Assembly (NCBI RefSeq): GCF_025154015.1
Contig: NZ_JAOAMV010000001.1
Location: 310,001 to 374,000 of the forward strand
Length of the DNA: 64,000 nt
Source: Tsuneonella litorea
GTDB taxonomy: Bacteria > Pseudomonadota > Alphaproteobacteria > Sphingomonadales > Sphingomonadaceae
Direction: 5' to 3'
Below the pieces are notes generated by a model. The model saw only the letters and a program-made list of their open reading frames with translations. It ran no database searches and was not told where the DNA came from. Positions within the stretch are counted from its first letter, which is position 1, and every line of letters begins with the position of its first letter. The position numbers and the translations under genes were made by a program. Shown one piece after another: positions 1 to 64,000 of this stretch.

Positions 1-527
1 ACGTCACCAAGCTGCCGATGTACCGCCGCGCGGTCCTCGGCCTCGGATATCTTCCGCAGGAAACGAGCATCTTTCGCGGCATGACGGTCGAGCAGAACAT
101 CGCCTGCGTTCTCGAACTCGTCGAGCCCGACAAGGAAACGCGCGAGGCCGAACTCGACCGCCTGCTCGACGAGTTCGGCCTGACCCGTTTGCGCGAGAGC
201 CCGGCGATGGCGCTTTCGGGCGGCGAGCGGCGCCGCTGCGAAATCGCCCGCGCGCTGGCGGCCAAGCCCTCGATCATGCTGCTCGACGAACCGTTCGCGG
301 GCATCGACCCGCTGTCGATCAGCGATATCCGCGACCTCGTGAAGGACCTCAAGACCCGCGGGATCGGCGTGCTGATCACCGACCACAACGTGCGCGAAAC
401 GCTCGAGATCGTCGATCGCGCCTGCATCATCTACGGCGGTCAGGTCCTGTTCGCAGGCACGCCCGAAGACCTCGTCGCCGACGAGAACGTGCGGCGGCTC
501 TATCTCGGCGAGAACTTCACGCTGTGA
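1..527 (+). CDS. lptB: LPS export ABC transporter ATP-binding protein LptB (3' part)
   Basis: ATPase subunit of the LptBFGC complex, which extracts lipopolysaccharide (or another outer-leaflet glycolipid) from the inner membrane and drives it to the outer membrane. The window opens inside the gene: the frame is open from base 3 and the Walker A region is missing. Visible are the Q-loop stretch (GLGYLPQE), the ABC signature ALSGGERRR, Walker B with catalytic Glu (IMLLDEPFAGIDP) and the H-loop (TDHNVRE). The order signature, Walker B, H-loop and the adjacent rpoN gene are typical of lptB in proteobacteria. The ATG at 18 is internal, not the real start. Confidence 0.95.
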   Translation, partial: VTKLPMYRRAVLGLGYLPQETSIFRGMTVEQNIACVLELVEPDKETREAELDRLLDEFGLTRLRESPAMALSGGERRRCEIARALAAKPSIMLLDEPFAGIDPLSISDIRDLVKDLKTRGIGVLITDHNVRETLEIVDRACIIYGGQVLFAGTPEDLVADENVRRLYLGENFTL

Positions 528-553
528 CCGGGGGCGTGCCGGAAAGCTGAACA

Positions 554-2011
554 ATGGCACTTGGTCCGCGTCTCGATCTTCGCCAATCACAATCGCTGGT
601 GATGACGCCGCAGCTGCAGCAGGCGATCCGCCTGCTCGCGCTGTCCAACCTCGAACTCGAGGCGTTCATCGGCGAGGCACTGGAAGCCAACCCGCTGCTC
701 GAAACCGGCGAGGTGCGGCGCGACGACGCGCCCGAGATGCCGCTCGAATCGATGCCGTCGGAAGCCGGCGCCGACGCCGCGGGTGACGGCGAGGCGGCCC
801 TCGATCTCGATCCGGCCGCGCTCGACCGGGACCGCGATACCGGCGACGCCGACTGGAGCGCGGCGCCGTCTTCGGCGGGCGGCGACCAGGGACCATCGAT
901 CGACGAGCGGGGCGCCGAAGGTGGCCCGTCGCTCGCGGACCATCTTCACGCGCAGGTCGGCGCGGTCGCGCGCGACACGCGCGAGGAATTCATCGCCCGG
1001 GCGCTCATCGACCATCTCGACGAAGCCGGCTACCTTACGCTCCCGATCGGAGAGGTCGCCGCGGCGCTGGCGGTCCCCGCCGCCGAGGTCGAGCGCGCGC
1101 TCGGGATCGTCCAGTCGCTCGACCCGACCGGGGTTGGCGCGCGCACGCTCGCGGAATGCCTGGCGCTCCAGGCGAAGGAAGCCGACCGCTACGATCCCTG
1201 CATGGCGCGGCTCATCGACAACCTCGAACTGGTCGCTCGCGGCGATGTCGCCCGCCTCAAGCGGATGTGCGAAGTGGACGACGAGGACTTCGCAGACATG
1301 CTCGCCGAGCTGCGCGGCTACGATCCCAAGCCCGGCCTTCAATTCGGCGGTCGCGGCGAGGCGGCGGTGGTGCCCGACATCCTGCTGACCCCCGCCGGCG
1401 GCGGGTGGGACATCGCCCTCAACGAGGCGACATTGCCCCGCCTGATCGTCAACCGCGCCTACTACGTGGAACTGCGCGGCGGCGCGGGCGGCGACAAGGC
1501 GGCGCTCGGCTGGCTCAAGGAGCAACTGGCCGAGGCCAACTGGCTGATGAAGGCATTGGACCAGCGCGCGCGGACGATCCTGAAGGTCGCGGCCGAGATC
1601 GTGAAGCGCCAGGACGGGTTCTTCCGCAAGGGCGTGAGCGAACTCAGGCCGCTCACCCTGCGCGCCGTCGCCGAGGAAATCGAACTCCACGAAAGCACGG
1701 TCAGCCGGGTGACCAGCAACAAGTACCTTTCGTGCCCGCGCGGGACGTTCGAGCTGAAGTACTTCTTCAGCAGCGGCGTTGCCTCGGCCGACGGCGAGGG
1801 CGCCAGCGCGGAAGCGGTCAAGTCCGCGATTCGGCAGCTGATCGAGGCCGAGGACCCCAAGGCGATCCTCAGCGACGACACGCTGGTCGACCTGCTCAAG
1901 GACAAGGGCTTCGACCTCGCCCGGCGCACCGTCGCCAAGTATCGCGAGGCGATGGGCATCGGCTCAAGTGTGCAGCGGCGGCGTCAGAAGAAGCTCGCCG
2001 GCACGGGCTGA
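554..2011 (+). CDS. rpoN: RNA polymerase sigma-54 factor RpoN
   Basis: Alternative sigma factor that recognises -24/-12 promoters and needs AAA+ activators such as NtrC. 485 residues, usual family length. The N-terminal glutamine/leucine-rich region I is clear (LDLRQSQSLVMTPQLQQAIRLL), followed by an acidic linker (about residues 55-125), the core-binding domain, the helix-turn-helix segment (ESTVSRVTSNKYLSCPRG) and the C-terminal RpoN box (ARRTVAKYREAMGI). The gene lies 26 bp after lptB, the common lptB-rpoN order. A probable target promoter lies in this window, before glnK at about 52.9 kb. Confidence 0.97.
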   Translation: MALGPRLDLRQSQSLVMTPQLQQAIRLLALSNLELEAFIGEALEANPLLETGEVRRDDAPEMPLESMPSEAGADAAGDGEAALDLDPAALDRDRDTGDADWSAAPSSAGGDQGPSIDERGAEGGPSLADHLHAQVGAVARDTREEFIARALIDHLDEAGYLTLPIGEVAAALAVPAAEVERALGIVQSLDPTGVGARTLAECLALQAKEADRYDPCMARLIDNLELVARGDVARLKRMCEVDDEDFADMLAELRGYDPKPGLQFGGRGEAAVVPDILLTPAGGGWDIALNEATLPRLIVNRAYYVELRGGAGGDKAALGWLKEQLAEANWLMKALDQRARTILKVAAEIVKRQDGFFRKGVSELRPLTLRAVAEEIELHESTVSRVTSNKYLSCPRGTFELKYFFSSGVASADGEGASAEAVKSAIRQLIEAEDPKAILSDDTLVDLLKDKGFDLARRTVAKYREAMGIGSSVQRRRQKKLAGTG

Positions 2012-2061
2012 ACCGGCGTGATAGCGCGGCAAATGCACGCGCAACCCACTGTTGCACAGAA

Positions 2062-2102
2062 GACTCGTTAATTTCTGCGGCACCGCTTTACCCGTCGTTA
2101 AC
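2062..2102 (+). promoter_or_regulatory. Candidate CtrA box and GANTC site upstream of ctrA
   Basis: The 185-bp gap before ctrA is AT-rich for this genome. TTTA-CCCGTCG-TTAAC at 2087-2102 matches the CtrA consensus TTAA-N7-TTAAC with one mismatch. A CcrM-type GACTC (GANTC) lies at 2062-2066, and another TTAA follows at 2068-2071. In Caulobacter, ctrA is autoregulated and its P1 promoter is methylation-sensitive, so the arrangement fits; the function here is inferred. Confidence 0.5.
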
Positions 2103-2196
2103 CTTTTTCCTTCAGATGTTTTGTGGTTAATCCACGGCAACTCCGGTTGACGGGTCGTTACCGCGGGGAATTGGGCACTCAGGGGGGAACCTGGCC

Positions 2197-2892
2197 ATGC
2201 GCGTACTGCTGATCGAAGACGAGCCGACGACGGCCAAGGCGATCGAGCTCATGCTCACTACCGAAGGCTTCAACGTCTACTCGACCGATCTCGGCGAGGA
2301 GGGCTTGGACCTCGGTAAGCTCTACGACTACGACATCATTCTGCTCGACCTGAACCTGCCCGACATGCACGGGTACGACGTGCTCAAGAAGCTGCGCGTC
2401 GCCAAGGTGCAGACGCCGGTGCTGATCCTGTCGGGCATCAGCGAAATGGATTCGAAGATTCGCAGCTTCGGCTTCGGTGCCGACGACTACGTGACCAAGC
2501 CGTTCCACCGCGAGGAGCTGGTGGCGCGTATTCACGCCGTCGTCCGCCGCTCGAAGGGCCACTCGCAGTCGGTCATCCGCACCGGCAAGCTGGCCGTGAA
2601 CCTCGATGCCAAGACCGTCGAGGTCGACGGTGCGCGGGTCCACCTGACCGGCAAGGAATACGCGATGCTCGAGCTGCTCAGCCTGCGCAAGGGCACCACG
2701 CTGACCAAGGAAATGTTCCTCAACCACCTCTACGGCGGGATGGACGAACCCGAACTCAAGATCATCGACGTGTTCATCTGCAAGCTGCGCAAGAAGCTCA
2801 GCCACGCCTGCGGCGGCGAGAACTACATCGAGACCGTCTGGGGCCGCGGCTACGTGCTGCGCGATCCGGGCGAAGAGGCCGAAGCGGCCTGA
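2197..2892 (+). CDS. ctrA: Cell-cycle response regulator CtrA
   Basis: OmpR-family master regulator of the alphaproteobacterial cell cycle, motility and GTA-type genes. 231 residues: receiver domain (1-120) with acidic pocket IEDE, phospho-acceptor Asp51 (ILLDLNLPD) and the conserved TKPF lysine; winged-helix DNA-binding domain (about 125-225) with a [11 protein letters not shown] recognition region ending in [13 protein letters not shown]. The protein ends in Ala-Ala, matching the ClpXP degron of Caulobacter CtrA. ATG start has a strong AGGGGGG ribosome-binding site. The gene is monocistronic and followed by a hairpin terminator. Confidence 0.97.
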
Positions 2893-2930
2893 TCGCGACG
2901 AAATTACGGTTCCTTTTGGACGGGGGACGG

Positions 2931-2967
2931 CCGCCCGGAGTGTTCGCGCTCCGGGCGGTTTTCGTTT
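2931..2967 (+). terminator. Rho-independent terminator of ctrA
   Basis: Ten-base-pair GC stem CCGCCCGGAG / CTCCGGGCGG (2931-2940 with 2949-2958) with an 8-nt loop, followed by TTTTCGTTT. It lies about 40 nt after the ctrA stop codon. Confidence 0.85.
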
Positions 2968-3088
2968 GCGGGCCCGCCTGCAATGGCGCGCAGGATCGCC
3001 CCTTTCCGAACGATAGCGCTAGAAATTCTTTCTGTCCGCTTCCGGCGCCGCGATGCATCGGCTGGCCCAGACGACGGGGAGCGCCGCC

Positions 3089-3859
3089 ATGTTCGACTTT
3101 GCCAGCTTCGATCTCTGGGCGCTGCTGCCTTTCATCGCCGTCGGGTTCGCTGCCCAGCTCGTCGATGGCGCGCTGGGCATGGCGTTCGGGGTGATCATGA
3201 ACACCCTGCTGGTCGGCGTCCTCGGCGTGCCGCCAGCGCTCGCGTCGCAGCGGGTTCATGTCGTCGAATGCTTCACCACCGCGACCAGCGGGTTGAGCCA
3301 TCTCTATCACCGCAACATCGACGCCAAGCTGTTCATGCGGTTGCTCGTTCCCGGCGTGCTCGGGGGCGTGACGGGCGCCTATCTCCTGTCGAGCATCGAT
3401 GCGAGCACGGTGAAACCCTTCGTCCTGCTCTACCTCGCCGGCATCGGCATCTACCTGCTGGTGCGCGGCATCCTCTACCCGCCCAAGCTGCGCGAGGCCA
3501 AGTACGTTGCGCCGCTCGGTCTGGTGGGCGGCTTTCTCGATGCCGCCGGCGGGGGCGGCTGGGGGCCGGTCGTCACGTCGAACTTGCTGATCCAGGGAGC
3601 CGATCCGCGCAAGGTAGTGGGTACGGTCAACTCGGTCGAATTCTTCCTGACGGTCGCCGTGTCGGCGACCTTCATCTACCACCTCGGGCTCGCCGATCTC
3701 GCGGGAGCGACGCTCGGCCTGCTGATCGGCGGCGTACTGGCCGCCCCCTTCGGCGCGTTTTTCGCCAAGCACGTTCCGGCCAAGTGGATGCTGATCGCGG
3801 TCGGCATCGTACTCACGATCACCAGTTCCTACGGTGTGTGGAACGCGTGGGCGAATTGA
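3089..3859 (+). CDS. TauE/SafE family membrane permease
   Basis: Inner-membrane protein of the TauE/SafE (DUF81) family, whose members export sulfite, sulfoacetate and related anions or import organic acids; the substrate here is unknown. 256 residues, about eight hydrophobic segments in two repeats, with the family motif region AQLVDGALGMAFG in helix 1 and GGFLDAAGGGGWGPV at the second repeat. The start at 3089 is preferred over the in-frame ATG at 3053 because GGGGAG lies just upstream and the N-terminus then matches the family. It stands alone between ctrA and an unknown gene. A second, divergent family member is at 29469. Confidence 0.85.
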   Translation: MFDFASFDLWALLPFIAVGFAAQLVDGALGMAFGVIMNTLLVGVLGVPPALASQRVHVVECFTTATSGLSHLYHRNIDAKLFMRLLVPGVLGGVTGAYLLSSIDASTVKPFVLLYLAGIGIYLLVRGILYPPKLREAKYVAPLGLVGGFLDAAGGGGWGPVVTSNLLIQGADPRKVVGTVNSVEFFLTVAVSATFIYHLGLADLAGATLGLLIGGVLAAPFGAFFAKHVPAKWMLIAVGIVLTITSSYGVWNAWAN

Positions 3860-3989
3860 GGTGAGGGCCCGCTTCGCGACTGTCTCGATTCGGGAAGGCC
3901 GATCGGGTCTATTTTGAATCGACCGACGAAGACCTTGCTTGTCTCCCGCCTCTTCTGAATAGTCCTTCCCGGCCAGAGGAGAGGGAATC

Positions 3990-4877
3990 GTGCCTCGCAG
4001 CACGCGCGAACGGCTGAAATCGAACCGGCATGGAATCGTACCTGCGCGGGGCTGGTTGCTGGCGGGCGGTGGATTCGCGATTTCCGCGATCGGACCTGCT
4101 CACGGCCCCGCCATTACTGCCCCGGCCGAGGTCGCGTTGGCAACGCCTGCGATTTACGCTGCGTCGTTCCCGGCAGCGCCTCCGCAAAACCATTCCCAGC
4201 CTCGCGTCGACGCGCGACCACAGGCGCGGACGACGAGTGCACCTGCTCCCGAAGCCCAGCGACCCGCTTCCATCCGACCCGTCGCGATCGCGGTGCTGCA
4301 AAGTGACCGACCGCTGCCAAGCGTCGCCCGCCCGGTCACGAGCGAGTTCGCGCTATCGACATTGCCGGAAGTCGGCCCGTCCGAAGCAATCGATGACCAG
4401 ATCGTGGTGAGTGCGCCCGCGTCGCGCAATCGCAGGGAATCCGCGGCCCACATCGCTCAGATCTCGACGATCGCGCAAAGCCGCGACCCCATGCCGCAGG
4501 TGTCACTGGGACGAGAGCAATCCAGCACCGGCCTGGCCGACGCTACAGCGGCGATGCAGGTCGCGTTGCCGCCGCTGCCCGTCTTCACCGACGAGGAGCG
4601 CGGTCGGCTGCTGGCCCTGGCGCCTGAAAGCATGGTCGTCCGGATCGACGGCATCGCGGCGGGCGAGGTCGCCGTCAGGCTCACCGATACCCGCGCTGTC
4701 GCGGTGCAGCTGGGCGACCTGCTCGACCTGGTCGCGGAGCGAATGCCCGCCGAACGCTACGACCAGCTGCGGCAATCGTCCGCCAGCGCGAGCTTTGTCA
4801 CCCTCGACCGGCTGCGCGATGCAGGCATTTCCGTGCAATACGACGCGGCATACGACGAATTGCGGATGAGCGTCTGA
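3990..4877 (+). CDS. Hypothetical Ala/Pro-rich exported protein
   Basis: I do not recognise this 295-residue protein. It starts with GTG behind a good AGAGGAGAGGG site. A basic N-terminus (RERLKSNRHG) precedes one hydrophobic stretch (GWLLAGGGFAISAIG, about 21-35), suggesting a membrane anchor or uncleaved signal. Residues 45-170 are alanine-, proline- and arginine-rich, low in complexity and probably disordered. A compact C-terminal domain (about 190-295, from LPVFTDEERGRLLAL to YDELRMSV) has charged and hydrophobic periodicity and a phrase VAVQLGDLLDLVAERM that resembles a peptidoglycan- or secretion-associated fold only loosely. No function is assigned. It lies 60 bp before trmB. Confidence 0.65.
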   Translation: MPRSTRERLKSNRHGIVPARGWLLAGGGFAISAIGPAHGPAITAPAEVALATPAIYAASFPAAPPQNHSQPRVDARPQARTTSAPAPEAQRPASIRPVAIAVLQSDRPLPSVARPVTSEFALSTLPEVGPSEAIDDQIVVSAPASRNRRESAAHIAQISTIAQSRDPMPQVSLGREQSSTGLADATAAMQVALPPLPVFTDEERGRLLALAPESMVVRIDGIAAGEVAVRLTDTRAVAVQLGDLLDLVAERMPAERYDQLRQSSASASFVTLDRLRDAGISVQYDAAYDELRMSV

Positions 4878-4937
4878 CGGTTTTCTGCGCCGACAGGGTC
4901 TGGACCGCCGGCCGCGAGTGCGGCTAGGCGCCGCGCC

Positions 4938-5639
4938 ATGACCGCGCACAAGGAAGGCGATCCGACCACGCTCAACCGGCTGTACGGCCGCAGCCAGGGC
5001 AAGCCGCTGCGCAAGGGACAGGCCGAACTCGTCGATACTCTGCTGCCGCAGATTGCCCCGCCTCCCGAGGGTCCCGTGACCTCGCGGACGCTGTTCGGCG
5101 ACGATCGCCCCCTGCACTTCGAGATCGGCTTCGGCGGCGGCGAGCACCTGGCCTACCGCGCCGACCTGTTGCCCGACTACGGGTTCCTCGGCGCCGAGCC
5201 GTTCGTCAATGGCGTTGCCCAGGCGCTGACCCACGTGCGCGACGGCAATCTCGCCAACGTGCGCATCCATCACGGCGATGCGCTCGAGGTCCTGCGGCGG
5301 GTCCCCGACGGATCGCTGACGATGGTCTACCTGCTCCACCCCGATCCCTGGCCCAAGGCGCGCCACGCCAAGCGTCGGATGATGAACGACGGCCCCGTCC
5401 GGATGATCGCCGACAAGCTCAAGCCGGGCGGCGAGTTCCGCTTCGGCACCGACCATGACGTCTACCTCCGCCACGCCCTCATGGTGATGCGCCGTTTCAC
5501 CGACGCATTCGAATGGGTGGTCGAGGGCCAGGCCAGCTGGCAGAATCGCCCTTCGGGCTGGCCCGAGACGCGCTACGAGCACAAGGCCCGCACAGTATTC
5601 GGGCACGAGGTCTGGTACTTCCGCTTCCGGCGACGCTAG
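4938..5639 (+). CDS. trmB: tRNA (guanine-N7-)-methyltransferase TrmB
   Basis: S-adenosylmethionine-dependent enzyme that makes m7G46 in the variable loop of tRNAs. 233 residues, normal length. SAM-binding motif I reads EIGFGGGEHLAY (about 55-65); the family hallmark HPDPWPKARHAKRRM follows mid-protein, and TDHDVYL and NRPSGWPETRYEHKA sit near the C-terminus, all diagnostic of TrmB. Its stop overlaps by 4 bp the end of the convergent PilZ gene. Confidence 0.95.
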   Translation: MTAHKEGDPTTLNRLYGRSQGKPLRKGQAELVDTLLPQIAPPPEGPVTSRTLFGDDRPLHFEIGFGGGEHLAYRADLLPDYGFLGAEPFVNGVAQALTHVRDGNLANVRIHHGDALEVLRRVPDGSLTMVYLLHPDPWPKARHAKRRMMNDGPVRMIADKLKPGGEFRFGTDHDVYLRHALMVMRRFTDAFEWVVEGQASWQNRPSGWPETRYEHKARTVFGHEVWYFRFRRR

Positions 5640-6019
5640 CCAGCTGGGGCGGGTCCCGATCGCCGCAGCGGGATCACGCGCGAGCCCGGCACGGGCGCGG
5701 CGGTGGTTCGCGCCTCCTCCAGCTGGAGCGCGGATAGCGGCGCCTCGAAGGCGAGCCCCGCGCTCCCGCGCTTGAGCCAGCGCAGCCTGGCAGCGATCGG
5801 CCCCACCGAACCGAGCCAGAGCGCGACCTCCTCGTTCTTGGTCACCGCCACCTGGATCCCGCGGACACGGCATCCGCGCGCGTCGAGGTCCAGGACCGCG
5901 ACGGATTCGACCGTTCCATCGCCGATCCGGCACCGCGCTTCGAGCGACACCGCGTCGCGTTCGCCCATGCGCGGGCCGGTATACTTGGTGGCCAGTTTCG
6001 GCCTTCTTGCGATCCCCAT
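5636..6019 (-). CDS. PilZ domain protein
   Basis: 127-residue protein with a PilZ-type beta-barrel (about 20-95). PilZ domains often bind cyclic di-GMP through RxxxR and (D/N)xSxxG; here the second motif appears as LDLDARGCRV, so the serine is replaced and ligand binding is doubtful. The C-terminal tail is proline/arginine-rich. It overlaps trmB tail to tail. A second short PilZ protein is at 18366. Confidence 0.7.
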   Translation of the reverse strand: MGIARRPKLATKYTGPRMGERDAVSLEARCRIGDGTVESVAVLDLDARGCRVRGIQVAVTKNEEVALWLGSVGPIAARLRWLKRGSAGLAFEAPLSALQLEEARTTAAPVPGSRVIPLRRSGPAPAG

Positions 6020-6087
6020 GCCGTACGACCTGACGCCCGGGCCTTAGGATCGGCTGAATGCGATGGGTTAACGCCGCGTCATCCCGG

Positions 6088-8376
6088 TCAGCCGACCACT
6101 CCGGCGGCGGCCAGCACGGCCAGCGTGAGGACCTCTGGCGCGAGCGCGGTCATCGGCGCGATCTGCACCGGCTTCTCCATCCCCACCAGCATGGGGCCGA
6201 TGGTGCTCGCCCCCGCAAGCTCGCGCAGCAGCTTCGCCGACAGGTTTGCCGATTGCAGGCCGGGCATGATGAGCACGTTGGCCGGTCCCGACAGGCGGCT
6301 GAAGGGATAGAGCTCCATGACCTTGTGATTGAGCGCGGCATCGGGCGCCATTTCGCCCTCGTATTCGAACGCCGGCTCTTGCGCGTCGAGGATCGCCACC
6401 GCCTCGCGGATGTTGCCAAGCCACTGGCCCGGGGGGTTGCCGAAGGTCGAATAGGACAGGAACGCCACCCGCGGTTCGTGTCCCAGCCGTTTCGCGACCG
6501 CGGCGGTTTCGGTCGCGATGTGCGCCAGTTGCTCCGACGTCGGCCGCTCGTTGATCGTCGTGTCGGCGAGGAACACGGTGTAGTTCTTGCCGATCAGCAG
6601 GTGGATGCCGAATGGCAGCGCACCTTCCTTCGCGTCGAGCACGAGGTTCACCTCGCGCGCGGTCTGGGCGAACGTGCGGGTGAGGCCGGAGATCATCGCA
6701 TCGCCGTGACCCAGCGCCACGAGCAGTGCGGCGAAGACGTTGCGCTCCTGGTTCACCATCCGGCGCACGTCGCGCAGCGTCCGTCCGCGCCGCTTGAGCC
6801 GGTCGTAGAGATATTCGACCATCTGGGGGACGAGCTTGCTGTCGGCCGAGTTCTGGATCTCGAACCCGCCCGGGTCGCTCGCGCCGAGCATGTGCAGCTT
6901 GTCGACGATCGCCTTGGTCCGGCCGACGAGGATCGGCGTGCCGTAACCGAAATCGCGGAACTGGATCGCCGCACGCAGCACGACATCCTCTTCCGCCTCG
7001 GCAAAGACGACTCGCTTGGGATTGGCCTTGGCGTCCTCGTAGACGCGGGTGAGCACCGAAGTCGTCGGGTTGAGCCGCGCCTTCAGGCTCAGGCGATAGG
7101 CGTCGAAATCGTCGATCGGCGCGCGCGCGACGCCCGAATCCATCGCCGCCTTGGCGACCGCGCTTGACACGACCTCCATCAGCCGCGGATCGAACGGGGC
7201 GGGGATGATGTAGTCGGTGCCGAACTTGTGGTTCACGCCGTAAGCCGCGGCGACCTCGTCGGGCACCCGCTCGCGCGCGAGGCTGGCGATGGCCTGCGCG
7301 GCGGCGACCTTCATCTCCTCGTTGATCGCGGTCGCCTGCACGTCGAGCGCGCCGCGAAAGATGAACGGGAAGCCGAGCACGTTGTTGACCTGGTTGGGGT
7401 AGTCCGACCGGCCGGTCGCGATGATCGCGTCGGGCCGCACCGCCTTGGCGTCCTCGGGCCGGATTTCCGGATCCGGATTGGCCATCGCGAAGATGATCGG
7501 GCTGGGCGCCATCTTCTCGACCCATTCGGGCTTGAGCGCCCCCTTGGCCGACAGGCCGAGGAAGATGTCCGCGCCCACCAGCGCCTCTTCGAGGCTCCGC
7601 GCATCGGTTTCGACCGCGTGGGCGCTCTTCCACTGGTCGACCCCGTCGCGGCCCGGATAGATGGGACCGCTACGGTCGCAGACGATGACGTGGTCGTGGG
7701 GCACGCCGACCGACTTGATCAGCGCGGTGCAGGCGAGCGCGGAGGCCCCCGCCCCGTTGACCACCATGCGCACGTCCTTGAGATCGCGGCCCGTCAGGTG
7801 GCAGGCGTTGATCAGTCCCGCCGCCGCGATGATCGCGGTGCCATGCTGGTCGTCGTGCATGACCGGGATCTTCATCCGCTCGCGCAGGGCCTGCTCGATC
7901 ACGAAGCACTCGGGCGCCGCGATGTCTTCGAGGTTGATGCCGCCGAAGCTCGGCTCCATCAGCGCGACCGCCTCGATGAACTTGTCCGGGTCTTCGGTGT
8001 CGAGCTCGATGTCGATCGAATCGACGTCGGCGAACCGCTTGAAGAGCACCGCCTTGCCTTCCATCACCGGCTTCGATGCGAGCGCGCCGAGGTTGCCCAT
8101 CCCCAGGATCGCGGTGCCGTTCGAGATCACGGCTACGAGGTTGGAGCGCGCGGTGTAGCGCGCGGCATTGGCCGGATCGTCGGCGATCGCCTGGACGGGC
8201 GCGGCAACGCCGGGCGAATAGGCGAGACTGAGGTCGCGCTGGGTCGCCATGGGTTTCGAGGCGACGATCTCGATCTTACCCGGCCGGATCGTCTCGTGGT
8301 AGAACAGCGCCTCGCGCTCGGTGAATGCGGTGGGCTTCTCGTCGGCCAATTGGGCCCCCTCTTTTTCAATGACCAC
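6088..8376 (-). CDS. maeB: NADP-dependent malic enzyme (malic enzyme-phosphotransacetylase fusion)
   Basis: Oxidative decarboxylation of malate to pyruvate, giving NADPH. 762 residues in the MaeB layout: malic N domain (about 15-150, including SLAYSPGVAAP), NAD(P)-binding malic domain (about 160-430, with VVNGAGASALAC as nucleotide-binding loop) and a C-terminal PTA_PTB domain (about 440-760) that is usually regulatory. The stated start is GTG at 8376; a TTG ten codons on, behind GAAAAAGAGGGGG, would give ADEKPTAFTEREALFYHE, which is also plausible. It is divergent from mutS. Confidence 0.95.
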   Translation of the reverse strand: MVIEKEGAQLADEKPTAFTEREALFYHETIRPGKIEIVASKPMATQRDLSLAYSPGVAAPVQAIADDPANAARYTARSNLVAVISNGTAILGMGNLGALASKPVMEGKAVLFKRFADVDSIDIELDTEDPDKFIEAVALMEPSFGGINLEDIAAPECFVIEQALRERMKIPVMHDDQHGTAIIAAAGLINACHLTGRDLKDVRMVVNGAGASALACTALIKSVGVPHDHVIVCDRSGPIYPGRDGVDQWKSAHAVETDARSLEEALVGADIFLGLSAKGALKPEWVEKMAPSPIIFAMANPDPEIRPEDAKAVRPDAIIATGRSDYPNQVNNVLGFPFIFRGALDVQATAINEEMKVAAAQAIASLARERVPDEVAAAYGVNHKFGTDYIIPAPFDPRLMEVVSSAVAKAAMDSGVARAPIDDFDAYRLSLKARLNPTTSVLTRVYEDAKANPKRVVFAEAEEDVVLRAAIQFRDFGYGTPILVGRTKAIVDKLHMLGASDPGGFEIQNSADSKLVPQMVEYLYDRLKRRGRTLRDVRRMVNQERNVFAALLVALGHGDAMISGLTRTFAQTAREVNLVLDAKEGALPFGIHLLIGKNYTVFLADTTINERPTSEQLAHIATETAAVAKRLGHEPRVAFLSYSTFGNPPGQWLGNIREAVAILDAQEPAFEYEGEMAPDAALNHKVMELYPFSRLSGPANVLIMPGLQSANLSAKLLRELAGASTIGPMLVGMEKPVQIAPMTALAPEVLTLAVLAAAGVVG

Positions 8377-8468
8377 CGTGGCCCTAACGGAAGTTGGCCG
8401 AGCGCAACAGGGGAAAGGCGCCGCGCCCGCCGTTCCGAATCGGTCGGCCAGCCGCTAACCCCCTCGCC

Positions 8469-11093
8469 GTGGCGGGAAGCGCGACTCCGATGATGGCCCA
8501 GTACCTCGCGCTCAAGCGCCAGGCCGAAGGCTGCCTGCTGTTCTACCGGATGGGCGACTTCTTCGAGTTGTTCTTCGACGACGCGAAAGTCGCCGCCCAA
8601 GTACTCGACATCGCGCTGACCAGCCGCGGCGAGCACGAGGGCGAGCCGATCCCGATGTGCGGCGTCCCCGTGCATTCGGCCGAGGGCTACCTCGCGCGGC
8701 TGATCAAGGCCGGCCAGCGCGTCGCGATCGCCGAGCAGACCGAAACCCCCGACGAAGCCAAGGCGCGCGCGAAACGCGAAGGGACCCCGTCGTCGAAGGC
8801 CCTTGTCGCGCGCGACATCGTGCGCTTCGTCACCGCCGGGACGCTGACCGAGGAGGCGCTGCTCGAACCGCGCCGGGCAAACGTGCTCGCCGCGGCGTGC
8901 GAACTGCGGGGCACCTGCGGTCTCGCCGCGGTCGACATCTCGACCGGGCGGATGACGCTCGAGGAATGCGCCCCGGCGGATCTTCCCGCGGCGCTGGCCC
9001 GCGTCTCGCCGAGCGAAGTGGTCGTGCCCGAGGGGTGGGAATGCGCCCCCGAGGAGCGCACCGAGCGCCCACGGGCGGATTTCGCCAGCGATGCCGGGGC
9101 CGATCGCCTGTGCGCGGTTCACGGCGTCGCCACGCTCGACGGGTTCGGCCAGTTCACGCGGGCTATGCTCGGCGCGGCCGGAGGTCTGCTCGCCTACCTC
9201 GACCACGTCGGGCGTGGTACGCTGCCGCTTCTGTTGCCCCCGGTCGCGGTCGAAAGCGGGCGAACGCTGGCGATGGACGCGGCCACCCGCGCGAGCCTCG
9301 AGATCGTCGAGGCAAGCCGCGGAGGGCGCGCGGGCAGCCTGATCGACGCGATCGATCGCTGTTCGACCGGCGCCGGGGCGCGGCAGCTGGCCGAGGACCT
9401 GTCGGCCCCGCTGACCGACCGCGGGGCGATCGAGGCGCGCCTGGCGCTCGTCGCCCGGTTTCACGGGGATCCGCTGTTGCGGGCGGACGTGCGCGCCGCT
9501 TTGCGCGCGCTGCCCGACATCGGCCGCGCGATCGGGCGGGTCGTGGCGGGGCGCGGCTCCCCGCGCGATCTCGGCCAGCTGCGCGACGGCCTGGACGGGG
9601 CGCGGCGGCTGCGTGACCATCTGAAAGGCCAGCCCGACCGGCCCACCCTGCTCGAAGAACTGCTGCCCGACCTTGGCGGGCACGGCGCGCTGACCGATCT
9701 CTATGCCCGCGCCCTCGTCCCCGCCCCGCCCACCGAGCGGAGCCAGGGCGGTTATATCGCCCAAGGCTACGACGCGGCGCTCGACGACCTGCGGGCGACC
9801 TCCGGCAACGCCCGCCGGGCGATCGCGGCGCTCGAGGCGAAGTATCGCACCGACACCGGGATCACGGCGCTCAAGATCAGGCACAACGGGGTGCTCGGCT
9901 ACTTCATCGAGGTACCGGCCCGGCACGCCGACGCGCTGATGGGCGAGGATAGCGGCTTTACCCATCGCCAGACGATGGCGGGCGCGGTGCGGTTCAACTC
10001 GCTGGTCCTGCACGAGGAAGCGAGCCGCATCGCCGAGGCCGGGAGCCATGCCCTCGCCGCAGAGGAAGCGCACTTCGAAGACCTCGTCGAACGCGCCGTC
10101 GCCGCGCGCGAAGCCATCGCGCGCACCGCCGCCGCGCTCGCCCGGATCGACGTCGCCGCCAGCCATGCCGAGCGCGCGAGCGAGGGCGACTGGGCGCGGC
10201 CCGCCATCGTCGAGGAACCGGTGCTCCGGATCGAGGCCGGCCGCCATCCCGTGGTCGAGGCCGCGCTCGCGGCGGGGGGCGAACGGTTCGTGGCCAACGA
10301 CTGCACACTGGTACCCGACGACCGGCTCTGGCTGATCGGCGGCCCGAACATGGGCGGCAAGTCGACTTTCCTGCGCCAGAGCGCGCTGATCCTGCTGCTC
10401 GCGCAGTCGGGGGCCTTCGTCCCTGCCGCTGCGGCGACCTGCGGCCTTGCCGACCGGATATTCAGCCGGGTCGGGGCGAGCGACCAGCTCGCGCGGGGAC
10501 GTTCCACCTTCATGGTCGAAATGGTCGAGACGGCGGCAATCCTGTCGCAGGCCACCGAAAGCAGCTTCGTCATCCTCGACGAAGTGGGGCGCGGCACCTC
10601 GACGTACGACGGGCTCGCGCTGGCGTGGGCCGTGGCCGAGGCGGTGCATTCGACCAACCGCAGCCGGTGCCTGTTCGCGACCCACTATCACGAGCTGTCC
10701 CGGCTCGCCGAGAGCTGCGAGGCGCTTTCGCTGCACCACGTCCGCGCACGCGAGTGGAAGGGCGACCTCGTCCTGCTGCACGAACTCGCCGAAGGACCGG
10801 CCGACCGGTCGTACGGCCTTGCCGTCGCGCGTCTGGCGGGGGTGCCTCCGCACGTGGTCGCGCGCGCCAAAGCCGTGCTCGACCGGCTCGAGAAAGGACG
10901 CGCCGAGACGGGGGGACTGGCTGCAGGCCTCGGCGACCTGCCCCTGTTCGCGGCCGCGGTGCAGGCCGAGGAAGAAGCGTGCGACACGCTGCGCGAAACG
11001 CTGCGCGAACTCGATGTCGACGCGCTGACCCCGCGCGAGGCGCTCGACCTGCTCTATTCATTGAAGCGCGAGGCGGGCGAAAGCGCTCCTTAA
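8469..11093 (+). CDS. mutS: DNA mismatch repair protein MutS
   Basis: Mismatch-recognition ATPase that starts methyl-independent or -directed mismatch repair with MutL. 874 residues from the GTG at 8469, chosen because family members begin shortly before MMAQYLALK; the frame extends upstream to a TTG at 8394. Mismatch-binding motif Phe-x-Glu is present ([11 protein letters not shown]), then connector, core, clamp, and the ATPase domain with Walker [11 protein letters not shown], Walker [17 protein letters not shown] and the C-terminal helix-turn-helix dimerisation region. Neighbouring maeB is divergent. Confidence 0.96.
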
Positions 11094-11116
11094 CCCCCGG
11101 CGGCTAGGGTCGCGCC

Positions 11117-11479
11117 ATGCGCGGGTACATGTTTCGCAATCGCTGGTTCGCCCTGCTGTTCGTGGGCATGGTGCTCGCGGGCGTGGCGAACCTGGTCGGC
11201 ACCGAAGCCGGCGGCGGCGCGATCAGCGCGGCGCAGACGCAATTTGCCGACCAGCGCGAACAGGCCGAGGCACTGGTCGATCACGGCCCGCCCGGTGAGG
11301 GCGAACCGGACATCGAGCTGCAGTTCACGCCCGACGAGGAGCTGATCGATGCGGCGACGGGCTACGATCCCACTCCGGTGGACGAGTTCGCCGCCGCGCA
11401 GGAAGTCGGCAGCGAGGTTGTCCCCGACACGCAAGTCGTTATCTTCGCCGACGATGGCGGACAACGAGCAGGACAGTAA
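11117..11479 (+). CDS. Hypothetical single-pass membrane protein
   Basis: Not recognised. 120 residues with one N-terminal transmembrane or signal segment (WFALLFVGMVLAGVANLVG, about 10-28) and an acidic, hydrophilic remainder (FTPDEELIDAATGYDP). ATG at 11117 or 11129 are both possible. Its 3' end overlaps the start of the DUF202 gene by 26 bp in another frame, suggesting co-translation. It follows mutS by only 24 bp but is unlikely to be linked in function. Confidence 0.6.
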   Translation: MRGYMFRNRWFALLFVGMVLAGVANLVGTEAGGGAISAAQTQFADQREQAEALVDHGPPGEGEPDIELQFTPDEELIDAATGYDPTPVDEFAAAQEVGSEVVPDTQVVIFADDGGQRAGQ

Positions 11480-11879
11480 CAAGCTCGCCGAAGAGCGGAC
11501 CGAGCTGGCCGAGGATCGCAACATCATGGCGATGGAGCGGACGTTCGCCGGCTGGATGCGCACGGCATTCGCCGCGATCGGCATCGGCCTCGCCTTTCGC
11601 GCGGTGTTCGGAGAATTCGACCCGCCATGGCTCGCGCGCGCGATCGCGACGCTGTTCATCGGCGCAGGGGCAGCGCTGGCGTGGTCGGCGCAGCGGCGTA
11701 CCTGCGCCACGCTCGCGCGGCTGAACCCGCACACGCTGGAAACGCCCGCAGCGCCCAATTTCCGGCTTCTGGCCTATGCCGTCATTCTCGGCTCGGCACT
11801 GCTGATCGCCGGCCTGTGGATCCTCAACGACGGCGATATCGGCGAAGAGACGAGCCAGCGCGCCGCGTTTCCCGGATAG
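11454..11879 (+). CDS. DUF202 (YidH-family) membrane protein
   Basis: 141 residues. The family signature AEDRNIMAMERTFAGWMRTAFAAIGIGLAF contains the usual R-T-x-x-x-W-x-R-T core, followed by three hydrophobic helices: GIGLAFRAVFG, ARAIATLFIGAGAALAW and LAYAVILGSALLIAGLW. DUF202 proteins are small inner-membrane proteins of unknown role. ATG at 11454 is taken as start because the upstream part of the open frame overlaps the previous gene and is not family-like. Confidence 0.8.
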   Translation: MADNEQDSNKLAEERTELAEDRNIMAMERTFAGWMRTAFAAIGIGLAFRAVFGEFDPPWLARAIATLFIGAGAALAWSAQRRTCATLARLNPHTLETPAAPNFRLLAYAVILGSALLIAGLWILNDGDIGEETSQRAAFPG

Positions 11880-11885
11880 GGCCGG

Positions 11886-12218
11886 TCAGGACCCGTCGGA
11901 CGGCAAATCGGGGTCGACCTTGTTGTCCTTCCCGTACTTGTCCTCGTTGTCGTCGAGATTGGGTTCGCCCCGGTAGGCGTTCATGTCGATCCGGCCCGAG
12001 CTTTCCATGTCGCGCATATGATCGACGAGGTCCTGCTCGGACGACTCGTCGATGCCGCGGTTCACCCGCGTGCTCGCCGTGGGATCATCCCGGTCCTGCT
12101 CCTGGGCCTGGTCGGCGACGGTCTGCGCCTGGCTGCGCTCGTCGTCCTGTTCGTCGTTGTGCGTTTCGGGGGCGAGCGCATCGCTCGGCGAAAGGTCCTT
12201 GCGCTTGACGTCATCCAT
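11886..12218 (-). CDS. Hypothetical small acidic protein
   Basis: 110 residues, very rich in Asp, Glu, Gln and Ser, with no hydrophobic segment and no motif I know; likely disordered. Start ATG at 12218 follows GGAGTTAACCC. Tail to tail with the DUF202 gene, 6 bp apart. Codon use agrees with the neighbours, so it is probably a real lineage-specific gene. Confidence 0.55.
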   Translation of the reverse strand: MDDVKRKDLSPSDALAPETHNDEQDDERSQAQTVADQAQEQDRDDPTASTRVNRGIDESSEQDLVDHMRDMESSGRIDMNAYRGEPNLDDNEDKYGKDNKVDPDLPSDGS

Positions 12219-12273
12219 CGGGTTAACTCCTTTGCCCGATCAACCGCCCGCTGCCCCCCGGCGTTCCCGGCAA

Positions 12274-13143
12274 TCAGCGCGTCGGGACGGGCTCCTCGCC
12301 CGCGTAGTCGTAGAAACCCCTGCCGGCCTTCCGGCCGAGCCAGCCGGCTTCGACGTACTGAACCAGCAGCGGTGCGGGCCGGTATTTCGGATCGCCGGTC
12401 GAGTTCAGCAGCACCCGGACGATCTCGAGGCAGGTGTCGAGTCCGATGAAGTCGGCAAGCTGCAACGGCCCCATCGGATGGTTGAGGCCAAGGCGGCAGG
12501 CCGCGTCGATGTCGGCGACCGTGGCGGTCCCTTCGCCCAGCGCGAATACCGCCTCGTTCAGCATCGGCATCAGGACGCGGTTGACCACGAATCCGGGCGC
12601 ATCGCGGACCTCGACCACGTGCTTGCCGAGGCTTTCGCCCAATGCCCGTGTGCGCGCGATCGTGTCGTCCGAAGTGGCGAGACCGGCAATGACCTCGACA
12701 AGGCCCATCACCGGCACGGGGTTGAAGAAATGCAGCCCGATGAACCGCGCCGGATCGGGCGCCCAGTTGGCCATGCGGGTGATCGGAATCGAGCTGGTGT
12801 TGCTGGCGAGGATGGCGTCCTCGGCGAGCACCGTGCCGATGCTTTCGAAGATCGACTTCTTGATCGCCTCGTTCTCGATCGCCGCCTCGATGACCATCGA
12901 TGCGTCGGCCATCGGCGCGAGGTCGGCGACGGGCTCGATCCGGCCGAGGGTCGCCTCGGCATCGGCAGCCGCGAGCTTGTCCTTGGCGACCAGCCGCGCG
13001 AGCCCCTTTTCGATCGTCGCCTTGCCCTTTTCGGCAGCGGCGAGGTCGATGTCGGACAGAAGCACGCGGTAGTGGTTCTGGGCCAGCGTCTGGGCGATCC
13101 CCGCCCCCATCTGGCCGGCTCCGACGACTCCGATCGTGTCCAT
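12274..13143 (-). CDS. 3-hydroxybutyryl-CoA / 3-hydroxyacyl-CoA dehydrogenase
   Basis: NAD-dependent oxidation of (S)-3-hydroxyacyl-CoA, used in beta-oxidation and butanoate metabolism. 289 residues, the length of the single-function enzyme. Rossmann motif IGVVGAGQMGAGIAQ at the N-terminus, substrate/NAD region ASNTSSIPIT, catalytic His in FIGLHFFNPVPVM, and C-terminal domain with GFVVNRVLMPMLNEA and GLNHPMGPLQLADFIGLD. Start at 13143 chosen because GAAGGAAG precedes it by 6 nt; an upstream in-frame codon adds only six residues. Confidence 0.92.
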   Translation of the reverse strand: MDTIGVVGAGQMGAGIAQTLAQNHYRVLLSDIDLAAAEKGKATIEKGLARLVAKDKLAAADAEATLGRIEPVADLAPMADASMVIEAAIENEAIKKSIFESIGTVLAEDAILASNTSSIPITRMANWAPDPARFIGLHFFNPVPVMGLVEVIAGLATSDDTIARTRALGESLGKHVVEVRDAPGFVVNRVLMPMLNEAVFALGEGTATVADIDAACRLGLNHPMGPLQLADFIGLDTCLEIVRVLLNSTGDPKYRPAPLLVQYVEAGWLGRKAGRGFYDYAGEEPVPTR

Positions 13144-13201
13144 TGTCCGCTTCCTTCGCAATTGCAGCGAAGCGCGGGTTAGCGGCGGACGTGCAGGTTG
13201 G

Positions 13202-13768
13202 CTAGCGGCTGCCGCCGGGAACCCACGTCACGTCGGCACGGCCCTCGTCGTTGAGCAACCGGGCGAGCTGGAAAAGGTAGTCGGACAGCCGGTTGACATA
13301 GGCGAGCGCGGCGGGATTTACGGCCTCGTGGCTCGCGAGCGCGGTCATCGCCCGCTCCGCGCGCCGCACCGCCGCGCGGGCAAGGTGAACGCGCGCGCCC
13401 CCCTCGCTGCCGCCGGGCAGGACGAAACTCCGCAGCGGCTCGAGCCTCTCGCCCGCAGCGTCGATCCGGCCTTCGAGCCACTCGACTTGCGCTGGAACGA
13501 TGCGCAGGACCATTTCCGACGGGGTGAAATCCACGCCCGGCGTGGCGAGGTCGGCCCCGAGATCGAACAGGTCGTTCTGGACCCGCGCAAGGTCGCCGCG
13601 CGCGCCACCTTCCAGCGCGACGGCGGCAAAGCCGATCGCCGAGTTCGCCTCGTCCACCGCGCCGATCGCCTCGATCCGCGCGGAGTGCTTGGGGCAGCGC
13701 GATCCGTCGACGAGGCCGGTCGTCCCGTCGTCCCCGGTCCGGGTGTAGATCTTGTTGAGCTTGACCAA
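13202..13768 (-). CDS. Corrinoid adenosyltransferase, PduO type
   Basis: Transfers the adenosyl group of ATP to cob(I)alamin, making adenosylcobalamin. 188 residues; N-terminal ATP-binding motif IYTRTGDDGTTGLVDG, central VDEANSAIGFA with the Arg/Asp pairs and C-terminal FQLARLLND are family hallmarks. The start is TTG at 13768 after GAGGACGGCC; no ATG or GTG fits. It sits 58 bp downstream of the hydroxyacyl-CoA dehydrogenase in reverse order and 27 bp after the small twin-helix gene, so the minus-strand cluster may be co-transcribed. Confidence 0.92.
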   Translation of the reverse strand: MVKLNKIYTRTGDDGTTGLVDGSRCPKHSARIEAIGAVDEANSAIGFAAVALEGGARGDLARVQNDLFDLGADLATPGVDFTPSEMVLRIVPAQVEWLEGRIDAAGERLEPLRSFVLPGGSEGGARVHLARAAVRRAERAMTALASHEAVNPAALAYVNRLSDYLFQLARLLNDEGRADVTWVPGGSR

Positions 13769-13795
13769 GCGGCCGTCCTCGTTGCGCCGAACGGA

Positions 13796-14023
13796 TCAGC
13801 GGGTCGCCATCAGGATCACCGCGACCACCACGATCGCCAGCGCCTGGTACTTGATGCGGTTGAACATCATCCGGTTCTGCAGGAGCTGCATCTCGTGCTG
13901 GCGCTCGGAACCTGCGTCGATGTCGGCGCGATGCGACTGGAGGAACGCCACGATCCCCCGTACCAGCGAATAGGCGACGAGCGCCATGAGGACGACGAGG
14001 ACGATGACGAGGAAGGTGGTCAT
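13796..14023 (-). CDS. Twin-transmembrane (HIG1-like) small protein
   Basis: 75 residues with two hydrophobic helices (FLVIVLVVLMALVAYSLVRG and YQALAIVVVAVILMA) separated by an amphipathic linker containing QNRMMFNRIKYQ. The M-x-R-x-x-x-Q-linker pattern is that of HIG_1_N domain proteins common in alphaproteobacteria. Role not known; mitochondrial relatives are cytochrome oxidase assembly factors. ATG at 14023. Confidence 0.75.
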   Translation of the reverse strand: MTTFLVIVLVVLMALVAYSLVRGIVAFLQSHRADIDAGSERQHEMQLLQNRMMFNRIKYQALAIVVVAVILMATR

Positions 14024-14032
14024 GGGGTTTAT

Positions 14033-14860
14033 CTAGGACGTCCCCAGCGAAATGCCAGCGGGGAAGCGATGCGCGCGCAGCGATTCGGCGAGCGCAGCGC
14101 CGTCCTCGCCGGCCAGGCGCAGGTCGCGCAGGGCCGGCGAGCCGCGCCGCTTGGCCAGCTTTTGCCCGTCCGGCTCGACCAGCAGCGGGTGGTGACGCCA
14201 TCGCGGCACCGGCAGCCCGAGCAGTTCCTGCAGCAGCCGGTGGACGTGGGTGGCGGCGAAGAGGTCCCGCCCGCGAGTAACCAGCGTCACCCCGTCCGCC
14301 GCGTCGTCGAGCGTGGCGGCAAGGTGGTAGCTGGCGGGCGCATCCTTGCGCACGAGGACCGGGTCGCCGGCAAGGTCGGGCCGCGCACGCTGCACGCCCG
14401 CGAGGTCGTCCGCCCACTGAAGCGGTCCTGTCAGCGCGAGCGCCTTGCCGACGTCAAGCCGCCAAGCCGCGTCGCCTGTTCCGCCGTCTTTGCCGCGGCA
14501 GGTACCCGGGTATACCGGCCCCTCGGGCCCGCTGGCCTTTGCCGCCGCCGCGATCTGGGCGCGCGTGCAGGTGCATGGATAGAGCAATCCCGCGGCGCGC
14601 AGCCGATCGGCCGCGGCCTCGTAAGACGCAAGACGGGAGGATTGCCGGGCAACCTCGTCCCACTCCAGCCCCAGCCATGCGAGGTCGGCGCGGAACTCGT
14701 CCCCAATCTCGGGCCGGGACCGCGCACCGTCGATGTCCTCGATCCGCAACAGAAACCGCCCGCCTCGCTCGCGCGCGAGGTCGTGCGCGACGATCGCGGA
14801 GAACGCGTGACCAAGGTGCAGCGAACCGTTCGGGCTCGGCGCGAAGCGGGTGACGTCCAT
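14033..14860 (-). CDS. gluQ: Glutamyl-Q tRNA(Asp) synthetase
   Basis: Class I synthetase paralogue lacking the anticodon domain; it charges glutamate onto queuosine of tRNA-Asp. 275 residues: HIGH-type GSLHLGHAF near the N-terminus, glutamate site RIEDIDG, zinc-cysteines in YPCTCTR, and KMSKS-like KLAKR close to the end. Short length separates it from true GltX. ATG at 14860 chosen with AGGGGTC upstream. The queuosine gene queC is elsewhere in the window (36577). Confidence 0.93.
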   Translation of the reverse strand: MDVTRFAPSPNGSLHLGHAFSAIVAHDLARERGGRFLLRIEDIDGARSRPEIGDEFRADLAWLGLEWDEVARQSSRLASYEAAADRLRAAGLLYPCTCTRAQIAAAAKASGPEGPVYPGTCRGKDGGTGDAAWRLDVGKALALTGPLQWADDLAGVQRARPDLAGDPVLVRKDAPASYHLAATLDDAADGVTLVTRGRDLFAATHVHRLLQELLGLPVPRWRHHPLLVEPDGQKLAKRRGSPALRDLRLAGEDGAALAESLRAHRFPAGISLGTS

Positions 14861-14965
14861 CGTCCAGACCCCTAGCCGCAATTGGCTGTGGATTCAGCCG
14901 GTGTCGTCAACTTGACTAAGAAATCGGCAAATGGTCCTTGTCGAAGTCGGGAGGCGAGCGGACAC

Positions 14966-15571
14966 GTGTTCAAGGCCGAACTGATCGAGCGGGCGGCGCA
15001 TTTCCGGCGCGCCGAGGAGGATCCCTCACGGGCGCTCGAAAGCTGCCCGGCCCTCGTCCTCAACGCCGACTACACCCCGCTGTCCTACTATCCGCTCAGC
15101 CTGTGGCCGTGGCAGACCGCGATCAAGGCGGTGTTCCTCGAGCGGGTCGACATCGTCGCCAGTTACGAACGCTGCGTACACTCGCCCAGCCTCGACATGC
15201 AGATTCCGAGCGTGATCGCGCTGCGACAATACGTCCGCCCGAGCGAGTTTCCCGCTTTCACCCGCTTCAACCTGTTCCTGCGCGATCGGTTCGCGTGCCA
15301 GTACTGCGGCAGCGAGAAGGACCTGACCTTCGACCACGTGATCCCCCGCCGCCTGGGAGGGCGCACGACGTGGGAGAACATCGCCACCGCCTGCGCGCCG
15401 TGCAACATGAAGAAGGGCGGCCGGACCCCGGCGCAGGCGCACATGAACCTCGTCCGCCCGATCCGCCCGACAAGCTGGCAGCTGCACCAGCACGGGAAGG
15501 CCTTCCCGCCGAACTACCTCCACGAAACCTGGCGCGACTGGCTTTACTGGGACATCGAACTGGAAGCCTAG
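14966..15571 (+). CDS. HNH endonuclease family protein
   Basis: About 201 residues from GTG at 14966, preceded by GGGAGGCGAG; the open frame reaches a TTG at 14882 but family members start with FKAELIERA. N-terminal part (ALVLNADYTPLSYYPLSLW) and HNH core with FACQYCGSEKDLTFDHVIPRRLGG and CAPCNMKKGGRTP (two CxxC pairs) are typical of the conserved chromosomal HNH proteins of alphaproteobacteria. Substrate unknown. Its stop overlaps the convergent kynA stop by 4 bp. Confidence 0.88.
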   Translation: MFKAELIERAAHFRRAEEDPSRALESCPALVLNADYTPLSYYPLSLWPWQTAIKAVFLERVDIVASYERCVHSPSLDMQIPSVIALRQYVRPSEFPAFTRFNLFLRDRFACQYCGSEKDLTFDHVIPRRLGGRTTWENIATACAPCNMKKGGRTPAQAHMNLVRPIRPTSWQLHQHGKAFPPNYLHETWRDWLYWDIELEA

Positions 15572-16356
15572 ATCGCCGTCCGCACGCTCAGCAATTCCGG
15601 AAAGAAGACCTGCTTGAGGACGCCTTCGAGGTAGGGCACGCCGGCAGTTCCGCCGGTTCCGCGCTTGAAGCCGATGATGCGTTCGACCGTCTTGAGATGG
15701 CCGAACCGCCAGCGCTGGAAGTGGTATTCGAGGTCGACGAGCTTCTCGGCCAGTTCGTAGAGGTCCCAGTGCGCTTCGGGATCGCGGTAGATCTCGGCCC
15801 AGGCGGCCTCGACTTGCTCCGAGGGAACCCAGCCGCCGCGGGGATCGCGTTCGAGTATATCAGGAGGAATCGCGAAGCCGCGTCGCGACAACAGCCGCAC
15901 CGCCTCGTCGTAGAGGCTCGGGCGTGCAAGCTCGGCGCGCAATTCGGCGGCCACCTCCGGCGTCGCCTCGTGCATCGTCACCATGTCGGGGTTCCGCCCA
16001 CCGAGGAGGAACTCCATCAGGCGGTACTGCGCGCTCTGGAACCCGCTCGAACTGGCAAGATGCGGCCGAACCTGGGAGTAATCCGCCGGGGTCATCGTGC
16101 TCAGCACTTCCCACGAGTGGATCAGCTGTGCCTGCGCGCGCGCCACGCGGGCGAGCATCTTGAACGCAGGCCTGAGGTCGTCGGCGATGATCTCCTCGCG
16201 CGCGGCGAACAGCTCGTGCAGGCACAGCTTGAGCCACAGCTCGCTCGCCTGGTGGACGATGATGAACAGCATCTCGTCGTGCGCGCCGGAGGCCGGGTGC
16301 TGCGCGGAGAGGATCTTGTCGAGATCGAGGTACGAGGAATAGGTGACGTCGGTCAT
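15568..16356 (-). CDS. kynA: Tryptophan 2,3-dioxygenase
   Basis: Haem enzyme that opens the indole ring of L-tryptophan to N-formylkynurenine, first step of the kynurenine route. 262 residues; substrate- and haem-site motifs HDEMLFIIVHQASELWLK at the N-terminus, SSGFQSAQYRLMEFLLG mid-protein and a C-terminal HLKTVERIIGFKRGTGGT carrying the haem-ligand histidine. No other kynurenine gene adjoins it. Confidence 0.95.
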   Translation of the reverse strand: MTDVTYSSYLDLDKILSAQHPASGAHDEMLFIIVHQASELWLKLCLHELFAAREEIIADDLRPAFKMLARVARAQAQLIHSWEVLSTMTPADYSQVRPHLASSSGFQSAQYRLMEFLLGGRNPDMVTMHEATPEVAAELRAELARPSLYDEAVRLLSRRGFAIPPDILERDPRGGWVPSEQVEAAWAEIYRDPEAHWDLYELAEKLVDLEYHFQRWRFGHLKTVERIIGFKRGTGGTAGVPYLEGVLKQVFFPELLSVRTAI

Positions 16357-16391
16357 CGCCGACGCCTACGCCAAAGCGGTAGCGAGTGAAA

Positions 16392-16838
16392 CTACCCCTC
16401 GATCGTCCGGACGGCCGGGTGGTGCCTGTCCAGGTGGCGCTTGACGATCTTCAGATTGCGCGTGTTCGACCGGAACACGAGGTCGAAGGCGTCACCCACC
16501 AGCGGCACCGCGCCGAGCGCCGCGTCGAACGCGACGTTGCCGGTCATGCGCCACAGCTTCCATTTCGGCAGGCCGAGATTCTTGGCTTCCCACACGATGT
16601 ACATCCCCATCGCCGCAGTGACGAAGTCGCCGATCACCGGGATAAGCCCGGCAATCGAATCGAGTCCGATGCGATAGTTGACACCCGGAACGGTGAAGCT
16701 GTTTTCCAGCAGTTGCTCCATCGCCTCGATCCGGCGGCGGATCGACGCCGGGTCGGTCCCGATCGGCAGTTCGACCCGCATCGCGCGGGGACGCACCGTC
16801 GAATTGCGTGCGGACGGGACGCGGCCGGTGGGTTCCAT
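16392..16838 (-). CDS. DUF4112 membrane-associated protein
   Basis: About 148 residues. The DUF4112 core is clear: IEAMEQLLENSFTVPG, then GLDSIAGLIPVIGDFVTAAMGMYIVWEAKNLG, and GNVAFDAALGAVPLVGDAFDLVFRSNTRNL with its paired glycine-rich helices. Function unknown. Start at 16838 chosen because AGGAG lies 9 nt upstream; a longer frame reaches 16910. It lies 36 bp before kynA on the same strand. Confidence 0.82.
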   Translation of the reverse strand: MEPTGRVPSARNSTVRPRAMRVELPIGTDPASIRRRIEAMEQLLENSFTVPGVNYRIGLDSIAGLIPVIGDFVTAAMGMYIVWEAKNLGLPKWKLWRMTGNVAFDAALGAVPLVGDAFDLVFRSNTRNLKIVKRHLDRHHPAVRTIEG

Positions 16839-16864
16839 CGGGGTCATCTCCTCTCTCATGCCCT

Positions 16865-18319
16865 TCATGTGGGGGCGAGGGCGAGCGGGTACAACGGATG
16901 GACCGCCCATGCGTTCTCGACGAACCCGGCGACGTCTCCGCGCACGAGCGACCAGCGCACCGGAGCGCCGAGGGGAATGTAGCCTTGCCGCGCGGTCAGC
17001 CGCGTCTCCGCCTCGGCAAGCAGGGTCGCGCGCGAAGCCGGATCGGTTTCCCTGACGGCTTCGCGCACCAGTTCATCGGCCTTGGGATCGCACAGTGGCC
17101 GGCGCACCTTGCAGGCGAACTGGTCGAGGTACCAGCGGCGGCTGCCGAACCGGGCGAGCGTATCGACCAGCTCGAGATCGGCCTTGTCGCCCTTGCGCAC
17201 GCGCACCGCGGTTACCCCGATCTCGCGCCAGTCGGCGGCGATTTCGCGCAGCAGCAAGTCGGCGCCCGGCCCTTCGGGCAATGCGACCGTCACCGTCTTG
17301 GGTCCCGCGAACCCGTCGATCCGCCGGCGGGCATCGGCGCGGCGCGCGTCGATCGCGCTGTTGCTCCAGCGTTCGCCGGCTCCCTCTCCCACCACGGCGG
17401 CCGGCACGATGCGCGTGCTCGGCATCCAGCCGGCGATGTTGAACGGCGCAAGCAGCGTCTCGCGCTCGATCGCCATGGCCAGCGCCTCGCGGCGCGCCGG
17501 CTCGGCAAGCAGCCCCTCTTCGCGCAGGACCTTGAGCCCGAGCAGCCCCTGCGCCGCGTCGAGTCGGACCGTTCCGCGCGACAGCGGCCCCGTCGGCGCG
17601 AGCGGGAGGTCGACGATGGTCCCTCCGAATACGAGATCCACGTCGCCCGACCGGAACAGGTCGACCGCGCCGCGAGCCGGCAAAGCGCGGAAGACCAGGA
17701 CGCGCGTGCCATCCTGCCAGTCCTCGCGCGTGGGCAACCCGCGCGCCTCGGGCGGCAACAGCGTCAATCGGCCGGTGCCGTCATCGCGCGTCAGCGTCAT
17801 CGGGCCGGTGCCGGCCCCACGATGGAACACGCCGAGTTCGGGCTGCGCGAGGAGCTGGAGAAAATCCGGGGTCGCGCTCGAAAGGCGGATCTCGATCACC
17901 CGGCCGGTCATCGCGCGCACCTCGGACACCGGTGCCAGGTCGAGACCGAGCGAGGTACCCGCGAGGTCCCGGATCGTCCTGCGCAGCGCGTCACGCACCT
18001 GTTCGGCGGTCATCGGCGTGCCATCGGGCCATTCCGCATTCCGCAGGCGGAAGATGTAGGACATTCCGTCGTCGGTCACGATCCAGCGTTCGGCGATTGC
18101 GGGCACGACCGCCCCGCTCTGGTCGAGCGCGACGAGACCCTCTGCCGTCGCGGCACGGACCTGCTGCGCCGACGTGGCGAGCCGCAGTCCCTTTTCGAAG
18201 GGCGCCTCGGGATCGCCGATGAGGGCGATCCGCACGACTCCTGCATCGTCGGCGGAACCGCACCCGGCGAGCGCCAGAAGCAGCGGAGCGGCGAACAGGA
18301 AACGCGGGCGCGGTGACAT
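16865..18319 (-). CDS. Family 5 extracellular solute-binding lipoprotein
   Basis: 484 residues. N-terminal signal with lipobox LALAGC marks a lipoprotein. The rest matches oligopeptide/dipeptide-binding proteins (SBP_bac_5): GLVALDQSGAVVPAIAERWIVTDDGMSYIFRLR followed by WPDGTPMTAEQVRDALRR. No permease or ATPase gene adjoins it, so it is an orphan binding protein, or works with components encoded elsewhere. Confidence 0.88.
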   Translation of the reverse strand: MSPRPRFLFAAPLLLALAGCGSADDAGVVRIALIGDPEAPFEKGLRLATSAQQVRAATAEGLVALDQSGAVVPAIAERWIVTDDGMSYIFRLRNAEWPDGTPMTAEQVRDALRRTIRDLAGTSLGLDLAPVSEVRAMTGRVIEIRLSSATPDFLQLLAQPELGVFHRGAGTGPMTLTRDDGTGRLTLLPPEARGLPTREDWQDGTRVLVFRALPARGAVDLFRSGDVDLVFGGTIVDLPLAPTGPLSRGTVRLDAAQGLLGLKVLREEGLLAEPARREALAMAIERETLLAPFNIAGWMPSTRIVPAAVVGEGAGERWSNSAIDARRADARRRIDGFAGPKTVTVALPEGPGADLLLREIAADWREIGVTAVRVRKGDKADLELVDTLARFGSRRWYLDQFACKVRRPLCDPKADELVREAVRETDPASRATLLAEAETRLTARQGYIPLGAPVRWSLVRGDVAGFVENAWAVHPLYPLALAPT

Positions 18320-18365
18320 CGCTCGCCCGGTTAGCAGGTCGGTGCCGACCCGTCAGCGCCGAAGG

Positions 18366-18743
18366 TCAGATATTGCGCAGGCGCTTGGGGTCGAGGTCGA
18401 ATCCCGTCGGAGCGATCGAGGCCGGCCGCACGAACCGCGGCGCGGAAAGGTCGCCGGTGCCGACGGCGCTGCGCGGCGCCTTCGGGTCTATCTCTTCGGC
18501 AAACGCGATGCCGAACCGCTGCTGGTGGACCCAGGCGATGCTGCCCTCGACCGGGCGCAGATTCTTGAGGCATACGGTTACCCGCGAACCGGCGAGGACG
18601 CGCACGTCGCCCTCGGCCATCATTCCGTGGGCCGACAGGTTGCGCACGCGCACGCGATGCGCGGTGCTCTCGCCCTCGAGCTGCAGCTCGGCCATCAGAA
18701 ACAGGCTGTCGCGATTGACATGCCTCGTATCGACACCAGACAT
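18366..18743 (-). CDS. PilZ domain protein
   Basis: 125 residues. PilZ domain (about 8-90) with VNRDSLFLMAEL and the motif RVRNLSAHGMMAEGD, which keeps the N-x-S-x-x-G core of c-di-GMP-binding PilZ domains, and GSIAWVHQQRFGIAFAEEID at the end of the barrel. The first arginine motif is weak (RHVNRDS). More likely ligand-competent than the PilZ protein at 5636. ATG with GGGAGCCC upstream. Confidence 0.8.
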   Translation of the reverse strand: MSGVDTRHVNRDSLFLMAELQLEGESTAHRVRVRNLSAHGMMAEGDVRVLAGSRVTVCLKNLRPVEGSIAWVHQQRFGIAFAEEIDPKAPRSAVGTGDLSAPRFVRPASIAPTGFDLDPKRLRNI

Positions 18744-18871
18744 CGCGGGTTTGGGCTCCCGTTAACCAGTTGCAACGCTCGGCCGCGCCACGATCGGCGC
18801 TGCGGCAACGGTTACTAGGCGGGATAGTCTAAAGTTTGCTTAAGGCTGGCCTTGCGCAAATGCGCAGGAAA

Positions 18872-19330
18872 TCAGTCGTCTCGCGAGATCTTCTCGCGCC
18901 GCTCGTGGGCTTCCTGCGCCTCGACGGTCATGGTCGCGACGGGGCGCGCGATCAGCCGCTTGAGGCCGATCGGATCGCCCGTCACCTCGCAGTAGCCGTA
19001 TTCGCCCGCGTCGATCCGGCGGATCGCCGAATCGATCTTCGCGATCAGCTTGCGCTGCCGATCCCGCGTCCGCAATTCGATGCCCCAGTCGGTCTCGCTC
19101 GAGGCGCGATCATTGAGATCGGCTTCGCGAATCGGCCCGTCCTGGAGCGATTGCAGGGTGGCGTTGGCGGCGGACAGGATCGACCGCTTCCACTCGAGCA
19201 GCAGCATACGGAAATAATCCTGCTGCGCGGGGTTCATGTAATCTTCGTCTTCGGAGGGACTGTAGTCGGGCGCCAGCGCCCGCCGGGCCTTTTCGAGTAC
19301 ATCGATGTCTTCGCTCGCCAGGGTGGCCAT
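18872..19330 (-). CDS. dksA: RNA polymerase-binding transcription factor DksA
   Basis: Secondary-channel factor that with ppGpp tunes rRNA and amino-acid promoters. 152 residues: coiled-coil with the tip pair in LNDRASSETDWGIELRTRDRQRKL, and the C-terminal globular domain YGYCEVTGDPIGLKRLIARPVATMTVEAQEAHE. Only one of the four zinc cysteines of E. coli DksA remains; this degenerate type is known from Rhodobacter sphaeroides. Start at 19330 with TGAGGACG upstream, four codons inside the longest frame. Confidence 0.95.
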   Translation of the reverse strand: MATLASEDIDVLEKARRALAPDYSPSEDEDYMNPAQQDYFRMLLLEWKRSILSAANATLQSLQDGPIREADLNDRASSETDWGIELRTRDRQRKLIAKIDSAIRRIDAGEYGYCEVTGDPIGLKRLIARPVATMTVEAQEAHERREKISRDD

Positions 19331-19533
19331 CGTCGTCCTCAATCATCCTGTCCCGCCGGTCCGCCGTCCTCCACATCACAATACGGAGGCACCGTCCGGC
19401 TGGTTGTTGGCGCGCCTATAGGCACGGGCCGGGAAGCGCACAAGCCGGCACGCTCAACGAGGTCCTCTAGAAGGGGAAAACTTAAGCGAAACCGAACGAA
19501 CGGCGCGCACCGGCCAATTTTCTGCAACGGAAA

Positions 19534-19549
19534 TTAACCACTTGTTGAC
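19534..19549 (+). promoter_or_regulatory. Candidate CtrA-binding site before the Sel1 gene
   Basis: TTAA-CCACTTG-TTGAC fits TTAA-N7-TTAAC with one mismatch. It lies 62 bp before the ATG of the Sel1-repeat gene, in a gap of 280 bp between dksA and that gene which otherwise holds no gene I can see. Confidence 0.4.
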
Positions 19550-19610
19550 CATAACCGGGTTGAAGTCGGGTCAACGGCGACACGGGGGTTCGCCGGAGGG
19601 GGAAAGACAG

Positions 19611-19937
19611 ATGGAACTGCGCAAGATCGAAAACGGGGCGGTGCTCAAGCAGTCCCACGACGCGAGCCTGCTGGTGGCGCAATGCCTCGCCGCGGCGGCC
19701 CAGGGCGATACCTCGGCCTACTACGACCTCGGCGTCGCCTATTCGACGGGCAGCCACGGCGCCGCCTGCGACCTGATCGAGGCGCACAAGTGGTTCAACC
19801 TCGCCGCGGCGCGCGGTCACGAGGAGGCGGCCTGGTGCCGCGCGGATATTTCCGACGAGATGACCGCACGCGAAATCGCCGAGGCCCAGCGCCGCGCGCG
19901 CGAGTGGCTGCTGGCGGGTGATCGCCGGGCGGCCTGA
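19611..19937 (+). CDS. Sel1-repeat (TPR-like) protein
   Basis: 108 residues with one to two SLR helices: AAQGDTSAYYDLGVAYSTGSHGAACDLIEAHKWFNLAAARGHEEAAWCRADI, matching the A-x-x-W/Y-x-x-x-A-A Sel1 consensus. The start at 19611 follows GGAGGGGGAAAG; the longer frame from 19542 is not supported. Such small Sel1 proteins are scaffolds. No signal peptide. Confidence 0.75.
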   Translation: MELRKIENGAVLKQSHDASLLVAQCLAAAAQGDTSAYYDLGVAYSTGSHGAACDLIEAHKWFNLAAARGHEEAAWCRADISDEMTAREIAEAQRRAREWLLAGDRRAA

Positions 19938-19958
19938 CCCGTCTTTCGCCGGGCTGGC

Positions 19959-21092
19959 TCAGCCCTTCCTGAACGGGGTCCGCGCGGACAGCCACTCCGC
20001 ATCGACAGCGACTCCTTCGCGCTCGCGCTCGAGGAAATCGGCGACGGCGGCGCGAAAGCCCGGATCGGCGATCCAGTGGGCCGAGGTGGTCTGCACGGGG
20101 CCATATCCGCGGGCGATCTTGTGCTGCCCCTGCGCGCCGGCCTCGACCCGTGACAGGCCGCGTTCGATGGCCTCGTCGATGGCCTGGTAATAGCACAGCT
20201 CGAAATGCAGGAAGCGCCGGTCTTCCACGCAGCCCCAGTAGCGACCGTAGAGTGCATCCGGTCCCGCAAAGTTCAGCGCGCCCGCGATCGGGCGTCCTGC
20301 ATCGAACGCCATGACCAGCACGATCGCTTCCGCCATCGTTTCGCCCATGAGGTCGAACGCACGCCGAGTCAGGTACGGCCGGCCCCACTTGCGGCTGCCG
20401 GTGTCCTGGTAGAACACCCAGAACGCGTCCCAGTGCTCGGGCCGGATGTCGGACCCCGAAAGGCGGCGGATTTCCACCCCGGCCTGCGCCGCGCGCCGCT
20501 CCTTGCGGATGGCGCGGCGCTTGCGGCTGGCGAGATCGTCGAGGAAGTCGTCGAACGAACGATATCCGCGGTTCTCCCAGTGGAACTGGATGTCATGCCG
20601 GACCAGCCAGCCCGCGGCCTCGAACAGCGGGACCTGCGCCGCCTCGACGAAGGTCGCATGGATCGAGGACAAGTCGTTGGCCTGGGCGAACCGTTCCGCG
20701 AAGCGCAGCAGGTGAGGCGCCAGTTCGGGCGAACGGGTGAGGACCCGCGGCCCGGCCGCCGGGGTGAACGGCACCGCCACCTGCAGCTTGGGGTAATAGC
20801 GCCCGCCGGCGCGGTGCCAGGCGTCGGCCCAGGCATGGTCGAACACGTATTCACCCTGACTATGACCCTTCAGATAGGCCGGCAGGGCGGCGACGAGCCG
20901 CCCCCCGTCCTCGATCACCAGCGGCGCCGGCGACCAACCGGTACCCTCCCCGACGCTCTCCGATCCCTCGAGCGCGGCGAGGAAGGCATGGCGCGTGAAC
21001 GGATTGCCGCTCGGGTCGAGCGCGTCCCATTCGTCGGCCGGAAGCGCCGCGACGCTTTCGGCCATGCGTGCGACAAGCCCGGCTTCGCTCAT
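19959..21092 (-). CDS. FemAB/GNAT-fold acyltransferase (PF04339 family)
   Basis: 377 residues. The PF04339 'peptidogalycan biosynthesis' family is related to the GNAT/FemAB fold: features here are WDALDPSGNPFTRHAFLAALEGSESVGEGTGW, the ASRKRRAIRKERRAA segment, FYQDTGSRKWGRPYLTRRAF and RVEAGAQGQHKIARGY near the end. Substrate unknown. Last gene of a five-gene minus-strand operon; its ATG overlaps the previous stop as ATGA. Confidence 0.85.
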   Translation of the reverse strand: MSEAGLVARMAESVAALPADEWDALDPSGNPFTRHAFLAALEGSESVGEGTGWSPAPLVIEDGGRLVAALPAYLKGHSQGEYVFDHAWADAWHRAGGRYYPKLQVAVPFTPAAGPRVLTRSPELAPHLLRFAERFAQANDLSSIHATFVEAAQVPLFEAAGWLVRHDIQFHWENRGYRSFDDFLDDLASRKRRAIRKERRAAQAGVEIRRLSGSDIRPEHWDAFWVFYQDTGSRKWGRPYLTRRAFDLMGETMAEAIVLVMAFDAGRPIAGALNFAGPDALYGRYWGCVEDRRFLHFELCYYQAIDEAIERGLSRVEAGAQGQHKIARGYGPVQTTSAHWIADPGFRAAVADFLEREREGVAVDAEWLSARTPFRKG

Positions 21093-21853
21093 GCGAGCCC
21101 GGCTCCCTCGGCGATCGGCGCATCGGCGTGCGCCGCGGCGCGTGCCCGCAGTTCGGGGGTCCGGACGGTCCAGGTCAGCAGCGGCAGGCCGCGCGCGCGC
21201 TGCGCCGCGGCGAACCGGCTCGGCAGGTCGCGCACGTCGTAGGCGAGAAAGTCGGGCCGTGCGTGCCAGAGCGACAGGTGGCGGCGGAACCGGCCGCGCC
21301 AGCCGCGCTCGTTCTCCTCGGTGACCACGAGCCCGCGGACGATCTCGGGGGCATGACGAGAGAACCATTTCGGCACGCGAGGGTCGAAACTCATCACCGC
21401 TACGGCACCATCATATCCTTCGAGCGCGCGGCGAACCGCAAGGCACAGCGGCACGGGGCTGCGATTCCGCTTCGACTTGACCTCGACCAGCAACGGCACC
21501 CGGCGGGCGACCTGTTCCAGCAGGCGGTCAAGCGTGGGAATGGGATCGCCACCGACGGCCAGCGCGATCGTTTCGAGCGCGGCGGCATCCCGTGCGGCAA
21601 CTGGCCCGCATTCGGCCGTGAGCCGGTCGAGCGTCCAGTCGTGGAACACCATCGCGCGCCCGTCGCGGCTCCTCTGGACGTCGCACTCGATACCCATCGC
21701 GCGGCGGATGGCTTCCGCGAACGCGGCAGGCGAGTTCTCCGCCACGCGGCCGTCGTGCACGCCCCGATGTGCGTATTCGTGCTGCCCCAGCCAGCCGGCC
21801 CGGGCGGGGTCCGGCGCGGGTGCGAACAGCGTATCGAGAAGCGCGAAAATCAG
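21089..21853 (-). CDS. Glycerophosphodiester phosphodiesterase
   Basis: Hydrolyses glycerophosphodiesters from phospholipid turnover. About 254 residues: YAHRGVHDG (catalytic His-Arg), ENSPAAFAEAIRRAMGIECDVQRSRDGRAMVFHDWTLDRLT with Glu, Asp and the second His, and LLVEVKSK. No ATG, GTG or TTG fits near the N-terminus; I choose CTG at 21853, which overlaps the preceding stop as CTGA, sits behind GTGAGGGA and gives an N-terminus IFALLDTLFAPAPDP of normal length. Translational coupling is inferred. Confidence 0.85.
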   Translation of the reverse strand: MIFALLDTLFAPAPDPARAGWLGQHEYAHRGVHDGRVAENSPAAFAEAIRRAMGIECDVQRSRDGRAMVFHDWTLDRLTAECGPVAARDAAALETIALAVGGDPIPTLDRLLEQVARRVPLLVEVKSKRNRSPVPLCLAVRRALEGYDGAVAVMSFDPRVPKWFSRHAPEIVRGLVVTEENERGWRGRFRRHLSLWHARPDFLAYDVRDLPSRFAAAQRARGLPLLTWTVRTPELRARAAAHADAPIAEGAGLA

Positions 21854-22308
21854 TCCCTCACGGCGACGATGGCATCGACCTCGACCGCGGCTCCCAGCGG
21901 CAGCACCGGTACGCCGACCGCGCTGCGCGCGTGCTTGCCGGCGTCGCCGAACACTTCCACCATCAGTTCGCTCGCCCCGTTCGCGATCCGGGGCTGCGCG
22001 TCGAATTCGCCGGTCGAGTTGACGAAGGCGCCCAGCTTGACGATCCGTTCCACCCGGTCGAGCGAGCCGAGCGCGGCTTTCAGCTGGGCGAGGATCATCA
22101 GCCCGCAGGCCCGCGCCGCCGCGACACCGTCGTCCAGCGGCACGCTCTCGCCCAGGCGCCCCTTGACCAGCTCGCCGTTCACGAACGGCAGCTGGCCCGA
22201 CACGTGGGCAAGACCGCCGGATATGACCACCGGCACGTAGGCCGCGACAGGGGCCGCGGCTTCGGGCAGTTCGATGCCGATTTCTGCGAGGCGCGCCTCG
22301 ATGCTCAT
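21850..22308 (-). CDS. RidA/YjgF-family protein
   Basis: 152 residues, related to the RidA (Rid) imine deaminase family, but with an altered active site: VVISGGLAHVSGQLPFVNGE, ILAQLKAALGSLDRVERIVKLGAFVNST and the C-terminal ARSAVGVPVLPLGAAVEVDAIVAVRD with the Rid arginine replaced by context ARSA. The arginine implicated in RidA catalysis lies in a VGVPVLPLGA phrase typical of the YjgH-like subgroup. Overlaps both neighbours by 4 nt. Confidence 0.85.
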   Translation of the reverse strand: MSIEARLAEIGIELPEAAAPVAAYVPVVISGGLAHVSGQLPFVNGELVKGRLGESVPLDDGVAAARACGLMILAQLKAALGSLDRVERIVKLGAFVNSTGEFDAQPRIANGASELMVEVFGDAGKHARSAVGVPVLPLGAAVEVDAIVAVRD

Positions 22309-22934
22309 GCGTCCACTCCTTCGATTCGTTCCATAAGCCACGGGAGCGCGTGCTCCCAGGTGTCGATACGGGCGTGCGCGTCGCCGGCCTCGTGCGCGCA
22401 GGCGATGCGCGAAGCGAGCATCGGTTCGCCGCACAGGTGCAGCCGGTGCACGCCGGGCACGGTATCGGCCGCCGACTTGTGATGCTGGGCAAGGTCGTCG
22501 ATGAAGACCGTCCGGCTCGGCGCGTATTCGTCGACGATCGCCTTGAGCGCCGGGCCTTTCGGCCCCTGGTTCGTGAACACCCGCGCGTGGATGCCGTGAC
22601 TGGCGAGCTGTTCGGCGCGCATCTCGCGATGCCGATCGGCAAGGTTGGTCAGGATCACCACGTCGGCGTGCTCGCCGAGCGCGGCGATGCCCTCGACCGC
22701 GCCGGGGATCGGGTCCTGCCGGTGCATTTCGCCGTCGAAGAACTTGCGCAGGAAGCCCCATATCTCGGCCGGCTCGACCACCTCGCCGCTCTGCGTCCAG
22801 CGCATCGATTCGCCGAAGTCGTTGCCGACCATGTTGAACGTCACGCCCTGGCTTTCCTCGAGCCAGGCCTTGAAGTGCGCCACCATGAACAGGAGCACCT
22901 CGTCGCAGTCCGATACGATCAGCGGCCGGCTCAT
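22305..22934 (-). CDS. HAD-superfamily phosphatase
   Basis: 209 residues with HAD motif I DCDEV (nucleophile Asp plus Asp+2 variant), motif II VVILTNLADRHR, motif III lysine in NQGPKGPALKAI and motif IV VFIDDLAQHH. The cap is small. The fold suggests a soluble phosphatase; the substrate is unknown. ATG at 22934 overlaps the DUF3572 stop as ATGA. Confidence 0.85.
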   Translation of the reverse strand: MSRPLIVSDCDEVLLFMVAHFKAWLEESQGVTFNMVGNDFGESMRWTQSGEVVEPAEIWGFLRKFFDGEMHRQDPIPGAVEGIAALGEHADVVILTNLADRHREMRAEQLASHGIHARVFTNQGPKGPALKAIVDEYAPSRTVFIDDLAQHHKSAADTVPGVHRLHLCGEPMLASRIACAHEAGDAHARIDTWEHALPWLMERIEGVDA

Positions 22935-23206
22935 TCCGCCAGCTCCTGCCGCGCCGCCGCGAGCCGCTCGGGCGTGACGTTGAGCGCGTCGGCGGCGAGC
23001 AGCAGGTCGGGTTCGTGACCCGCGAGATAGTCGAGCACGGCCGCCAGCGTGGAGCGCTCGGTAAGGCTGTCGCGCAGCACGTCCGGTGTCAGGCCGGTCA
23101 GCGCGAGCAACCGCTCGGCGCGGGCTTCGTCGGCAAGCACCCAGCCGAGGGCCGAGAGCGCCAGGGTGTCGGCGTCTCCGGAGCGATGGTCGGTATCGGC
23201 AGTAAT
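22931..23206 (-). CDS. DUF3572 protein with apparent non-standard start
   Basis: DUF3572 proteins are about 90 residues long and begin with a helix like TLALSALGWVLADEARAERLLALTG. The first GTG in frame (23140) would remove that conserved helix, giving 69 residues. Upstream of it the frame stays open for 31 codons without ATG, GTG or TTG and then meets a TAG. The ATT at 23206 lies 8 nt after AAGGA and restores the family length (91 residues); CTG at 23212 is the other option. First gene of the operon; stop overlaps the HAD start. Confidence 0.7.
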   Translation of the reverse strand: MTADTDHRSGDADTLALSALGWVLADEARAERLLALTGLTPDVLRDSLTERSTLAAVLDYLAGHEPDLLLAADALNVTPERLAAARQELAE

Positions 23207-23267
23207 TGTCAGCGTCCTTGATAATCCCTAGTCGCGCCTGCAGGACGCAACCGGAGGCTTAAGAGCA

Positions 23268-23633
23268 GTGGCAAAGAGAATCCTCGTTGTCGAGGACAAC
23301 GATCTCAACCGCAAACTGTTCTGCGACGTGCTGCGCGCCGGCGGGTTCGAGGTCGAGCCGGTCGCGGACGGGGAGGCAGTGTTGAACGCCGCGCGCGCGT
23401 TCACCCCCGATCTCGTCATCATGGACATCCAGCTTCCGGGCGTGTCCGGAGTCGACCTGATCGTCGCGATGCGCCGCGACGCGGGCCTTGCCGATACCCC
23501 GGTGCTCGCCGTCACGGCATATGCCGGCAAGGGGGACGAAGAGCGGATCCGCGACGCCGGCGCGAACGGATACCTGTCGAAGCCGGTGAGCATCGGCCCG
23601 TTCATGGCCGCGGTGAAGAACCTCGTGGGATAA
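23268..23633 (+). CDS. divK: Single-domain response regulator DivK
   Basis: 121-residue receiver domain acting in the phosphorelay that controls CtrA. VVEDNDLNRKLF acidic pocket, phospho-acceptor Asp53 in VIMDIQLPGVSG, Thr in TPVLAVTAYAGKGDE and Lys in YLSKPVSI. Closely matches Caulobacter DivK. GTG start at 23268. It lies beside a PAS-GAF-HWE kinase rather than pleD. Confidence 0.92.
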   Translation: MAKRILVVEDNDLNRKLFCDVLRAGGFEVEPVADGEAVLNAARAFTPDLVIMDIQLPGVSGVDLIVAMRRDAGLADTPVLAVTAYAGKGDEERIRDAGANGYLSKPVSIGPFMAAVKNLVG

Positions 23634-23723
23634 GTCCGCTGCCAGACAGGATATCGGGGCCTTGGTCCGGGCGGAAAGCCGGCCCGCCTCGACGACCCTC
23701 CCCGATTAGGCCATAGCCCTCCC

Positions 23724-25244
23724 GTGACGGACCCACCTCATCCCTTGCTGGACCCGGCGCTCGAAGGCGTGCTCGCGACGGCGCTCGACGCGGTCGTCGT
23801 CATGACGGGAGGCGGCCTCGTTGCCGGCTGGAATGGCGTTGCCGAAGACACGTTCGGCTGGCCCAGCAGCGAGGTGCTGGGGCGCAGCCTGTCCGAGCTC
23901 ATCATCCCGCTGCGGCACCGCGAAGCCCACCAAATGGGCATGCAGCGGCTGGCCGCCGGCGGGGAACCGCGCGTGCTCGGCCGACGGATCGAGATCACGG
24001 CGCTTCATCGCGACGGCCGCGAACTGCCGGTCGAGCTTTCGATCACGACCGCTCCCAGCTCTGCCGGCGAGGTATTCGTCGGTTTCATCAGGGACATATC
24101 CGAGCGCCAGGAAGCGGAACGCAAGGTCGAGCGCGAAGCGGTCAAGAACCGGCTGATGTTCGAGGTGGCCAGCATGGCCGCCGATTCGGATTCGTTCGAC
24201 GATGCCCTCTACCGCGCGCTGGGTGCCATCTGCGAGATTACCGGCTGGCCCGTCGGTCACGCGTTCGTCATCCCGATGGGCAACCAGCAGGTTATCCGAT
24301 CCTCCGGCGTCTGGTTCGAAGCGCAACCCGGAATCGCTGCCACCATCCGCCAGCGCACCGGGGAGATCGTATTCAGGCCGGGATACGGACTTCCCGGAAA
24401 GGTCCTCGAGACGGGCGAGGCCCAGTGGGTGTCTGACACCGCATCGGACACGAATTTTCCCCGGAAGAACACGGGCTTTCGGGGCGCGTTCGCCTTCCCG
24501 CTCAAGAGCGAGGGGCGAATCGTCGCCATCCTCGAGTTCTTTTCGCAAAATCCCGCTCCGCCCGACCCGGGGATCCTGTTGACCGTCCAGGCTCTCGGCG
24601 AGCAGGCGGGCCGCGTGTTCGAGCGCCTGCGGACCAACGAGCACGAGAAACTGCTGCTCCACGAACTCAACCACCGGGTGAAGAACATCCTGGCCGTGGT
24701 TCACGCCGTCGCGCAGCAGACCTTCCGCTCGGCCGGATCGCTCGAGGAAGCCCGGTCCGTGCTCGAGGGGCGGCTCGTCGCGATCGCCAAGGCGCAGGAC
24801 ATGCTCGTTTCGCAGAACATGCGCGGAGCGGTGCTCAAGGAGATAATCGAAAGCGCGCTGGCGGGAACGGGCATCGATGGCGGAAGGGCGATCCTTTCGG
24901 GGCCGGAAGTCGCGGTTTCGCCCCGACACGCGATCATGATTTCGCTCGCGATACATGAAATGGCCACGAACGCGATGAAGTACGGAGCCTTCTCGACGGG
25001 CAGCGGGCGGGTATCGATCGAGTGGGGTTTCGACGAGGATCGCGAGAACTTCATGTTCGGCTGGCGGGAAAGTGGAGGGCCGACCGTGTCCCCACCCACC
25101 CGCAAGGGGTTCGGAACCAGCCTGATCGAAAAGGGCCTGGCCGCGGACCTCGGCGGACAGATCACCCTCGACTATCGACCCGAAGGGCTCGTCTGCAATT
25201 TCCTCGGGCCGGTTCCCAAGCCGGCCCCGCTTCGCGGCAGCTAG
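23724..25244 (+). CDS. PAS-GAF HWE-type sensor histidine kinase
   Basis: 506 residues, cytoplasmic (no transmembrane segment). PAS domain (about 15-130), GAF domain (about 145-300) and HWE kinase core with LLHELNHRVKNILAVVHA (phospho-acceptor His313 of the H-E-x-x-H-R-x-x-N box), ATPase NEMATNAMKYGAFS-type box (HEMATNAMKYGA), the WRESGGP tryptophan-glutamate of HWE kinases and KGFGTSLIEKGL. GTG start. HWE kinases often feed PhyR general stress signalling; with divK next door a link to the cell cycle is possible but inferred. Confidence 0.9.
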   Translation: MTDPPHPLLDPALEGVLATALDAVVVMTGGGLVAGWNGVAEDTFGWPSSEVLGRSLSELIIPLRHREAHQMGMQRLAAGGEPRVLGRRIEITALHRDGRELPVELSITTAPSSAGEVFVGFIRDISERQEAERKVEREAVKNRLMFEVASMAADSDSFDDALYRALGAICEITGWPVGHAFVIPMGNQQVIRSSGVWFEAQPGIAATIRQRTGEIVFRPGYGLPGKVLETGEAQWVSDTASDTNFPRKNTGFRGAFAFPLKSEGRIVAILEFFSQNPAPPDPGILLTVQALGEQAGRVFERLRTNEHEKLLLHELNHRVKNILAVVHAVAQQTFRSAGSLEEARSVLEGRLVAIAKAQDMLVSQNMRGAVLKEIIESALAGTGIDGGRAILSGPEVAVSPRHAIMISLAIHEMATNAMKYGAFSTGSGRVSIEWGFDEDRENFMFGWRESGGPTVSPPTRKGFGTSLIEKGLAADLGGQITLDYRPEGLVCNFLGPVPKPAPLRGS

Positions 25245-25771
25245 TACATGGCTGCGATCTCGATCACGAAGGTGATCATCGTGGCGACCAGGCCGACGAT
25301 GAACAGGCGATAGGCGTATCCGAGGAAGCGGTATTTCTTGCGGTGGAGGACCTGGCCGTTCTGGTAGAGGTCGTGCAGCATCATGCGAAACATCGCCTCC
25401 TCGTCTTCGAGATCGCGGATCACCGCGTCGGCCCAGTCCTGCTCGTCGAGCAGCGCGAAGTGGCCGAAGAACAGCTTGTTCGGCTTGAATCCCGGCGGCG
25501 GCTTGGCGGTCTTGACCGCGGGTAGCACCGCCGAGACGCCACACAGCGCGGAAAGAAACGCGAAGACCGCCAGCACGGCGAGCGACCACGGCAGCGCCTG
25601 GTTGGAGGCGAGCGCGCGCCCGACCGAGAGCGAGAACACGACGAATGTCGCGCCCATCAGGATCGAAGCCTTCTGGTCGGCCATCTGCGACAGCTGAAGC
25701 GTGCTCGCCTGGGCTGTGCGGAGCATCTGCACCGCGTTGGGAGCGAAGCGCCCCGGCTCTGCTTGGTCCAT
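25241..25771 (-). CDS. PycTM-like (DUF5706) two-part membrane protein
   Basis: 176 residues with helices about 45-65 and 75-95 near the N-terminus and a C-terminal hydrophobic helix ending IEIAAMY; between them a soluble charged part FGHFALLDEQDWADAVIRDLEDEEAMFRMMLHDLYQNGQVLHRKKYRFL. This layout and the phrases resemble DUF5706, the Pycsar-effector-type family. I could not find a pyrimidine cyclase gene alongside, so this may be a housekeeping relative and not a defence effector. Convergent with the HWE kinase, 4-bp overlap. Confidence 0.6.
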   Translation of the reverse strand: MDQAEPGRFAPNAVQMLRTAQASTLQLSQMADQKASILMGATFVVFSLSVGRALASNQALPWSLAVLAVFAFLSALCGVSAVLPAVKTAKPPPGFKPNKLFFGHFALLDEQDWADAVIRDLEDEEAMFRMMLHDLYQNGQVLHRKKYRFLGYAYRLFIVGLVATMITFVIEIAAMY

Positions 25772-25921
25772 CGGCTCGCTCCCCTGCTGCCTCCGAGTCC
25801 GAGGTTGCCAAGCGGCCCCGCCCTTGACAAGCGGGCGTGGTAGTCGCTTTTCCCCCCTATTGCAGTGGCAGGCGCCCAACCACCGGAGCCGGTTGCACGA
25901 AAACAGGACAAAAAGACCATC

Positions 25922-26164
25922 ATGGACCGCGCACAAGTCGACGCCCGCATCCGCACGCTGGCCGAACCGTTCAACAAGAAGGAGGTCGGAATCGACGAGG
26001 ACACCTCGTTCGCCGGCGACCTCGAATTCGACAGCCTGACGGTGATGGACTTCGTCGCCGCGATCGAGGACGAGTTCGACATCATCATCAGCATGAACCA
26101 GCAGGCCGAGATCGAGACCTGGGGGGACCTGATCGATGCCGTGACCCGGATGGTGACCACGTGA
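25922..26164 (+). CDS. Acyl carrier protein for sphingolipid synthesis
   Basis: 80 residues with the phosphopantetheine-attachment Ser38 in LEFDSLTVMDFVAAIED. The usual ACP motif is DSL. Its stop overlaps the spt start as GTGA, matching the acp-spt pairing in Caulobacter and sphingomonads, where the ACP supplies acyl groups to serine palmitoyltransferase. Distinct from the fatty-acid AcpP. The 5' end of the frame (from 25865) is not needed. Confidence 0.9.
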   Translation: MDRAQVDARIRTLAEPFNKKEVGIDEDTSFAGDLEFDSLTVMDFVAAIEDEFDIIISMNQQAEIETWGDLIDAVTRMVTT

Positions 26165-27411
26165 GCGAAGGCATCATGCAGCCCGACCAGCCCCCCGAAC
26201 TGGCGGGCGAAGGCAAGGACCTGTTTTCCAAGTTCGACGACCTGATCGCGATGCGCGAGGGGCTTCTGGCGAGCGGGCAGGAAGATCCGTTCAGCCTGGT
26301 CATGGAGAAGGTCCTCTCCCCCACCCGCGCGATCTGCAACGGGCGCGACACCATCCTGCTCGGCACCTACAACTACATGGGCATGACCTTCGACCCCGAC
26401 GTCATCGCGGCGGGCAAGCAGGCGCTCGACGAGTACGGCTCGGGCACCACCGGCAGCCGCGTGCTCAACGGCACCTACCAGGGGCACAAGGCGTGCGAGG
26501 ACGCGCTCAGGGAATTCTACGCCATGGATCATGCCATGGTGTTTTCCACCGGCTACCAGGCGAACCTCGGCATCATTTCGACGATCGCCGGCAAGGGCGA
26601 CTACGTCGTGCTCGACATCGACAGCCACGCCTCGATCTGGGACGGCTGCGCGCTGGGCAACGCCGAGGTCGTGCCGTTCAAGCACAACGACATCGAGGCG
26701 ATGGACAAGCGGCTCGGCCGCATTCCCGAGGGCGCAGGCAAGCTGGTCGTGCTGGAGGGCGTCTACTCGATGCTCGGCGACGTCGCGCCGCTCAAGGAAA
26801 TGGTCGCGGTGGCCAAGAAGCACGGGGCCATGGTTCTCGTCGACGAGGCGCACTCGATGGGTTTCATCGGCGAGCACGGGCGCGGGGTCTGCGAAGCGGC
26901 AGGCGTGATGGACGACTGCGACTTCATCATCGGCACCTTCTCCAAGAGCGTCGGCACGGTCGGCGGCTTCTGCGTTTCGAACCACCCGAAATTCGAGATC
27001 ATGCGCCTCGTCTGCCGCCCTTACGTGTTCACCGCGAGCCTGCCGCCGAGCGTGGTGGCGACCGCCGCCACCAGCATCCGCAAGCTGATGCACGGCTCGA
27101 ACAAGCGCGCCCACCTGTGGGAGAATTCGAAGCGGCTGCACCAGGGGCTGACCGCGCTCGGCTTCGAACTGGGCACCAAGCAGCCGCAGAGCGCGATCGT
27201 CGCGGTGATCATGCCCGACCTTCCGCGCGGCGCGGCGATGTGGGAGGCGCTTCTCAAGGAGGGGCTCTACGTCAACCTCGCCCGCCCGCCGGCGACGCCT
27301 GCCAACATGACGCTCCTGCGCTGTTCGCTGTGCGCCGAGCATTCGAGCGAGGAAGTCGAGACGATCCTGGGCATGTTCGGACGCGCGGGCAAGGCGGTGG
27401 GGATCATCTGA
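26161..27411 (+). CDS. spt: Serine palmitoyltransferase
   Basis: PLP enzyme condensing L-serine with palmitoyl thioester to 3-ketodihydrosphingosine, the first step of sphingolipid synthesis. 416 residues from GTG at 26161. Alpha-oxoamine synthase motifs: GSGTTGSRVLNGT, VLVDEAHSMGFIG and Lys262 in GTFSKSVGTVGGF as PLP lysine. Length and K position agree with Sphingomonas paucimobilis SPT. The downstream sphingolipid genes are not next to it. Confidence 0.94.
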   Translation: MSEGIMQPDQPPELAGEGKDLFSKFDDLIAMREGLLASGQEDPFSLVMEKVLSPTRAICNGRDTILLGTYNYMGMTFDPDVIAAGKQALDEYGSGTTGSRVLNGTYQGHKACEDALREFYAMDHAMVFSTGYQANLGIISTIAGKGDYVVLDIDSHASIWDGCALGNAEVVPFKHNDIEAMDKRLGRIPEGAGKLVVLEGVYSMLGDVAPLKEMVAVAKKHGAMVLVDEAHSMGFIGEHGRGVCEAAGVMDDCDFIIGTFSKSVGTVGGFCVSNHPKFEIMRLVCRPYVFTASLPPSVVATAATSIRKLMHGSNKRAHLWENSKRLHQGLTALGFELGTKQPQSAIVAVIMPDLPRGAAMWEALLKEGLYVNLARPPATPANMTLLRCSLCAEHSSEEVETILGMFGRAGKAVGII

Positions 27412-27424
27412 TCCCCGCGCCCGC

Positions 27425-28756
27425 CTAGCCCGGGTTGCGCGGAGTGCGCTGCGGGCCGGCGGGCGAGGACACCTCCACCGCCGCCGCGCTGCCGTTCTCG
27501 ACCACGAACGCGATCCGCTGGGCGGGCGCCTGTTCGAACGCGAAGGTATCGCCGCCCAGGGCGATCAGCCTGGTGGCGGGGCCGTTGCCGCGCTGCGAGG
27601 TGAGCGTTCCGTCCGCGCCGACCGCGATGGTGCGATCGCCGTACCGGCCGAGATAGGTGGACGGAGGGTTCGCCGGCGCGGTCCCGTCCGCCATCGCGCG
27701 GTAGACCGGCAGGATCGCCTCGAGCGCTTGTCGCTCGCCGTCGCGCGCGCCGGGAATCATCGCCGCTACCGCCTCGGCCTGCGCGCGTTCCAGCGCGCGG
27801 TCCTGCGGCACCGCCACGGCGGGCGCGATGCCCGTGCGTTCCCAGCCCTTGCCGGTCCTCGCGTGAAGCGCCTGGCTGGTCGAAACCGAGATCAGGTGGC
27901 CGCCGGGCAGCGCGAAGAACATGTTGTTGAACCCGCCGCCGCCCGTGGTCTCCCCGACCAGCTTGGCGAAGCCGAAGGCATCCACATGAGCGGCGAACTC
28001 CTCGCCCGCGGAAAAGGTGCGCGACGAGGTGAGCACGAAGACCGGCTTGCCGGCGAGGCTGAACGGCGCGGCGCCGCTGACCGATACCTCGGGCTCCTCG
28101 CCGCGGGTCTGGAAGCGCATGAGCGGGGTGCCTTCCGGGACGAAATAGCTCGCCATCGCGGCGACCGCTTCGGCCGCACCGCCGCCCATCCGTCTGTGAT
28201 CGATGATGATCGCCGATCCGCCGCGCAGGAATTCCATCGCATTGGCCAGTGCGCTCTCCGATTCCGGCGTGCCCCAGGCGAACACCGTATGGTCGACGTA
28301 ACGGATGTTGCCGGGCAGCACCTCCATCCGCCGGAAGCCGGCGTTGTTGAGCGCGATCATCCGGATCATCGCCGGGGTGAGCTCGTCCTCGCCGGCGAAA
28401 GCCCCGCCATGGGCGGCGAGGTCGGCCGAGCGGACTGGATCGTACGATGCGCCAAGGTGCCCGTCTGGCGTCACCGACCGCATCACCCCGTTGATCGCCT
28501 CGGCGAGCGCTCGTCCCGAAAGGCCGGCGAAATCACCGTTCGCCTGCGCCTTCGCGAGTGCCGCGTCGAGCGCCGCGCCGGTCTCGGCAATGACATAGCG
28601 ATCGCGAACGAGTTGACGCACGGCGTCGACGACGGTGCGCGCGTCGACCGCGTTCGGGGCAGTCGCGGCCGGCGGCGCGGGCTCGGCCGCGGAGGCCGCC
28701 CCGATCGTGCTTCCGGCAAGGGCCATCGCTGCCATCAGTCGTACACAAGTGACCAT
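27425..28756 (-). CDS. S41-family peptidase (Tsp/IRBP-like), exported
   Basis: 443 residues with signal peptide (cleavage near ASAAEPA). S41 peptidase domain with the catalytic serine in VLTSSRTFSAGEEFA and the beta-sheet FLRGGSAIIIDHRRMGGG; C-terminal domain with YRAMADGTAPANPPSTYLGRYGDRTIAVG. The catalytic lysine of CtpA types is not obvious, so this is closer to the C-terminal-processing-like tricorn/IRBP group. Convergent with spt, 14 bp apart. Confidence 0.78.
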   Translation of the reverse strand: MVTCVRLMAAMALAGSTIGAASAAEPAPPAATAPNAVDARTVVDAVRQLVRDRYVIAETGAALDAALAKAQANGDFAGLSGRALAEAINGVMRSVTPDGHLGASYDPVRSADLAAHGGAFAGEDELTPAMIRMIALNNAGFRRMEVLPGNIRYVDHTVFAWGTPESESALANAMEFLRGGSAIIIDHRRMGGGAAEAVAAMASYFVPEGTPLMRFQTRGEEPEVSVSGAAPFSLAGKPVFVLTSSRTFSAGEEFAAHVDAFGFAKLVGETTGGGGFNNMFFALPGGHLISVSTSQALHARTGKGWERTGIAPAVAVPQDRALERAQAEAVAAMIPGARDGERQALEAILPVYRAMADGTAPANPPSTYLGRYGDRTIAVGADGTLTSQRGNGPATRLIALGGDTFAFEQAPAQRIAFVVENGSAAAVEVSSPAGPQRTPRNPG

Positions 28757-28881
28757 CTACTTCCCTTTCCAGGCTCAACTTTCTCCAAAATCCTTTTAGC
28801 TTGGCCCGCGCGCGTGGTCCGGGCAAAGATTTGTCGCTATTTGCCCGTTTCGGGCACCGCGAAGGGGTAGGTTGCAAGAAA

Positions 28882-29349
28882 ATGCGCGAATGGGACGGCT
28901 ATGATCGCAGGCTCCTGGCGCTACTGCAGGAGAATGCCCTGGCGACCGCCGAAGATCTTGCCCGCGACGTCGCCCTGTCTCCGTCGGCGATCGCCCGGCG
29001 TGTGCGCCGAATGCGCGAGGACGGCACGATCCTGGCCGACCGAGCAGTGGTCAGCGGGGAGGTCGGTCCGTTCCTTTCGGCAATGGTCGATGTCCAGCTC
29101 GATCGCCACGCGTTGCAGCCGGTCGAGGAGTTTCTCAGGCGCCTGGAACGACGACCCGAGGTGCAGGTGATCTTTGAACTGGCGGGGCCGCTCGACCTGA
29201 TGGTCCTGGTGGTGGTCGACGACATGGATGCGTTCAATGCGTTCGCCGATGCAGCACTCGGCGACGACCCGGCAGTCCGCCGCTACGAGACCCGCTTCGT
29301 CAAGCGCCGGCGCAAGTTCACGACGGCTTGGCCGATTCCGTTGGATTGA
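28882..29349 (+). CDS. Lrp/AsnC-family transcriptional regulator
   Basis: 155 residues from ATG at 28882. Winged helix with AEDLARDVALSPSAIARRVRRMREDGTILADRAVVS (helix-turn-helix about 24-60), then the RAM/AsnC effector domain FLSAMVDVQLDRHALQPVEEFLRRLERRPEV and ELAGPLDLMVLVVV. No clear operator. It lies upstream of the TauE gene but does not overlap. Confidence 0.87.
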   Translation: MREWDGYDRRLLALLQENALATAEDLARDVALSPSAIARRVRRMREDGTILADRAVVSGEVGPFLSAMVDVQLDRHALQPVEEFLRRLERRPEVQVIFELAGPLDLMVLVVVDDMDAFNAFADAALGDDPAVRRYETRFVKRRRKFTTAWPIPLD

Positions 29350-29418
29350 AGTCGCCCGTTGGAATGCAGCGCCCATGGGGAAGGCGGACGTCGGGCTTGA
29401 CTAGCAGCGGCCGGTCAT

Positions 29419-29438
29419 ACATTAGACATGTCTAATGT
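29419..29438. promoter_or_regulatory. Perfect 20-bp palindrome before TauE/SafE gene
   Basis: Half-site ACATTAGACA followed by its exact reverse complement, with no spacer. It is AT-rich against a GC-rich background and ends 30 nt before the ATG at 29469. This is the typical position of a repressor operator; BigR/ArsR-type regulators of sulfur exporters bind ATTAG-type palindromes, so a sulfide-responsive repressor is a possibility. No such regulator gene lies in the window. Confidence 0.6.
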
Positions 29439-29468
29439 GTTCCTCCACCAACATCGCCCGCTGACGCC

Positions 29469-30248
29469 ATGGAGGCCGGCACCATCGCCGCAGTAATCGC
29501 CTCGGGCGCGCTGATCGGGTTCGTGCTGGGCTTGGTGGGCGGAGGCGGCTCGATCCTGGCCGTGCCGCTGCTGGTCTATATCGTCGGGCTCGACAGCCCG
29601 CACGCGGCGATCGGTACCGCCGCCGTCGCGGTTGCCCTCAACGCAGCCGCGGGCCTCGCGGGCCATGCCCGGGCGGGGAACGTGAAGTGGAATTGCGCGC
29701 TCGTGTTTGCGGGTGCCGGGATGCTCGGCGCGGCGATCGGGGCCGAGGCGGGCAAGGCGATGAACGGGCAGCACCTGCTTGCGGCGTTCGGCGGACTGAT
29801 GATCGTCGTCGGCGGGCTGATGCTGCGCGGGCGCAAGGGCGGCTCGGATCCGGACGTGCACCTCGACAGGACCAGCGCGCGCCACCTGTTGCCGCGCCTC
29901 GTCGGATACGGTCTCGGCGTGGGGCTGCTCGCCGGGTTCTTCGGAATCGGCGGGGGCTTCCTGATCGTACCCGGCCTCATCGCGGCGACCGCGATGCCCA
30001 TCGGGGTGGCGGTCGGCACCTCGCTGGTGGTGGTGACCGCGCTGGGCGCGACGACCGCCGGCTCCTACGCCCTGTCAGGCTATGTCGACTGGGGCCTGGT
30101 CGCATGGCTGGTGGCGGGCGGGATCGCGGGGTCGGTCCTTGGCCGGATGGCCGGGGTTCGCCTCGCCGCGCGCAAGAACCTTCTCGAACGGGGATTTGCC
30201 GCGGTGGTAATCGCGGTCGGCGCATTCGTCGCGGCGACCAGCCTCTGA
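29469..30248 (+). CDS. TauE/SafE family membrane permease
   Basis: 259 residues, eight hydrophobic segments. Motif LGLVGGGGSILAVPLLVYIVGLDSPHAAIGTAAVAVALNA is typical of the DUF81 subgroup that occurs with sulfur genes, and the second repeat has GIGGGFLIVPGLIAATAMPIGVAVGTSLVVV. Substrate unknown; the palindrome before it suggests control by a small-molecule-responsive repressor. 56 bp before the OsmC gene. Confidence 0.87.
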   Translation: MEAGTIAAVIASGALIGFVLGLVGGGGSILAVPLLVYIVGLDSPHAAIGTAAVAVALNAAAGLAGHARAGNVKWNCALVFAGAGMLGAAIGAEAGKAMNGQHLLAAFGGLMIVVGGLMLRGRKGGSDPDVHLDRTSARHLLPRLVGYGLGVGLLAGFFGIGGGFLIVPGLIAATAMPIGVAVGTSLVVVTALGATTAGSYALSGYVDWGLVAWLVAGGIAGSVLGRMAGVRLAARKNLLERGFAAVVIAVGAFVAATSL

Positions 30249-30304
30249 CCCTGCGCGGAACCCAGGCCCCGCCCGTCCGTCTCTGGTGCGAAGGAGACGA
30301 ACGG

Positions 30305-30736
30305 ATGACCATCGTGAAATCGGGCAGCGCAAGGTACGAAGGCCTCGGCAAGGAAGGCAAGGGACACGTCAGCACCCAGTCGGGCGCTCTCGACGACCAG
30401 CCCTACGGCTTCCAGACCCGCTTCGAGGACAGGCCCGGCACCAACCCCGAGGAACTGGTCGCCGCCGCGCACGCGGCGTGCTTCACGATGGCGCTCAGCT
30501 TTGCGCTGGCCCGGGCCGGGCACGGTGACGGCACGCTCGAAACGACGGCGAAGGTCAGCCTCGACAAGGAGGGCGACGCGTTCACCATCACACGCTCGGA
30601 CCTGGTCCTCACGGGCACTGTATTGGGCATCGACGAAGCGGAGTTCATGCGGCTGGCCAACGAGGCCAAGGCGAACTGCCCGGTGTCGAAACTGCTGAAC
30701 GCCGAGATCACCCTCGAGGCCACCTTCGGCGGCTAG
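30305..30736 (+). CDS. osmC: OsmC family peroxiredoxin
   Basis: 143 residues. Two redox cysteines: AAHAACFTMALSFA and KANCPVSKLLNAEITLEA. This is the OsmC type. ATG at 30305 follows AAGGAGACG. With the TauE gene it may form an operon responding to sulfur or peroxide stress (inferred). Its stop overlaps the convergent VTT gene by 4 bp. Confidence 0.9.
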   Translation: MTIVKSGSARYEGLGKEGKGHVSTQSGALDDQPYGFQTRFEDRPGTNPEELVAAAHAACFTMALSFALARAGHGDGTLETTAKVSLDKEGDAFTITRSDLVLTGTVLGIDEAEFMRLANEAKANCPVSKLLNAEITLEATFGG

Positions 30737-31371
30737 GCCGGCTGCACCGCCTCGACCGAGGAGCACGCGTCGGTCTTCGCCGGATCGCCGCCGGAAAGCA
30801 GGGTGATCGCGAGGAAGCCGCCGACGACCAGCACCACGAAGCCAATTGTCACGAGGCCGAGGTACTTGTCGATGAAGCGCTTGATCGGCGCGCCGAACAG
30901 GCGGAACAGCACGCCCACGATCATGAAGCTGATCGACCGGCTGACCACGCTTGCCAGGATAAAGGGGATCAGCGGCATCGCGATGAAGCCGGCGGTGATC
31001 GTCAGCAGCTTGAACGGGATCGGTGTGGCGCCCTTGATCATGATGATCTCGGCGCCGTACTCGCGCAGGTAGCAGGCCGCCTTGGGAAAGCTATCGGTCA
31101 GGCCCAGCGCGCCCAGCAACTGCTGGCCCACAGTGTCGTAAAGCGCATAGCCGATCGCATAGCCGAGCAATCCGCCGGCGACCGATGCGATCGTGGCGAC
31201 GACTGCAAAGCGAATCGCCTTCTTCGGTTCGGCGAGGCACATCAGGCCGAGCAGGGGATGCGGCGGGATCGGGAAGAAGCTGGCCTCCACGAAGGAAAAC
31301 AGCGCGAGCCATCCGACGGCATGGCGATGCGCCGCCTTTTCCATCGTCCAATCGTAAAGCTTGCGAAGCAT
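30733..31371 (-). CDS. VTT/DedA-related (YqaA-type) membrane protein
   Basis: 212 residues with the VTT pattern: FSFVEASFFPIPPHPLLGLMCLAEPKKA, GGLLGYAIGYALYDTVGQQLL, IIMIKGATPIPFKLLTITAGF and SRSISFMIVGVLFRLFG. Distant DedA relatives of this kind are linked to lipid scrambling in the membrane. ATG start. Downstream 230 bp before the GTA remnant holds no other gene. Confidence 0.85.
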   Translation of the reverse strand: MLRKLYDWTMEKAAHRHAVGWLALFSFVEASFFPIPPHPLLGLMCLAEPKKAIRFAVVATIASVAGGLLGYAIGYALYDTVGQQLLGALGLTDSFPKAACYLREYGAEIIMIKGATPIPFKLLTITAGFIAMPLIPFILASVVSRSISFMIVGVLFRLFGAPIKRFIDKYLGLVTIGFVVLVVGGFLAITLLSGGDPAKTDACSSVEAVQPA

Positions 31372-31535
31372 GCGCGTCCCTACCCGTCTGGTCGCGGGCC
31401 TCTACGCGAAGCGGCAACACGGCACAATCGGCAACGTTGATTAACCTTTTTGGCACTTTCAGCTTGACATCGTAACGATCATTGGTTAGTCAACAGGAAC
31501 ATCGCGATGGTGTGATTCGCCGCTGAGGCGATCTT

Positions 31536-31565
31536 GACGGGCGGGAGCTGCGCTTCCCGCCCGTC
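31536..31565 (+). terminator. GC-rich hairpin before the GTA remnant
   Basis: Stem GACGGGCGGGA / TCCCGCCCGTC (31536-31546 with 31555-31565), 8-nt loop. The T-tract after it is short (TTCG), so it may be a weak terminator or leader hairpin ahead of the gene at 31602. The rest of the 230-bp gap carries TTGACA at 31464-31469, a possible -35. Confidence 0.5.
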
Positions 31566-31601
31566 TTCGCGTCCGCCGTCGCCAATTCGGGATCGCACGA
31601 C

Positions 31602-32102
31602 ATGGCAGCTCGCGGGAAGCAGGCGGCGGGGGCGAAGAAGAAGGCGCCGCCCAGGGCTCGGTGGCAGGCCGATTTCCTCGCCGCGCTCGCTCACAGTTCG
31701 AACGTCACCCTCGCCGCGCAGAAGGCCGGGGTCGACGTCAGCACCGTCTACCGCTCGCGGCGCGCGGAACCCGACTTCTACCGCCGCTGGCAGGAGGCGC
31801 TGGCGGAAGGATACGACAACCTCGAGATGGACCTGCTCCACCGCCTGCGGATCGGCCAGCTCGAAGGCGGCAAGGCCCAGGCCCGGCGCAAGTTCGACAA
31901 TGCGATCGCATTTCGCCTGCTGACCGCCCACCGCGAGGCGGTCGGCCGGCAAAAGGCGCTGCGCGCGAGCGAGGACGAGGACGCGATCATCGCCTCGATC
32001 ACCGAAAAGCTCGAGAAGATGAAGGAGCGCCAGGAGGCCGCACGGGCGATGGCCGAGGAAGACAGCGCGTACCAGGCTGGCGCCCCGGCGGACGACGAAT
32101 GA
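31602..32102 (+). CDS. GTA/phage small terminase-like DNA-binding protein
   Basis: 166 residues with a helix-turn-helix: SNVTLAAQKAGVDVSTVYRSRRAEPDFYRRWQEAL (about 28-62), then a coiled-coil stretch AIIASITEKLEKMKERQEAARAMAEED at the C-terminus. This pattern occurs in small terminase subunits. The following gene, a large terminase, begins inside its stop (ATGA). Together they look like the first genes of a gene transfer agent cluster; the rest is lost. Confidence 0.7.
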   Translation: MAARGKQAAGAKKKAPPRARWQADFLAALAHSSNVTLAAQKAGVDVSTVYRSRRAEPDFYRRWQEALAEGYDNLEMDLLHRLRIGQLEGGKAQARRKFDNAIAFRLLTAHREAVGRQKALRASEDEDAIIASITEKLEKMKERQEAARAMAEEDSAYQAGAPADDE

Positions 32103-32557
32103 CGGCGCGCACCGACCTTCTGCGCGCACTGCTCGACTGTCCGCAGGAGGACCGGCCCGCGGAACTCCGCAAACTGAGCGAGATCGAGCAGCGCGAACTG
32201 CGCTATTTCTGGAAGCTGTGGGCGCGGCCCGACCAGCTGCCCCCGCCGGGCGACTGGCAGACCTGGCTGATCAGCGCGGGTCGCGGCTTCGGCAAGACGC
32301 GCGCGGGCGCCGAATGGGTCCGCGAATACGCCCGCCGCCACCCGGATTGCCGGATCGCGCTCGTCGGCGCCTCGCTCGGCGAAGCGCGCAGCGTGATGGT
32401 CGAGGGCGAGAGCGGGCTGCTCGCGGTCTGCCCGCCGGAAAACCTGCCGGTGTTCGAACCGTCGCTGAAACGGCTCAGTTGGGGCAACGGGGCGCAGGCC
32501 TTTCTCTACTCGGCCGCCGAACCGGAGTCGCTGCGCGGACCCCAGCATCACATCGCT
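32099..32557 (+). pseudogene. Terminase large subunit, 3'-truncated (GTA remnant)
   Basis: The first about 153 codons of a terminase large subunit. TWLISAGRGFGKTRAGAEWVREYARRHPD includes Walker A, and the reading stays terminase-like to LRGPQHHIA at about 32557. An intact gene would continue with the WCDE Walker B region and nuclease domain; instead the sequence switches to DUF2793 in another frame. The rest of the ORF to 32797 is nonsense. Start ATG overlaps the previous gene by 4 nt. Confidence 0.85.
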
Positions 32558-32957
32558 CGCAGGCCAGGCCCAGAAGGAATTTTTCGTCAACGCCGCCCTG
32601 TCGCGCTGCGACGCCCTGGTGCACCCGGCTGTCGAAGGCGAAGCGGGCGCGCCGCCCATCGATCCCCCGGAGGGCGAATGCTGGCTTGTCGCGGCGGGCG
32701 CCACCGGCGCGTTCGCCGGCCAGGAAGGCAACCTTGCGATCAGGCAGTCCGGCGAATGGGTCTTCGTGGCAGCGCGAGACGGCACGCGGATCTATGACAG
32801 GGCGACGGGACAATTTCTGCTATTCAATGGAGCCTGGCAGCGCGAGAGCGCCATCGCCGCGCCCGCCGGCGGACAGACGATCGATACGGAGGCGAGAGCG
32901 GCGATCGGCGAATTGATAGGGGCCCTCACCCGCTGCGGAATTCTTCCCCGGAATTGA
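32555..32957 (+). pseudogene. DUF2793 GTA tail-fibre-type gene, 5'-truncated
   Basis: In a second frame the DNA encodes SLAGQAQKEFFVNAALSRC and then a DUF2793 protein (ECWLVAAGATGAFAGQEGNL, WVFVAARDGTRIYD), which ends normally at 32957. DUF2793 genes stand at or near the 3' end of alphaproteobacterial GTA clusters (rcc00171 in Rhodobacter). There is no start codon with a plausible 5' end: the only ATG/GTG-type start in frame is 32619, inside the domain. The region from terminase to this gene, many kilobases in a complete cluster, is missing. Confidence 0.8.
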
Positions 32958-33118
32958 CGGGAACCCGCTGCGAACAAGGGCGTTAAGCGGGCACAAGGAG
33001 GGCAGGATCGCCACACTTAATTCCGTTCGCGCATCAAAAGCGATGCCGATCTGCAACAGTCTGGTGTGAAAGCCCGCTTGCCACCCAAGTGGGGAAAAGA
33101 TAGAAATTGAACCGCTCG

Positions 33119-33156
33119 ATGGCTCAAATTCGCTAAAATGGCTCAAATTCGCTAAA
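33119..33156 (+). repeat. Two perfect 19-bp tandem repeats, each a mini-ORF
   Basis: ATGGCTCAAATTCGCTAAA occurs twice head to tail (33119-33137 and 33138-33156). Each copy reads Met-Ala-Gln-Ile-Arg-stop. No strong ribosome-binding site precedes either. The second copy ends 15 bp before the OmpA start codon, just before its AAAAAGGGG site, so the unit lies in the leader of that mRNA. Confidence 0.85.
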
Positions 33157-33171
33157 AAGGGGAATTACATA

Positions 33172-34329
33172 ATGCGGAAACTCGTCATTGGCATGGCGCT
33201 GGCATCGACTGCCATCGCTTCGCCTGCACTCGCGCGGGACGGCGCTTGGTACGTCGAACTCGATGGCGGACCGATGATCGTCCAGGACATCGACTTCGAT
33301 GTCGCGGGCGCCTCCAACGTTGTCACGGTGGACAGCCACACTGGCTACGACTTCGGCGGCATCGTCGGATACGACTTCGGCCCCTTCCGCCTCGAAGCGG
33401 AAGCCGGTTACCGCGGTGCTGACCTCAACTCGATTGGCAGTTCCACGCGTGTGCTGCCGACCGTTGGCGGGGCCCCAGCTCCTGTCGGCACCTATGCGGC
33501 CGACGGTGACGCGAGCGTCCTGAGCTTCATGCTCAACGGCCTCGTCGATTTCGGCCCGGACGACGGGATGCAGGGCTTCGTCGGCGGCGGCGCGGGTGTC
33601 GCCCGCACCAAGTTCGATGGCGCGACCATCGACACCACCGGCCCGGGCTTCCTCGACGATTCGGACAGCGGCTTCGCCTGGCAGGTTCTCGCCGGTGTGC
33701 GTGCTCCGCTGACCGACACGATCGACGTCGGCCTGAAGTATCGCTTCTTCAACACCTCGGGCCTCGATCTCGTGGACAGCCGCGGCCGCTCGGTCGAAGG
33801 CAAGTGGCAGTCGCACTCGCTGCTCGGCACCATCGGGTTCAACTTCGGCGGCGCACCCGCCCCGATGCAGACCTGCTGGGACGGCACCCAGCTGCCCATG
33901 GACGCGACCTGCCCGGCTCGCCCGGCTCCGCCGCCGCCGCCGCCGCCGCCGCCGCCCCCGCCGGTTGCTGCACCGGTGTGCAACAAGGGCCCGTACATCG
34001 TGTTCTTCGAATGGGACAAGTCGGACATCACTCCGGAAGCTGCGACCATTCTCAACAACGCGGTTTCGGCCTACTCGAACTGCGGAAGCGCTGCGGTCAT
34101 GCTGGCCGGCCACGCGGACCGTTCGGGTTCGGCATCGTACAATGTCGGCCTTTCGCAGCGCCGCGCGGATGCGGTGAAGGCCTACATGACGGCTCGTGGC
34201 GTTCCGGACACCCGGATCTCGACCGAAGCATTCGGCGAATCGCAGCCGCGCGTCCCGACCGCGGACGGTGTTCGCGAACTCCAGAACCGCCGGGTGGAAA
34301 TCACCTACGGTCCGGGCTCGGGCATGTAA
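33172..34329 (+). CDS. OmpA-family outer-membrane protein
   Basis: 385 residues: signal peptide ending ALARDG (about 1-22), an eight-strand beta-barrel (about 23-235), a hinge with a 12-proline run coded by CCG repeats at 33928-33963, and the OmpA C-terminal peptidoglycan-binding domain from about 270 with YIVFFEWDKSDIT, LAGHADRSGSASYNVGLSQRRADAVKAYM and NRRVEITYG. A rho-independent terminator follows. Strong AAAAAGGGG site; possibly one of the most abundant proteins here. Confidence 0.92.
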   Translation: MRKLVIGMALASTAIASPALARDGAWYVELDGGPMIVQDIDFDVAGASNVVTVDSHTGYDFGGIVGYDFGPFRLEAEAGYRGADLNSIGSSTRVLPTVGGAPAPVGTYAADGDASVLSFMLNGLVDFGPDDGMQGFVGGGAGVARTKFDGATIDTTGPGFLDDSDSGFAWQVLAGVRAPLTDTIDVGLKYRFFNTSGLDLVDSRGRSVEGKWQSHSLLGTIGFNFGGAPAPMQTCWDGTQLPMDATCPARPAPPPPPPPPPPPPVAAPVCNKGPYIVFFEWDKSDITPEAATILNNAVSAYSNCGSAAVMLAGHADRSGSASYNVGLSQRRADAVKAYMTARGVPDTRISTEAFGESQPRVPTADGVRELQNRRVEITYGPGSGM

Positions 34330-34358
34330 TCTTCGGCGAAAGTCGAGAAAATGGATCA

Positions 34359-34385
34359 GGGGCCGGAGAAATCCGGCCCCTTTTT
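34359..34385 (+). terminator. Rho-independent terminator after ompA gene
   Basis: Nine-bp stem GGGGCCGGA / TCCGGCCCC with a stable GAAA tetraloop, followed by five T. It is 30 nt after the stop codon. Confidence 0.92.
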
Positions 34386-34421
34386 CGTTGAGGTCTGGAC
34401 GACAATGGCAGGAAGAAGACG

Positions 34422-34952
34422 ATGTCGATAACCGCGAAACTTGCAGTCCCCTTAGGATTGGCTGCCCTGACGGCCTGCAGCACGGTGGCCGACCTACCGT
34501 CCGAACGGCTGGCAAGCGCAACCCTTTCGCTGTCGAATGGCGTGCCCGCCGGGACAGTGCAGGTCGTGACCAACGGCGATACCGTCACCCTCGTCGCGGC
34601 GGTTTCGGGGATCGCTCCCGGACCTCATGGCTTTCACCTGCACACGACCGGGAACTGCGCGCGCCCCGATTTCACCTCCGCCGGGGGCCACCTCAATCCC
34701 CTCGGCAAGCATCACGGCTCGCTAAGCGAAGGCGGCCGCCACGTCGGGGATCTGCCCAACATCGAAATCAATTCCGGAGGCACCGGCTCGCTGACCGCTG
34801 ACCTCCCGGGTACGCGCGCAGACATATCCCGCTGGCTGTTCGACGCCGATGGAACGGCGGTCGTGGTGCACGCAGACGCGGATGACTATCGAACCGATCC
34901 GAGTGGCAACGCAGGCAGCAGGATCGCCTGCGGCGTGCTCAAGCCCGCGTAG
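34422..34952 (+). CDS. sodC: Cu/Zn superoxide dismutase
   Basis: Periplasmic or membrane-anchored Cu/Zn-SOD. 176 residues with signal and lipobox LTAC (Cys19). Metal-ligand histidines in GPHGFHLHTTGNC, GGHLNPLGKHHG, GRHVGDLPNI and VVVHADADDY, with the disulphide pair in GNCA and SRIACGVL. Normal length. The end overlaps the convergent MFS gene by 14 bp. Confidence 0.94.
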   Translation: MSITAKLAVPLGLAALTACSTVADLPSERLASATLSLSNGVPAGTVQVVTNGDTVTLVAAVSGIAPGPHGFHLHTTGNCARPDFTSAGGHLNPLGKHHGSLSEGGRHVGDLPNIEINSGGTGSLTADLPGTRADISRWLFDADGTAVVVHADADDYRTDPSGNAGSRIACGVLKPA

Positions 34953-36555
34953 CTATCGGTTTCTCAATGTCGCCGGCACGGGCAAGCATCGTCGCGGCGG
35001 CCACCGGCACCAACCGGATCGCCGCGATCAGGCACAAGAAGCCGATCGGCACCGCCCACATCGTCGAGCGTACGCCCAGCGAGATGTCGCCCCCGTTCGT
35101 CGCCGAAACCCAGCCCGCGAGGAAGGGGCCGAGGGCAAGGCCGATCAGCGTCGTCGCGAGGAAAAACGTGGCCGTCGCCACCCCGCGCATCCGCGGGAGC
35201 ACGAGCGATTGGCTCGTCGCCGCTGCCGCGCCCAGCGCGCTCGCCGCCAGGAATTGGCCCAGCGCTGCAAAGATGTAGAAGATCGTGATGTCGCTGGTGG
35301 TAAAGGTTATCCAGATGACCGGAACCGGCGCCAGCAGGCCGAACAGCACGACATAGAGCCGCCCCGAAGGAGTGCGCACGAACAGCCAGTCGGCGGCCCG
35401 GCCACCAAGGATGACGCCCAGAAAGCCCGCGACCGCGGCGGGCGCGCCAAGAAGGAAACCGATCTCGGCCGCCGCGATTCCAAACCGTACTTCACCGTAA
35501 GGCGCAGCGAAGAACGAGGCCGAATAGGAAACGAAGGAGACGACTCCGTAACCGATGATCGTCGTCAGGAATGCGGCCGAACCCCAGGTCAGGCGAAAGG
35601 TCGGATTATCACGCGAGCGGAGCGCGCTGGCCCAACTGAACACTGCGTAATAGCCGATGCCAAGGAACAGCCACTGGTCCGATACCGATGGCACGAACGT
35701 GCCCACGCCGGCGTAGACGAACCGTGTCATGACGACCGCCAGGCCGGCAAAGAACGCGGCACCCACGAGGTTGATCGCCAGTGCCTTTGGGCCACGCCGC
35801 CAGGCACCGATCAGCGTGAACGGCGGGATGATCTGGACCAGTTCGTCGAAAAAGCCGCTGAACGGCGCGGGATCCTCGGGAGTCGGGATGCCGTCGATCG
35901 CGCCGCGCACGGGTTCGCGCAAGGTCAGCACCCAGGCGGCCAGCAAGAGCCCGGGAATGCCGACGCTGACGAACGCCGCCTGCCAACCGACCAGGCCCAG
36001 CGGCCCCCCGCCCGGAAAGGCCTCGTTCCAGTTGTCCTTGATCAGCCCGCCCAGCAGCAGCGAGATCCCTCCACCGAAATAGAGCCCGGACGAATAGATG
36101 GCGAGCGCGGTCGCGCGCAGCCGCGCCGGGAACCAGTCCGAAATCAGGGAATAGGCGGACGGGCTGGCGCTCGCCTCGCCCACCCCGACACCGATCCGTG
36201 CAGCGGTCAACGTAGTCCCGTTGCGCGCGAAGCCGGACAGCGCCGTCATCAGTGACCACAACGCAAGGCCGAAGCTCATCAGCCGAATGCGTTTCCAGCT
36301 GTCGGCGAGCTTGCCGAGCGGAATGCCGAACAGGGCGTAGAAGATCGCGAACGCGGTGCCGTAGAGGAACCCGAGGTAGGCGTCGTCGACGCCGAGGTCG
36401 GCCTTTATGTCGTTGGCAAGGATCGAGAGAATCTGGCGATCGATGAAATTGAGCACATACACCAGAACCAGAACGCTCAGGGCGTACCAGCTGTACGCGG
36501 GCACGGGCGCATTGTCCGGTGCACCGGCGGCGACCCTGTCATTTTCGCTCAACAA
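34939..36555 (-). CDS. MFS transporter, spinster-like
   Basis: 538 residues, 12 or more hydrophobic helices. Motifs: LNFIDRQILSILANDIKADLGV, GIPLGKLADSWKR (MFS motif A), GVGEASASPSAYSLISDWFP (motif in helix 5) and a longer central loop around residues 220-260. Belongs to the 'spinster' MFS group. TTG start at 36555, after GGGAGAGGC; no ATG or GTG fits. Substrate unknown. Confidence 0.87.
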   Translation of the reverse strand: MLSENDRVAAGAPDNAPVPAYSWYALSVLVLVYVLNFIDRQILSILANDIKADLGVDDAYLGFLYGTAFAIFYALFGIPLGKLADSWKRIRLMSFGLALWSLMTALSGFARNGTTLTAARIGVGVGEASASPSAYSLISDWFPARLRATALAIYSSGLYFGGGISLLLGGLIKDNWNEAFPGGGPLGLVGWQAAFVSVGIPGLLLAAWVLTLREPVRGAIDGIPTPEDPAPFSGFFDELVQIIPPFTLIGAWRRGPKALAINLVGAAFFAGLAVVMTRFVYAGVGTFVPSVSDQWLFLGIGYYAVFSWASALRSRDNPTFRLTWGSAAFLTTIIGYGVVSFVSYSASFFAAPYGEVRFGIAAAEIGFLLGAPAAVAGFLGVILGGRAADWLFVRTPSGRLYVVLFGLLAPVPVIWITFTTSDITIFYIFAALGQFLAASALGAAAATSQSLVLPRMRGVATATFFLATTLIGLALGPFLAGWVSATNGGDISLGVRSTMWAVPIGFLCLIAAIRLVPVAAATMLARAGDIEKPIATRA

Positions 36556-36576
36556 GCCTCTCCCTGAATCGCCCGG

Positions 36577-37263
36577 TCAACCGCCGGCGTAAGATACCGT
36601 ATCTTCCAATCCCGCTTCCGCGAAGCCCTTTTGGCGCAAGCGGCAGCTGTCGCACGATCCGCAGGCTGCGCCTTCGGGCGTGGGGTCATAACAGGACCAG
36701 CTCCAACCCGGATCAAGGGAAAGCCGATCCGCCTCGCGGGCGATGTCGGCCTTGGTCATGTGTTGAAGCGGGGCGTGAATGGTGAATGGCCTACCATCGG
36801 CGCCGGCCTTGGTCCCGAGGCGAGCCGTTTCGGCGAAGCTGGCGATGAATTCCGGTCGGCAGTCCGGGTAGCCCGAATAGTCGAGCGCATTCACACCGAT
36901 GAAGATGTCCCGCGCGCCCGCGCTCTCGGCGAATGCAGCGGTCAGGGCCAGAAAGACCAGGTTGCGGGCCGGGACGTACGTGACCGGGATATCGTCGCCC
37001 ACCCCGTCCTTGGGCACGGCTATGTCGTCGGTCAGCGCCGATCCTCCGAAGCGCCGCAGATCGAGCGGAAGCACGACGTGCCGTGCGACGCCGAGCCGCT
37101 CGGCTATTTCGCGCGCGCGGTCGAGTTCGATCGCGTGCCGCTGTCCATAGTCGATCGACAGGGCGTGGAGCACGAACCCGCGTTCGCGTGCGATCCCTGC
37201 CGTCACCATGGAATCCAGCCCGCCCGACAGCAGGACCACGGCAATGTTGCGCTCGGCAGACAT
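36577..37263 (-). CDS. queC: 7-cyano-7-deazaguanine synthase
   Basis: ATP-dependent conversion of 7-carboxy-7-deazaguanine to preQ0, in queuosine synthesis. 228 residues: PP-loop SGGLDSMVT, Y-V-PARNLVFL, GVNALDYSGYPDCRPEF and zinc cysteines CYDPTPEGAACGSCDSC. The product of this pathway is the substrate modified by GluQ (14033). Lone queC; ATG start. Confidence 0.95.
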   Translation of the reverse strand: MSAERNIAVVLLSGGLDSMVTAGIARERGFVLHALSIDYGQRHAIELDRAREIAERLGVARHVVLPLDLRRFGGSALTDDIAVPKDGVGDDIPVTYVPARNLVFLALTAAFAESAGARDIFIGVNALDYSGYPDCRPEFIASFAETARLGTKAGADGRPFTIHAPLQHMTKADIAREADRLSLDPGWSWSCYDPTPEGAACGSCDSCRLRQKGFAEAGLEDTVSYAGG

Positions 37264-37304
37264 TCCGCCGCGCTAGGCGCTCGCAGCGGCGCGGGCAATC
37301 CCGT

Positions 37305-37730
37305 CTATTCGCAGGTCCCGACCCGCCGGGCCTCCGCCGAAAACTCGAACGGCAGGCCGGCCGCTATTCCCCGGCTGTCGATCTGTACCAGCCCCGCGCC
37401 TTCCCGGCGCACGGTCGTGCGGCCATAGCCGTTCCCTCGACAGGTGTACTGGACCGTCACCACGGTCGCATCGTCTTCGACCACGAAACGGCTGCAGGCA
37501 GCTTGGCCGTGCTGGACCTGGATCAACTCGAAGCCCGAGCGCACGCAAATGCGCTTGCTGTCGCTGCCATCGCGAAAGCGGACTTCCCACTGCCCCTCAT
37601 CAAGCGCGCTGAGCATCGCCAGCGAGGGCGCCTGGGCGCTGGCAGGACTGAGCAGGCCGGTCGCATAGAAACCCGCCGCGATCACCATGGATCGTGCTCC
37701 GACTGCAGTCGGCAATCGCATCGAAATCAA
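37305..37730 (-). CDS. Hypothetical exported protein
   Basis: 141 residues with an N-terminal signal (about 15-33, cleavage near SASAQAP). Four cysteines remain after cleavage (ICVRSG, AACSRF, YTCRG and CE at the C-terminus), suggesting two disulphides. The start of the mature part, LSALDEGQWEVRFRDGSDSKRICV, resembles DUF3617 proteins. No further function. Confidence 0.6.
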   Translation of the reverse strand: MISMRLPTAVGARSMVIAAGFYATGLLSPASAQAPSLAMLSALDEGQWEVRFRDGSDSKRICVRSGFELIQVQHGQAACSRFVVEDDATVVTVQYTCRGNGYGRTTVRREGAGLVQIDSRGIAAGLPFEFSAEARRVGTCE

Positions 37731-37821
37731 GCTCCGCCATGCGCCCGCGCGTTGGTATCCATCGGTGGATGTAGCACATGCGGGCGCGGCCGATAAAGTG
37801 TTCTCCGGCGACTACGAGCCG

Positions 37822-38730
37822 TCAACTCCTGATCGGAAACGCGCGCGAGCAGAACGCGCAATCGACCACGATGACGCCTTCCTCGTTGCGCATTTCCGCA
37901 CGCTCCTCTTCGGGGAAGCGCTCCAGCACTTTCGCGTAATGCTCCGCCGAGCACCGACACCCTCGCGAAACGAACGAACCGGGCTGGACCCGGATTTCGT
38001 CCTCCTCGTGAAACAGCCGCCAGACGATCGCCTCGAGCGAAAGACCCGGATCGAGCAGCTCGTCGTGGCGAATGCTCTCTGCTAGGATCGCCACGTGCTC
38101 CCATTCGGGGTGATCCATCCGCACGTGGAGCCGCTCGCGCCCTTCCTCGCCATCGGCCAGATGCTGGACGAGCATTCCGGCTGCAACCGCGCCGTCACCG
38201 GCAGAGCGCACCGCGACACGGATCAGCGTCGGGACCTGCTCCGACTGGTTGAAATATGTCTCGCACGCCTGAGCCAGCGATTCCCCTTCGAGCGGGACAA
38301 TCCCCTGATATCGCCCGCCGCCCGCCGGCAGGTCGAAGGTCATCGCCAGATAGCCCTTGCCGAACAGCGCGTAGAGTGAAGGATTGGCGCCGAGCGCCGC
38401 AAGCCGCTCGCGGTCGAAATCGACGTAGCCGCGCAGTTCGCCGCCCCGCCAGTCGCACACCAGTAGCCGCACGACGCCGCCTTCGGTCTGGGCCTGCATC
38501 GTCAACTGGCCGCCGCCTGTTTCGGCGTCTCCGTCCTTGATCAGCCCCCCCATCAAAGCGGTGAGCACGAGCGCCTCTGCCAGCAGGTGCGTGATCGCCG
38601 CCGGATAGGCGTGGGCCGAGAGAATCTCGTCAAGGACGTCATCGATGCGCACGGCGCGGCCGCGCGCGTGGCGTCCCGGAATGGAAAAGCCGAGCACGCG
38701 GCCGGCGTACGTTTCTGCGGTATCGGTCAT
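37822..38730 (-). CDS. hslO: Hsp33-type redox chaperone
   Basis: 302 residues. N-terminal Hsp33 domain; C-terminal zinc cysteines as CRC (in SRGCRCSAEHY) and CAFC (in VVDCAFCSRAF). In oxidative stress zinc is released and the chaperone becomes active. Located next to argF-argD on the same strand. Confidence 0.92.
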   Translation of the reverse strand: MTDTAETYAGRVLGFSIPGRHARGRAVRIDDVLDEILSAHAYPAAITHLLAEALVLTALMGGLIKDGDAETGGGQLTMQAQTEGGVVRLLVCDWRGGELRGYVDFDRERLAALGANPSLYALFGKGYLAMTFDLPAGGGRYQGIVPLEGESLAQACETYFNQSEQVPTLIRVAVRSAGDGAVAAGMLVQHLADGEEGRERLHVRMDHPEWEHVAILAESIRHDELLDPGLSLEAIVWRLFHEEDEIRVQPGSFVSRGCRCSAEHYAKVLERFPEEERAEMRNEEGVIVVDCAFCSRAFPIRS

Positions 38731-38767
38731 CGCGGCCGATATGGGGTCGCACGCGGCGCGCGCTAGG

Positions 38768-39700
38768 TCAAAGCCTGCCCAGGCTCCACAGCAGCACCGA
38801 TTTCTGCGCGTGAATGCGGTTCTCCGCCTCGTCGAACACGACCGACCTGTCGCTTTCGAACACCTCTTCGGTCACTTCCTCGCCGATGTGCGCGGGAAGG
38901 CAGTGGAGAAAGCACGCGTCCGGCTTGGCCTGCGCCATGAGCCGGGAGTCGACCTGGAAGGGCGCCATCGCCGCGAGCTTGTTGTGCGCGTGGTCCTGTC
39001 CCATCGACACCCACGTATCGGTCACGATCACGTCCGCGCCGGCGGCAGCCTGCGCCGCATCGCGCGTGAGCGTGATGGTCGACCCGGCCTCGCGCGCCAT
39101 CTCGACGAACGCGCTCTCCGGCTCGTAGCCCTGCGGCACCCCGACGCGAACGTTGAAGCCCAGCAACGCGGCCGCTTCGAGGATCGAGTGCAGCACGTTG
39201 TTGCCATCGCCGAGCCAGGCGAGCTCGAGCCCGGCAAGCGACTTGCCCTGCTCCTCGATCGTCAGCAGGTCGGCGACGATCTGGCACGGGTGCGACCGGT
39301 CGGTGAGGCCGTTGATCACCGGGACGGTGGCGTGCTTCGCCAGTTCCTCGATCTTGGCGTGATCGTCGGTGCGGATCATGATCGCATCGACCATCCGGCT
39401 GAGCACGCGGGCGGTGTCGGCGAGCGATTCGCCGCGGCCGAGCTGGGTCGAGCCGGAATCGAGGATGAGTGCGCTGCCACCGAGCTGGCGCATGGCCATG
39501 TCGAAGCTGACCCGCGTCCGGGTCGAGTTCTTTTCGAAGATCATCGCCAGCACGTGGCCCGCGAGCGGGGCGTCGGCATCGGGCCGCCCCTTCGGCCAGT
39601 CGCGCCGCGCGGCCTTGCGCGCGTGCGCGTCGGCGAGCATCGCCGTCAGCACGTCGCGACCCGCATCCGACAGGTCGAGGAAGTGCCGGAGGCGGTTCAT
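38768..39700 (-). CDS. argF: Ornithine carbamoyltransferase
   Basis: Makes citrulline from ornithine and carbamoyl phosphate. 310 residues: STRTR carbamoyl-phosphate motif ([11 protein letters not shown]), HPCQ ([11 protein letters not shown]), Asp-containing WVSMGQD and HCLP ([10 protein letters not shown]). ATG overlaps the argD stop as ATGA, so the two genes are co-translated. Confidence 0.96.
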
Positions 39701-40887
39701 CCGGCGGCCGACGGATCGTAGTCCGCCGCTCCCGCAGACAGCTTGTCGATGAACTCGTCGAACTCGGCCTCGCCGGCGACGAGCGGCGGCAGGACGCGCA
39801 GCGTGTTGTCGCCGGCGGCCACCGTCAGCAACTGGTGATTGTCGCGCAGGTGGACGAAGAAGGGGCGGCTTTCGACCTTCATCTTGATGCCGAGCATCAG
39901 ACCCTTGCCGCGCACGCAATCGAAGAGCTCGGGATAGTTGCCGATGAACTGCTCGATCCGACTGCGCAGGCGCTCGCCCTTTTCGGTCACCTCGGCGAGG
40001 AATTCGTCGTTGGCCACCGCATCGATCACCGCCTCGCCCGCCGCCATGGCGAGCGGATTGCCGCCATAGGTCGACCCGTGCGTGCCGACGACCATCCCCC
40101 GCGCGGCCTTCTCGGTCGCGAGGCAGGCGCCCAGCGGGAAACCGCCGCCGATGCCCTTGGCGGTCGCCATGATGTCAGGCTCGATGCCGTAATGTTCGTA
40201 GGCGTACATCTTGCCGGTCCGCGCCACGCCGCACTGGACTTCGTCGAGGACGAGCATGAGGTCATGTTCGTCGGCGAGCTGCCGCAGCCCCTGCATGAAC
40301 TCCTGCGATGCCGGCCGGATGCCACCTTCCCCCTGGATCGGCTCGACGAGGAAACCGGCGGTGTGCGGCCCCATCTGCGCCTTCGCGCTTTCGAGGTCGT
40401 CGAACTCGGCGTACTTGAACCCGGCAAGCAGGGGCAGGAAACCCTTGTGCATCTTCTCCTGGTTCGAGGCGCTAATGGTCGCCATCGTCCGGCCGTGGAA
40501 CGCGTTCTTGAACGTGATCAGCTCAAACTTGTCATCGTTGCCGACATGGCTGTGGTAGGCGCGCGCGGCCTTTATCGCGCATTCGACGGCCTCGGCGCCG
40601 GAGTTGGTGAAGAACACCGTGTCAGCGAAGGTAAGGTCGACCAGCCGCTGCGCGAGACGCTCTCCTTGCGGACTGCCGTAGAGGTTCGACACGTGCATCA
40701 GCGTGGCCGCCTGCCGCTGGATCGCGCCGATCAGCCCTTCGTGGCTGTGGCCGAGCAGGTTGACCGCGATGCCGCTCGCGAAATCGAGATAACGGGTCCC
40801 GTCCTCGTCGATCAGGTGGCAGTGCTCGCCGCGCACGGGACGCACGCCGCACCGGGGGTAGACGGGCATGAGCGGGGTGATCGACAT
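39697..40887 (-). CDS. argD: Acetylornithine aminotransferase
   Basis: PLP transaminase of arginine synthesis. 396 residues: [43 protein letters not shown] and the PLP lysine in [15 protein letters not shown]. Start at 40887, with an upstream frame to 40974 that is not used. argD-argF is a normal arginine pair. Confidence 0.96.
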
Positions 40888-40940
40888 GGGCTTGATCCTT
40901 GCGAAATCTGTAATTCGGGTAATCCGTGATCGGAACGACA

Positions 40941-41019
40941 AATGGCGGCCCCGGAAGGGAACCGCCATTCGCACCGTCTAAGGTGAGGCGGCGGCCCGGT
41001 CAAACACCGGTCCGCCGCC
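40941..41019 (-). terminator. Two hairpins between cold-shock gene and argD
   Basis: One hairpin (AATGGCGG / CCGCCATT, 40941-40948 with 40962-40969) and one stronger (GGCGGCGG / CCGCCGCC with an inner CCGGT / ACCGG, 40987-41019). They lie after the minus-strand cold-shock gene and before argD. T-runs are poor, so this is a terminator-like or leader structure at best. Confidence 0.45.
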
Positions 41020-41025
41020 GACGTG

Positions 41026-41841
41026 TCAGCCCTGGACGGGCACCAGGTTGACCGCCGAGTACTTGCCTCGTCGATCGACCTCGAGGTCGAATTCGTACTT
41101 CTCGCCCTCGTTCAGGCCGGAAAGGCCCGAGCGTTCGACCGCGCTGATGTGCACGAACGCGTCGGGCTGGCCGTCGTCGCGGACGAGGAAGCCGAAGCCC
41201 TTCATCGAATTGAAGAACTTGACCGTCCCGGTCGCCTTCTCGCCGGTCAGCTCGCGCCGCGGCGGACCGCGATCCGCGCCGCCGAAACCGCTGCCAGCGC
41301 CGCGATCCTCGCGCGGGCCGCGGCTCTGCACGGGAACGACATCGCCCACGATCTGCAGGTCCTGTGCGGAGATCTTCCCGCCGCGATCGACCAGGTTGAA
41401 TTCGAGTTCCTGGCCTTCGCCGAGGCCTTCGAGGCCGGCGCGCTCGACCGCGCTGATGTGCACGAACACATCCTCGCCGCCGCCGTCCTGCGCGATGAAG
41501 CCGAAGCCTTTCTGGCCGTTGAAGAACTTGACCGTGCCCTTGCCGGCACCGACGACCTGCGGGGGCATCCGGTTGAAACCGCCGCCGCCGCCGCCGCCAC
41601 CGCGCGGGCCGCCAAAGCCGCCACCGCCGCCGCCGCGAAAACCGCCGCCGCCGCCGCCGAAGCCGCCGCGGTCACCGCCGCCAAAACCGCCCCGGTCGCC
41701 GCCGAAGCCGCCACGATCACCGCCGCCGAAACCGCCACGGTCGCCGCCGAAATCGCCGCCTCCGCCGAAGGGATCGAAGCCGTCTTCACCGAACCCGTCG
41801 CGCTTGTCCCGGCCCCGACGTTTCCCTCTATCGTAACCCAT
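41026..41841 (-). CDS. Double cold-shock-domain protein with Gly-rich N-terminus
   Basis: 271 residues. N-terminal about 90 residues are almost only Gly, Phe, Arg and Asp (repeats of GGDRGGFGG) and probably disordered, RGG-like. Then two CSDs: [36 protein letters not shown] (about 100-165) and [36 protein letters not shown] (about 200-268), each with RNP1 (KGFGF) and RNP2 (VFVH). Probable RNA or single-strand DNA chaperone. Caulobacter-type double CSDs are known, but this Gly-rich tail is notable. Confidence 0.87.
41560..41790. repeat. Low-complexity CCG/GCC tract encoding Gly-rich tail
   Basis: Short repeats of CCGCCGAAACCGCC-type units (read on the plus strand) encode the GGDRGGFGG repeats of the cold-shock protein. 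Such tracts can change length by slippage. Confidence 0.7.
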
Positions 41842-42079
41842 AACCTGAAACGTACCTTCGTATTCTCGCCGCCCTTCATAACCTTCCCGTACGCGCGGAC
41901 GGAACGCGCCGGGACAGGTCGGGAAGGCCGGATTCGGCCCCCTCCCCCGTGAGTCAGTAGCGGTTCATAGCGCAAGTCCTGCCCTGTTGCGAACGATTTA
42001 ACCGGACCCTGGCACCCGGCCTCCCTTCAGGCGTGCGGAATGCTTGTCAGCCCGTCATCGGCCCGGCATGGCTGACGCC

Positions 42080-42877
42080 ATGGATATCGTCGCATTGCTC
42101 ACCGACCCGGCCGCCTGGCTTGCGCTCCTGACGCTGATTGCGCTCGAAGTCGTGCTTGGGGTCGACAACCTCGTTTTCATCGCAATTCTGTCGAACAAGC
42201 TTCCGCCCGAACAGCAGTCGCGGGCGCGGCGGATCGGCTTGTCGCTCGCGCTGATCATGCGGATCGGGCTGCTGATGCTGATCGGCTGGCTGGTGACGCT
42301 TACCCAGCCGCTGTTCGATCTCGGCATGGCCGGCGCCCCGAACGCCTATGGCGAACCGAGCTTCGAGACAGCCTTCTCCGGGCGCGACCTGATCCTCCTC
42401 GCCGGCGGCCTGTTCCTGCTCTGGAAGGCGACCAAGGAGATCCATCACTCGATGGAGCCCGAGGACGATTCGGGAGAACTGCTCGACAAGACCCCCGGCA
42501 TCGGCGCGGCCGCCAAGGCCACCTTCGGAGCGGTGATCGCACAGATCATTGCGATCGATCTCGTCTTCTCGGTCGATTCGATCCTCACCGCGGTGGGCAT
42601 GACAGACGAGATTCCGATCATGGTCGCCGCGGTCGTGATCACCGTGGGCGTGATGATGGTCGCCGCCGACCCGCTCGCGCGGTTCATCGAGAAGAACCCC
42701 ACGCTGGTCATGCTCGCGCTGGCGTTCCTCGTGATGATCGGGCTCGTCCTGATCGCCGACGGGTTCGGTTTCCACGTGCCCAAGGGATACATCTACGCCG
42801 CGATGGGCTTTTCGGTGGGCGTCGAGATGCTCAATATCGTCCAGCGCCGCCGCCGCGCCAGAAAGGCACAGTCATGA
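42080..42877 (+). CDS. TerC-family membrane protein
   Basis: 265 residues from the ATG at 42080; another in-frame ATG is at 42068. TerC core: [55 protein letters not shown] and [30 protein letters not shown] with the conserved Asp and Glu for a metal ion. TerC proteins handle Mn(II) or tellurite. GC-rich gap upstream (about 240 bp) shared with the divergent cold-shock gene holds no other gene. Confidence 0.88.
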
Positions 42878-43311
42878 GCGATTTCCGCCAGTTGTCCGAT
42901 TCGATGTACGCAAGCCCCCAGATCGGCACGGCCGACGTCGCCGCGGCGAAGGAGATCGGCGTCGCGCTGATCGTCAACAACCGCCCCGAGGGCGAGAGCG
43001 ACGATCAGGTGCCCGGCCCCGCGATCGAGGCGGCCGCGCGCGACGCCGGGATCGACTACCTCGCGATCCCGATCACCCATGCCGGGTTCAGCCACCCCCA
43101 GGTCGCGGCGCTCGCGGCGGCGCTCGAGAAGGCGGACGGCCCGGTACTCGGGTATTGCCGCTCGGGCACGCGCTCGACGCTGCTCTGGGCCCTTGCCCGT
43201 GCGAGCCTGGGCGACGATCCCGCCGCGCTTGCCGACGCGGCTGCACGCGCCGGGTATGACGTCGCCCCGGTACGGCCCGCGATGGACGCGCTCGCCGCTC
43301 AGTCGCGGTAA
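42874..43311 (+). CDS. TIGR01244 sulfurtransferase/phosphatase-fold protein
   Basis: 145 residues of the DUF442 'beta-lactamase hydrolase-like protein' family, a dual-specificity-phosphatase-like fold with the active loop [14 protein letters not shown] (CxxGxRS). Used in sulfur metabolism of other alphaproteobacteria as Blh-type persulfide dioxygenase partners. ATGA overlap with terC. Its 3' end overlaps the convergent M20 gene by 13 bp. Confidence 0.82.
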
Positions 43312-44720
43312 TCGAGCGGCGGCTTGCGGTCGCCGAGCAGCGAGCGGTAGGTGTAGTTGCGCCCGCGCGCAGCATCGAACTCCGCCTTCGCCGCTGCCCG
43401 CAGCGCCGGGTCGGTGTAGAGTTCGACCGCTGCCAGCGCCATCGCCTTTGCCGCCAGTTGCGCGCCCTTGAACCCGATCGACATCCCGCTTGCCGCCGCC
43501 GACTGCCACGAGTGCGAGGGCGTGCCCGGCACCCAGGTCGCGGTGTTGAAGCCGACCGTCGGCGTGGCCCACGAGACGTCGCCGACGTCGGTCGAGCCGT
43601 AGCCGAGCGTCCTGGCGTAGGGCGCGACCATCTGCGCCGATTCGATCGGCCTTGCCTTTGCCAGCGTCGGCGCGATCCGTTCTGCGAACGCGCGTTCCTC
43701 GGCACTGTATGCGATCCCGCCCAGCGCGCGCAGCTTGGCATCCATCATGGCCTGCAAGGTCTCGTTGACGAGCAGCGGGTTGTTGCCGTGGATCACCTCC
43801 CATTCGACCTTTGTGCCCGTTCCCATCGCGGCGCCCTTCGCCGCCGCCTCGACCCGGCTCCACATGGCCTCGACCTCGTCGGTGCGGGAATGGCGCACGT
43901 AATAGAAGACCTCGGCAAAGTCGGGGATGACGTTCGGCGCCTTGCCCCCTTCGGTGATGACGTAGTGGATGCGCGAGTCCATCGTGGTATGCTCGCGCAT
44001 CAGGTTGACCATCATGTTCATCGCCTCGACCCCGTCGAGCGCGCTGCGCCCCTGGTCGGGAGCGCCCGCGGCATGGGCCGATCGCCCATGAAAGCGGAAC
44101 TTGGCCGACCGGTTGGCAAGGCTGGTTTCGGCGGCGGCGCTGTTCTCGTCCCCCGGATGCCAGTTGATCGTGAAATCGACGTCGTCGAACAGCCCGTCGC
44201 GCACGAGGTAGACCTTGCCCGAGCCGCCTTCCTCGGCGGGAGTGCCGTAGAACCGGACCCGGCCCGGCGTGCCGGTCTTCTCGAGCCATTCCTTGACCGC
44301 GATTGCCGCGGTCATCGAGGCGGCACCGAACAGGTTGTGGCCGCACGCGTGCGCCGCGGGCTTGCCGGCGATCGGGTCGCGGGCGGGGACCGCGGCCTGG
44401 CTGATTCCGGGCAGGGCGTCGTATTCGCCGAGGACCGCGATCAGCGGGCCGCCCGTCCCCCATTCGGCGGTGAACGCGGTGGGAATGCCGGCGACGCCCT
44501 TCGTCACCTTGAAGCCGGCCCGGGAAAGCTCCGACGCAAGCAGCGCGCTCGACCGGTCTTCCTTGTAACCGACCTCGGCCCACTCCCAGATCTGTCGTGC
44601 GACGCGCGTGGTATCTGCCTCGCGCGCGGCGACGAGCGCGACGGGATCGGGCGCCACGGCAAGAGCGGGGGCGGCAAGCAACAGGGCTGCGCCTGGCAGC
44701 GCGGCGAAACGGATCGGCAT
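43299..44720 (-). CDS. M20-family amidohydrolase, exported
   Basis: 473 residues with signal (ALPGAALLLAAPALA). M20 family metal motifs: AVLGEYDALPG, HACGHNLFGAASMTAAIA, GTPAEEGGSGKVYLVRDG and the dimerisation part SAHAAGAPDQGRSALDGVEAMN; C-terminal STDVGDVSWATPTVGF. Resembles the p-aminobenzoyl-glutamate hydrolase subunit AbgB. ATG at 44720; the upstream frame is not supported. Confidence 0.88.
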   Translation of the reverse strand: MPIRFAALPGAALLLAAPALAVAPDPVALVAAREADTTRVARQIWEWAEVGYKEDRSSALLASELSRAGFKVTKGVAGIPTAFTAEWGTGGPLIAVLGEYDALPGISQAAVPARDPIAGKPAAHACGHNLFGAASMTAAIAVKEWLEKTGTPGRVRFYGTPAEEGGSGKVYLVRDGLFDDVDFTINWHPGDENSAAAETSLANRSAKFRFHGRSAHAAGAPDQGRSALDGVEAMNMMVNLMREHTTMDSRIHYVITEGGKAPNVIPDFAEVFYYVRHSRTDEVEAMWSRVEAAAKGAAMGTGTKVEWEVIHGNNPLLVNETLQAMMDAKLRALGGIAYSAEERAFAERIAPTLAKARPIESAQMVAPYARTLGYGSTDVGDVSWATPTVGFNTATWVPGTPSHSWQSAAASGMSIGFKGAQLAAKAMALAAVELYTDPALRAAAKAEFDAARGRNYTYRSLLGDRKPPLDYRD

Positions 44721-44786
44721 ATGGTGAAGGCTCCCTCTTTGCGCGCAGCCTAGCGCGGGCGCAAAGGCTGTGGCAACGCCGCGGCG

Positions 44787-45182
44787 ATGACCGGCAAGCT
44801 GATCCAGATGGGCGCATCGCTGATCGCGATTCTCGCGCTTGCGTGGATTGCGCTCAGGCTCGGGCTGGGCGGCGACGCCCGCATCCGCGACGAGGCGCAT
44901 CTGCGCGAACTGGCACAAGAGGCATTGTACGGATTCGAGCCGGTGGAGATCGCGATCGACCGCGCCGGCCTCGCCGCACTGGCGCGCGATGGCGAGGGCC
45001 GGGTCATGCTCCTCCGGCGGCACGGTGCGCATTTCGCGGCCCGGCTGCTAGACGGGCACGCGCACGCCAGGCTCGACCGCAACTTCCTCGTCGTCGGCAC
45101 GAGCGACCGCCGATTCGGAGAAATCACGCTCGACCTCGGCCCGCAAGCGCAGGCTTGGGCTGCGAGCCTTCGGCGCCTATAA
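44787..45182 (+). CDS. Hypothetical single-pass membrane protein
   Basis: Not recognised. 131 residues with one N-terminal helix (MGASLIAILALAWIALRLGLG), then a soluble part: ARIRDEAHLRELAQEALYGFEPVEIAIDRAGLAALARDGEGRVMLLRRHGAHFAARLLDG. Codon use is typical; 11 bp before the sterol-desaturase gene, so possibly co-transcribed with it. Confidence 0.6.
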   Translation: MTGKLIQMGASLIAILALAWIALRLGLGGDARIRDEAHLRELAQEALYGFEPVEIAIDRAGLAALARDGEGRVMLLRRHGAHFAARLLDGHAHARLDRNFLVVGTSDRRFGEITLDLGPQAQAWAASLRRL

Positions 45183-45193
45183 CCCGGTCAGCC

Positions 45194-46132
45194 ATGCCCA
45201 GCTTCTCGCCCGTCGATTACGCCGTACCCGGTTTCGTCCTGCTGGTCCTGATCGAGATGATCTGGGCCCGGAGGATGCGGCGCGAGGCCTACGAGCCGCG
45301 GGACACGCTGACCAGCCTCGCCTTCGGCCTCGGCAGCACGGTAGCGGGTCTGCTGACCGGCGGGGCGTTCCTCGCGCTGTTCCTGTGGACCTGGCAGTTC
45401 CGCCTGTTCGAGGTGCCGTGGGCGTGGTGGGCGTGGGCGCTGTGCTTCGTGCTCGACGACCTCGCCTACTACTGGATCCACCGCTTCGGGCACCGCGTGC
45501 GGTGGTTCTGGGCGAGCCACGTGAACCACCACTCGAGCCAGCATTACAACCTTTCGACCGCGCTGCGGCAAACCTGGACGGGTTTCCTCACGCTCGGTTT
45601 TGCGTTCAAGCTGCCGCTGGTCCTGCTGGGCTTCCACCCGGTCATGATCGCCATCTGCGGCGGCTTCAACCTGATCTATCAGTTCTGGATCCACACCGAG
45701 GCGATCGGCAAGATGCCGCGCTGGTTCGAGGCGGTGATGAACACGCCGAGCCACCACCGCGTCCACCACGCGACCAACCCGCGCTACCTCGATCGCAACT
45801 ACGCAGGCGTGTTCATCGTCTGGGACCGCCTGTTCGGCACGTTCGAGGAAGAGCGCCCCGACGAGGAACGGATCCGCTACGGCATCGTCCGGCAGCTCGG
45901 CAGCTTCAACCTCCTGTGGGCGGTGTTCCACGAATGGATCGGCATCGCGCAGGACGTGGCCCGCGCGCCCTGGCGGCACAAGCTGTCCTACCTCGTCCGT
46001 GCACCCGGCTGGACCCACGACGGTTCCCGCGAGACGAGCGAGATGATCCGCGCCCGCTGGGAAACGCGCCGGGTCGCGGAAAAACCGGTTGCGGACGAAA
46101 ACCCGGTTGCCGCACCGCGCGAGGCTGCCTAA
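45194..46132 (+). CDS. Sterol desaturase/fatty-acid hydroxylase family protein
   Basis: 312 residues. Membrane di-iron enzyme with His clusters HRFGHRVRWFWASHVNHHSSQHYN, NTPSHHRVHHATNPRYLDRN and EWIG. Hydrophobic helices at the N-terminus. Family members act on sterols, carotenoids or fatty acids; substrate unknown. Start at 45194; the 26 bp to the GMC gene suggests an operon. Confidence 0.88.
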   Translation: MPSFSPVDYAVPGFVLLVLIEMIWARRMRREAYEPRDTLTSLAFGLGSTVAGLLTGGAFLALFLWTWQFRLFEVPWAWWAWALCFVLDDLAYYWIHRFGHRVRWFWASHVNHHSSQHYNLSTALRQTWTGFLTLGFAFKLPLVLLGFHPVMIAICGGFNLIYQFWIHTEAIGKMPRWFEAVMNTPSHHRVHHATNPRYLDRNYAGVFIVWDRLFGTFEEERPDEERIRYGIVRQLGSFNLLWAVFHEWIGIAQDVARAPWRHKLSYLVRAPGWTHDGSRETSEMIRARWETRRVAEKPVADENPVAAPREAA

Positions 46133-46157
46133 CCCCCACCTCCAAGGAGAGGCGGGC

Positions 46158-47747
46158 GTGAGCGACAATTTCGACATCATCGTGATCGGCGGCGGCAGCG
46201 CGGGCAGCGCGGCGGCCGGGCGGCTGGCCGAAGCAGGGCGGCGGGTCTGCCTGCTCGAAGCGGGCGGTGCGAACCGGCATGTCTTCACGCGCACCCCGGG
46301 GCTGCTGGCGATGATGCCGGACAGGAGCATGTTCAAGTACGATACCGAGCCGATGGACAGCCTCGGCGGCCGGATCGGTTACCAGCCGCGCGGGCGCGGA
46401 CTCGGCGGATCGAGCGCGGTCAACGGGATGGTCTACATTCGCGGCCACCCGTGGGATTACGAGAACTGGGCCGCGCTCGGCTGCACGGGCTGGGCATGGG
46501 ACGACGTCCTTCCCGTCTTCAAGCGGCAGGAGAACAATGCACGCGGCGCCGATGCCTGGCACGGCGCGAGCGGCCCCTTGCCCGTCAGCGACCAGATCAG
46601 CCCGAGCCACGTGGCGCAAGCCTTCGTCGATGCCGCCGCCGAACTCCAGCTGCCCCGCAACGATGACTTCAACGGGCCCCGCCAGGAGGGCTTCGGACTA
46701 TACCAGGTCACCCAGAAGGACGGCGAACGCTGGTCGTCGTCGCGCGCTTTCATCGAGCCGCTCGAAGGCAGCCCGAATCTTGCCGTGCGCACCGACGTGG
46801 TGATCGAGCGAATCGAGATCGAGGACGGCCGCGCCACCGGCGTGACCATCCGCAAGGGCGATGGGACCGAGACGATCCGCGCGTCGGGCGGCGTGGTGCT
46901 GAGCGCGGGGGCGTTCGGCAGTCCGCAGATCCTGATGCTGTCGGGCATCGGCCCAGGCGCTGAGCTTTCCCGTCACGGCATCGAAGTGCGACTCGACCGG
47001 CCGGCGGTGGGCGCCGACCTGCAGGATCACTGCGATTTCCTGACCAGCTACGAGCTCGACGACACGAGCCTGTTCGGCGGCTCGCTCAAGGGCCTCTGGG
47101 CGCTTGCGAAGGCCTTCGTCGAGCACCGCCGGCACCGGACCGGGATGCTGACCACGAACTTCGCCGAAAGCGGCGGGTTCGTGAAGATCGAACCCGATGC
47201 TCCGGCGCCCGACATCCAGTACCATTTCATCCGCGCGATCATCCAGAACCACGGGCGCGACCGGTTGAAACAGCACGGCTTCTCGCTCCACGCCTGCGTG
47301 CTGCGACCGTACAGCCGCGGCTGGGTCCGGCTGCACAGCGCGGACCCGACGGCGGCGCCGGCGATCAACCCCAATTTCCTGTCCGACGCGCGCGACATGG
47401 CATTGCTGATGAAGGGTTCGCGATTGATGGTGCGGATCGCCGATGCCCCGAGCTTCCGGGCGCTGGGAGCAAGGGACCGCAACCCCATCGATTACGACGA
47501 CGACGACGCGCTCGAGGCGCGCATCCGCCAGGTGGCCGACACCATCTACCACCCGGTGGGAACCTGCCGGATGGGCGGCGACGACGACAGCGTGGTCGAT
47601 CCCACGCTCGCGGTGCGCGGCGTCGACCGCCTGTGGGTCGCCGATGCCTCGGTCATGCCCCGGCTCGTCAGCGGCAACACCAACGCGCCGAGCATCATGA
47701 TCGGCGAGCGGTGTGCCGGGTTCATTGAGGCGCGGCTCGCTGCCTAG
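46158..47747 (+). CDS. GMC-family oxidoreductase (choline dehydrogenase-like)
   Basis: 529 residues, FAD enzyme. GMC motifs: [31 protein letters not shown] (dinucleotide fold), [27 protein letters not shown] (GMC signature 1), [16 protein letters not shown] (signature 2) and C-terminal [10 protein letters not shown] / [17 protein letters not shown] at 46158, after AAGGAGAGG. Substrate unknown. Confidence 0.92.
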
Positions 47748-48105
47748 TCTCCGCGATCGCCTCCAAGCGCTCAAGCGCGAGGCACTGACTTTGTGGGTCG
47801 CCGCGCGCGATCCGCGCACGCCGATTGCCGCGAAGCTTCTGGCAGGCGCGGTCGCCGCCTACGCCTTCAGCCCGATCGACCTGATCCCCGATTTCATCCC
47901 CGTGCTGGGGCTGGTCGACGATCTGCTGATCGTCCCCGCAGGGGTGTGGCTGGCGCTGAAGCTGATACCGGCGCCGCTCATGGCAGAGTACCGCGAAGCC
48001 GCCGCGCGCCTGGCCGAGCGGCCGGTGTCGCGCGGCGCGGCCGTCGCGATCATCGCCGCCTGGGTCGCGATCCTCGCTATCGGCGGGTGGCGGCTGCTGC
48101 GATGA
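47713..48105 (+). CDS. DUF1232/YkvA-family membrane protein
   Basis: 130 residues with the DUF1232 core [48 protein letters not shown] and a second hydrophobic helix at the C-terminus. Start GTG at 47713 overlaps the GMC gene by 35 bp, TTG at 47725 is an alternative. Confidence 0.85.
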
Positions 48106-48113
48106 GAAGGCCC

Positions 48114-48134
48114 GCCGGGGGCATGGCCCCCGGC
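48114..48134. terminator. Hairpin between two convergent genes
   Basis: Nine-bp stem GCCGGGGGC / GCCCCCGGC with a 3-nt loop, between the stops of DUF1232 and the TonB receptor. T-runs are weak on both sides. Confidence 0.5.
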
Positions 48135-48148
48135 GAATGGCCCGCTTG

Positions 48149-50890
48149 TCAGAACTTCGCGCTGGCCCGCACGTACCAGCTGCCCCCGTTGAAACCGAAC
48201 GGAGAGCGTTCGCCATATTGCGCGCCCACGATGCCGCGCCACGGGTTCAGCGTCGGATAGGTATCGAACAGGTTCTGTGCGCCGACCGCCAGTTCGAAGT
48301 TGTCGATGAACTCGTAGCCGATTTCGGCGTCGACGGTCATCTTCGCCTTGGCGAAGATCGGCAGCGTATCGTCCTCGAGATGGGCCTCGAAGTACTTGCC
48401 GAAGTAGTTGACCCGTAGCAGCCCGCGGAACCGGCCCTGCTCGTGCGTCAGGTTCAGGAAGCCCTTCCAGCGCGGCAGGCCCTCCTCGAGCTGGCGCACG
48501 CGCGTGCTGTTGAGCGTGTCGCCCACGTTGGTGACGTCGGTCTTCGTGTAGTTGATCGCCAGCGTCGCGCGGGTGGTGCCGCCCGATACGAGAGCGAACC
48601 GCGAGTTCAGGACGAAGTCGACACCCTGCGTGCGCGTATCGAAATCGTTGTTGAAGAACGTGAACGCGGTCAGGTCCTCGAACCCGGTGAAGTCCGCCCG
48701 GTCGATCACGTTGGCGTTGGCGAGCTGAGTCAGCAGCTGCGCGGTCGGCGGGGTGAAGGTGGAAGTGCAGTTGTTCGCCACGCCTTCACGATTGGCGAGA
48801 TAGCAGAGCGCCGCAGGGAAATCGATCGCCGACGAGCGCGAGATCCGGTCCTTCAGCTTGATGTTGAAATAGTCGATCGTGAAGGTGACCCTGCCCATCT
48901 CGCCCGCCACGCCCGCGGTGAAGCTGTCGGCCCGCTCGGGCCCCAGCGTCGGGCGCGTACCGCCCAGCCCGCCGCTGGCCACCGGTGCCGCGATGTAGTC
49001 GGCGGCGATCAGGCCAGGCGCGCTGAAGAGCGGGAACGTGCCTTCGTCCTGCAGCATCCCGTTGGAAAACTGCGTGGTCACGTTGATCACGTTGGCCTGG
49101 CCGGCAGTCGGCACGTGGAAGCCGGTCGAATAGGTGCTGCGCACCCGCAGCGCGTCGCTCAGCTTGTAGAGCCCGCCGACCTTCCACGTCGTGGTGTTGC
49201 CGAAGCTCTTGGTGTCTTCGTAGCGCACCGCCGCCTGCAGTGTGAGCGCCTCCATCAGGTCGGCCTCGATGTCGAGGTAGGCCGCCTTGTTGTCTTCCTT
49301 GCTCGATCCGGCGGAATTGGTGGCGAAGCCGGGAAAGCCGTTCGAACTGGTCGAGAACCCCTGACCGAACGGGAATGCGGCAGTGGGTTGGGCAAGCGGC
49401 CCCAGCTCGAACGAAGCCAGGTCGCCTGCATAAATCGTGAATTCCTCGTCGCGGTATTCGCCGCCCGCAGCGACGTAGACGCTGCCGGTTCCGAGCGGAA
49501 TCTCGTACCCGAGGTTGAGGTTGAACACGTTCTCGGTCTGCGAATAACCGCCCGGGTTGAATTCGGTCGGGGTGTTGGGGCCGAGCGAGGCGTTGACAGT
49601 GTTGCGGATCATGAAGTCCGCCTTGTTGCGCCCGTGCCGGTAGCTGAGGTCGAAGTCGATCGCGCCCAGCACCTTGCCGCGCACGCCCGTCGCGATCGAG
49701 TAATCCTCGACGTCGCCGCCGAAGCGGGGCGTGAAACCGCCGGGAAACAGCTCGACGAACGAGAAGCAGTTAGGGTTGGCGGTGACCGCCGCGAGCACGA
49801 CCGGGTTGGGAATGAGCCCGCCGCCCTGGGTCAGCGGGATGCCCGCCGGACAGTCGCCCGCGGTGTTGATCGACAGGTCGCCGACGAGGATAGAGGGGAC
49901 CGCGTTGGGCGCGGTGGAGGCGAACCCCGTCACCGGATCGACCATCGGCCCCGCGTAGACGCCGCCGCGGTTGGTCGGGTTGCGGAAGAAGAATCCCCCG
50001 TCGACGTTGCGGCTGGCATAGTTGCCGAACGCATAGAGGGTGATGTCTTCCGTCAGGTCGACGCCGGCGTTGGCATAGAACTTGAAGTCGTCGTTTACAT
50101 TGGGCTGGCCCCAGATCTGCGCGGGATTGGCGACCGCGGTATTGCCGGCGGCGATCAGCGCGGCGGCGTCGTCGCGCTGGACCGAACGGTCAGTCGCGTT
50201 CGATTCCCCGTATTCGGCACTGAGGTTGAGGAACCCGGCATCGCCCAGCGGAAGGCCGACGTTGGCGCCGAACAGGTAGTTCTCACCGTCGCCCTTGTAG
50301 GTCTGTCCGTACTTGGCGGTCAGCTCGATCCCGTCGGCATTGTCCTTGAGGATGAAGTTGAGCACGCCCGCAATGGCGTCGGAACCGTATTGCGAGGACG
50401 CGCCGTCACGCAGCACTTCGAGCTGCTTGATCGCGATCGAGGGGATCACCGATATGTCGGGGCCTTGCGAACCGTCCGAGATGCCGCCGCCGAGGAAGGC
50501 GATGACCGAAGCGCGGTGCATGCGCTTGCCGTTGACGAGGACGAGTGTGTTGTCGGGCGACAGGCCGCGCAGGTTAGCCGGCCGCACGAGTGTCGCGGCG
50601 TCCGAGATCGGCTGGGTGCTGACGTTGTAGGACGGCACCGAGATACGGATCGCGTCCCCGATGTCGTTCGGCGCCTGGTTCTGCAGTTCCGAACCCGACA
50701 CCACGTCGACCGGCGCGACCGTGTCTGCCGCCGAACGGTCGAGCTGGCGGGTGCCGGTGACGATGATCGCCGGGGCATCGGCCGGGCCGCCGAGGTCCTG
50801 TGCGGCCGCAGGCGACAGGGTCGCCACGGATGCCGCTCCCACGAGCAGGCCGACCCGCAGTTTGGTGAAGGTGGAAGCCGGATACGCCAT
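48149..50890 (-). CDS. TonB-dependent outer-membrane receptor
   Basis: 913 residues with signal (ATLSPAAAQ). Plug domain with APVDVVSGSELQNQAPNDIGDAIR and LVNGKRMHRASVIAFLGGGISD, IKQLEVLRDGASSQYGSDAIAGVLNFI; then a 22-strand barrel with long loops and the C-terminal aromatic PWRGIVGAQYGERSPFGFNGGSWYVRASAKF (ends in Phe). Ligand unknown; there is no regulator or transporter next to it. The opposite strand holds a 913-codon shadow ORF. Confidence 0.93.
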   Translation of the reverse strand: MAYPASTFTKLRVGLLVGAASVATLSPAAAQDLGGPADAPAIIVTGTRQLDRSAADTVAPVDVVSGSELQNQAPNDIGDAIRISVPSYNVSTQPISDAATLVRPANLRGLSPDNTLVLVNGKRMHRASVIAFLGGGISDGSQGPDISVIPSIAIKQLEVLRDGASSQYGSDAIAGVLNFILKDNADGIELTAKYGQTYKGDGENYLFGANVGLPLGDAGFLNLSAEYGESNATDRSVQRDDAAALIAAGNTAVANPAQIWGQPNVNDDFKFYANAGVDLTEDITLYAFGNYASRNVDGGFFFRNPTNRGGVYAGPMVDPVTGFASTAPNAVPSILVGDLSINTAGDCPAGIPLTQGGGLIPNPVVLAAVTANPNCFSFVELFPGGFTPRFGGDVEDYSIATGVRGKVLGAIDFDLSYRHGRNKADFMIRNTVNASLGPNTPTEFNPGGYSQTENVFNLNLGYEIPLGTGSVYVAAGGEYRDEEFTIYAGDLASFELGPLAQPTAAFPFGQGFSTSSNGFPGFATNSAGSSKEDNKAAYLDIEADLMEALTLQAAVRYEDTKSFGNTTTWKVGGLYKLSDALRVRSTYSTGFHVPTAGQANVINVTTQFSNGMLQDEGTFPLFSAPGLIAADYIAAPVASGGLGGTRPTLGPERADSFTAGVAGEMGRVTFTIDYFNIKLKDRISRSSAIDFPAALCYLANREGVANNCTSTFTPPTAQLLTQLANANVIDRADFTGFEDLTAFTFFNNDFDTRTQGVDFVLNSRFALVSGGTTRATLAINYTKTDVTNVGDTLNSTRVRQLEEGLPRWKGFLNLTHEQGRFRGLLRVNYFGKYFEAHLEDDTLPIFAKAKMTVDAEIGYEFIDNFELAVGAQNLFDTYPTLNPWRGIVGAQYGERSPFGFNGGSWYVRASAKF

Positions 50891-50994
50891 TGTTCTTCTC
50901 CCCTAACTTTTCGCAAGTTTGATCGATTGCGCGCGTTTGGCAACGGCAATGCGGTGCGGGGATGCGCTGCGAATCGGGAGTGTGTTCAAGCTGC

Positions 50995-51036
50995 AACGAA
51001 AAAGGGGCCGGGAGCGGCTGGCTCCCGACCCATCAA
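50995..51036 (-). terminator. Rho-independent terminator of glnK-amtB
   Basis: On the minus strand CGGGAGC-cagcc-GCTCCCG is followed by GCCCCTTTTTCG (plus-strand stem 51009-51015 with 51021-51027; A-tract 50998-51003). It lies 90 nt after the amtB stop. Confidence 0.8.
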
Positions 51037-51119
51037 AGGCGGTGTTCGCAGGAGGAACATCGGATGGCGGAGCCAGAGGGAAGGAGAGGAGACCCCCTGG
51101 CCCACGCCAAGCTTGGTGA

Positions 51120-52487
<1,368 letters not shown>

Positions 52488-52520
52488 CGGATTACCCCTC
52501 ATGATTTCGGAGCGCGCGGA

Positions 52521-52859
52521 TCAGAGCGCGGTGTCGCCGGACTCGCCGGTGCGGATGCGGGTCGCGGAAGCGAGGTCGAGGACGAAGATCTTCCCGTCAC
52601 CGATCGCTTCGGTGCGGGCGACCTGCTGGATCGTTTCGACCACTTGCGGCGCGATCGCGTCGCTGGCGGCGATCTCGAGCTTCACCTTGGGAAGCATGTT
52701 GGTCGAGTATTCCGCGCCGCGGTAGATTTCGGTCTGGCCCTTCTGGCGCCCGAAGCCCTTGACCTCGGTCACGGTCATGCCGGCGACGCCGATGCCCGAG
52801 AGCGCCTCGCGCACCTCGTCGAGCTTGAACGGCTTGATTACGGCGATGATGAATTTCAT
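52521..52859 (-). CDS. glnK: Nitrogen regulatory protein P-II (GlnK)
   Basis: 112-residue P-II signal protein. T-loop Tyr51 (uridylylation site) is kept in QTEIYRGAEYSTNML; B-loop VRTEAIGDGKIFVLDL. Binds 2-oxoglutarate and ATP; trimer plugs AmtB when nitrogen is plentiful. Classic glnK-amtB order. Confidence 0.96.
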   Translation of the reverse strand: MKFIIAVIKPFKLDEVREALSGIGVAGMTVTEVKGFGRQKGQTEIYRGAEYSTNMLPKVKLEIAASDAIAPQVVETIQQVARTEAIGDGKIFVLDLASATRIRTGESGDTAL

Positions 52860-52904
52860 CGATGCCCCCTCGATTGCGGCCGGGCCCGTCCCGGCTTCGC
52901 AGGT

Positions 52905-52922
52905 GCAGCAAGAGCCGTGCCA
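52905..52922 (-). promoter_or_regulatory. Sigma-54 (-24/-12) promoter of glnK-amtB
   Basis: On the minus strand TGGCACGGCTCTTGCTGC fits the sigma-54 consensus TGGCACG-N4-TTGCW exactly, with GG (52921-52920) and GC (52909-52908) 10 nt apart. Transcription should start about 12 nt downstream, near 52896, leaving a 35-40 nt leader before the glnK ATG at 52859. This fits control by NtrC and the RpoN encoded at 554. Confidence 0.85.
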
Positions 52923-53010
52923 GCCGGGAAAATTAACGGTCCGCCGAGGGTGGGCGCACGGACGCGCTTGGCGCCCTGCACACGCAGATGCTCAGAAAAT
53001 AGGCACGTGG

Positions 53011-53724
53011 TCAGGAATTGGGCAACTCGAGCGTTGCCCAGACCGGCAGATGGTCCGACGCCTGCGTCGCCAGTGCGCTGTGGTGAACCCCAAGCTCGAC
53101 GATCTTCCACTCGCGCGAGGCGACGATCCGGTCGAGGTGGGCGATCGGCTGGCGACTGGGAAAGCTCCGGCCCGGCGCGAGCGATTGCCAGCGATCCGCG
53201 AATTCGCGCATGGCGCCGGTGGCGACCCCCCACTGGTTGAAATCGCCCATGAGCACCGTGGGGCACCCGTCCGCGCACCCGTCGATGTGGTCGAGGATCG
53301 CCCGAACCTGGTCCCGCCGCCTGAGGCCCGACAGGTCGAGATGCATCCCCACCGCCCGGATCCGCAGCCCGGAAACGGCGAAATCGCCGCGCACCGCCCC
53401 GCGCGGCTCGAGCATCGGCAGTGCGACCGCATGGGATTCGATCGGCTCGAAGGTACGGCGCACCAGGATCGCGTTGCCGTGCCAGCCTAGGCTGGTGGCG
53501 CGGCGGGCGACCGGCAGGGGGCGCCAGGGGGTGTCGTCGAGCGCTGCACGCTCGATCACGCTGTCCCGCGTGCCGAAGCGCAGGTCGCACTCCTGCAGCG
53601 CGATCACGTCGGCATCGATCTCGCGCAGGACCGTCAGCACGCGATCGGGATCGCGCCTCCCGTCGGTCCCCACCCCCTTGTGGATGTTGTAACTGGCAAA
53701 AGTCAGCTGCACGTGCCGGTCCAA
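53011..53724 (-). CDS. Endonuclease/exonuclease/phosphatase family protein
   Basis: 237 residues, EEP fold: ASYNIHKGVG, DADVIALQECDLRFGTRDS, GWHGNAILVRR, AVGMHLDLSGLRRRDQ and TVLMGDFNQWG, with HLPVWATLELP at the end. No signal peptide. Family members include phosphodiesterases and nucleases. Lies 52 bp from the M1 peptidase (both minus). Confidence 0.88.
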   Translation of the reverse strand: MDRHVQLTFASYNIHKGVGTDGRRDPDRVLTVLREIDADVIALQECDLRFGTRDSVIERAALDDTPWRPLPVARRATSLGWHGNAILVRRTFEPIESHAVALPMLEPRGAVRGDFAVSGLRIRAVGMHLDLSGLRRRDQVRAILDHIDGCADGCPTVLMGDFNQWGVATGAMREFADRWQSLAPGRSFPSRQPIAHLDRIVASREWKIVELGVHHSALATQASDHLPVWATLELPNS

Positions 53725-53779
53725 CGCACGCAGTCCGGCAAAAGTGCCCGGCGCAGTGGCGGCTTGCCGGCCATGGCGG

Positions 53780-56446
53780 CTATTGCAGCGCGCGAAGCGC
53801 GGCGTTCACCTCTTGCGCGCGCGCCGCCTTCAGGGTGCCGCAGTTTCGCACCTGCTCGATGGTCCGTTCGAGTTCGAGCGCGGCAGGCGTGCCGGCAAGG
53901 TTCCCGCGAAAGAGTTCCGCGATCTCGTTGGCCTTAGAGACGGAACAGTAGTCGCGCAGCACCATCGGGATGCCGCGCAGGTTGAAGATGCCGGACTTCC
54001 CGTCGATCAGCGCCGCCAGATTGCCGCGCATCCAGTCATAACCGAGGTCCCGCGTCTTGCCCGTCAGGACGACGGCGAGCCGCAGCGACAATTGCTCGCT
54101 TACGCGCAAGCGGCCATCTTCAATCCCGGCGAGTATCCAGCGCGCGACCTCGGGATCGCCCGACCGGCCGATCGCGGACAGCGCCGCCGGGCGGAAAACC
54201 GGGTCTTCCGAGGCCAGGGCAGCGCTCGCGAGCGTCCGCGCGCCCGCGATGCCCGTCTTGGCAAGATAGGCCTTCATCGCGGTCCCGAAGAACGCCGGGT
54301 CGAGCGCCGCGGTCTCTCCGCCGAGATAGGCGCCGACAGCGGCAACGAGCGTCTTCTCAAGCGCGGGATCACGCGCCATCGCCACGCCGGCGACCGCACG
54401 CTGGCGCCGCTGCGTCTCTTCGGGGTCGGCGCCAGCATAGGCGCCTGCCTTCGGATCGAAGCCGAGCGCCTCGTAGTCCTTGCGCACGAGGCCGGCTGCC
54501 CATTTCAGGTAGGCCGCCTCGGCGGCGTCATCGAGGAACCCCGCGCGGTACAGCCGGGCGAGCGAATCGGTGGCCGCGCCGGCGGCGTAGGAATCGGGAT
54601 TGGCCGCCAGCCTTTCCGCCAGGGCGATCAGCTTCGACGGGCTTGCCCGGCCGGCGCGAAAGCTTGCGTCGAGGCTGTCCTCGAGCGCCAGGGCCTCCGC
54701 CGCTTCGAGCGTGTCGGCCTGTGCGATGAGCGCATCCCACTCCGCGCCGGGCAATTCGAAGCGGTAGTAGCCGGTGCCGCCGGCATTGGGCATGAGCGGA
54801 CCACTGCCGGCTAGCGCGAAGGCGCCCGCAGCGTCGGCCAGCAGGGTGCACGCGCGTTCCTCCGACCGGCGCATGCACACCGGAACGCCCCACCGGGTGT
54901 CGGTCGGTTCAGCGCCCAGCGGCGCATAGCGGCTCTGGCGGATCGAATAGCTGCCGTCCCCGCCGCTGACCGTGATCAGCGGAACGCCCTGCTGGTCGGT
55001 AAAGCTCTGCATCGCTTGGGTCAGGCGGTCGTCTTTCGCAGCGGAGGCCATCGCGGCGAAGAAATCCTCGCTCGTCGCGGTCCCGTATCGGTGCGCCCCC
55101 ATGTAGGCCCGCACGCCCTGTCGAAACGCATCGGGCCCGACGAACCCGGCCACCATCGCGACAACGTGACCGCCCTTGCCGTAGGTGATCGTGTCGAAGG
55201 CGGAATCGACCTGGTCGTTGGTCGCGATGGGCTGGTGGATCGGCCGGCCCGCAGCCAGCTCGTCGGTCGACATCGCTTCAAACCCTTCGGCCAGGGCGCC
55301 TTCGCCGATCTTGAGGTCGGGCCGCCACCGCCCCCCGATCTCGTACCCCATCCAGTTGGCGAAACTCTCGTTGAGCCAGATGTCGTCCCACCAGCGCGGG
55401 GTGACCAGATCGCCGAACCACTGGTGCGCGAGTTCGTGCGCGACGACCATGCCGAACAACTTCTTGCGCGACACGGCGGCATCTTCATCGAGGATCAGGA
55501 TGCCGTCGGCGTAGAGGTCGGCGCCCGCGTTTTCCATCGCGCCGGGCATCACCGGAGAGGTGATCTGGTCGAGCTTGGGGTACGGGAAGGCCTGGCCGAA
55601 ATAGTTCTCCAGGAGCGCCACGATTGGTTTCGAGTTCTCCAGCGCGAAGTGCATCGTGCCAGCGTTCGGCCGGGTGGTGACGATTCGCAGCGGGAGGGGC
55701 TGCGCCCGCTCGGGCGTCGGCGGGACCACGCTCTCGGCGGTGACGAACGGCCCCGCCATCATCGCGACGAGATAGGTCGGAAGCGGCAGCGTCGGGGCGA
55801 ACCGGTGGACCTGCCAGCCGTCCTCTAGGGTGCTCGACACCTCGGGCGCATTGCTGACCGCGACCTGGCCGGCAGGGGTCCGGATGGTGACCGTAAACGG
55901 TACCTTGAAGGACGGCTGGTCGAACGAGGGGAACGCCGCCCGCGCGTCGGTCGACTGGAACTGGCTCCAGCCGTACCATTCGTCGCCGACCTTGACGTGA
56001 AACAGACCCGACGCGTTGTTCTGGTAGCGCCCGGTGTAGGCAAATTCGAGGGTCAGGCGACCTGCCGGCAGGTCTTCGGGAAAGCCGATCCGCGCGACCC
56101 CCGAATCGTCGATCTGGTGCCAGGTGCCGGTCCATCGGTCCGCGCCGCCGCCCGCCGGGCGGGCGACGACCGAAAGCATGTCGAGGTTGCGGCCATGCAG
56201 GTCGATGAAGCGCGATGGCGCCGCGAGTTCGACGTCGATTTCGGTCCGGCCCGAAAAACCGTCGCGCGCGGGGTCGAAGGAGGTGTCGATGCGATAGGCC
56301 GTCGGGATCGCGGCATCGCTCAGCAGCCCGCGCGGCACGTCGGCGAGCGCGACGGCCTGGCTTTCAGCAGGTTGCTCCTGCCCCAACGCCGGAACGGCAG
56401 CAAAGACCGTGCTGGCAAGGAGAGCGACAGTGAACGCGAGACGCAT
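53780..56446 (-). CDS. M1-family metallopeptidase (aminopeptidase)
   Basis: 888 residues with signal (AAVPALGQEQ). M1 features: substrate loop PGAMENAG, HELAHQWFGDL zinc-binding, LNESFANWMGYEIG with the third zinc ligand; the ERAP1-like C-terminal region is long. Exported peptidase for peptide nutrients. ATG start at 56446. Confidence 0.93.
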   Translation of the reverse strand: MRLAFTVALLASTVFAAVPALGQEQPAESQAVALADVPRGLLSDAAIPTAYRIDTSFDPARDGFSGRTEIDVELAAPSRFIDLHGRNLDMLSVVARPAGGGADRWTGTWHQIDDSGVARIGFPEDLPAGRLTLEFAYTGRYQNNASGLFHVKVGDEWYGWSQFQSTDARAAFPSFDQPSFKVPFTVTIRTPAGQVAVSNAPEVSSTLEDGWQVHRFAPTLPLPTYLVAMMAGPFVTAESVVPPTPERAQPLPLRIVTTRPNAGTMHFALENSKPIVALLENYFGQAFPYPKLDQITSPVMPGAMENAGADLYADGILILDEDAAVSRKKLFGMVVAHELAHQWFGDLVTPRWWDDIWLNESFANWMGYEIGGRWRPDLKIGEGALAEGFEAMSTDELAAGRPIHQPIATNDQVDSAFDTITYGKGGHVVAMVAGFVGPDAFRQGVRAYMGAHRYGTATSEDFFAAMASAAKDDRLTQAMQSFTDQQGVPLITVSGGDGSYSIRQSRYAPLGAEPTDTRWGVPVCMRRSEERACTLLADAAGAFALAGSGPLMPNAGGTGYYRFELPGAEWDALIAQADTLEAAEALALEDSLDASFRAGRASPSKLIALAERLAANPDSYAAGAATDSLARLYRAGFLDDAAEAAYLKWAAGLVRKDYEALGFDPKAGAYAGADPEETQRRQRAVAGVAMARDPALEKTLVAAVGAYLGGETAALDPAFFGTAMKAYLAKTGIAGARTLASAALASEDPVFRPAALSAIGRSGDPEVARWILAGIEDGRLRVSEQLSLRLAVVLTGKTRDLGYDWMRGNLAALIDGKSGIFNLRGIPMVLRDYCSVSKANEIAELFRGNLAGTPAALELERTIEQVRNCGTLKAARAQEVNAALRALQ

Positions 56447-56560
56447 GCAGGTTCTTTCGATGGGATGGGGTATTGTCGGAAGCGATCCGCTACCGGTGCG
56501 CGCAGCCGAATGGCAAGCGCCCGCATCGACCGGCGGCCATCGCCGACCGACGAGCGGCGA

Positions 56561-57139
56561 TCACCGCCCCTCGGGCGCGGGTTCGCCGGCTATGTAGCGG
56601 TCGGTCGCCCGGGTCGGCAGCCCGTCGATGCTCGACGTGCGGCCGGCCGCCTTCGCCACCCATGCCGCCGGGTCGGCCTGGGCGTGGTACTTGACCAGCG
56701 TCTCCCGGTCCCTGTCGTGCTCCATCAGAGGCACGCCCCAGCCGCAGCTCGTCTGGACGCTCTCGACCGCGATGTCGAAAATCTGCCGGGTGCCCGGCAG
56801 AAGCGTGAAATGCCCGGCGAGTACCGCCCATCCGGCGTCCTGCGGAAGCACCGCCCGGCCGCGGCCGTAGACCCGCAGGATCAGCGCCGGCTGGCGAAAG
56901 TTGCACACCATCAGCGTGATCCGCCCGTCCGCCGCCAGGTGGGCATGGGTCTCGTTGCCCGAACCGCCGAGGTCGAGATAGGCGATACGGTTCGGGGACA
57001 GCACCTTGAGCGTCCCGTCGAGACCCTTCGGGCTGAGGTTGATCCGCCCCTCGTTCCCTGCGGTGGCAACGAAGAAGACCGGTTGGGCTTCGATCATCGC
57101 GACGTGGTCGGGACCGAGCGAATCGAAGAAATCGGCCAT
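56561..57139 (-). CDS. Pyridoxamine 5'-phosphate oxidase-family protein
   Basis: 192 residues with the split-barrel flavin-binding fold: FFVATAGNEGRINLSPKGLDGTLKVLSPNRIAYLDLGGSGNETHAHLAADGRITLMVCNF. Many members bind FMN or F420; the enzyme activity is unknown. TGATG overlap with the upstream HerA-like gene, so both are probably translated together. Confidence 0.85.
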   Translation of the reverse strand: MADFFDSLGPDHVAMIEAQPVFFVATAGNEGRINLSPKGLDGTLKVLSPNRIAYLDLGGSGNETHAHLAADGRITLMVCNFRQPALILRVYGRGRAVLPQDAGWAVLAGHFTLLPGTRQIFDIAVESVQTSCGWGVPLMEHDRDRETLVKYHAQADPAAWVAKAAGRTSSIDGLPTRATDRYIAGEPAPEGR

Positions 57140-58725
57140 CAGCGCATCAGGCCGCCGATGAGGTTGCGCACGAACCGCCCGACGTAGGGACCGGCAAGGT
57201 CGGTGGCGATCGAGCCGGCGGCGGAACTCGCGGCGGTCTTCATCGGGTTGGCGCGCGATTTCTTACCCAGGATCGCCCCGGCCGCGATCGAGGCGCCCGA
57301 ACCGAGTGCGGCCCCCGCGGCGCGCTTGCCCGCCTTCGACATCATCGTGCCCCAGATGCCGGTGTGCAGCCGCTCGCGCTTGCCGACTTCGGCGCGGCTC
57401 GTCGCCTCGACCTCCTCGGCGGTCGCGGCGGCATCGGCGGCCTTCTGGGCGAGCACTTCGGCGGCACTCTCGCGGTCGACCGTCTCGTCGTACTTGCCGT
57501 CGAACGGGCTGACCGACTGGATGATCGCGCGCTCCTTGGCGTCGATCGGTCCCAACCGGCTGCGCGGCGGCTTGATCAGCGTGCGCTGGACCACCGAGGG
57601 CGCCCCGTCCTCGAGCAGGGTCGAGACCAGCGCCTCGCCGGTCTTGAGCTCGGTGATGGCCTGCGCCACGTCGAGTTTCGGATTGATGCGAAAAGTGTCC
57701 GCCGCCGCCTTGATCGCCTTCTGGTCGCGCGGGGTGAACGCCCTCAATGCGTGCTGGACCCGGTTGCCGAGCTGGCCCGCGACTTCCTCGGGCACGTCGA
57801 TCGGGTTCTGGGTGACGAAATAGACGCCCACGCCCTTCGACCGGATGAGCCGGACGACCTGCTCGATCTTGTCCTCGAGCGCGGATGGCACGTCGTCGAA
57901 CAAGAGGTGCGCCTCGTCGAAGAAGAAGACGAGCTTGGGTTTTTCCGCGTCGCCGACTTCGGGCAGCACCTCGAACAGTTCGGCAAGCAGCCAGAGAAGG
58001 AACGTTGCGTAGAGCTTGGGGCTGCGCATCAGCTTGTCGGCGGCGAGCACGTTGATCATCCCGCGCCCCTTTTCGTCGACGCGCAGAAAATCGGCGATCT
58101 CGAGCGCCGGCTCGCCGAAGAACTGCGCCCCGCCCTGGCTGTCGAGGCTGAGCACCTGGCGCTGGATCACCCCGACGCTGGCCTTCGAGATGTTGCCGTA
58201 CTTCGCGGACAGGTCACTCGCGTTCTCGGCCGCGTGGGCCAGCATCGCCTGGAAGTCCTTGAGGTCGAGCAGCAGCAGTCCCTCGTCGTCGGCGAACCGG
58301 AAGACCACGTCGAGCACGCCCTGCTGGGTCTCGTTGAGGTCGAGCAGGCGACCGAGCAGCAGCGGCCCCATTTCGGAGATCGTCGTGCGGATCGGGTGGC
58401 CCTGTTCGCCATAGAGGTCCCAGAACACCGCCGGATTGTCCGAATAGGCATAGTCGTCCATCCCGAGCTGTTTCGCCCGCTCCTCGAGCTTTGCGGCGTG
58501 CTTGAAGGCGGGCGAACCGGGCATCGAGATTCCCGAAAGGTCGCCCTTCACGTCGGCGAGGAACACCGGGACCCCGTTCGCGGAGAAGCTCTCGGCAAGG
58601 CCCTGCAGCGTCACCGTCTTGCCGGTGCCGGTGGCCCCCGCGATCAGGCCGTGGCGGTTGGCGCGGCCGAGTTCGAGGTACTGTTTCTCGCCGTTATCGG
58701 CGAGGCCGATGAAGATCTGGCCCAC
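57139..58725 (-). CDS. HerA-like ATPase (DUF853 family)
   Basis: 528 residues from GTG 58725 after GGGAGGAG. Walker [16 protein letters not shown], Walker [15 protein letters not shown], arginine-type motif [25 protein letters not shown]-terminal region is Ala/Gly-rich with [28 protein letters not shown]. Family of putative DNA-translocating ATPases (YjgR) without a known partner nuclease. The 3' end couples to the PNPOx-fold gene. Confidence 0.87.
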
Positions 58726-58823
58726 TCGCTGGCTCCTCCCCCTGTGCCCTTTCCGTCTCGCAACAGCTCCGCGCGCGGTCAAGCGCCCTCGACACGAAAG
58801 CGCGAGGCGCTAAGGCTTAGCCG

Positions 58824-60614
58824 ATGCCCGGGCGCACCCCTTTCGTATTGCTCGACGACGCGCGCGCCGCCGGCGCCGCGGACGCGAACCTGTTCGAGAA
58901 CCCGAGCGAGAGGTTCGTCGCACACCGGCCTGCCGAGGTCGCCGCCGTGCTGGACAGGGCCGACGCGGCACGGCGTGCCGGGGGCACGCTCGCGGGCTAC
59001 ATCGCCTACGAGGCCGGGCTCGCGCTCGAACCCCGCCTTTCCGCGCTGGCCGGCCCCCGCACCGGCGCGGGCGGCCCGCTGGTATGGCTCGGCCTGTTCG
59101 ACGAAGCGCGGATCGTTCCCGCGGCCGAGGTTCCCGGCTGGCTGGCCGAGCACGGCGAAGGCACGCCAAGCCTCGGCCCGCTCGATCCCCAGCTCTCTCC
59201 GGGAGGGTACACCGAGGCATTCGAGCAGCTGCGCGAAGCGATCCGGGCGGGCGACATCTACCAGGCGAACCTCACCTTCCCGCTCGCGGGCAGCTTCCGC
59301 GGCGATCCGCTGGCGCTCTACGCCGCGCTGAGGGGCGACGCCGCGAGCGGGTACGGCGGGATCGTGTTCGACGGGCAGCACTGGCTCCTCAGCCTCTCGC
59401 CCGAGCTGTTCTTCAGCCTGCGAGACGGCGAGGCGAAGGCCAAGCCAATGAAGGGAACCCGTCCCCGCGCCGCCGACCCCGGGGCGGATCGCGCGCTGGC
59501 CGACGAACTCGCGCATTCGGACAAGGATCGGGCCGAAAACCTGATGATCGTCGACCTGATGCGCAACGACCTCAGCCGCGTCGCAGAGGCCGGAAGCGTG
59601 CGGGTCGAGGCGCCGTTCGCGGTCGAGAGCTATCCGACGGTCCACCAGATGGTCACCACCGTCCGCGCGCGGTTGGCCGAAGGCATGGGGGCGATGGACC
59701 TCGTTCGGGCGCTGTTTCCGTGCGGATCGATCACCGGCGCGCCGAAGATCCGCGCGATGGAACTGATCGACGCGGTTGAGCGTGACGCGCGCGGTCCCTA
59801 TTGCGGGGCGATCGGGCGGATCGGTCCGGGCGGAGACGCGGCGTTCAACGTGGCGATCCGCACCCTGCGCCTGACCGAGACCGAGAACGGCCACGGCACC
59901 GCGGTTCTCGGCGTCGGCTCGGCGATCGTCGCCGACAGCCAAAGCGCGCCCGAGCGGCGCGAGTGCCTTCTGAAGGCAGGTTTCGCGGCCCGCTCCGCTG
60001 CCGGGTTCGACCTGATCGAAGCGATGCGGTTCGATCCGGAGACGGGGATCAACCTGCTCGAAATCCATCTCGAACGGATGAAGGCGAGCGCCGCGGCACT
60101 GGGCTTCGCGTTCGACCGGCACGCGGCGCGCAACGCGATCCAGGCGCTGTGCTTCGAGCTCGAGGTTCCCGCCAAGATCCGCCTCCTCCTCGCGCGCAGC
60201 GGCGCCACCGCGCTCGAGGCGCAGGCGCTGGGCGAAACGCCGGCCGAGACGACCTGCATCGCGCTGCCGCTCCCGGTCGATCCCGGCGACCACCGCCTTG
60301 CCCACAAGACGAACGATCGCTGGTTCTACGACGCGGGGCGCGATGCGGCCCGTGAGGCGGGTGCCGACGATGCGCTGTTCGTGCGCGACGACGGCCGCGT
60401 GACCGAAGCCATGGCCGCCAACGTGTTCGTCGCGCGTGACGGCGTGCTGTTGACCCCGCCCACCGCGCTCGGGCTGTTGCCGGGCGTTCTTCGCCGGTCG
60501 CTGATCGAAAGCGGCCGCGCGCGCGAATCGGACCTGACGCTCGACGATCTTGCGGAGGGGTTCCTGCTGGGCAATGCGGTGCGCGGACTGATGCCGGCGA
60601 GGCTGCTGCCGTGA
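58824..60614 (+). CDS. Aminodeoxychorismate synthase component I fused to 4-amino-4-deoxychorismate lyase
   Basis: 596-residue fusion of PabB and PabC. N-terminal part (about 1-400): chorismate-binding IYQANLTFPLAG, SPELFFSLRDGEAKAKPMKGTRPR, VDLMRNDLSRVAEAG and CGSITGAPKIRAMELI. C-terminal part (about 405-596): PLP aminotransferase class IV NLLEIHLERMKASA, HKTNDRWFYDAGR with the lysine, and VTEAMAANVFVARDG. Together they give p-aminobenzoate for folate. GTGA overlap with the next gene. Confidence 0.93.
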   Translation: MPGRTPFVLLDDARAAGAADANLFENPSERFVAHRPAEVAAVLDRADAARRAGGTLAGYIAYEAGLALEPRLSALAGPRTGAGGPLVWLGLFDEARIVPAAEVPGWLAEHGEGTPSLGPLDPQLSPGGYTEAFEQLREAIRAGDIYQANLTFPLAGSFRGDPLALYAALRGDAASGYGGIVFDGQHWLLSLSPELFFSLRDGEAKAKPMKGTRPRAADPGADRALADELAHSDKDRAENLMIVDLMRNDLSRVAEAGSVRVEAPFAVESYPTVHQMVTTVRARLAEGMGAMDLVRALFPCGSITGAPKIRAMELIDAVERDARGPYCGAIGRIGPGGDAAFNVAIRTLRLTETENGHGTAVLGVGSAIVADSQSAPERRECLLKAGFAARSAAGFDLIEAMRFDPETGINLLEIHLERMKASAAALGFAFDRHAARNAIQALCFELEVPAKIRLLLARSGATALEAQALGETPAETTCIALPLPVDPGDHRLAHKTNDRWFYDAGRDAAREAGADDALFVRDDGRVTEAMAANVFVARDGVLLTPPTALGLLPGVLRRSLIESGRARESDLTLDDLAEGFLLGNAVRGLMPARLLP

Positions 60615-61261
60615 TCCCGATTCTCTTCGAGGACGGCGAGGCGCTGGTGATCGACAAGCCCGCCGGCCTGCCCATCGAGCGCCCCCGCGCGGGCGGCCGC
60701 TCGCTGGAGGATCACCTGCCGCAGTTGCGGCTCGGCTTCCAGCGCGATCCCGTCGCGGTGCATCGGCTCGACACCGACACCAGCGGCTGCCTGCTGCTCG
60801 CGCGCAATCCCAAGGCGCTCGCCCGGTTCAACCGCGCGTTCGAGGAGCGAGCGGTCGCCAAGCGCTACCTCGGCATCGTCGCGGGCGACTTCGCCAGCGA
60901 CGAGGGGTCGATCGAACTGTCGCTCAGCAAGATCAGCTCGGCCGAGAAGGGCTGGCGGATGATCCCTGCCCGCAAGGGCAAGCCTGCGGTCACGCACTGG
61001 CGCAAGCTCACCGCCCACGAGGGGCTGACGCTGGTGGAGTTTCGCCCCGAGACCGGCCGGACCCATCAGATCCGGGTCCACGCCGCCAGCGGGCTCGGCG
61101 CGGCGCTGGCGGGCGATCCGGTCTACGGCAGCAAGCACACCGGCCCGCGCACGATGCTCCACGCGATCGACCTCGAGGTCCCGCGCGAGGGCAAGCCGGC
61201 AATCCGCGCCCACGCGCCATTGCCGCCCGACTTCGCGCAGCTCGGCTTCGCGCATGAGTGA
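60611..61261 (+). CDS. RluA-family pseudouridine synthase
   Basis: 216 residues, GTG start. Catalytic motif VHRLDTDTSGCLLLARN with Asp, then RYLGIVAG and GRTHQIRVHAASGLGAALAGDPVYG. No S4 domain, so a small RluA-type enzyme. Start overlaps pabBC; the end overlaps arfB by 8 bp. Confidence 0.92.
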   Translation: MIPILFEDGEALVIDKPAGLPIERPRAGGRSLEDHLPQLRLGFQRDPVAVHRLDTDTSGCLLLARNPKALARFNRAFEERAVAKRYLGIVAGDFASDEGSIELSLSKISSAEKGWRMIPARKGKPAVTHWRKLTAHEGLTLVEFRPETGRTHQIRVHAASGLGAALAGDPVYGSKHTGPRTMLHAIDLEVPREGKPAIRAHAPLPPDFAQLGFAHE

Positions 61262-61667
61262 CGCCGACGAGGCGGTGGCGCGCGCCCTTGGAGCGGCCGA
61301 GGAAAGCTTCATCGCCGCCTCCGGCCCCGGCGGGCAGAACGTCAACAAGGTCGCGACCGCGGTGCAGCTGCGGCTCGATGTTTACGCGCTGCGACTCCAG
61401 CCGCAGGTGTTCGCGCGGTTGAAGGCGGCGGCGGGCAGACGGATGACGGCAGGCGGCGAGATCGTGCTCACCGCGCGGCGGTTCCGCACGCAGGAGGCGA
61501 ATCGGGCCGATGCGCGCGAACGGCTCGAGGGGCTGATCCGGGGCGCATTCGAGGCCCCCGCAAAGCGCGCGAAGACCCGGCTCAACCGCGTGGGCAAGGA
61601 AGCGCGCATCCGGGAGAAGAAATCGCGCGGCCAGGTCAAGGCCAACCGCGGCAAGGTCGCGTGGTAA
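61254..61667 (+). CDS. arfB: Alternative ribosome-rescue factor ArfB
   Basis: 137 residues with GGQ motif ASGPGGQNVNKVATAV, which hydrolyses peptidyl-tRNA on stalled ribosomes, and a basic tail (KEARIREKKSRGQVKANRGKVAW) that enters the empty mRNA channel. Normal ArfB/YaeJ length. Confidence 0.94.
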   Translation: MSDADEAVARALGAAEESFIAASGPGGQNVNKVATAVQLRLDVYALRLQPQVFARLKAAAGRRMTAGGEIVLTARRFRTQEANRADARERLEGLIRGAFEAPAKRAKTRLNRVGKEARIREKKSRGQVKANRGKVAW

Positions 61668-61793
61668 CGCGGCGCCACTTCGCTTGACTTTCGCCGCGGT
61701 TTGCACCAATGGCCGCGCCCGACGGGCGGTGCGCGTGCGCCGCCCTTGGTATTTAAGGCCCGCTGTGGCCGCAATCGAATCAGGACAAGCGCC

Positions 61794-61961
61794 ATGGCGA
61801 AGCCCGCAACCGTCAAGATCCGGCTGGTCTCGACCGCCGACACCGGCTTCTTCTACGTCACGAAGAAGAACCCGCGCAACCACACCGAGAAGTTCACCTT
61901 CCGCAAGTATGACCCGGTTGCCAAGAAGCACGTCGAGTTCAAGGAAGCCAAGATCAAGTGA
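61794..61961 (+). CDS. rpmG: 50S ribosomal protein L33
   Basis: 55 residues, starts [28 protein letters not shown], the zinc-free L33 type (no CxxC). ATG at 61794. A palindrome-poor 126-bp gap lies before it. lolA follows after 68 bp. Confidence 0.97.
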
Positions 61962-62029
61962 TCTTCCTGAACCGCCGGAACCGCTTGGGTTCAGTGGTGG
62001 TTCAACGCTCCGCACCTAATTGCCGGAGC

Positions 62030-62692
62030 ATGAGAAACTTGAAGAAACTTCCCGCATTCTCGCTGCGCGCCGCGATTGCCGGCGCGCTTGCGGTTGGCGC
62101 GCCCGCGGCGCTGCTAACGCTTCCCGCCGTCCCCGCCGAGGCCCAGTCGAGCCAGCTCGACCAGGCGGTTGCCGCATTGCGCGGCATCTCGACGATGAAG
62201 GCCGACTTCACCCAGACGGACCGCAAGGGCCAGACGCTTTCGGGCGAGCTGACGCTCAAGCGGCCCGGCAAGATTCGCTTCGAATACGAAAAGGGCGCCA
62301 ACATGCTCGTCGTATCGAACGGAAAGTCGCTCTATCTCGTCGATTACGAGGTCAAGCAGGTCCAGCGCTGGCCGATCGGCAATTCGCCGCTGGGCGCGCT
62401 GCTCGATCCCAGCCGCGACGTGAAGCGGTACGGCAAGCTGGTCCCTTCGGGTAGCGACAACGTCGTCGCGGTCGAGGTCAAGGACAAAAAGCACCCCGAA
62501 TACGGGGTGATCACGATGATCTTCGTCAAGAACGCGTCGGCCCCCGGCGGGCTGCAGCTGACCAACTGGGTCGCGCTCGATTCGCAGAACGGGCGCACCA
62601 CCGTGCGCCTGTCGAACCAGCGTTACGGCGTCGCGGTGGCTGACAGCGCGTTCAAGTTCAGGGATCCCAGGCCCTCGTCCCGTCGCCGCTAG
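62030..62692 (+). CDS. lolA: Outer-membrane lipoprotein carrier LolA-like
   Basis: 220 residues with signal peptide (PAVPAEAQSSQ). Hydrophobic cavity protein features: LRGISTMKADFTQTDRKGQTLSGELTLKRPGKIRFEYEKG, and C-terminal VALDSQNGRTTVRLSNQRYGVAVADSAFKF. Carries lipoproteins through the periplasm. Start taken as ATG 62030, since the upstream extension includes rpmG spacer. Confidence 0.88.
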   Translation: MRNLKKLPAFSLRAAIAGALAVGAPAALLTLPAVPAEAQSSQLDQAVAALRGISTMKADFTQTDRKGQTLSGELTLKRPGKIRFEYEKGANMLVVSNGKSLYLVDYEVKQVQRWPIGNSPLGALLDPSRDVKRYGKLVPSGSDNVVAVEVKDKKHPEYGVITMIFVKNASAPGGLQLTNWVALDSQNGRTTVRLSNQRYGVAVADSAFKFRDPRPSSRRR

Positions 62693-62947
62693 GCCCCGCT
62701 TCGGCGGATTGCCGTTGGCACGATGCGACGAGCCGAATCGCGGCGTTCATCGAGGTGAAAGCCACCCGGGCGTAGAGCCGGTGTTGCGGAACGGCCCGAG
62801 GCGGATTTCCCCCCTGTTGTCCGACCTCGCAAGAGGCTGCCCGCAAGCGTGACGAACGCTCAAAACGAACCCCCGCGCCAATGCCCCCGGCGCGGGGGTT
62901 TTTTCGTTCGCTGTTGCGACGCGCGGGGGCGCTGCTATCCGCCTGTC
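62693..62947 (+). other. 255-bp gap with a strong terminator; possible RNA
   Basis: No coding frame is convincing. A hairpin at 62870-62898 (stem CCCCCGCGCC / GGCGCGGGGG) with six T is a clear terminator for the lolA transcript, or for an RNA. The segment has pairs such as GCGTTC (from about 62741) with GAACGC (about 62853), so a folded RNA is possible. I could not assign a family. Confidence 0.35.
62870..62904 (+). terminator. Rho-independent terminator upstream of xth
   Basis: Ten-bp stem CCCCCGCGCC / GGCGCGGGGG with a 9-nt loop and TTTTTT. On the minus strand TTCGTTTT follows too, so it may act in both directions. Confidence 0.88.
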
Positions 62948-63733
62948 ATGCTTTCGATCGCCACCTGGAACATCAATTCGGTTCGCCTGCGCATCGACCA
63001 GGTCCTGCGCGTGCTGTCGGAGCAAGCGCCCGACGTGCTGTGTCTGCAGGAAATCAAGTGCCAGGAACACCAGTTCCCCGCCCAGGCGCTCGCCGACCTC
63101 GGCTACGTCCACCAGGCGGTGCACGGACAGAAGGGCTACCACGGCGTCGCCACCGTCAGCCGCTTGCCGTTCCGCGAGATCAGCCGCCACGACTGGCAGG
63201 ACAACGGCGAGGCGCGCCACGTCGGGGTCGAGATCGAAGGCTCCGGGCTGGTCGTCGAGAACGTCTACATCCCGGCCGGGGGCGACGTGCCCGATCGCGA
63301 GGCCAACCCCAAGTTCGGCCAGAAGCTCGATTTCCTCGAGCGGATGGCCCGCTGGGCGGATTCACTCGACCGGCCGACGCTGCTGGTCGGCGATTTCAAC
63401 GTCGCGCCGCTCGAATGCGACGTCTACGACCACAAGGCGCTGCTCAAGGTCGTCAGCCACACCCCGGTCGAAGTCGAGGCGCTTGGGCGGCTGGGGGACG
63501 CCCACGGCTGGGTCGACCTGGGGCGCAGGTTCATCCCGGCGCCCGAGCGCAACTACTCGTGGTGGTCCTACCGCAGCTACTGGCGGCAGAAGGACCAGGG
63601 CCGGCGGCTCGACCACATGTGGGCCAGTCCCGACCTGGCGAGACAGGCGACGGGCCACCGGTTCGTCGAGGAAACGCGCCGGTGGGACAGCCCGAGCGAC
63701 CACGTTCCGCTGGTCACGGAGTTCGACCTCTGA
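62948..63733 (+). CDS. xth: Exodeoxyribonuclease III
   Basis: 261 residues, class II AP endonuclease/exonuclease III. IATWNINSVRLRID, CLQEIKCQEHQFP, GYHGVATVSR, NVYIPAGGD, VGDFNVAP and DHMWASPDL / SDHVPLVTEFDL. Start ATG at 62948; upstream extension ignored. Confidence 0.95.
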   Translation: MLSIATWNINSVRLRIDQVLRVLSEQAPDVLCLQEIKCQEHQFPAQALADLGYVHQAVHGQKGYHGVATVSRLPFREISRHDWQDNGEARHVGVEIEGSGLVVENVYIPAGGDVPDREANPKFGQKLDFLERMARWADSLDRPTLLVGDFNVAPLECDVYDHKALLKVVSHTPVEVEALGRLGDAHGWVDLGRRFIPAPERNYSWWSYRSYWRQKDQGRRLDHMWASPDLARQATGHRFVEETRRWDSPSDHVPLVTEFDL

Positions 63734-64000
63734 CCGCGAGCCCATCCCGGCGCGCGGCGCAAGCGGTGGATGCGCTGCGCCACGGGTGGCCGATCGCGCT
63801 TGACGGCGGACCCACGCTCCTGCCCGCAGAGACCGCCTTCGCACCCGGAGCGCGCGCGGAACGGATGCTGATCGGCGCGGCGCGCGCGGAAACGCTCAAG
63901 CTTGCCAACCAGCGCGAGGCCGCAGTCCCGGAAGCACCGGTCCTGGTGCGCGGCGCCGGGAAGTTTGACCTCGCCGCCGCGCGTGCGCTCGCCGATCCCG
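63730..64000 (+). CDS. GTP cyclohydrolase II-type protein RibA, N-terminal part (partial)
   Basis: Frame reads TASPSRRAAQAVDALRHGW, then PIALDGGPTLLPAETAFAPG, then TLKLANQREAA and stays open to the window end. In sphingomonads RibA-type GTP cyclohydrolase II starts this way. I give the CTG at 63730 as the start because it overlaps the xth stop (CTGA), with ACGGAG upstream; GTG at 63682, inside xth, and GTG at 63766 are alternatives. Confidence 0.65.
   Translation, partial: MTASPSRRAAQAVDALRHGWPIALDGGPTLLPAETAFAPGARAERMLIGAARAETLKLANQREAAVPEAPVLVRGAGKFDLAAARALADP

Follow-up and report, generated by a model that had tools for sequence, protein, structure and literature searches.

The window analyzed in this study, a stretch of 64,000 nucleotides covering positions 310,001-374,000 of contig C11 in the 3.03-Mb, 32-contig genome of Tsuneonella litorea (G000), almost certainly holds the deletion scar of a gene transfer agent (GTA) cluster, in which the N-terminal part of the terminase large subunit gene is joined directly to a gene of the DUF2793 family. 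The same junction was read in 32 genomes of 17 genera. We consider recurrence of the deletion with this one junction highly probable, and its best reading, held with about even confidence, is a recurrent site-specific deletion occurring in situ.

The scar locus is bounded on the left by a minus-strand gene (positions 30733-31371) and on the right by a plus-strand gene (33172-34329), which, from a reading of the ORFs, we take to encode a DedA/YqaA-like membrane protein and an outer-membrane (OmpA-like) protein, respectively. Between them, all on the plus strand, lie three coding segments. The first (31602-32102) encodes a TerS-like small terminase of 166 aa (PHROG 4044 "terminase small subunit", 4e-13), sharing 74% identity over 133 residues with TerS of the intact congener G006. 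As the preliminary description had stated, it leads into a terminase large subunit gene, truncated here and designated TerL' (32099-32556), which starts with the ATG at 32099, matches Pfam Terminase_6N at residues 58-152 (7.4e-8) and contains a Walker-A-like motif, AGRGFGKT. TerL' comprises 152 codons and, up to 32556, the initial two bases (GC) of codon 153, in good agreement with the initial estimate that the gene is intact to about codon 153. It is orthologous to the intact TerL of G002, G004, G006 and G009. In the named collection, TerL' is closest to sequences from an Erythrobacter MAG (70% identity), from a Pseudomonadota MAG of unplaced affiliation (65%) and from Novosphingobium piscinae (62%), which suggests that the family studied is that of the sphingomonads.

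A two-base joint, TC (32557-32558, DUF2793-like in this genome), separates TerL' from the third segment, DUF2793 (32559-32957), which runs in the +1 frame relative to TerL', while the TerL' frame continues out of register as far as 32797. The switch of frame was therefore correctly described earlier. The segment is, however, not just the 3' part of DUF2793 but nearly the whole domain, since the match to PF10983 (1.9e-25) spans profile positions 1-86 of 87. Comparison with intact relatives revealed that about 20 N-terminal codons are absent, and in those relatives these codons are situated approximately 13 kb downstream of TerL. According to the accessible text of PMC10883770, DUF2793 is the tail-fibre family of RcGTA. 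No RNA families were found at the scar locus. Just upstream of the outer-membrane protein gene, at 33120-33157, a 19-base unit, TGGCTCAAATTCGCTAAAA, is present in two tandem copies.

Among the ORFs between TerL' and the next gene, portal, protease, capsid and tail genes are all absent, as had been noticed from the sequence alone. The locus thus consists of TerS, TerL' and DUF2793 only, lacking the full TerL, portal and capsid of a functional RcGTA-like cluster; it occupies the same place and has the same end genes as complete clusters, of which it is a remnant. Approximately 13 kb were lost: TerL is missing its C-terminal two thirds, DUF2793 its first codons, and the head and tail genes are gone. 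A genome-wide search for the lost parts was confined to the TerL C-terminus, the large tail gene and the HK97 capsid, with portal and other tail genes covered at the locus. At an E-value of 0.001, neither the C-terminal part of TerL nor the large tail gene gave a match anywhere in the genome, in which TerL' is also the single Terminase_6N match. The sole HK97 capsid match is located at C11:4450-5289, about 337 kb from the scar, beside resolvase-like and integrase-like ORFs, and relocation of the middle of the cluster was therefore rejected. The capsid gene belongs to the region C11:1-13400, outside the window, whose ORFs were read as resolvase-like, integrase-like and primase-like and which may represent a small integrated element with a lone HK97 capsid gene (Pfam).

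The junction lies in the interior of a 714,674-base contig and is also present in congener assemblies of few contigs (G001, 2 contigs; G010, 9 contigs), which makes an assembly join very unlikely. Reading of the ORFs of the window revealed no IS-like ORF beside the junction, in line with the preliminary description, and neither an IS nor a long direct repeat was seen in the window; a repeat scan covered 12 kb of G006 that did not extend to its DUF2793 end.

To place the scar in its genus, 11 genomes were compared (G000 and 10 congeners), in each of which either half of the locus gives one match. Four of the congeners are intact, one is partly deleted, one is differently deleted and four have the same junction. 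In the intact genomes (G002, G004, G006 and G009), TerS, TerL, portal, protease, capsid, tail genes and DUF2793 follow in this order at one chromosomal place, and the two halves are 12.8 to 13.9 kb apart, with the TerL C-terminus, portal and capsid between them. In G003 the distance is 5.5 kb, and portal and capsid are missing. The halves are adjacent in G000, G001, G005, G007, G008 and G010. G008 has a different, in-frame junction; the spacing in the five remaining scars is identical, namely 13 bases from the TerL codons CAR CAY to the DUF2793 codons GGN CAR. G010 lacks TerS as well as the first half of TerL'. The DedA gene is found within about 4 kb to the left of the locus in 10 of the 11 genomes (the contig of G007 ends there), the outer-membrane protein gene adjoins DUF2793 in all 11, and the gene order of the right flank in the genus is Omp-MFS-QueC-HslO-ArgF-ArgD. 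Relatives thus keep the cluster between the same two neighbors, which bears out the proposal that a single internal deletion left both cluster ends.

The same adjacency in relatives, if in a normal frame, had been named in advance as an observation that would speak against a deletion. The adjacency was indeed found, with an equally broken frame, and sister genomes hold approximately 13 kb between the halves; the deletion claim therefore stands, as a recurrent and junction-exact one. It did not stand as a single event in this lineage, since the junction is shared by 5 of the 11 genomes of the genus and by 27 genomes of 16 other genera. In a tree of six flanking genes, scars and intact genomes are interleaved. 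The scar label has to change five times, each time because of well supported branches, and one ancestral deletion in the genus, i.e., a single scar clade, was rejected (p-AU 9.5e-46). Regain of the whole cluster in G009 is disfavoured because both of its arms match the scar genome G005 at 97% up to the junction. Local identity over several kb is uneven, and a clear import tract is not apparent.

The distribution of the junction in the family was examined by two protein scans of 249 genomes from 96 genera, which were not directed at the junction and whose adjacency counts are to be read as "at least". TerL' was detected in 192 and DUF2793 in 219 of the 249 genomes, DUF2793 being the more often retained. 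Among the matches listed, 13 adjacent pairs from outside the genus were read base by base, and every one of them shows this junction, 11 with a spacing of 13. Scans of individual genera yielded three more adjacent pairs: G256 shares the junction, and in G259 and G261 it is eroded or different. Altogether, 19 of the 22 adjacent pairs located by protein share the junction, the exceptions being G008, G259 and G261. G173, located via DUF2793 alone, has it as well; a second deletion between TerS and TerL', ending about 15 bases to the left of the scar junction, took nearly all of TerL' and the end of TerS. A DNA search of 397 genomes with a scar as the query, which is biased toward this junction, contributed 12 further scars, so that 20 of the 32 remain without it.

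The spacing is 13 nt in 30 of the 32 scars and 14 nt (one extra base) in the other two (G082 and G238), and in some genera the anchor on the DUF2793 side is GCN CAR. In 13 of the 17 scar genera, a genome retaining both sites kilobases apart was also read. None of the 32 scars has an element at the junction. The contigs of G149 (ends of C48 and C28) and G241 (end of C23 and start of C19), which belong to one genus, stop at the junction or no more than 3 bases from it on either side, and the TerL C-terminus and the large tail gene were not found in either; the gap may represent an unassembled repeat, an element or a mixture.

The crossover was resolved most closely by comparing scars with close relatives that retain both sites, with identities given to the left and right of the junction. 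For G005 versus G009 (97%/97% over 400 bases per side), the sequence passes from TerL GC|CTGG to DUF2793 TAT|ACCCC, and for G200 versus G078 (94%/88%) the crossover point is identical, GC|CTGG and TGT|TCGCC, with zero shared bases in both cases. For G011 versus G257 (88%/80%) the crossover keeps the register and is shifted rightward by 1-3 bases, with the C of TerL kept plus a shared TG; a two-base word fits here, and a later one-base change could also account for the shift. In the set of 23 genomes retaining both sites (which includes G003 and G196, with partial clusters), microhomology at the crossover is 0 bases in 19 (G009 and G078 included) and 1, 1, 3 and 3 in the others, which argues against microhomology-mediated deletion. 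Compared in register over 6 to 40 bases, the two sites are no more alike than usual: the median share of random TerL/DUF2793 position pairs with at least the same similarity is 0.44 to 0.87.

The joint itself was scored in 31 scars (G173 was left out). To its left the sequence is that of TerL, with GC in 28 of the 31 and a one-base difference in three, and to its right that of DUF2793. The joint dinucleotides are TC (14), CT (8), TT (5), AC (2), GT (1) and CC (1). In other genomes the corresponding bases are TC, TT, AT, AC and once CG at the DUF2793 site, and CT, GT, AT and once TT at the TerL site. Hence, the joints TC, TT and AC occur at the DUF2793 site of other genomes, while CT and GT, present in 9 of the 31 scars, occur at the TerL site and never at the DUF2793 site. 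The joint bases can thus come from either parent, as a two-base staggered exchange would leave them, although conversion from intact alleles could mimic such a mixture. The possibility that the junction creates a new in-frame ATG was dropped, as only some scars have ATG at this triplet, the others having ACG or another sequence.

Under the reading that we prefer, recurrent site-specific deletion, repeated exchanges in situ would join a fixed point in TerL (...CAGCAYAGYCAYGC|NN in most genomes) to a fixed point in DUF2793 (NN|GCCGGNCAG in most), the strands being cut two bases apart and the two central bases then being drawn from either parent. A two-base stagger of the cuts is the geometry of serine recombinases and of some RNA-guided or nuclease systems. 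Loss of GTA production would be the likely consequence, leaving a non-producer or "cheater", and in some lineages TerS and TerL' would then have eroded. The recurrent, base-exact junction in a fixed register, with one spacing in 30 of 32 scars and no significant linkage between scars, is what such recombination should produce. More tentatively, and with somewhat less than even confidence, we suggest an unrecognised, possibly programmed site-specific reaction with a two-base staggered core, which would excise the GTA structural genes and thereby switch producer lineages, or a fraction of the cells, to non-producers.

The resemblance to serine-recombinase-type or other two-base-staggered deletion lies in the fixed register and in central bases from either partner. 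The scars differ from it in that no recognisable paired sites were found and that no recombinase was seen among the ORFs of the G002 cluster, which were read from TerS to about position 20 kb of its stretch, short of the DUF2793 end. No excised circle or mixed population was seen in the assembled sequences. The TerL and DUF2793 sites are dissimilar and have no common motif, and the third codon positions vary at both, which would be odd for a protein reading DNA. Furthermore, the central dinucleotide is usually not the same at both sites, and to our knowledge normal serine recombinases do not accept mismatched central bases.

The order from TerS to DUF2793 in intact congeners is that of RcGTA-like clusters, of which the scar keeps only the two ends, fused at the recurrent base-exact junction. 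GTA loss itself is already known: in the accessible part of PMC10883770, pseudogenization and loss of GTAs in Alphaproteobacteria are described as repeated in many lineages and are read as take-over by cheaters combined with deletion bias. That text, as far as available, treats loss in general and does not mention a fixed junction such as the one found here. In the literature searched, including the accessible parts of PMC10883770, PMC9836097 and PMC8682789 and few subscription papers, no report of a recurrent TerL-DUF2793 junction was found. It is an open question how cooperative GTAs that kill their makers persist against non-producers. A deletion at the same base in 17 genera provides a countable marker of the change from producer to non-producer, which is open to PCR testing wherever a strain has kept its cluster intact. 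If the site-specific reaction is real, it would constitute a new control or defence mechanism inactivating GTAs; if an old scar allele is kept by recombination, it would point to a long-lived polymorphism of producers and cheaters.

The latter is the main rival explanation, to which we assign a real, though clearly minor, chance: homologous recombination would have carried one or a few old deletion alleles from species to species, or maintained them alongside the intact allele. A short scar fragment can erase 13 kb, while restoration of 13 kb requires a long one, as in chromosomal curing by transformation, and conversion from intact alleles would refresh both arms up to the junction until only the register remains. 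An exact register would then need no recognition of DNA, and the mixed joint bases would be conversion overshoot. In the available text of PMC4774983 and PMC12637031, chromosomal curing resembles the present case in that a long insert could give way to a short deletion allele, and the curing of mobile elements by transformation appears in the former as an established idea; the difference is that no donor tract was detected around the junctions studied here.

Left arms do recombine. The TerL' arms of G001, G003 and G007 (genus g1), G238 (g66) and G312 (g78) are 81-89% alike across these three genera, and their DUF2793 genes are not; the left arm of scar G238 is 88% identical to that of G007 from another genus, which indicates movement of left arms between species. 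Likewise, TerS and TerL' of G000 are closest to those of G006 (as is DedA, tied with G003), while its flanking genes group it instead with G002, G004 and G010. In bases 2-22 of DUF2793, the scars are also slightly more alike, a weak and non-significant excess (p 0.08).

Against an old allele, scar-scar excess identity was significant neither between genera near the junction (lowest p 0.076; 18 scars, 25 others) nor along either arm when 400 bases were compared (p 0.33 and 0.69; 66 rows per arm). No shared imported tract, as left by horizontal spread of one allele, was detected, with the reservation that gene conversion could hide one. In genera g2 and g37, the DUF2793 gene beside the junction is of the genus-own type (x-Ala-Gln instead of x-Gly-Gln) from the second codon on. 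Moreover, the fragments do not resemble those of an ancient dead allele: 30 of the 32 scars have an open TerL' frame over 125 codons and 31 have an open DUF2793 frame over 110 codons, and the ratio of changes at codon positions 1+2 to those at position 3 is 0.84 between scars compared to 0.79 in other pairs. The open frames and the hardly relaxed codon-position bias suggest that the deletions are young or the fragments still constrained. Finally, an old allele would have had to persist, or to be passed on, while 17 genera diverged.

It is improbable that microhomology or slippage produced independent deletions that coincide by chance or because selection spares this junction alone, and this explanation is already disfavoured. 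Other deletions in the family do look like such ordinary events. In comparison with the ORFs of G002, TerL of G111 is joined to a tail gene, apparently via the shared 7-base word TGCCTGG, and the capsid gene of G206 is joined to DUF2793 at similar sequences. The more frequent retention of DUF2793 than of TerL (219 vs 192 of 249 genomes) also fits this explanation. The recurrent junction, however, has little or no microhomology and a similarity in register no better than random, selection at the protein level cannot fix the register to the base, and a single spacing is found in 30 of 32 scars. Partial clusters or other ends were observed in G003, G012, G025, G051, G070, G075, G087, G111, G129, G132, G168, G194, G206, G225 and G261, and those inspected at base level (some of them, including G168) have no single junction in common. 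Ordinary loss thus coexists with one greatly over-represented junction. G051, G087, G111, G206 and G225 carry deletion alleles with other ends, some of which apparently arose via short shared words.

The open frames and the codon-position bias would also suit a domesticated, functional TerS-TerL'-DUF2793 mini-locus (e.g., a packaging decoy), made once and selected, with the intact genomes having regained the cluster. This is quite improbable: G010 and G173 have lost large parts of TerS and TerL', a stop is present in the DUF2793 frame of G082, a regain of 13-14 kb would be needed many times, and the match of G009 and G078 to their scar sisters extends as far as the junction.

A mobile element that targeted both points, removed the cluster and then departed without trace would explain why the contigs of G149 and G241 break at the junction as if at an unassembled repeat, yet it is very improbable, since none is present at the junction in 32 of 32 scars read. 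Five short contigs, out of 20 contig starts sampled blindly from G149 and G241, were inspected over their first 3 kb; their ORFs were permease, sugar-metabolism, peptidase and adhesin-like ones or had no match.

A phage or plasmid carrier of the fused copy was rejected, as the TerL' matches on 12 viral contigs and 11 genome contigs all continue into the C-terminal part of TerL. DUF2793 matches were found in 163 phage records (phages were searched with DUF2793) and in 100 plasmid records, and TerL' matches in 13 plasmid records. Among all 13 TerL' matches and the 15 of the 100 DUF2793 matches listed for plasmids, both sequences occur together only on the Sphingomonas plasmid NZ_CP155752, where they are approximately 12 kb apart.
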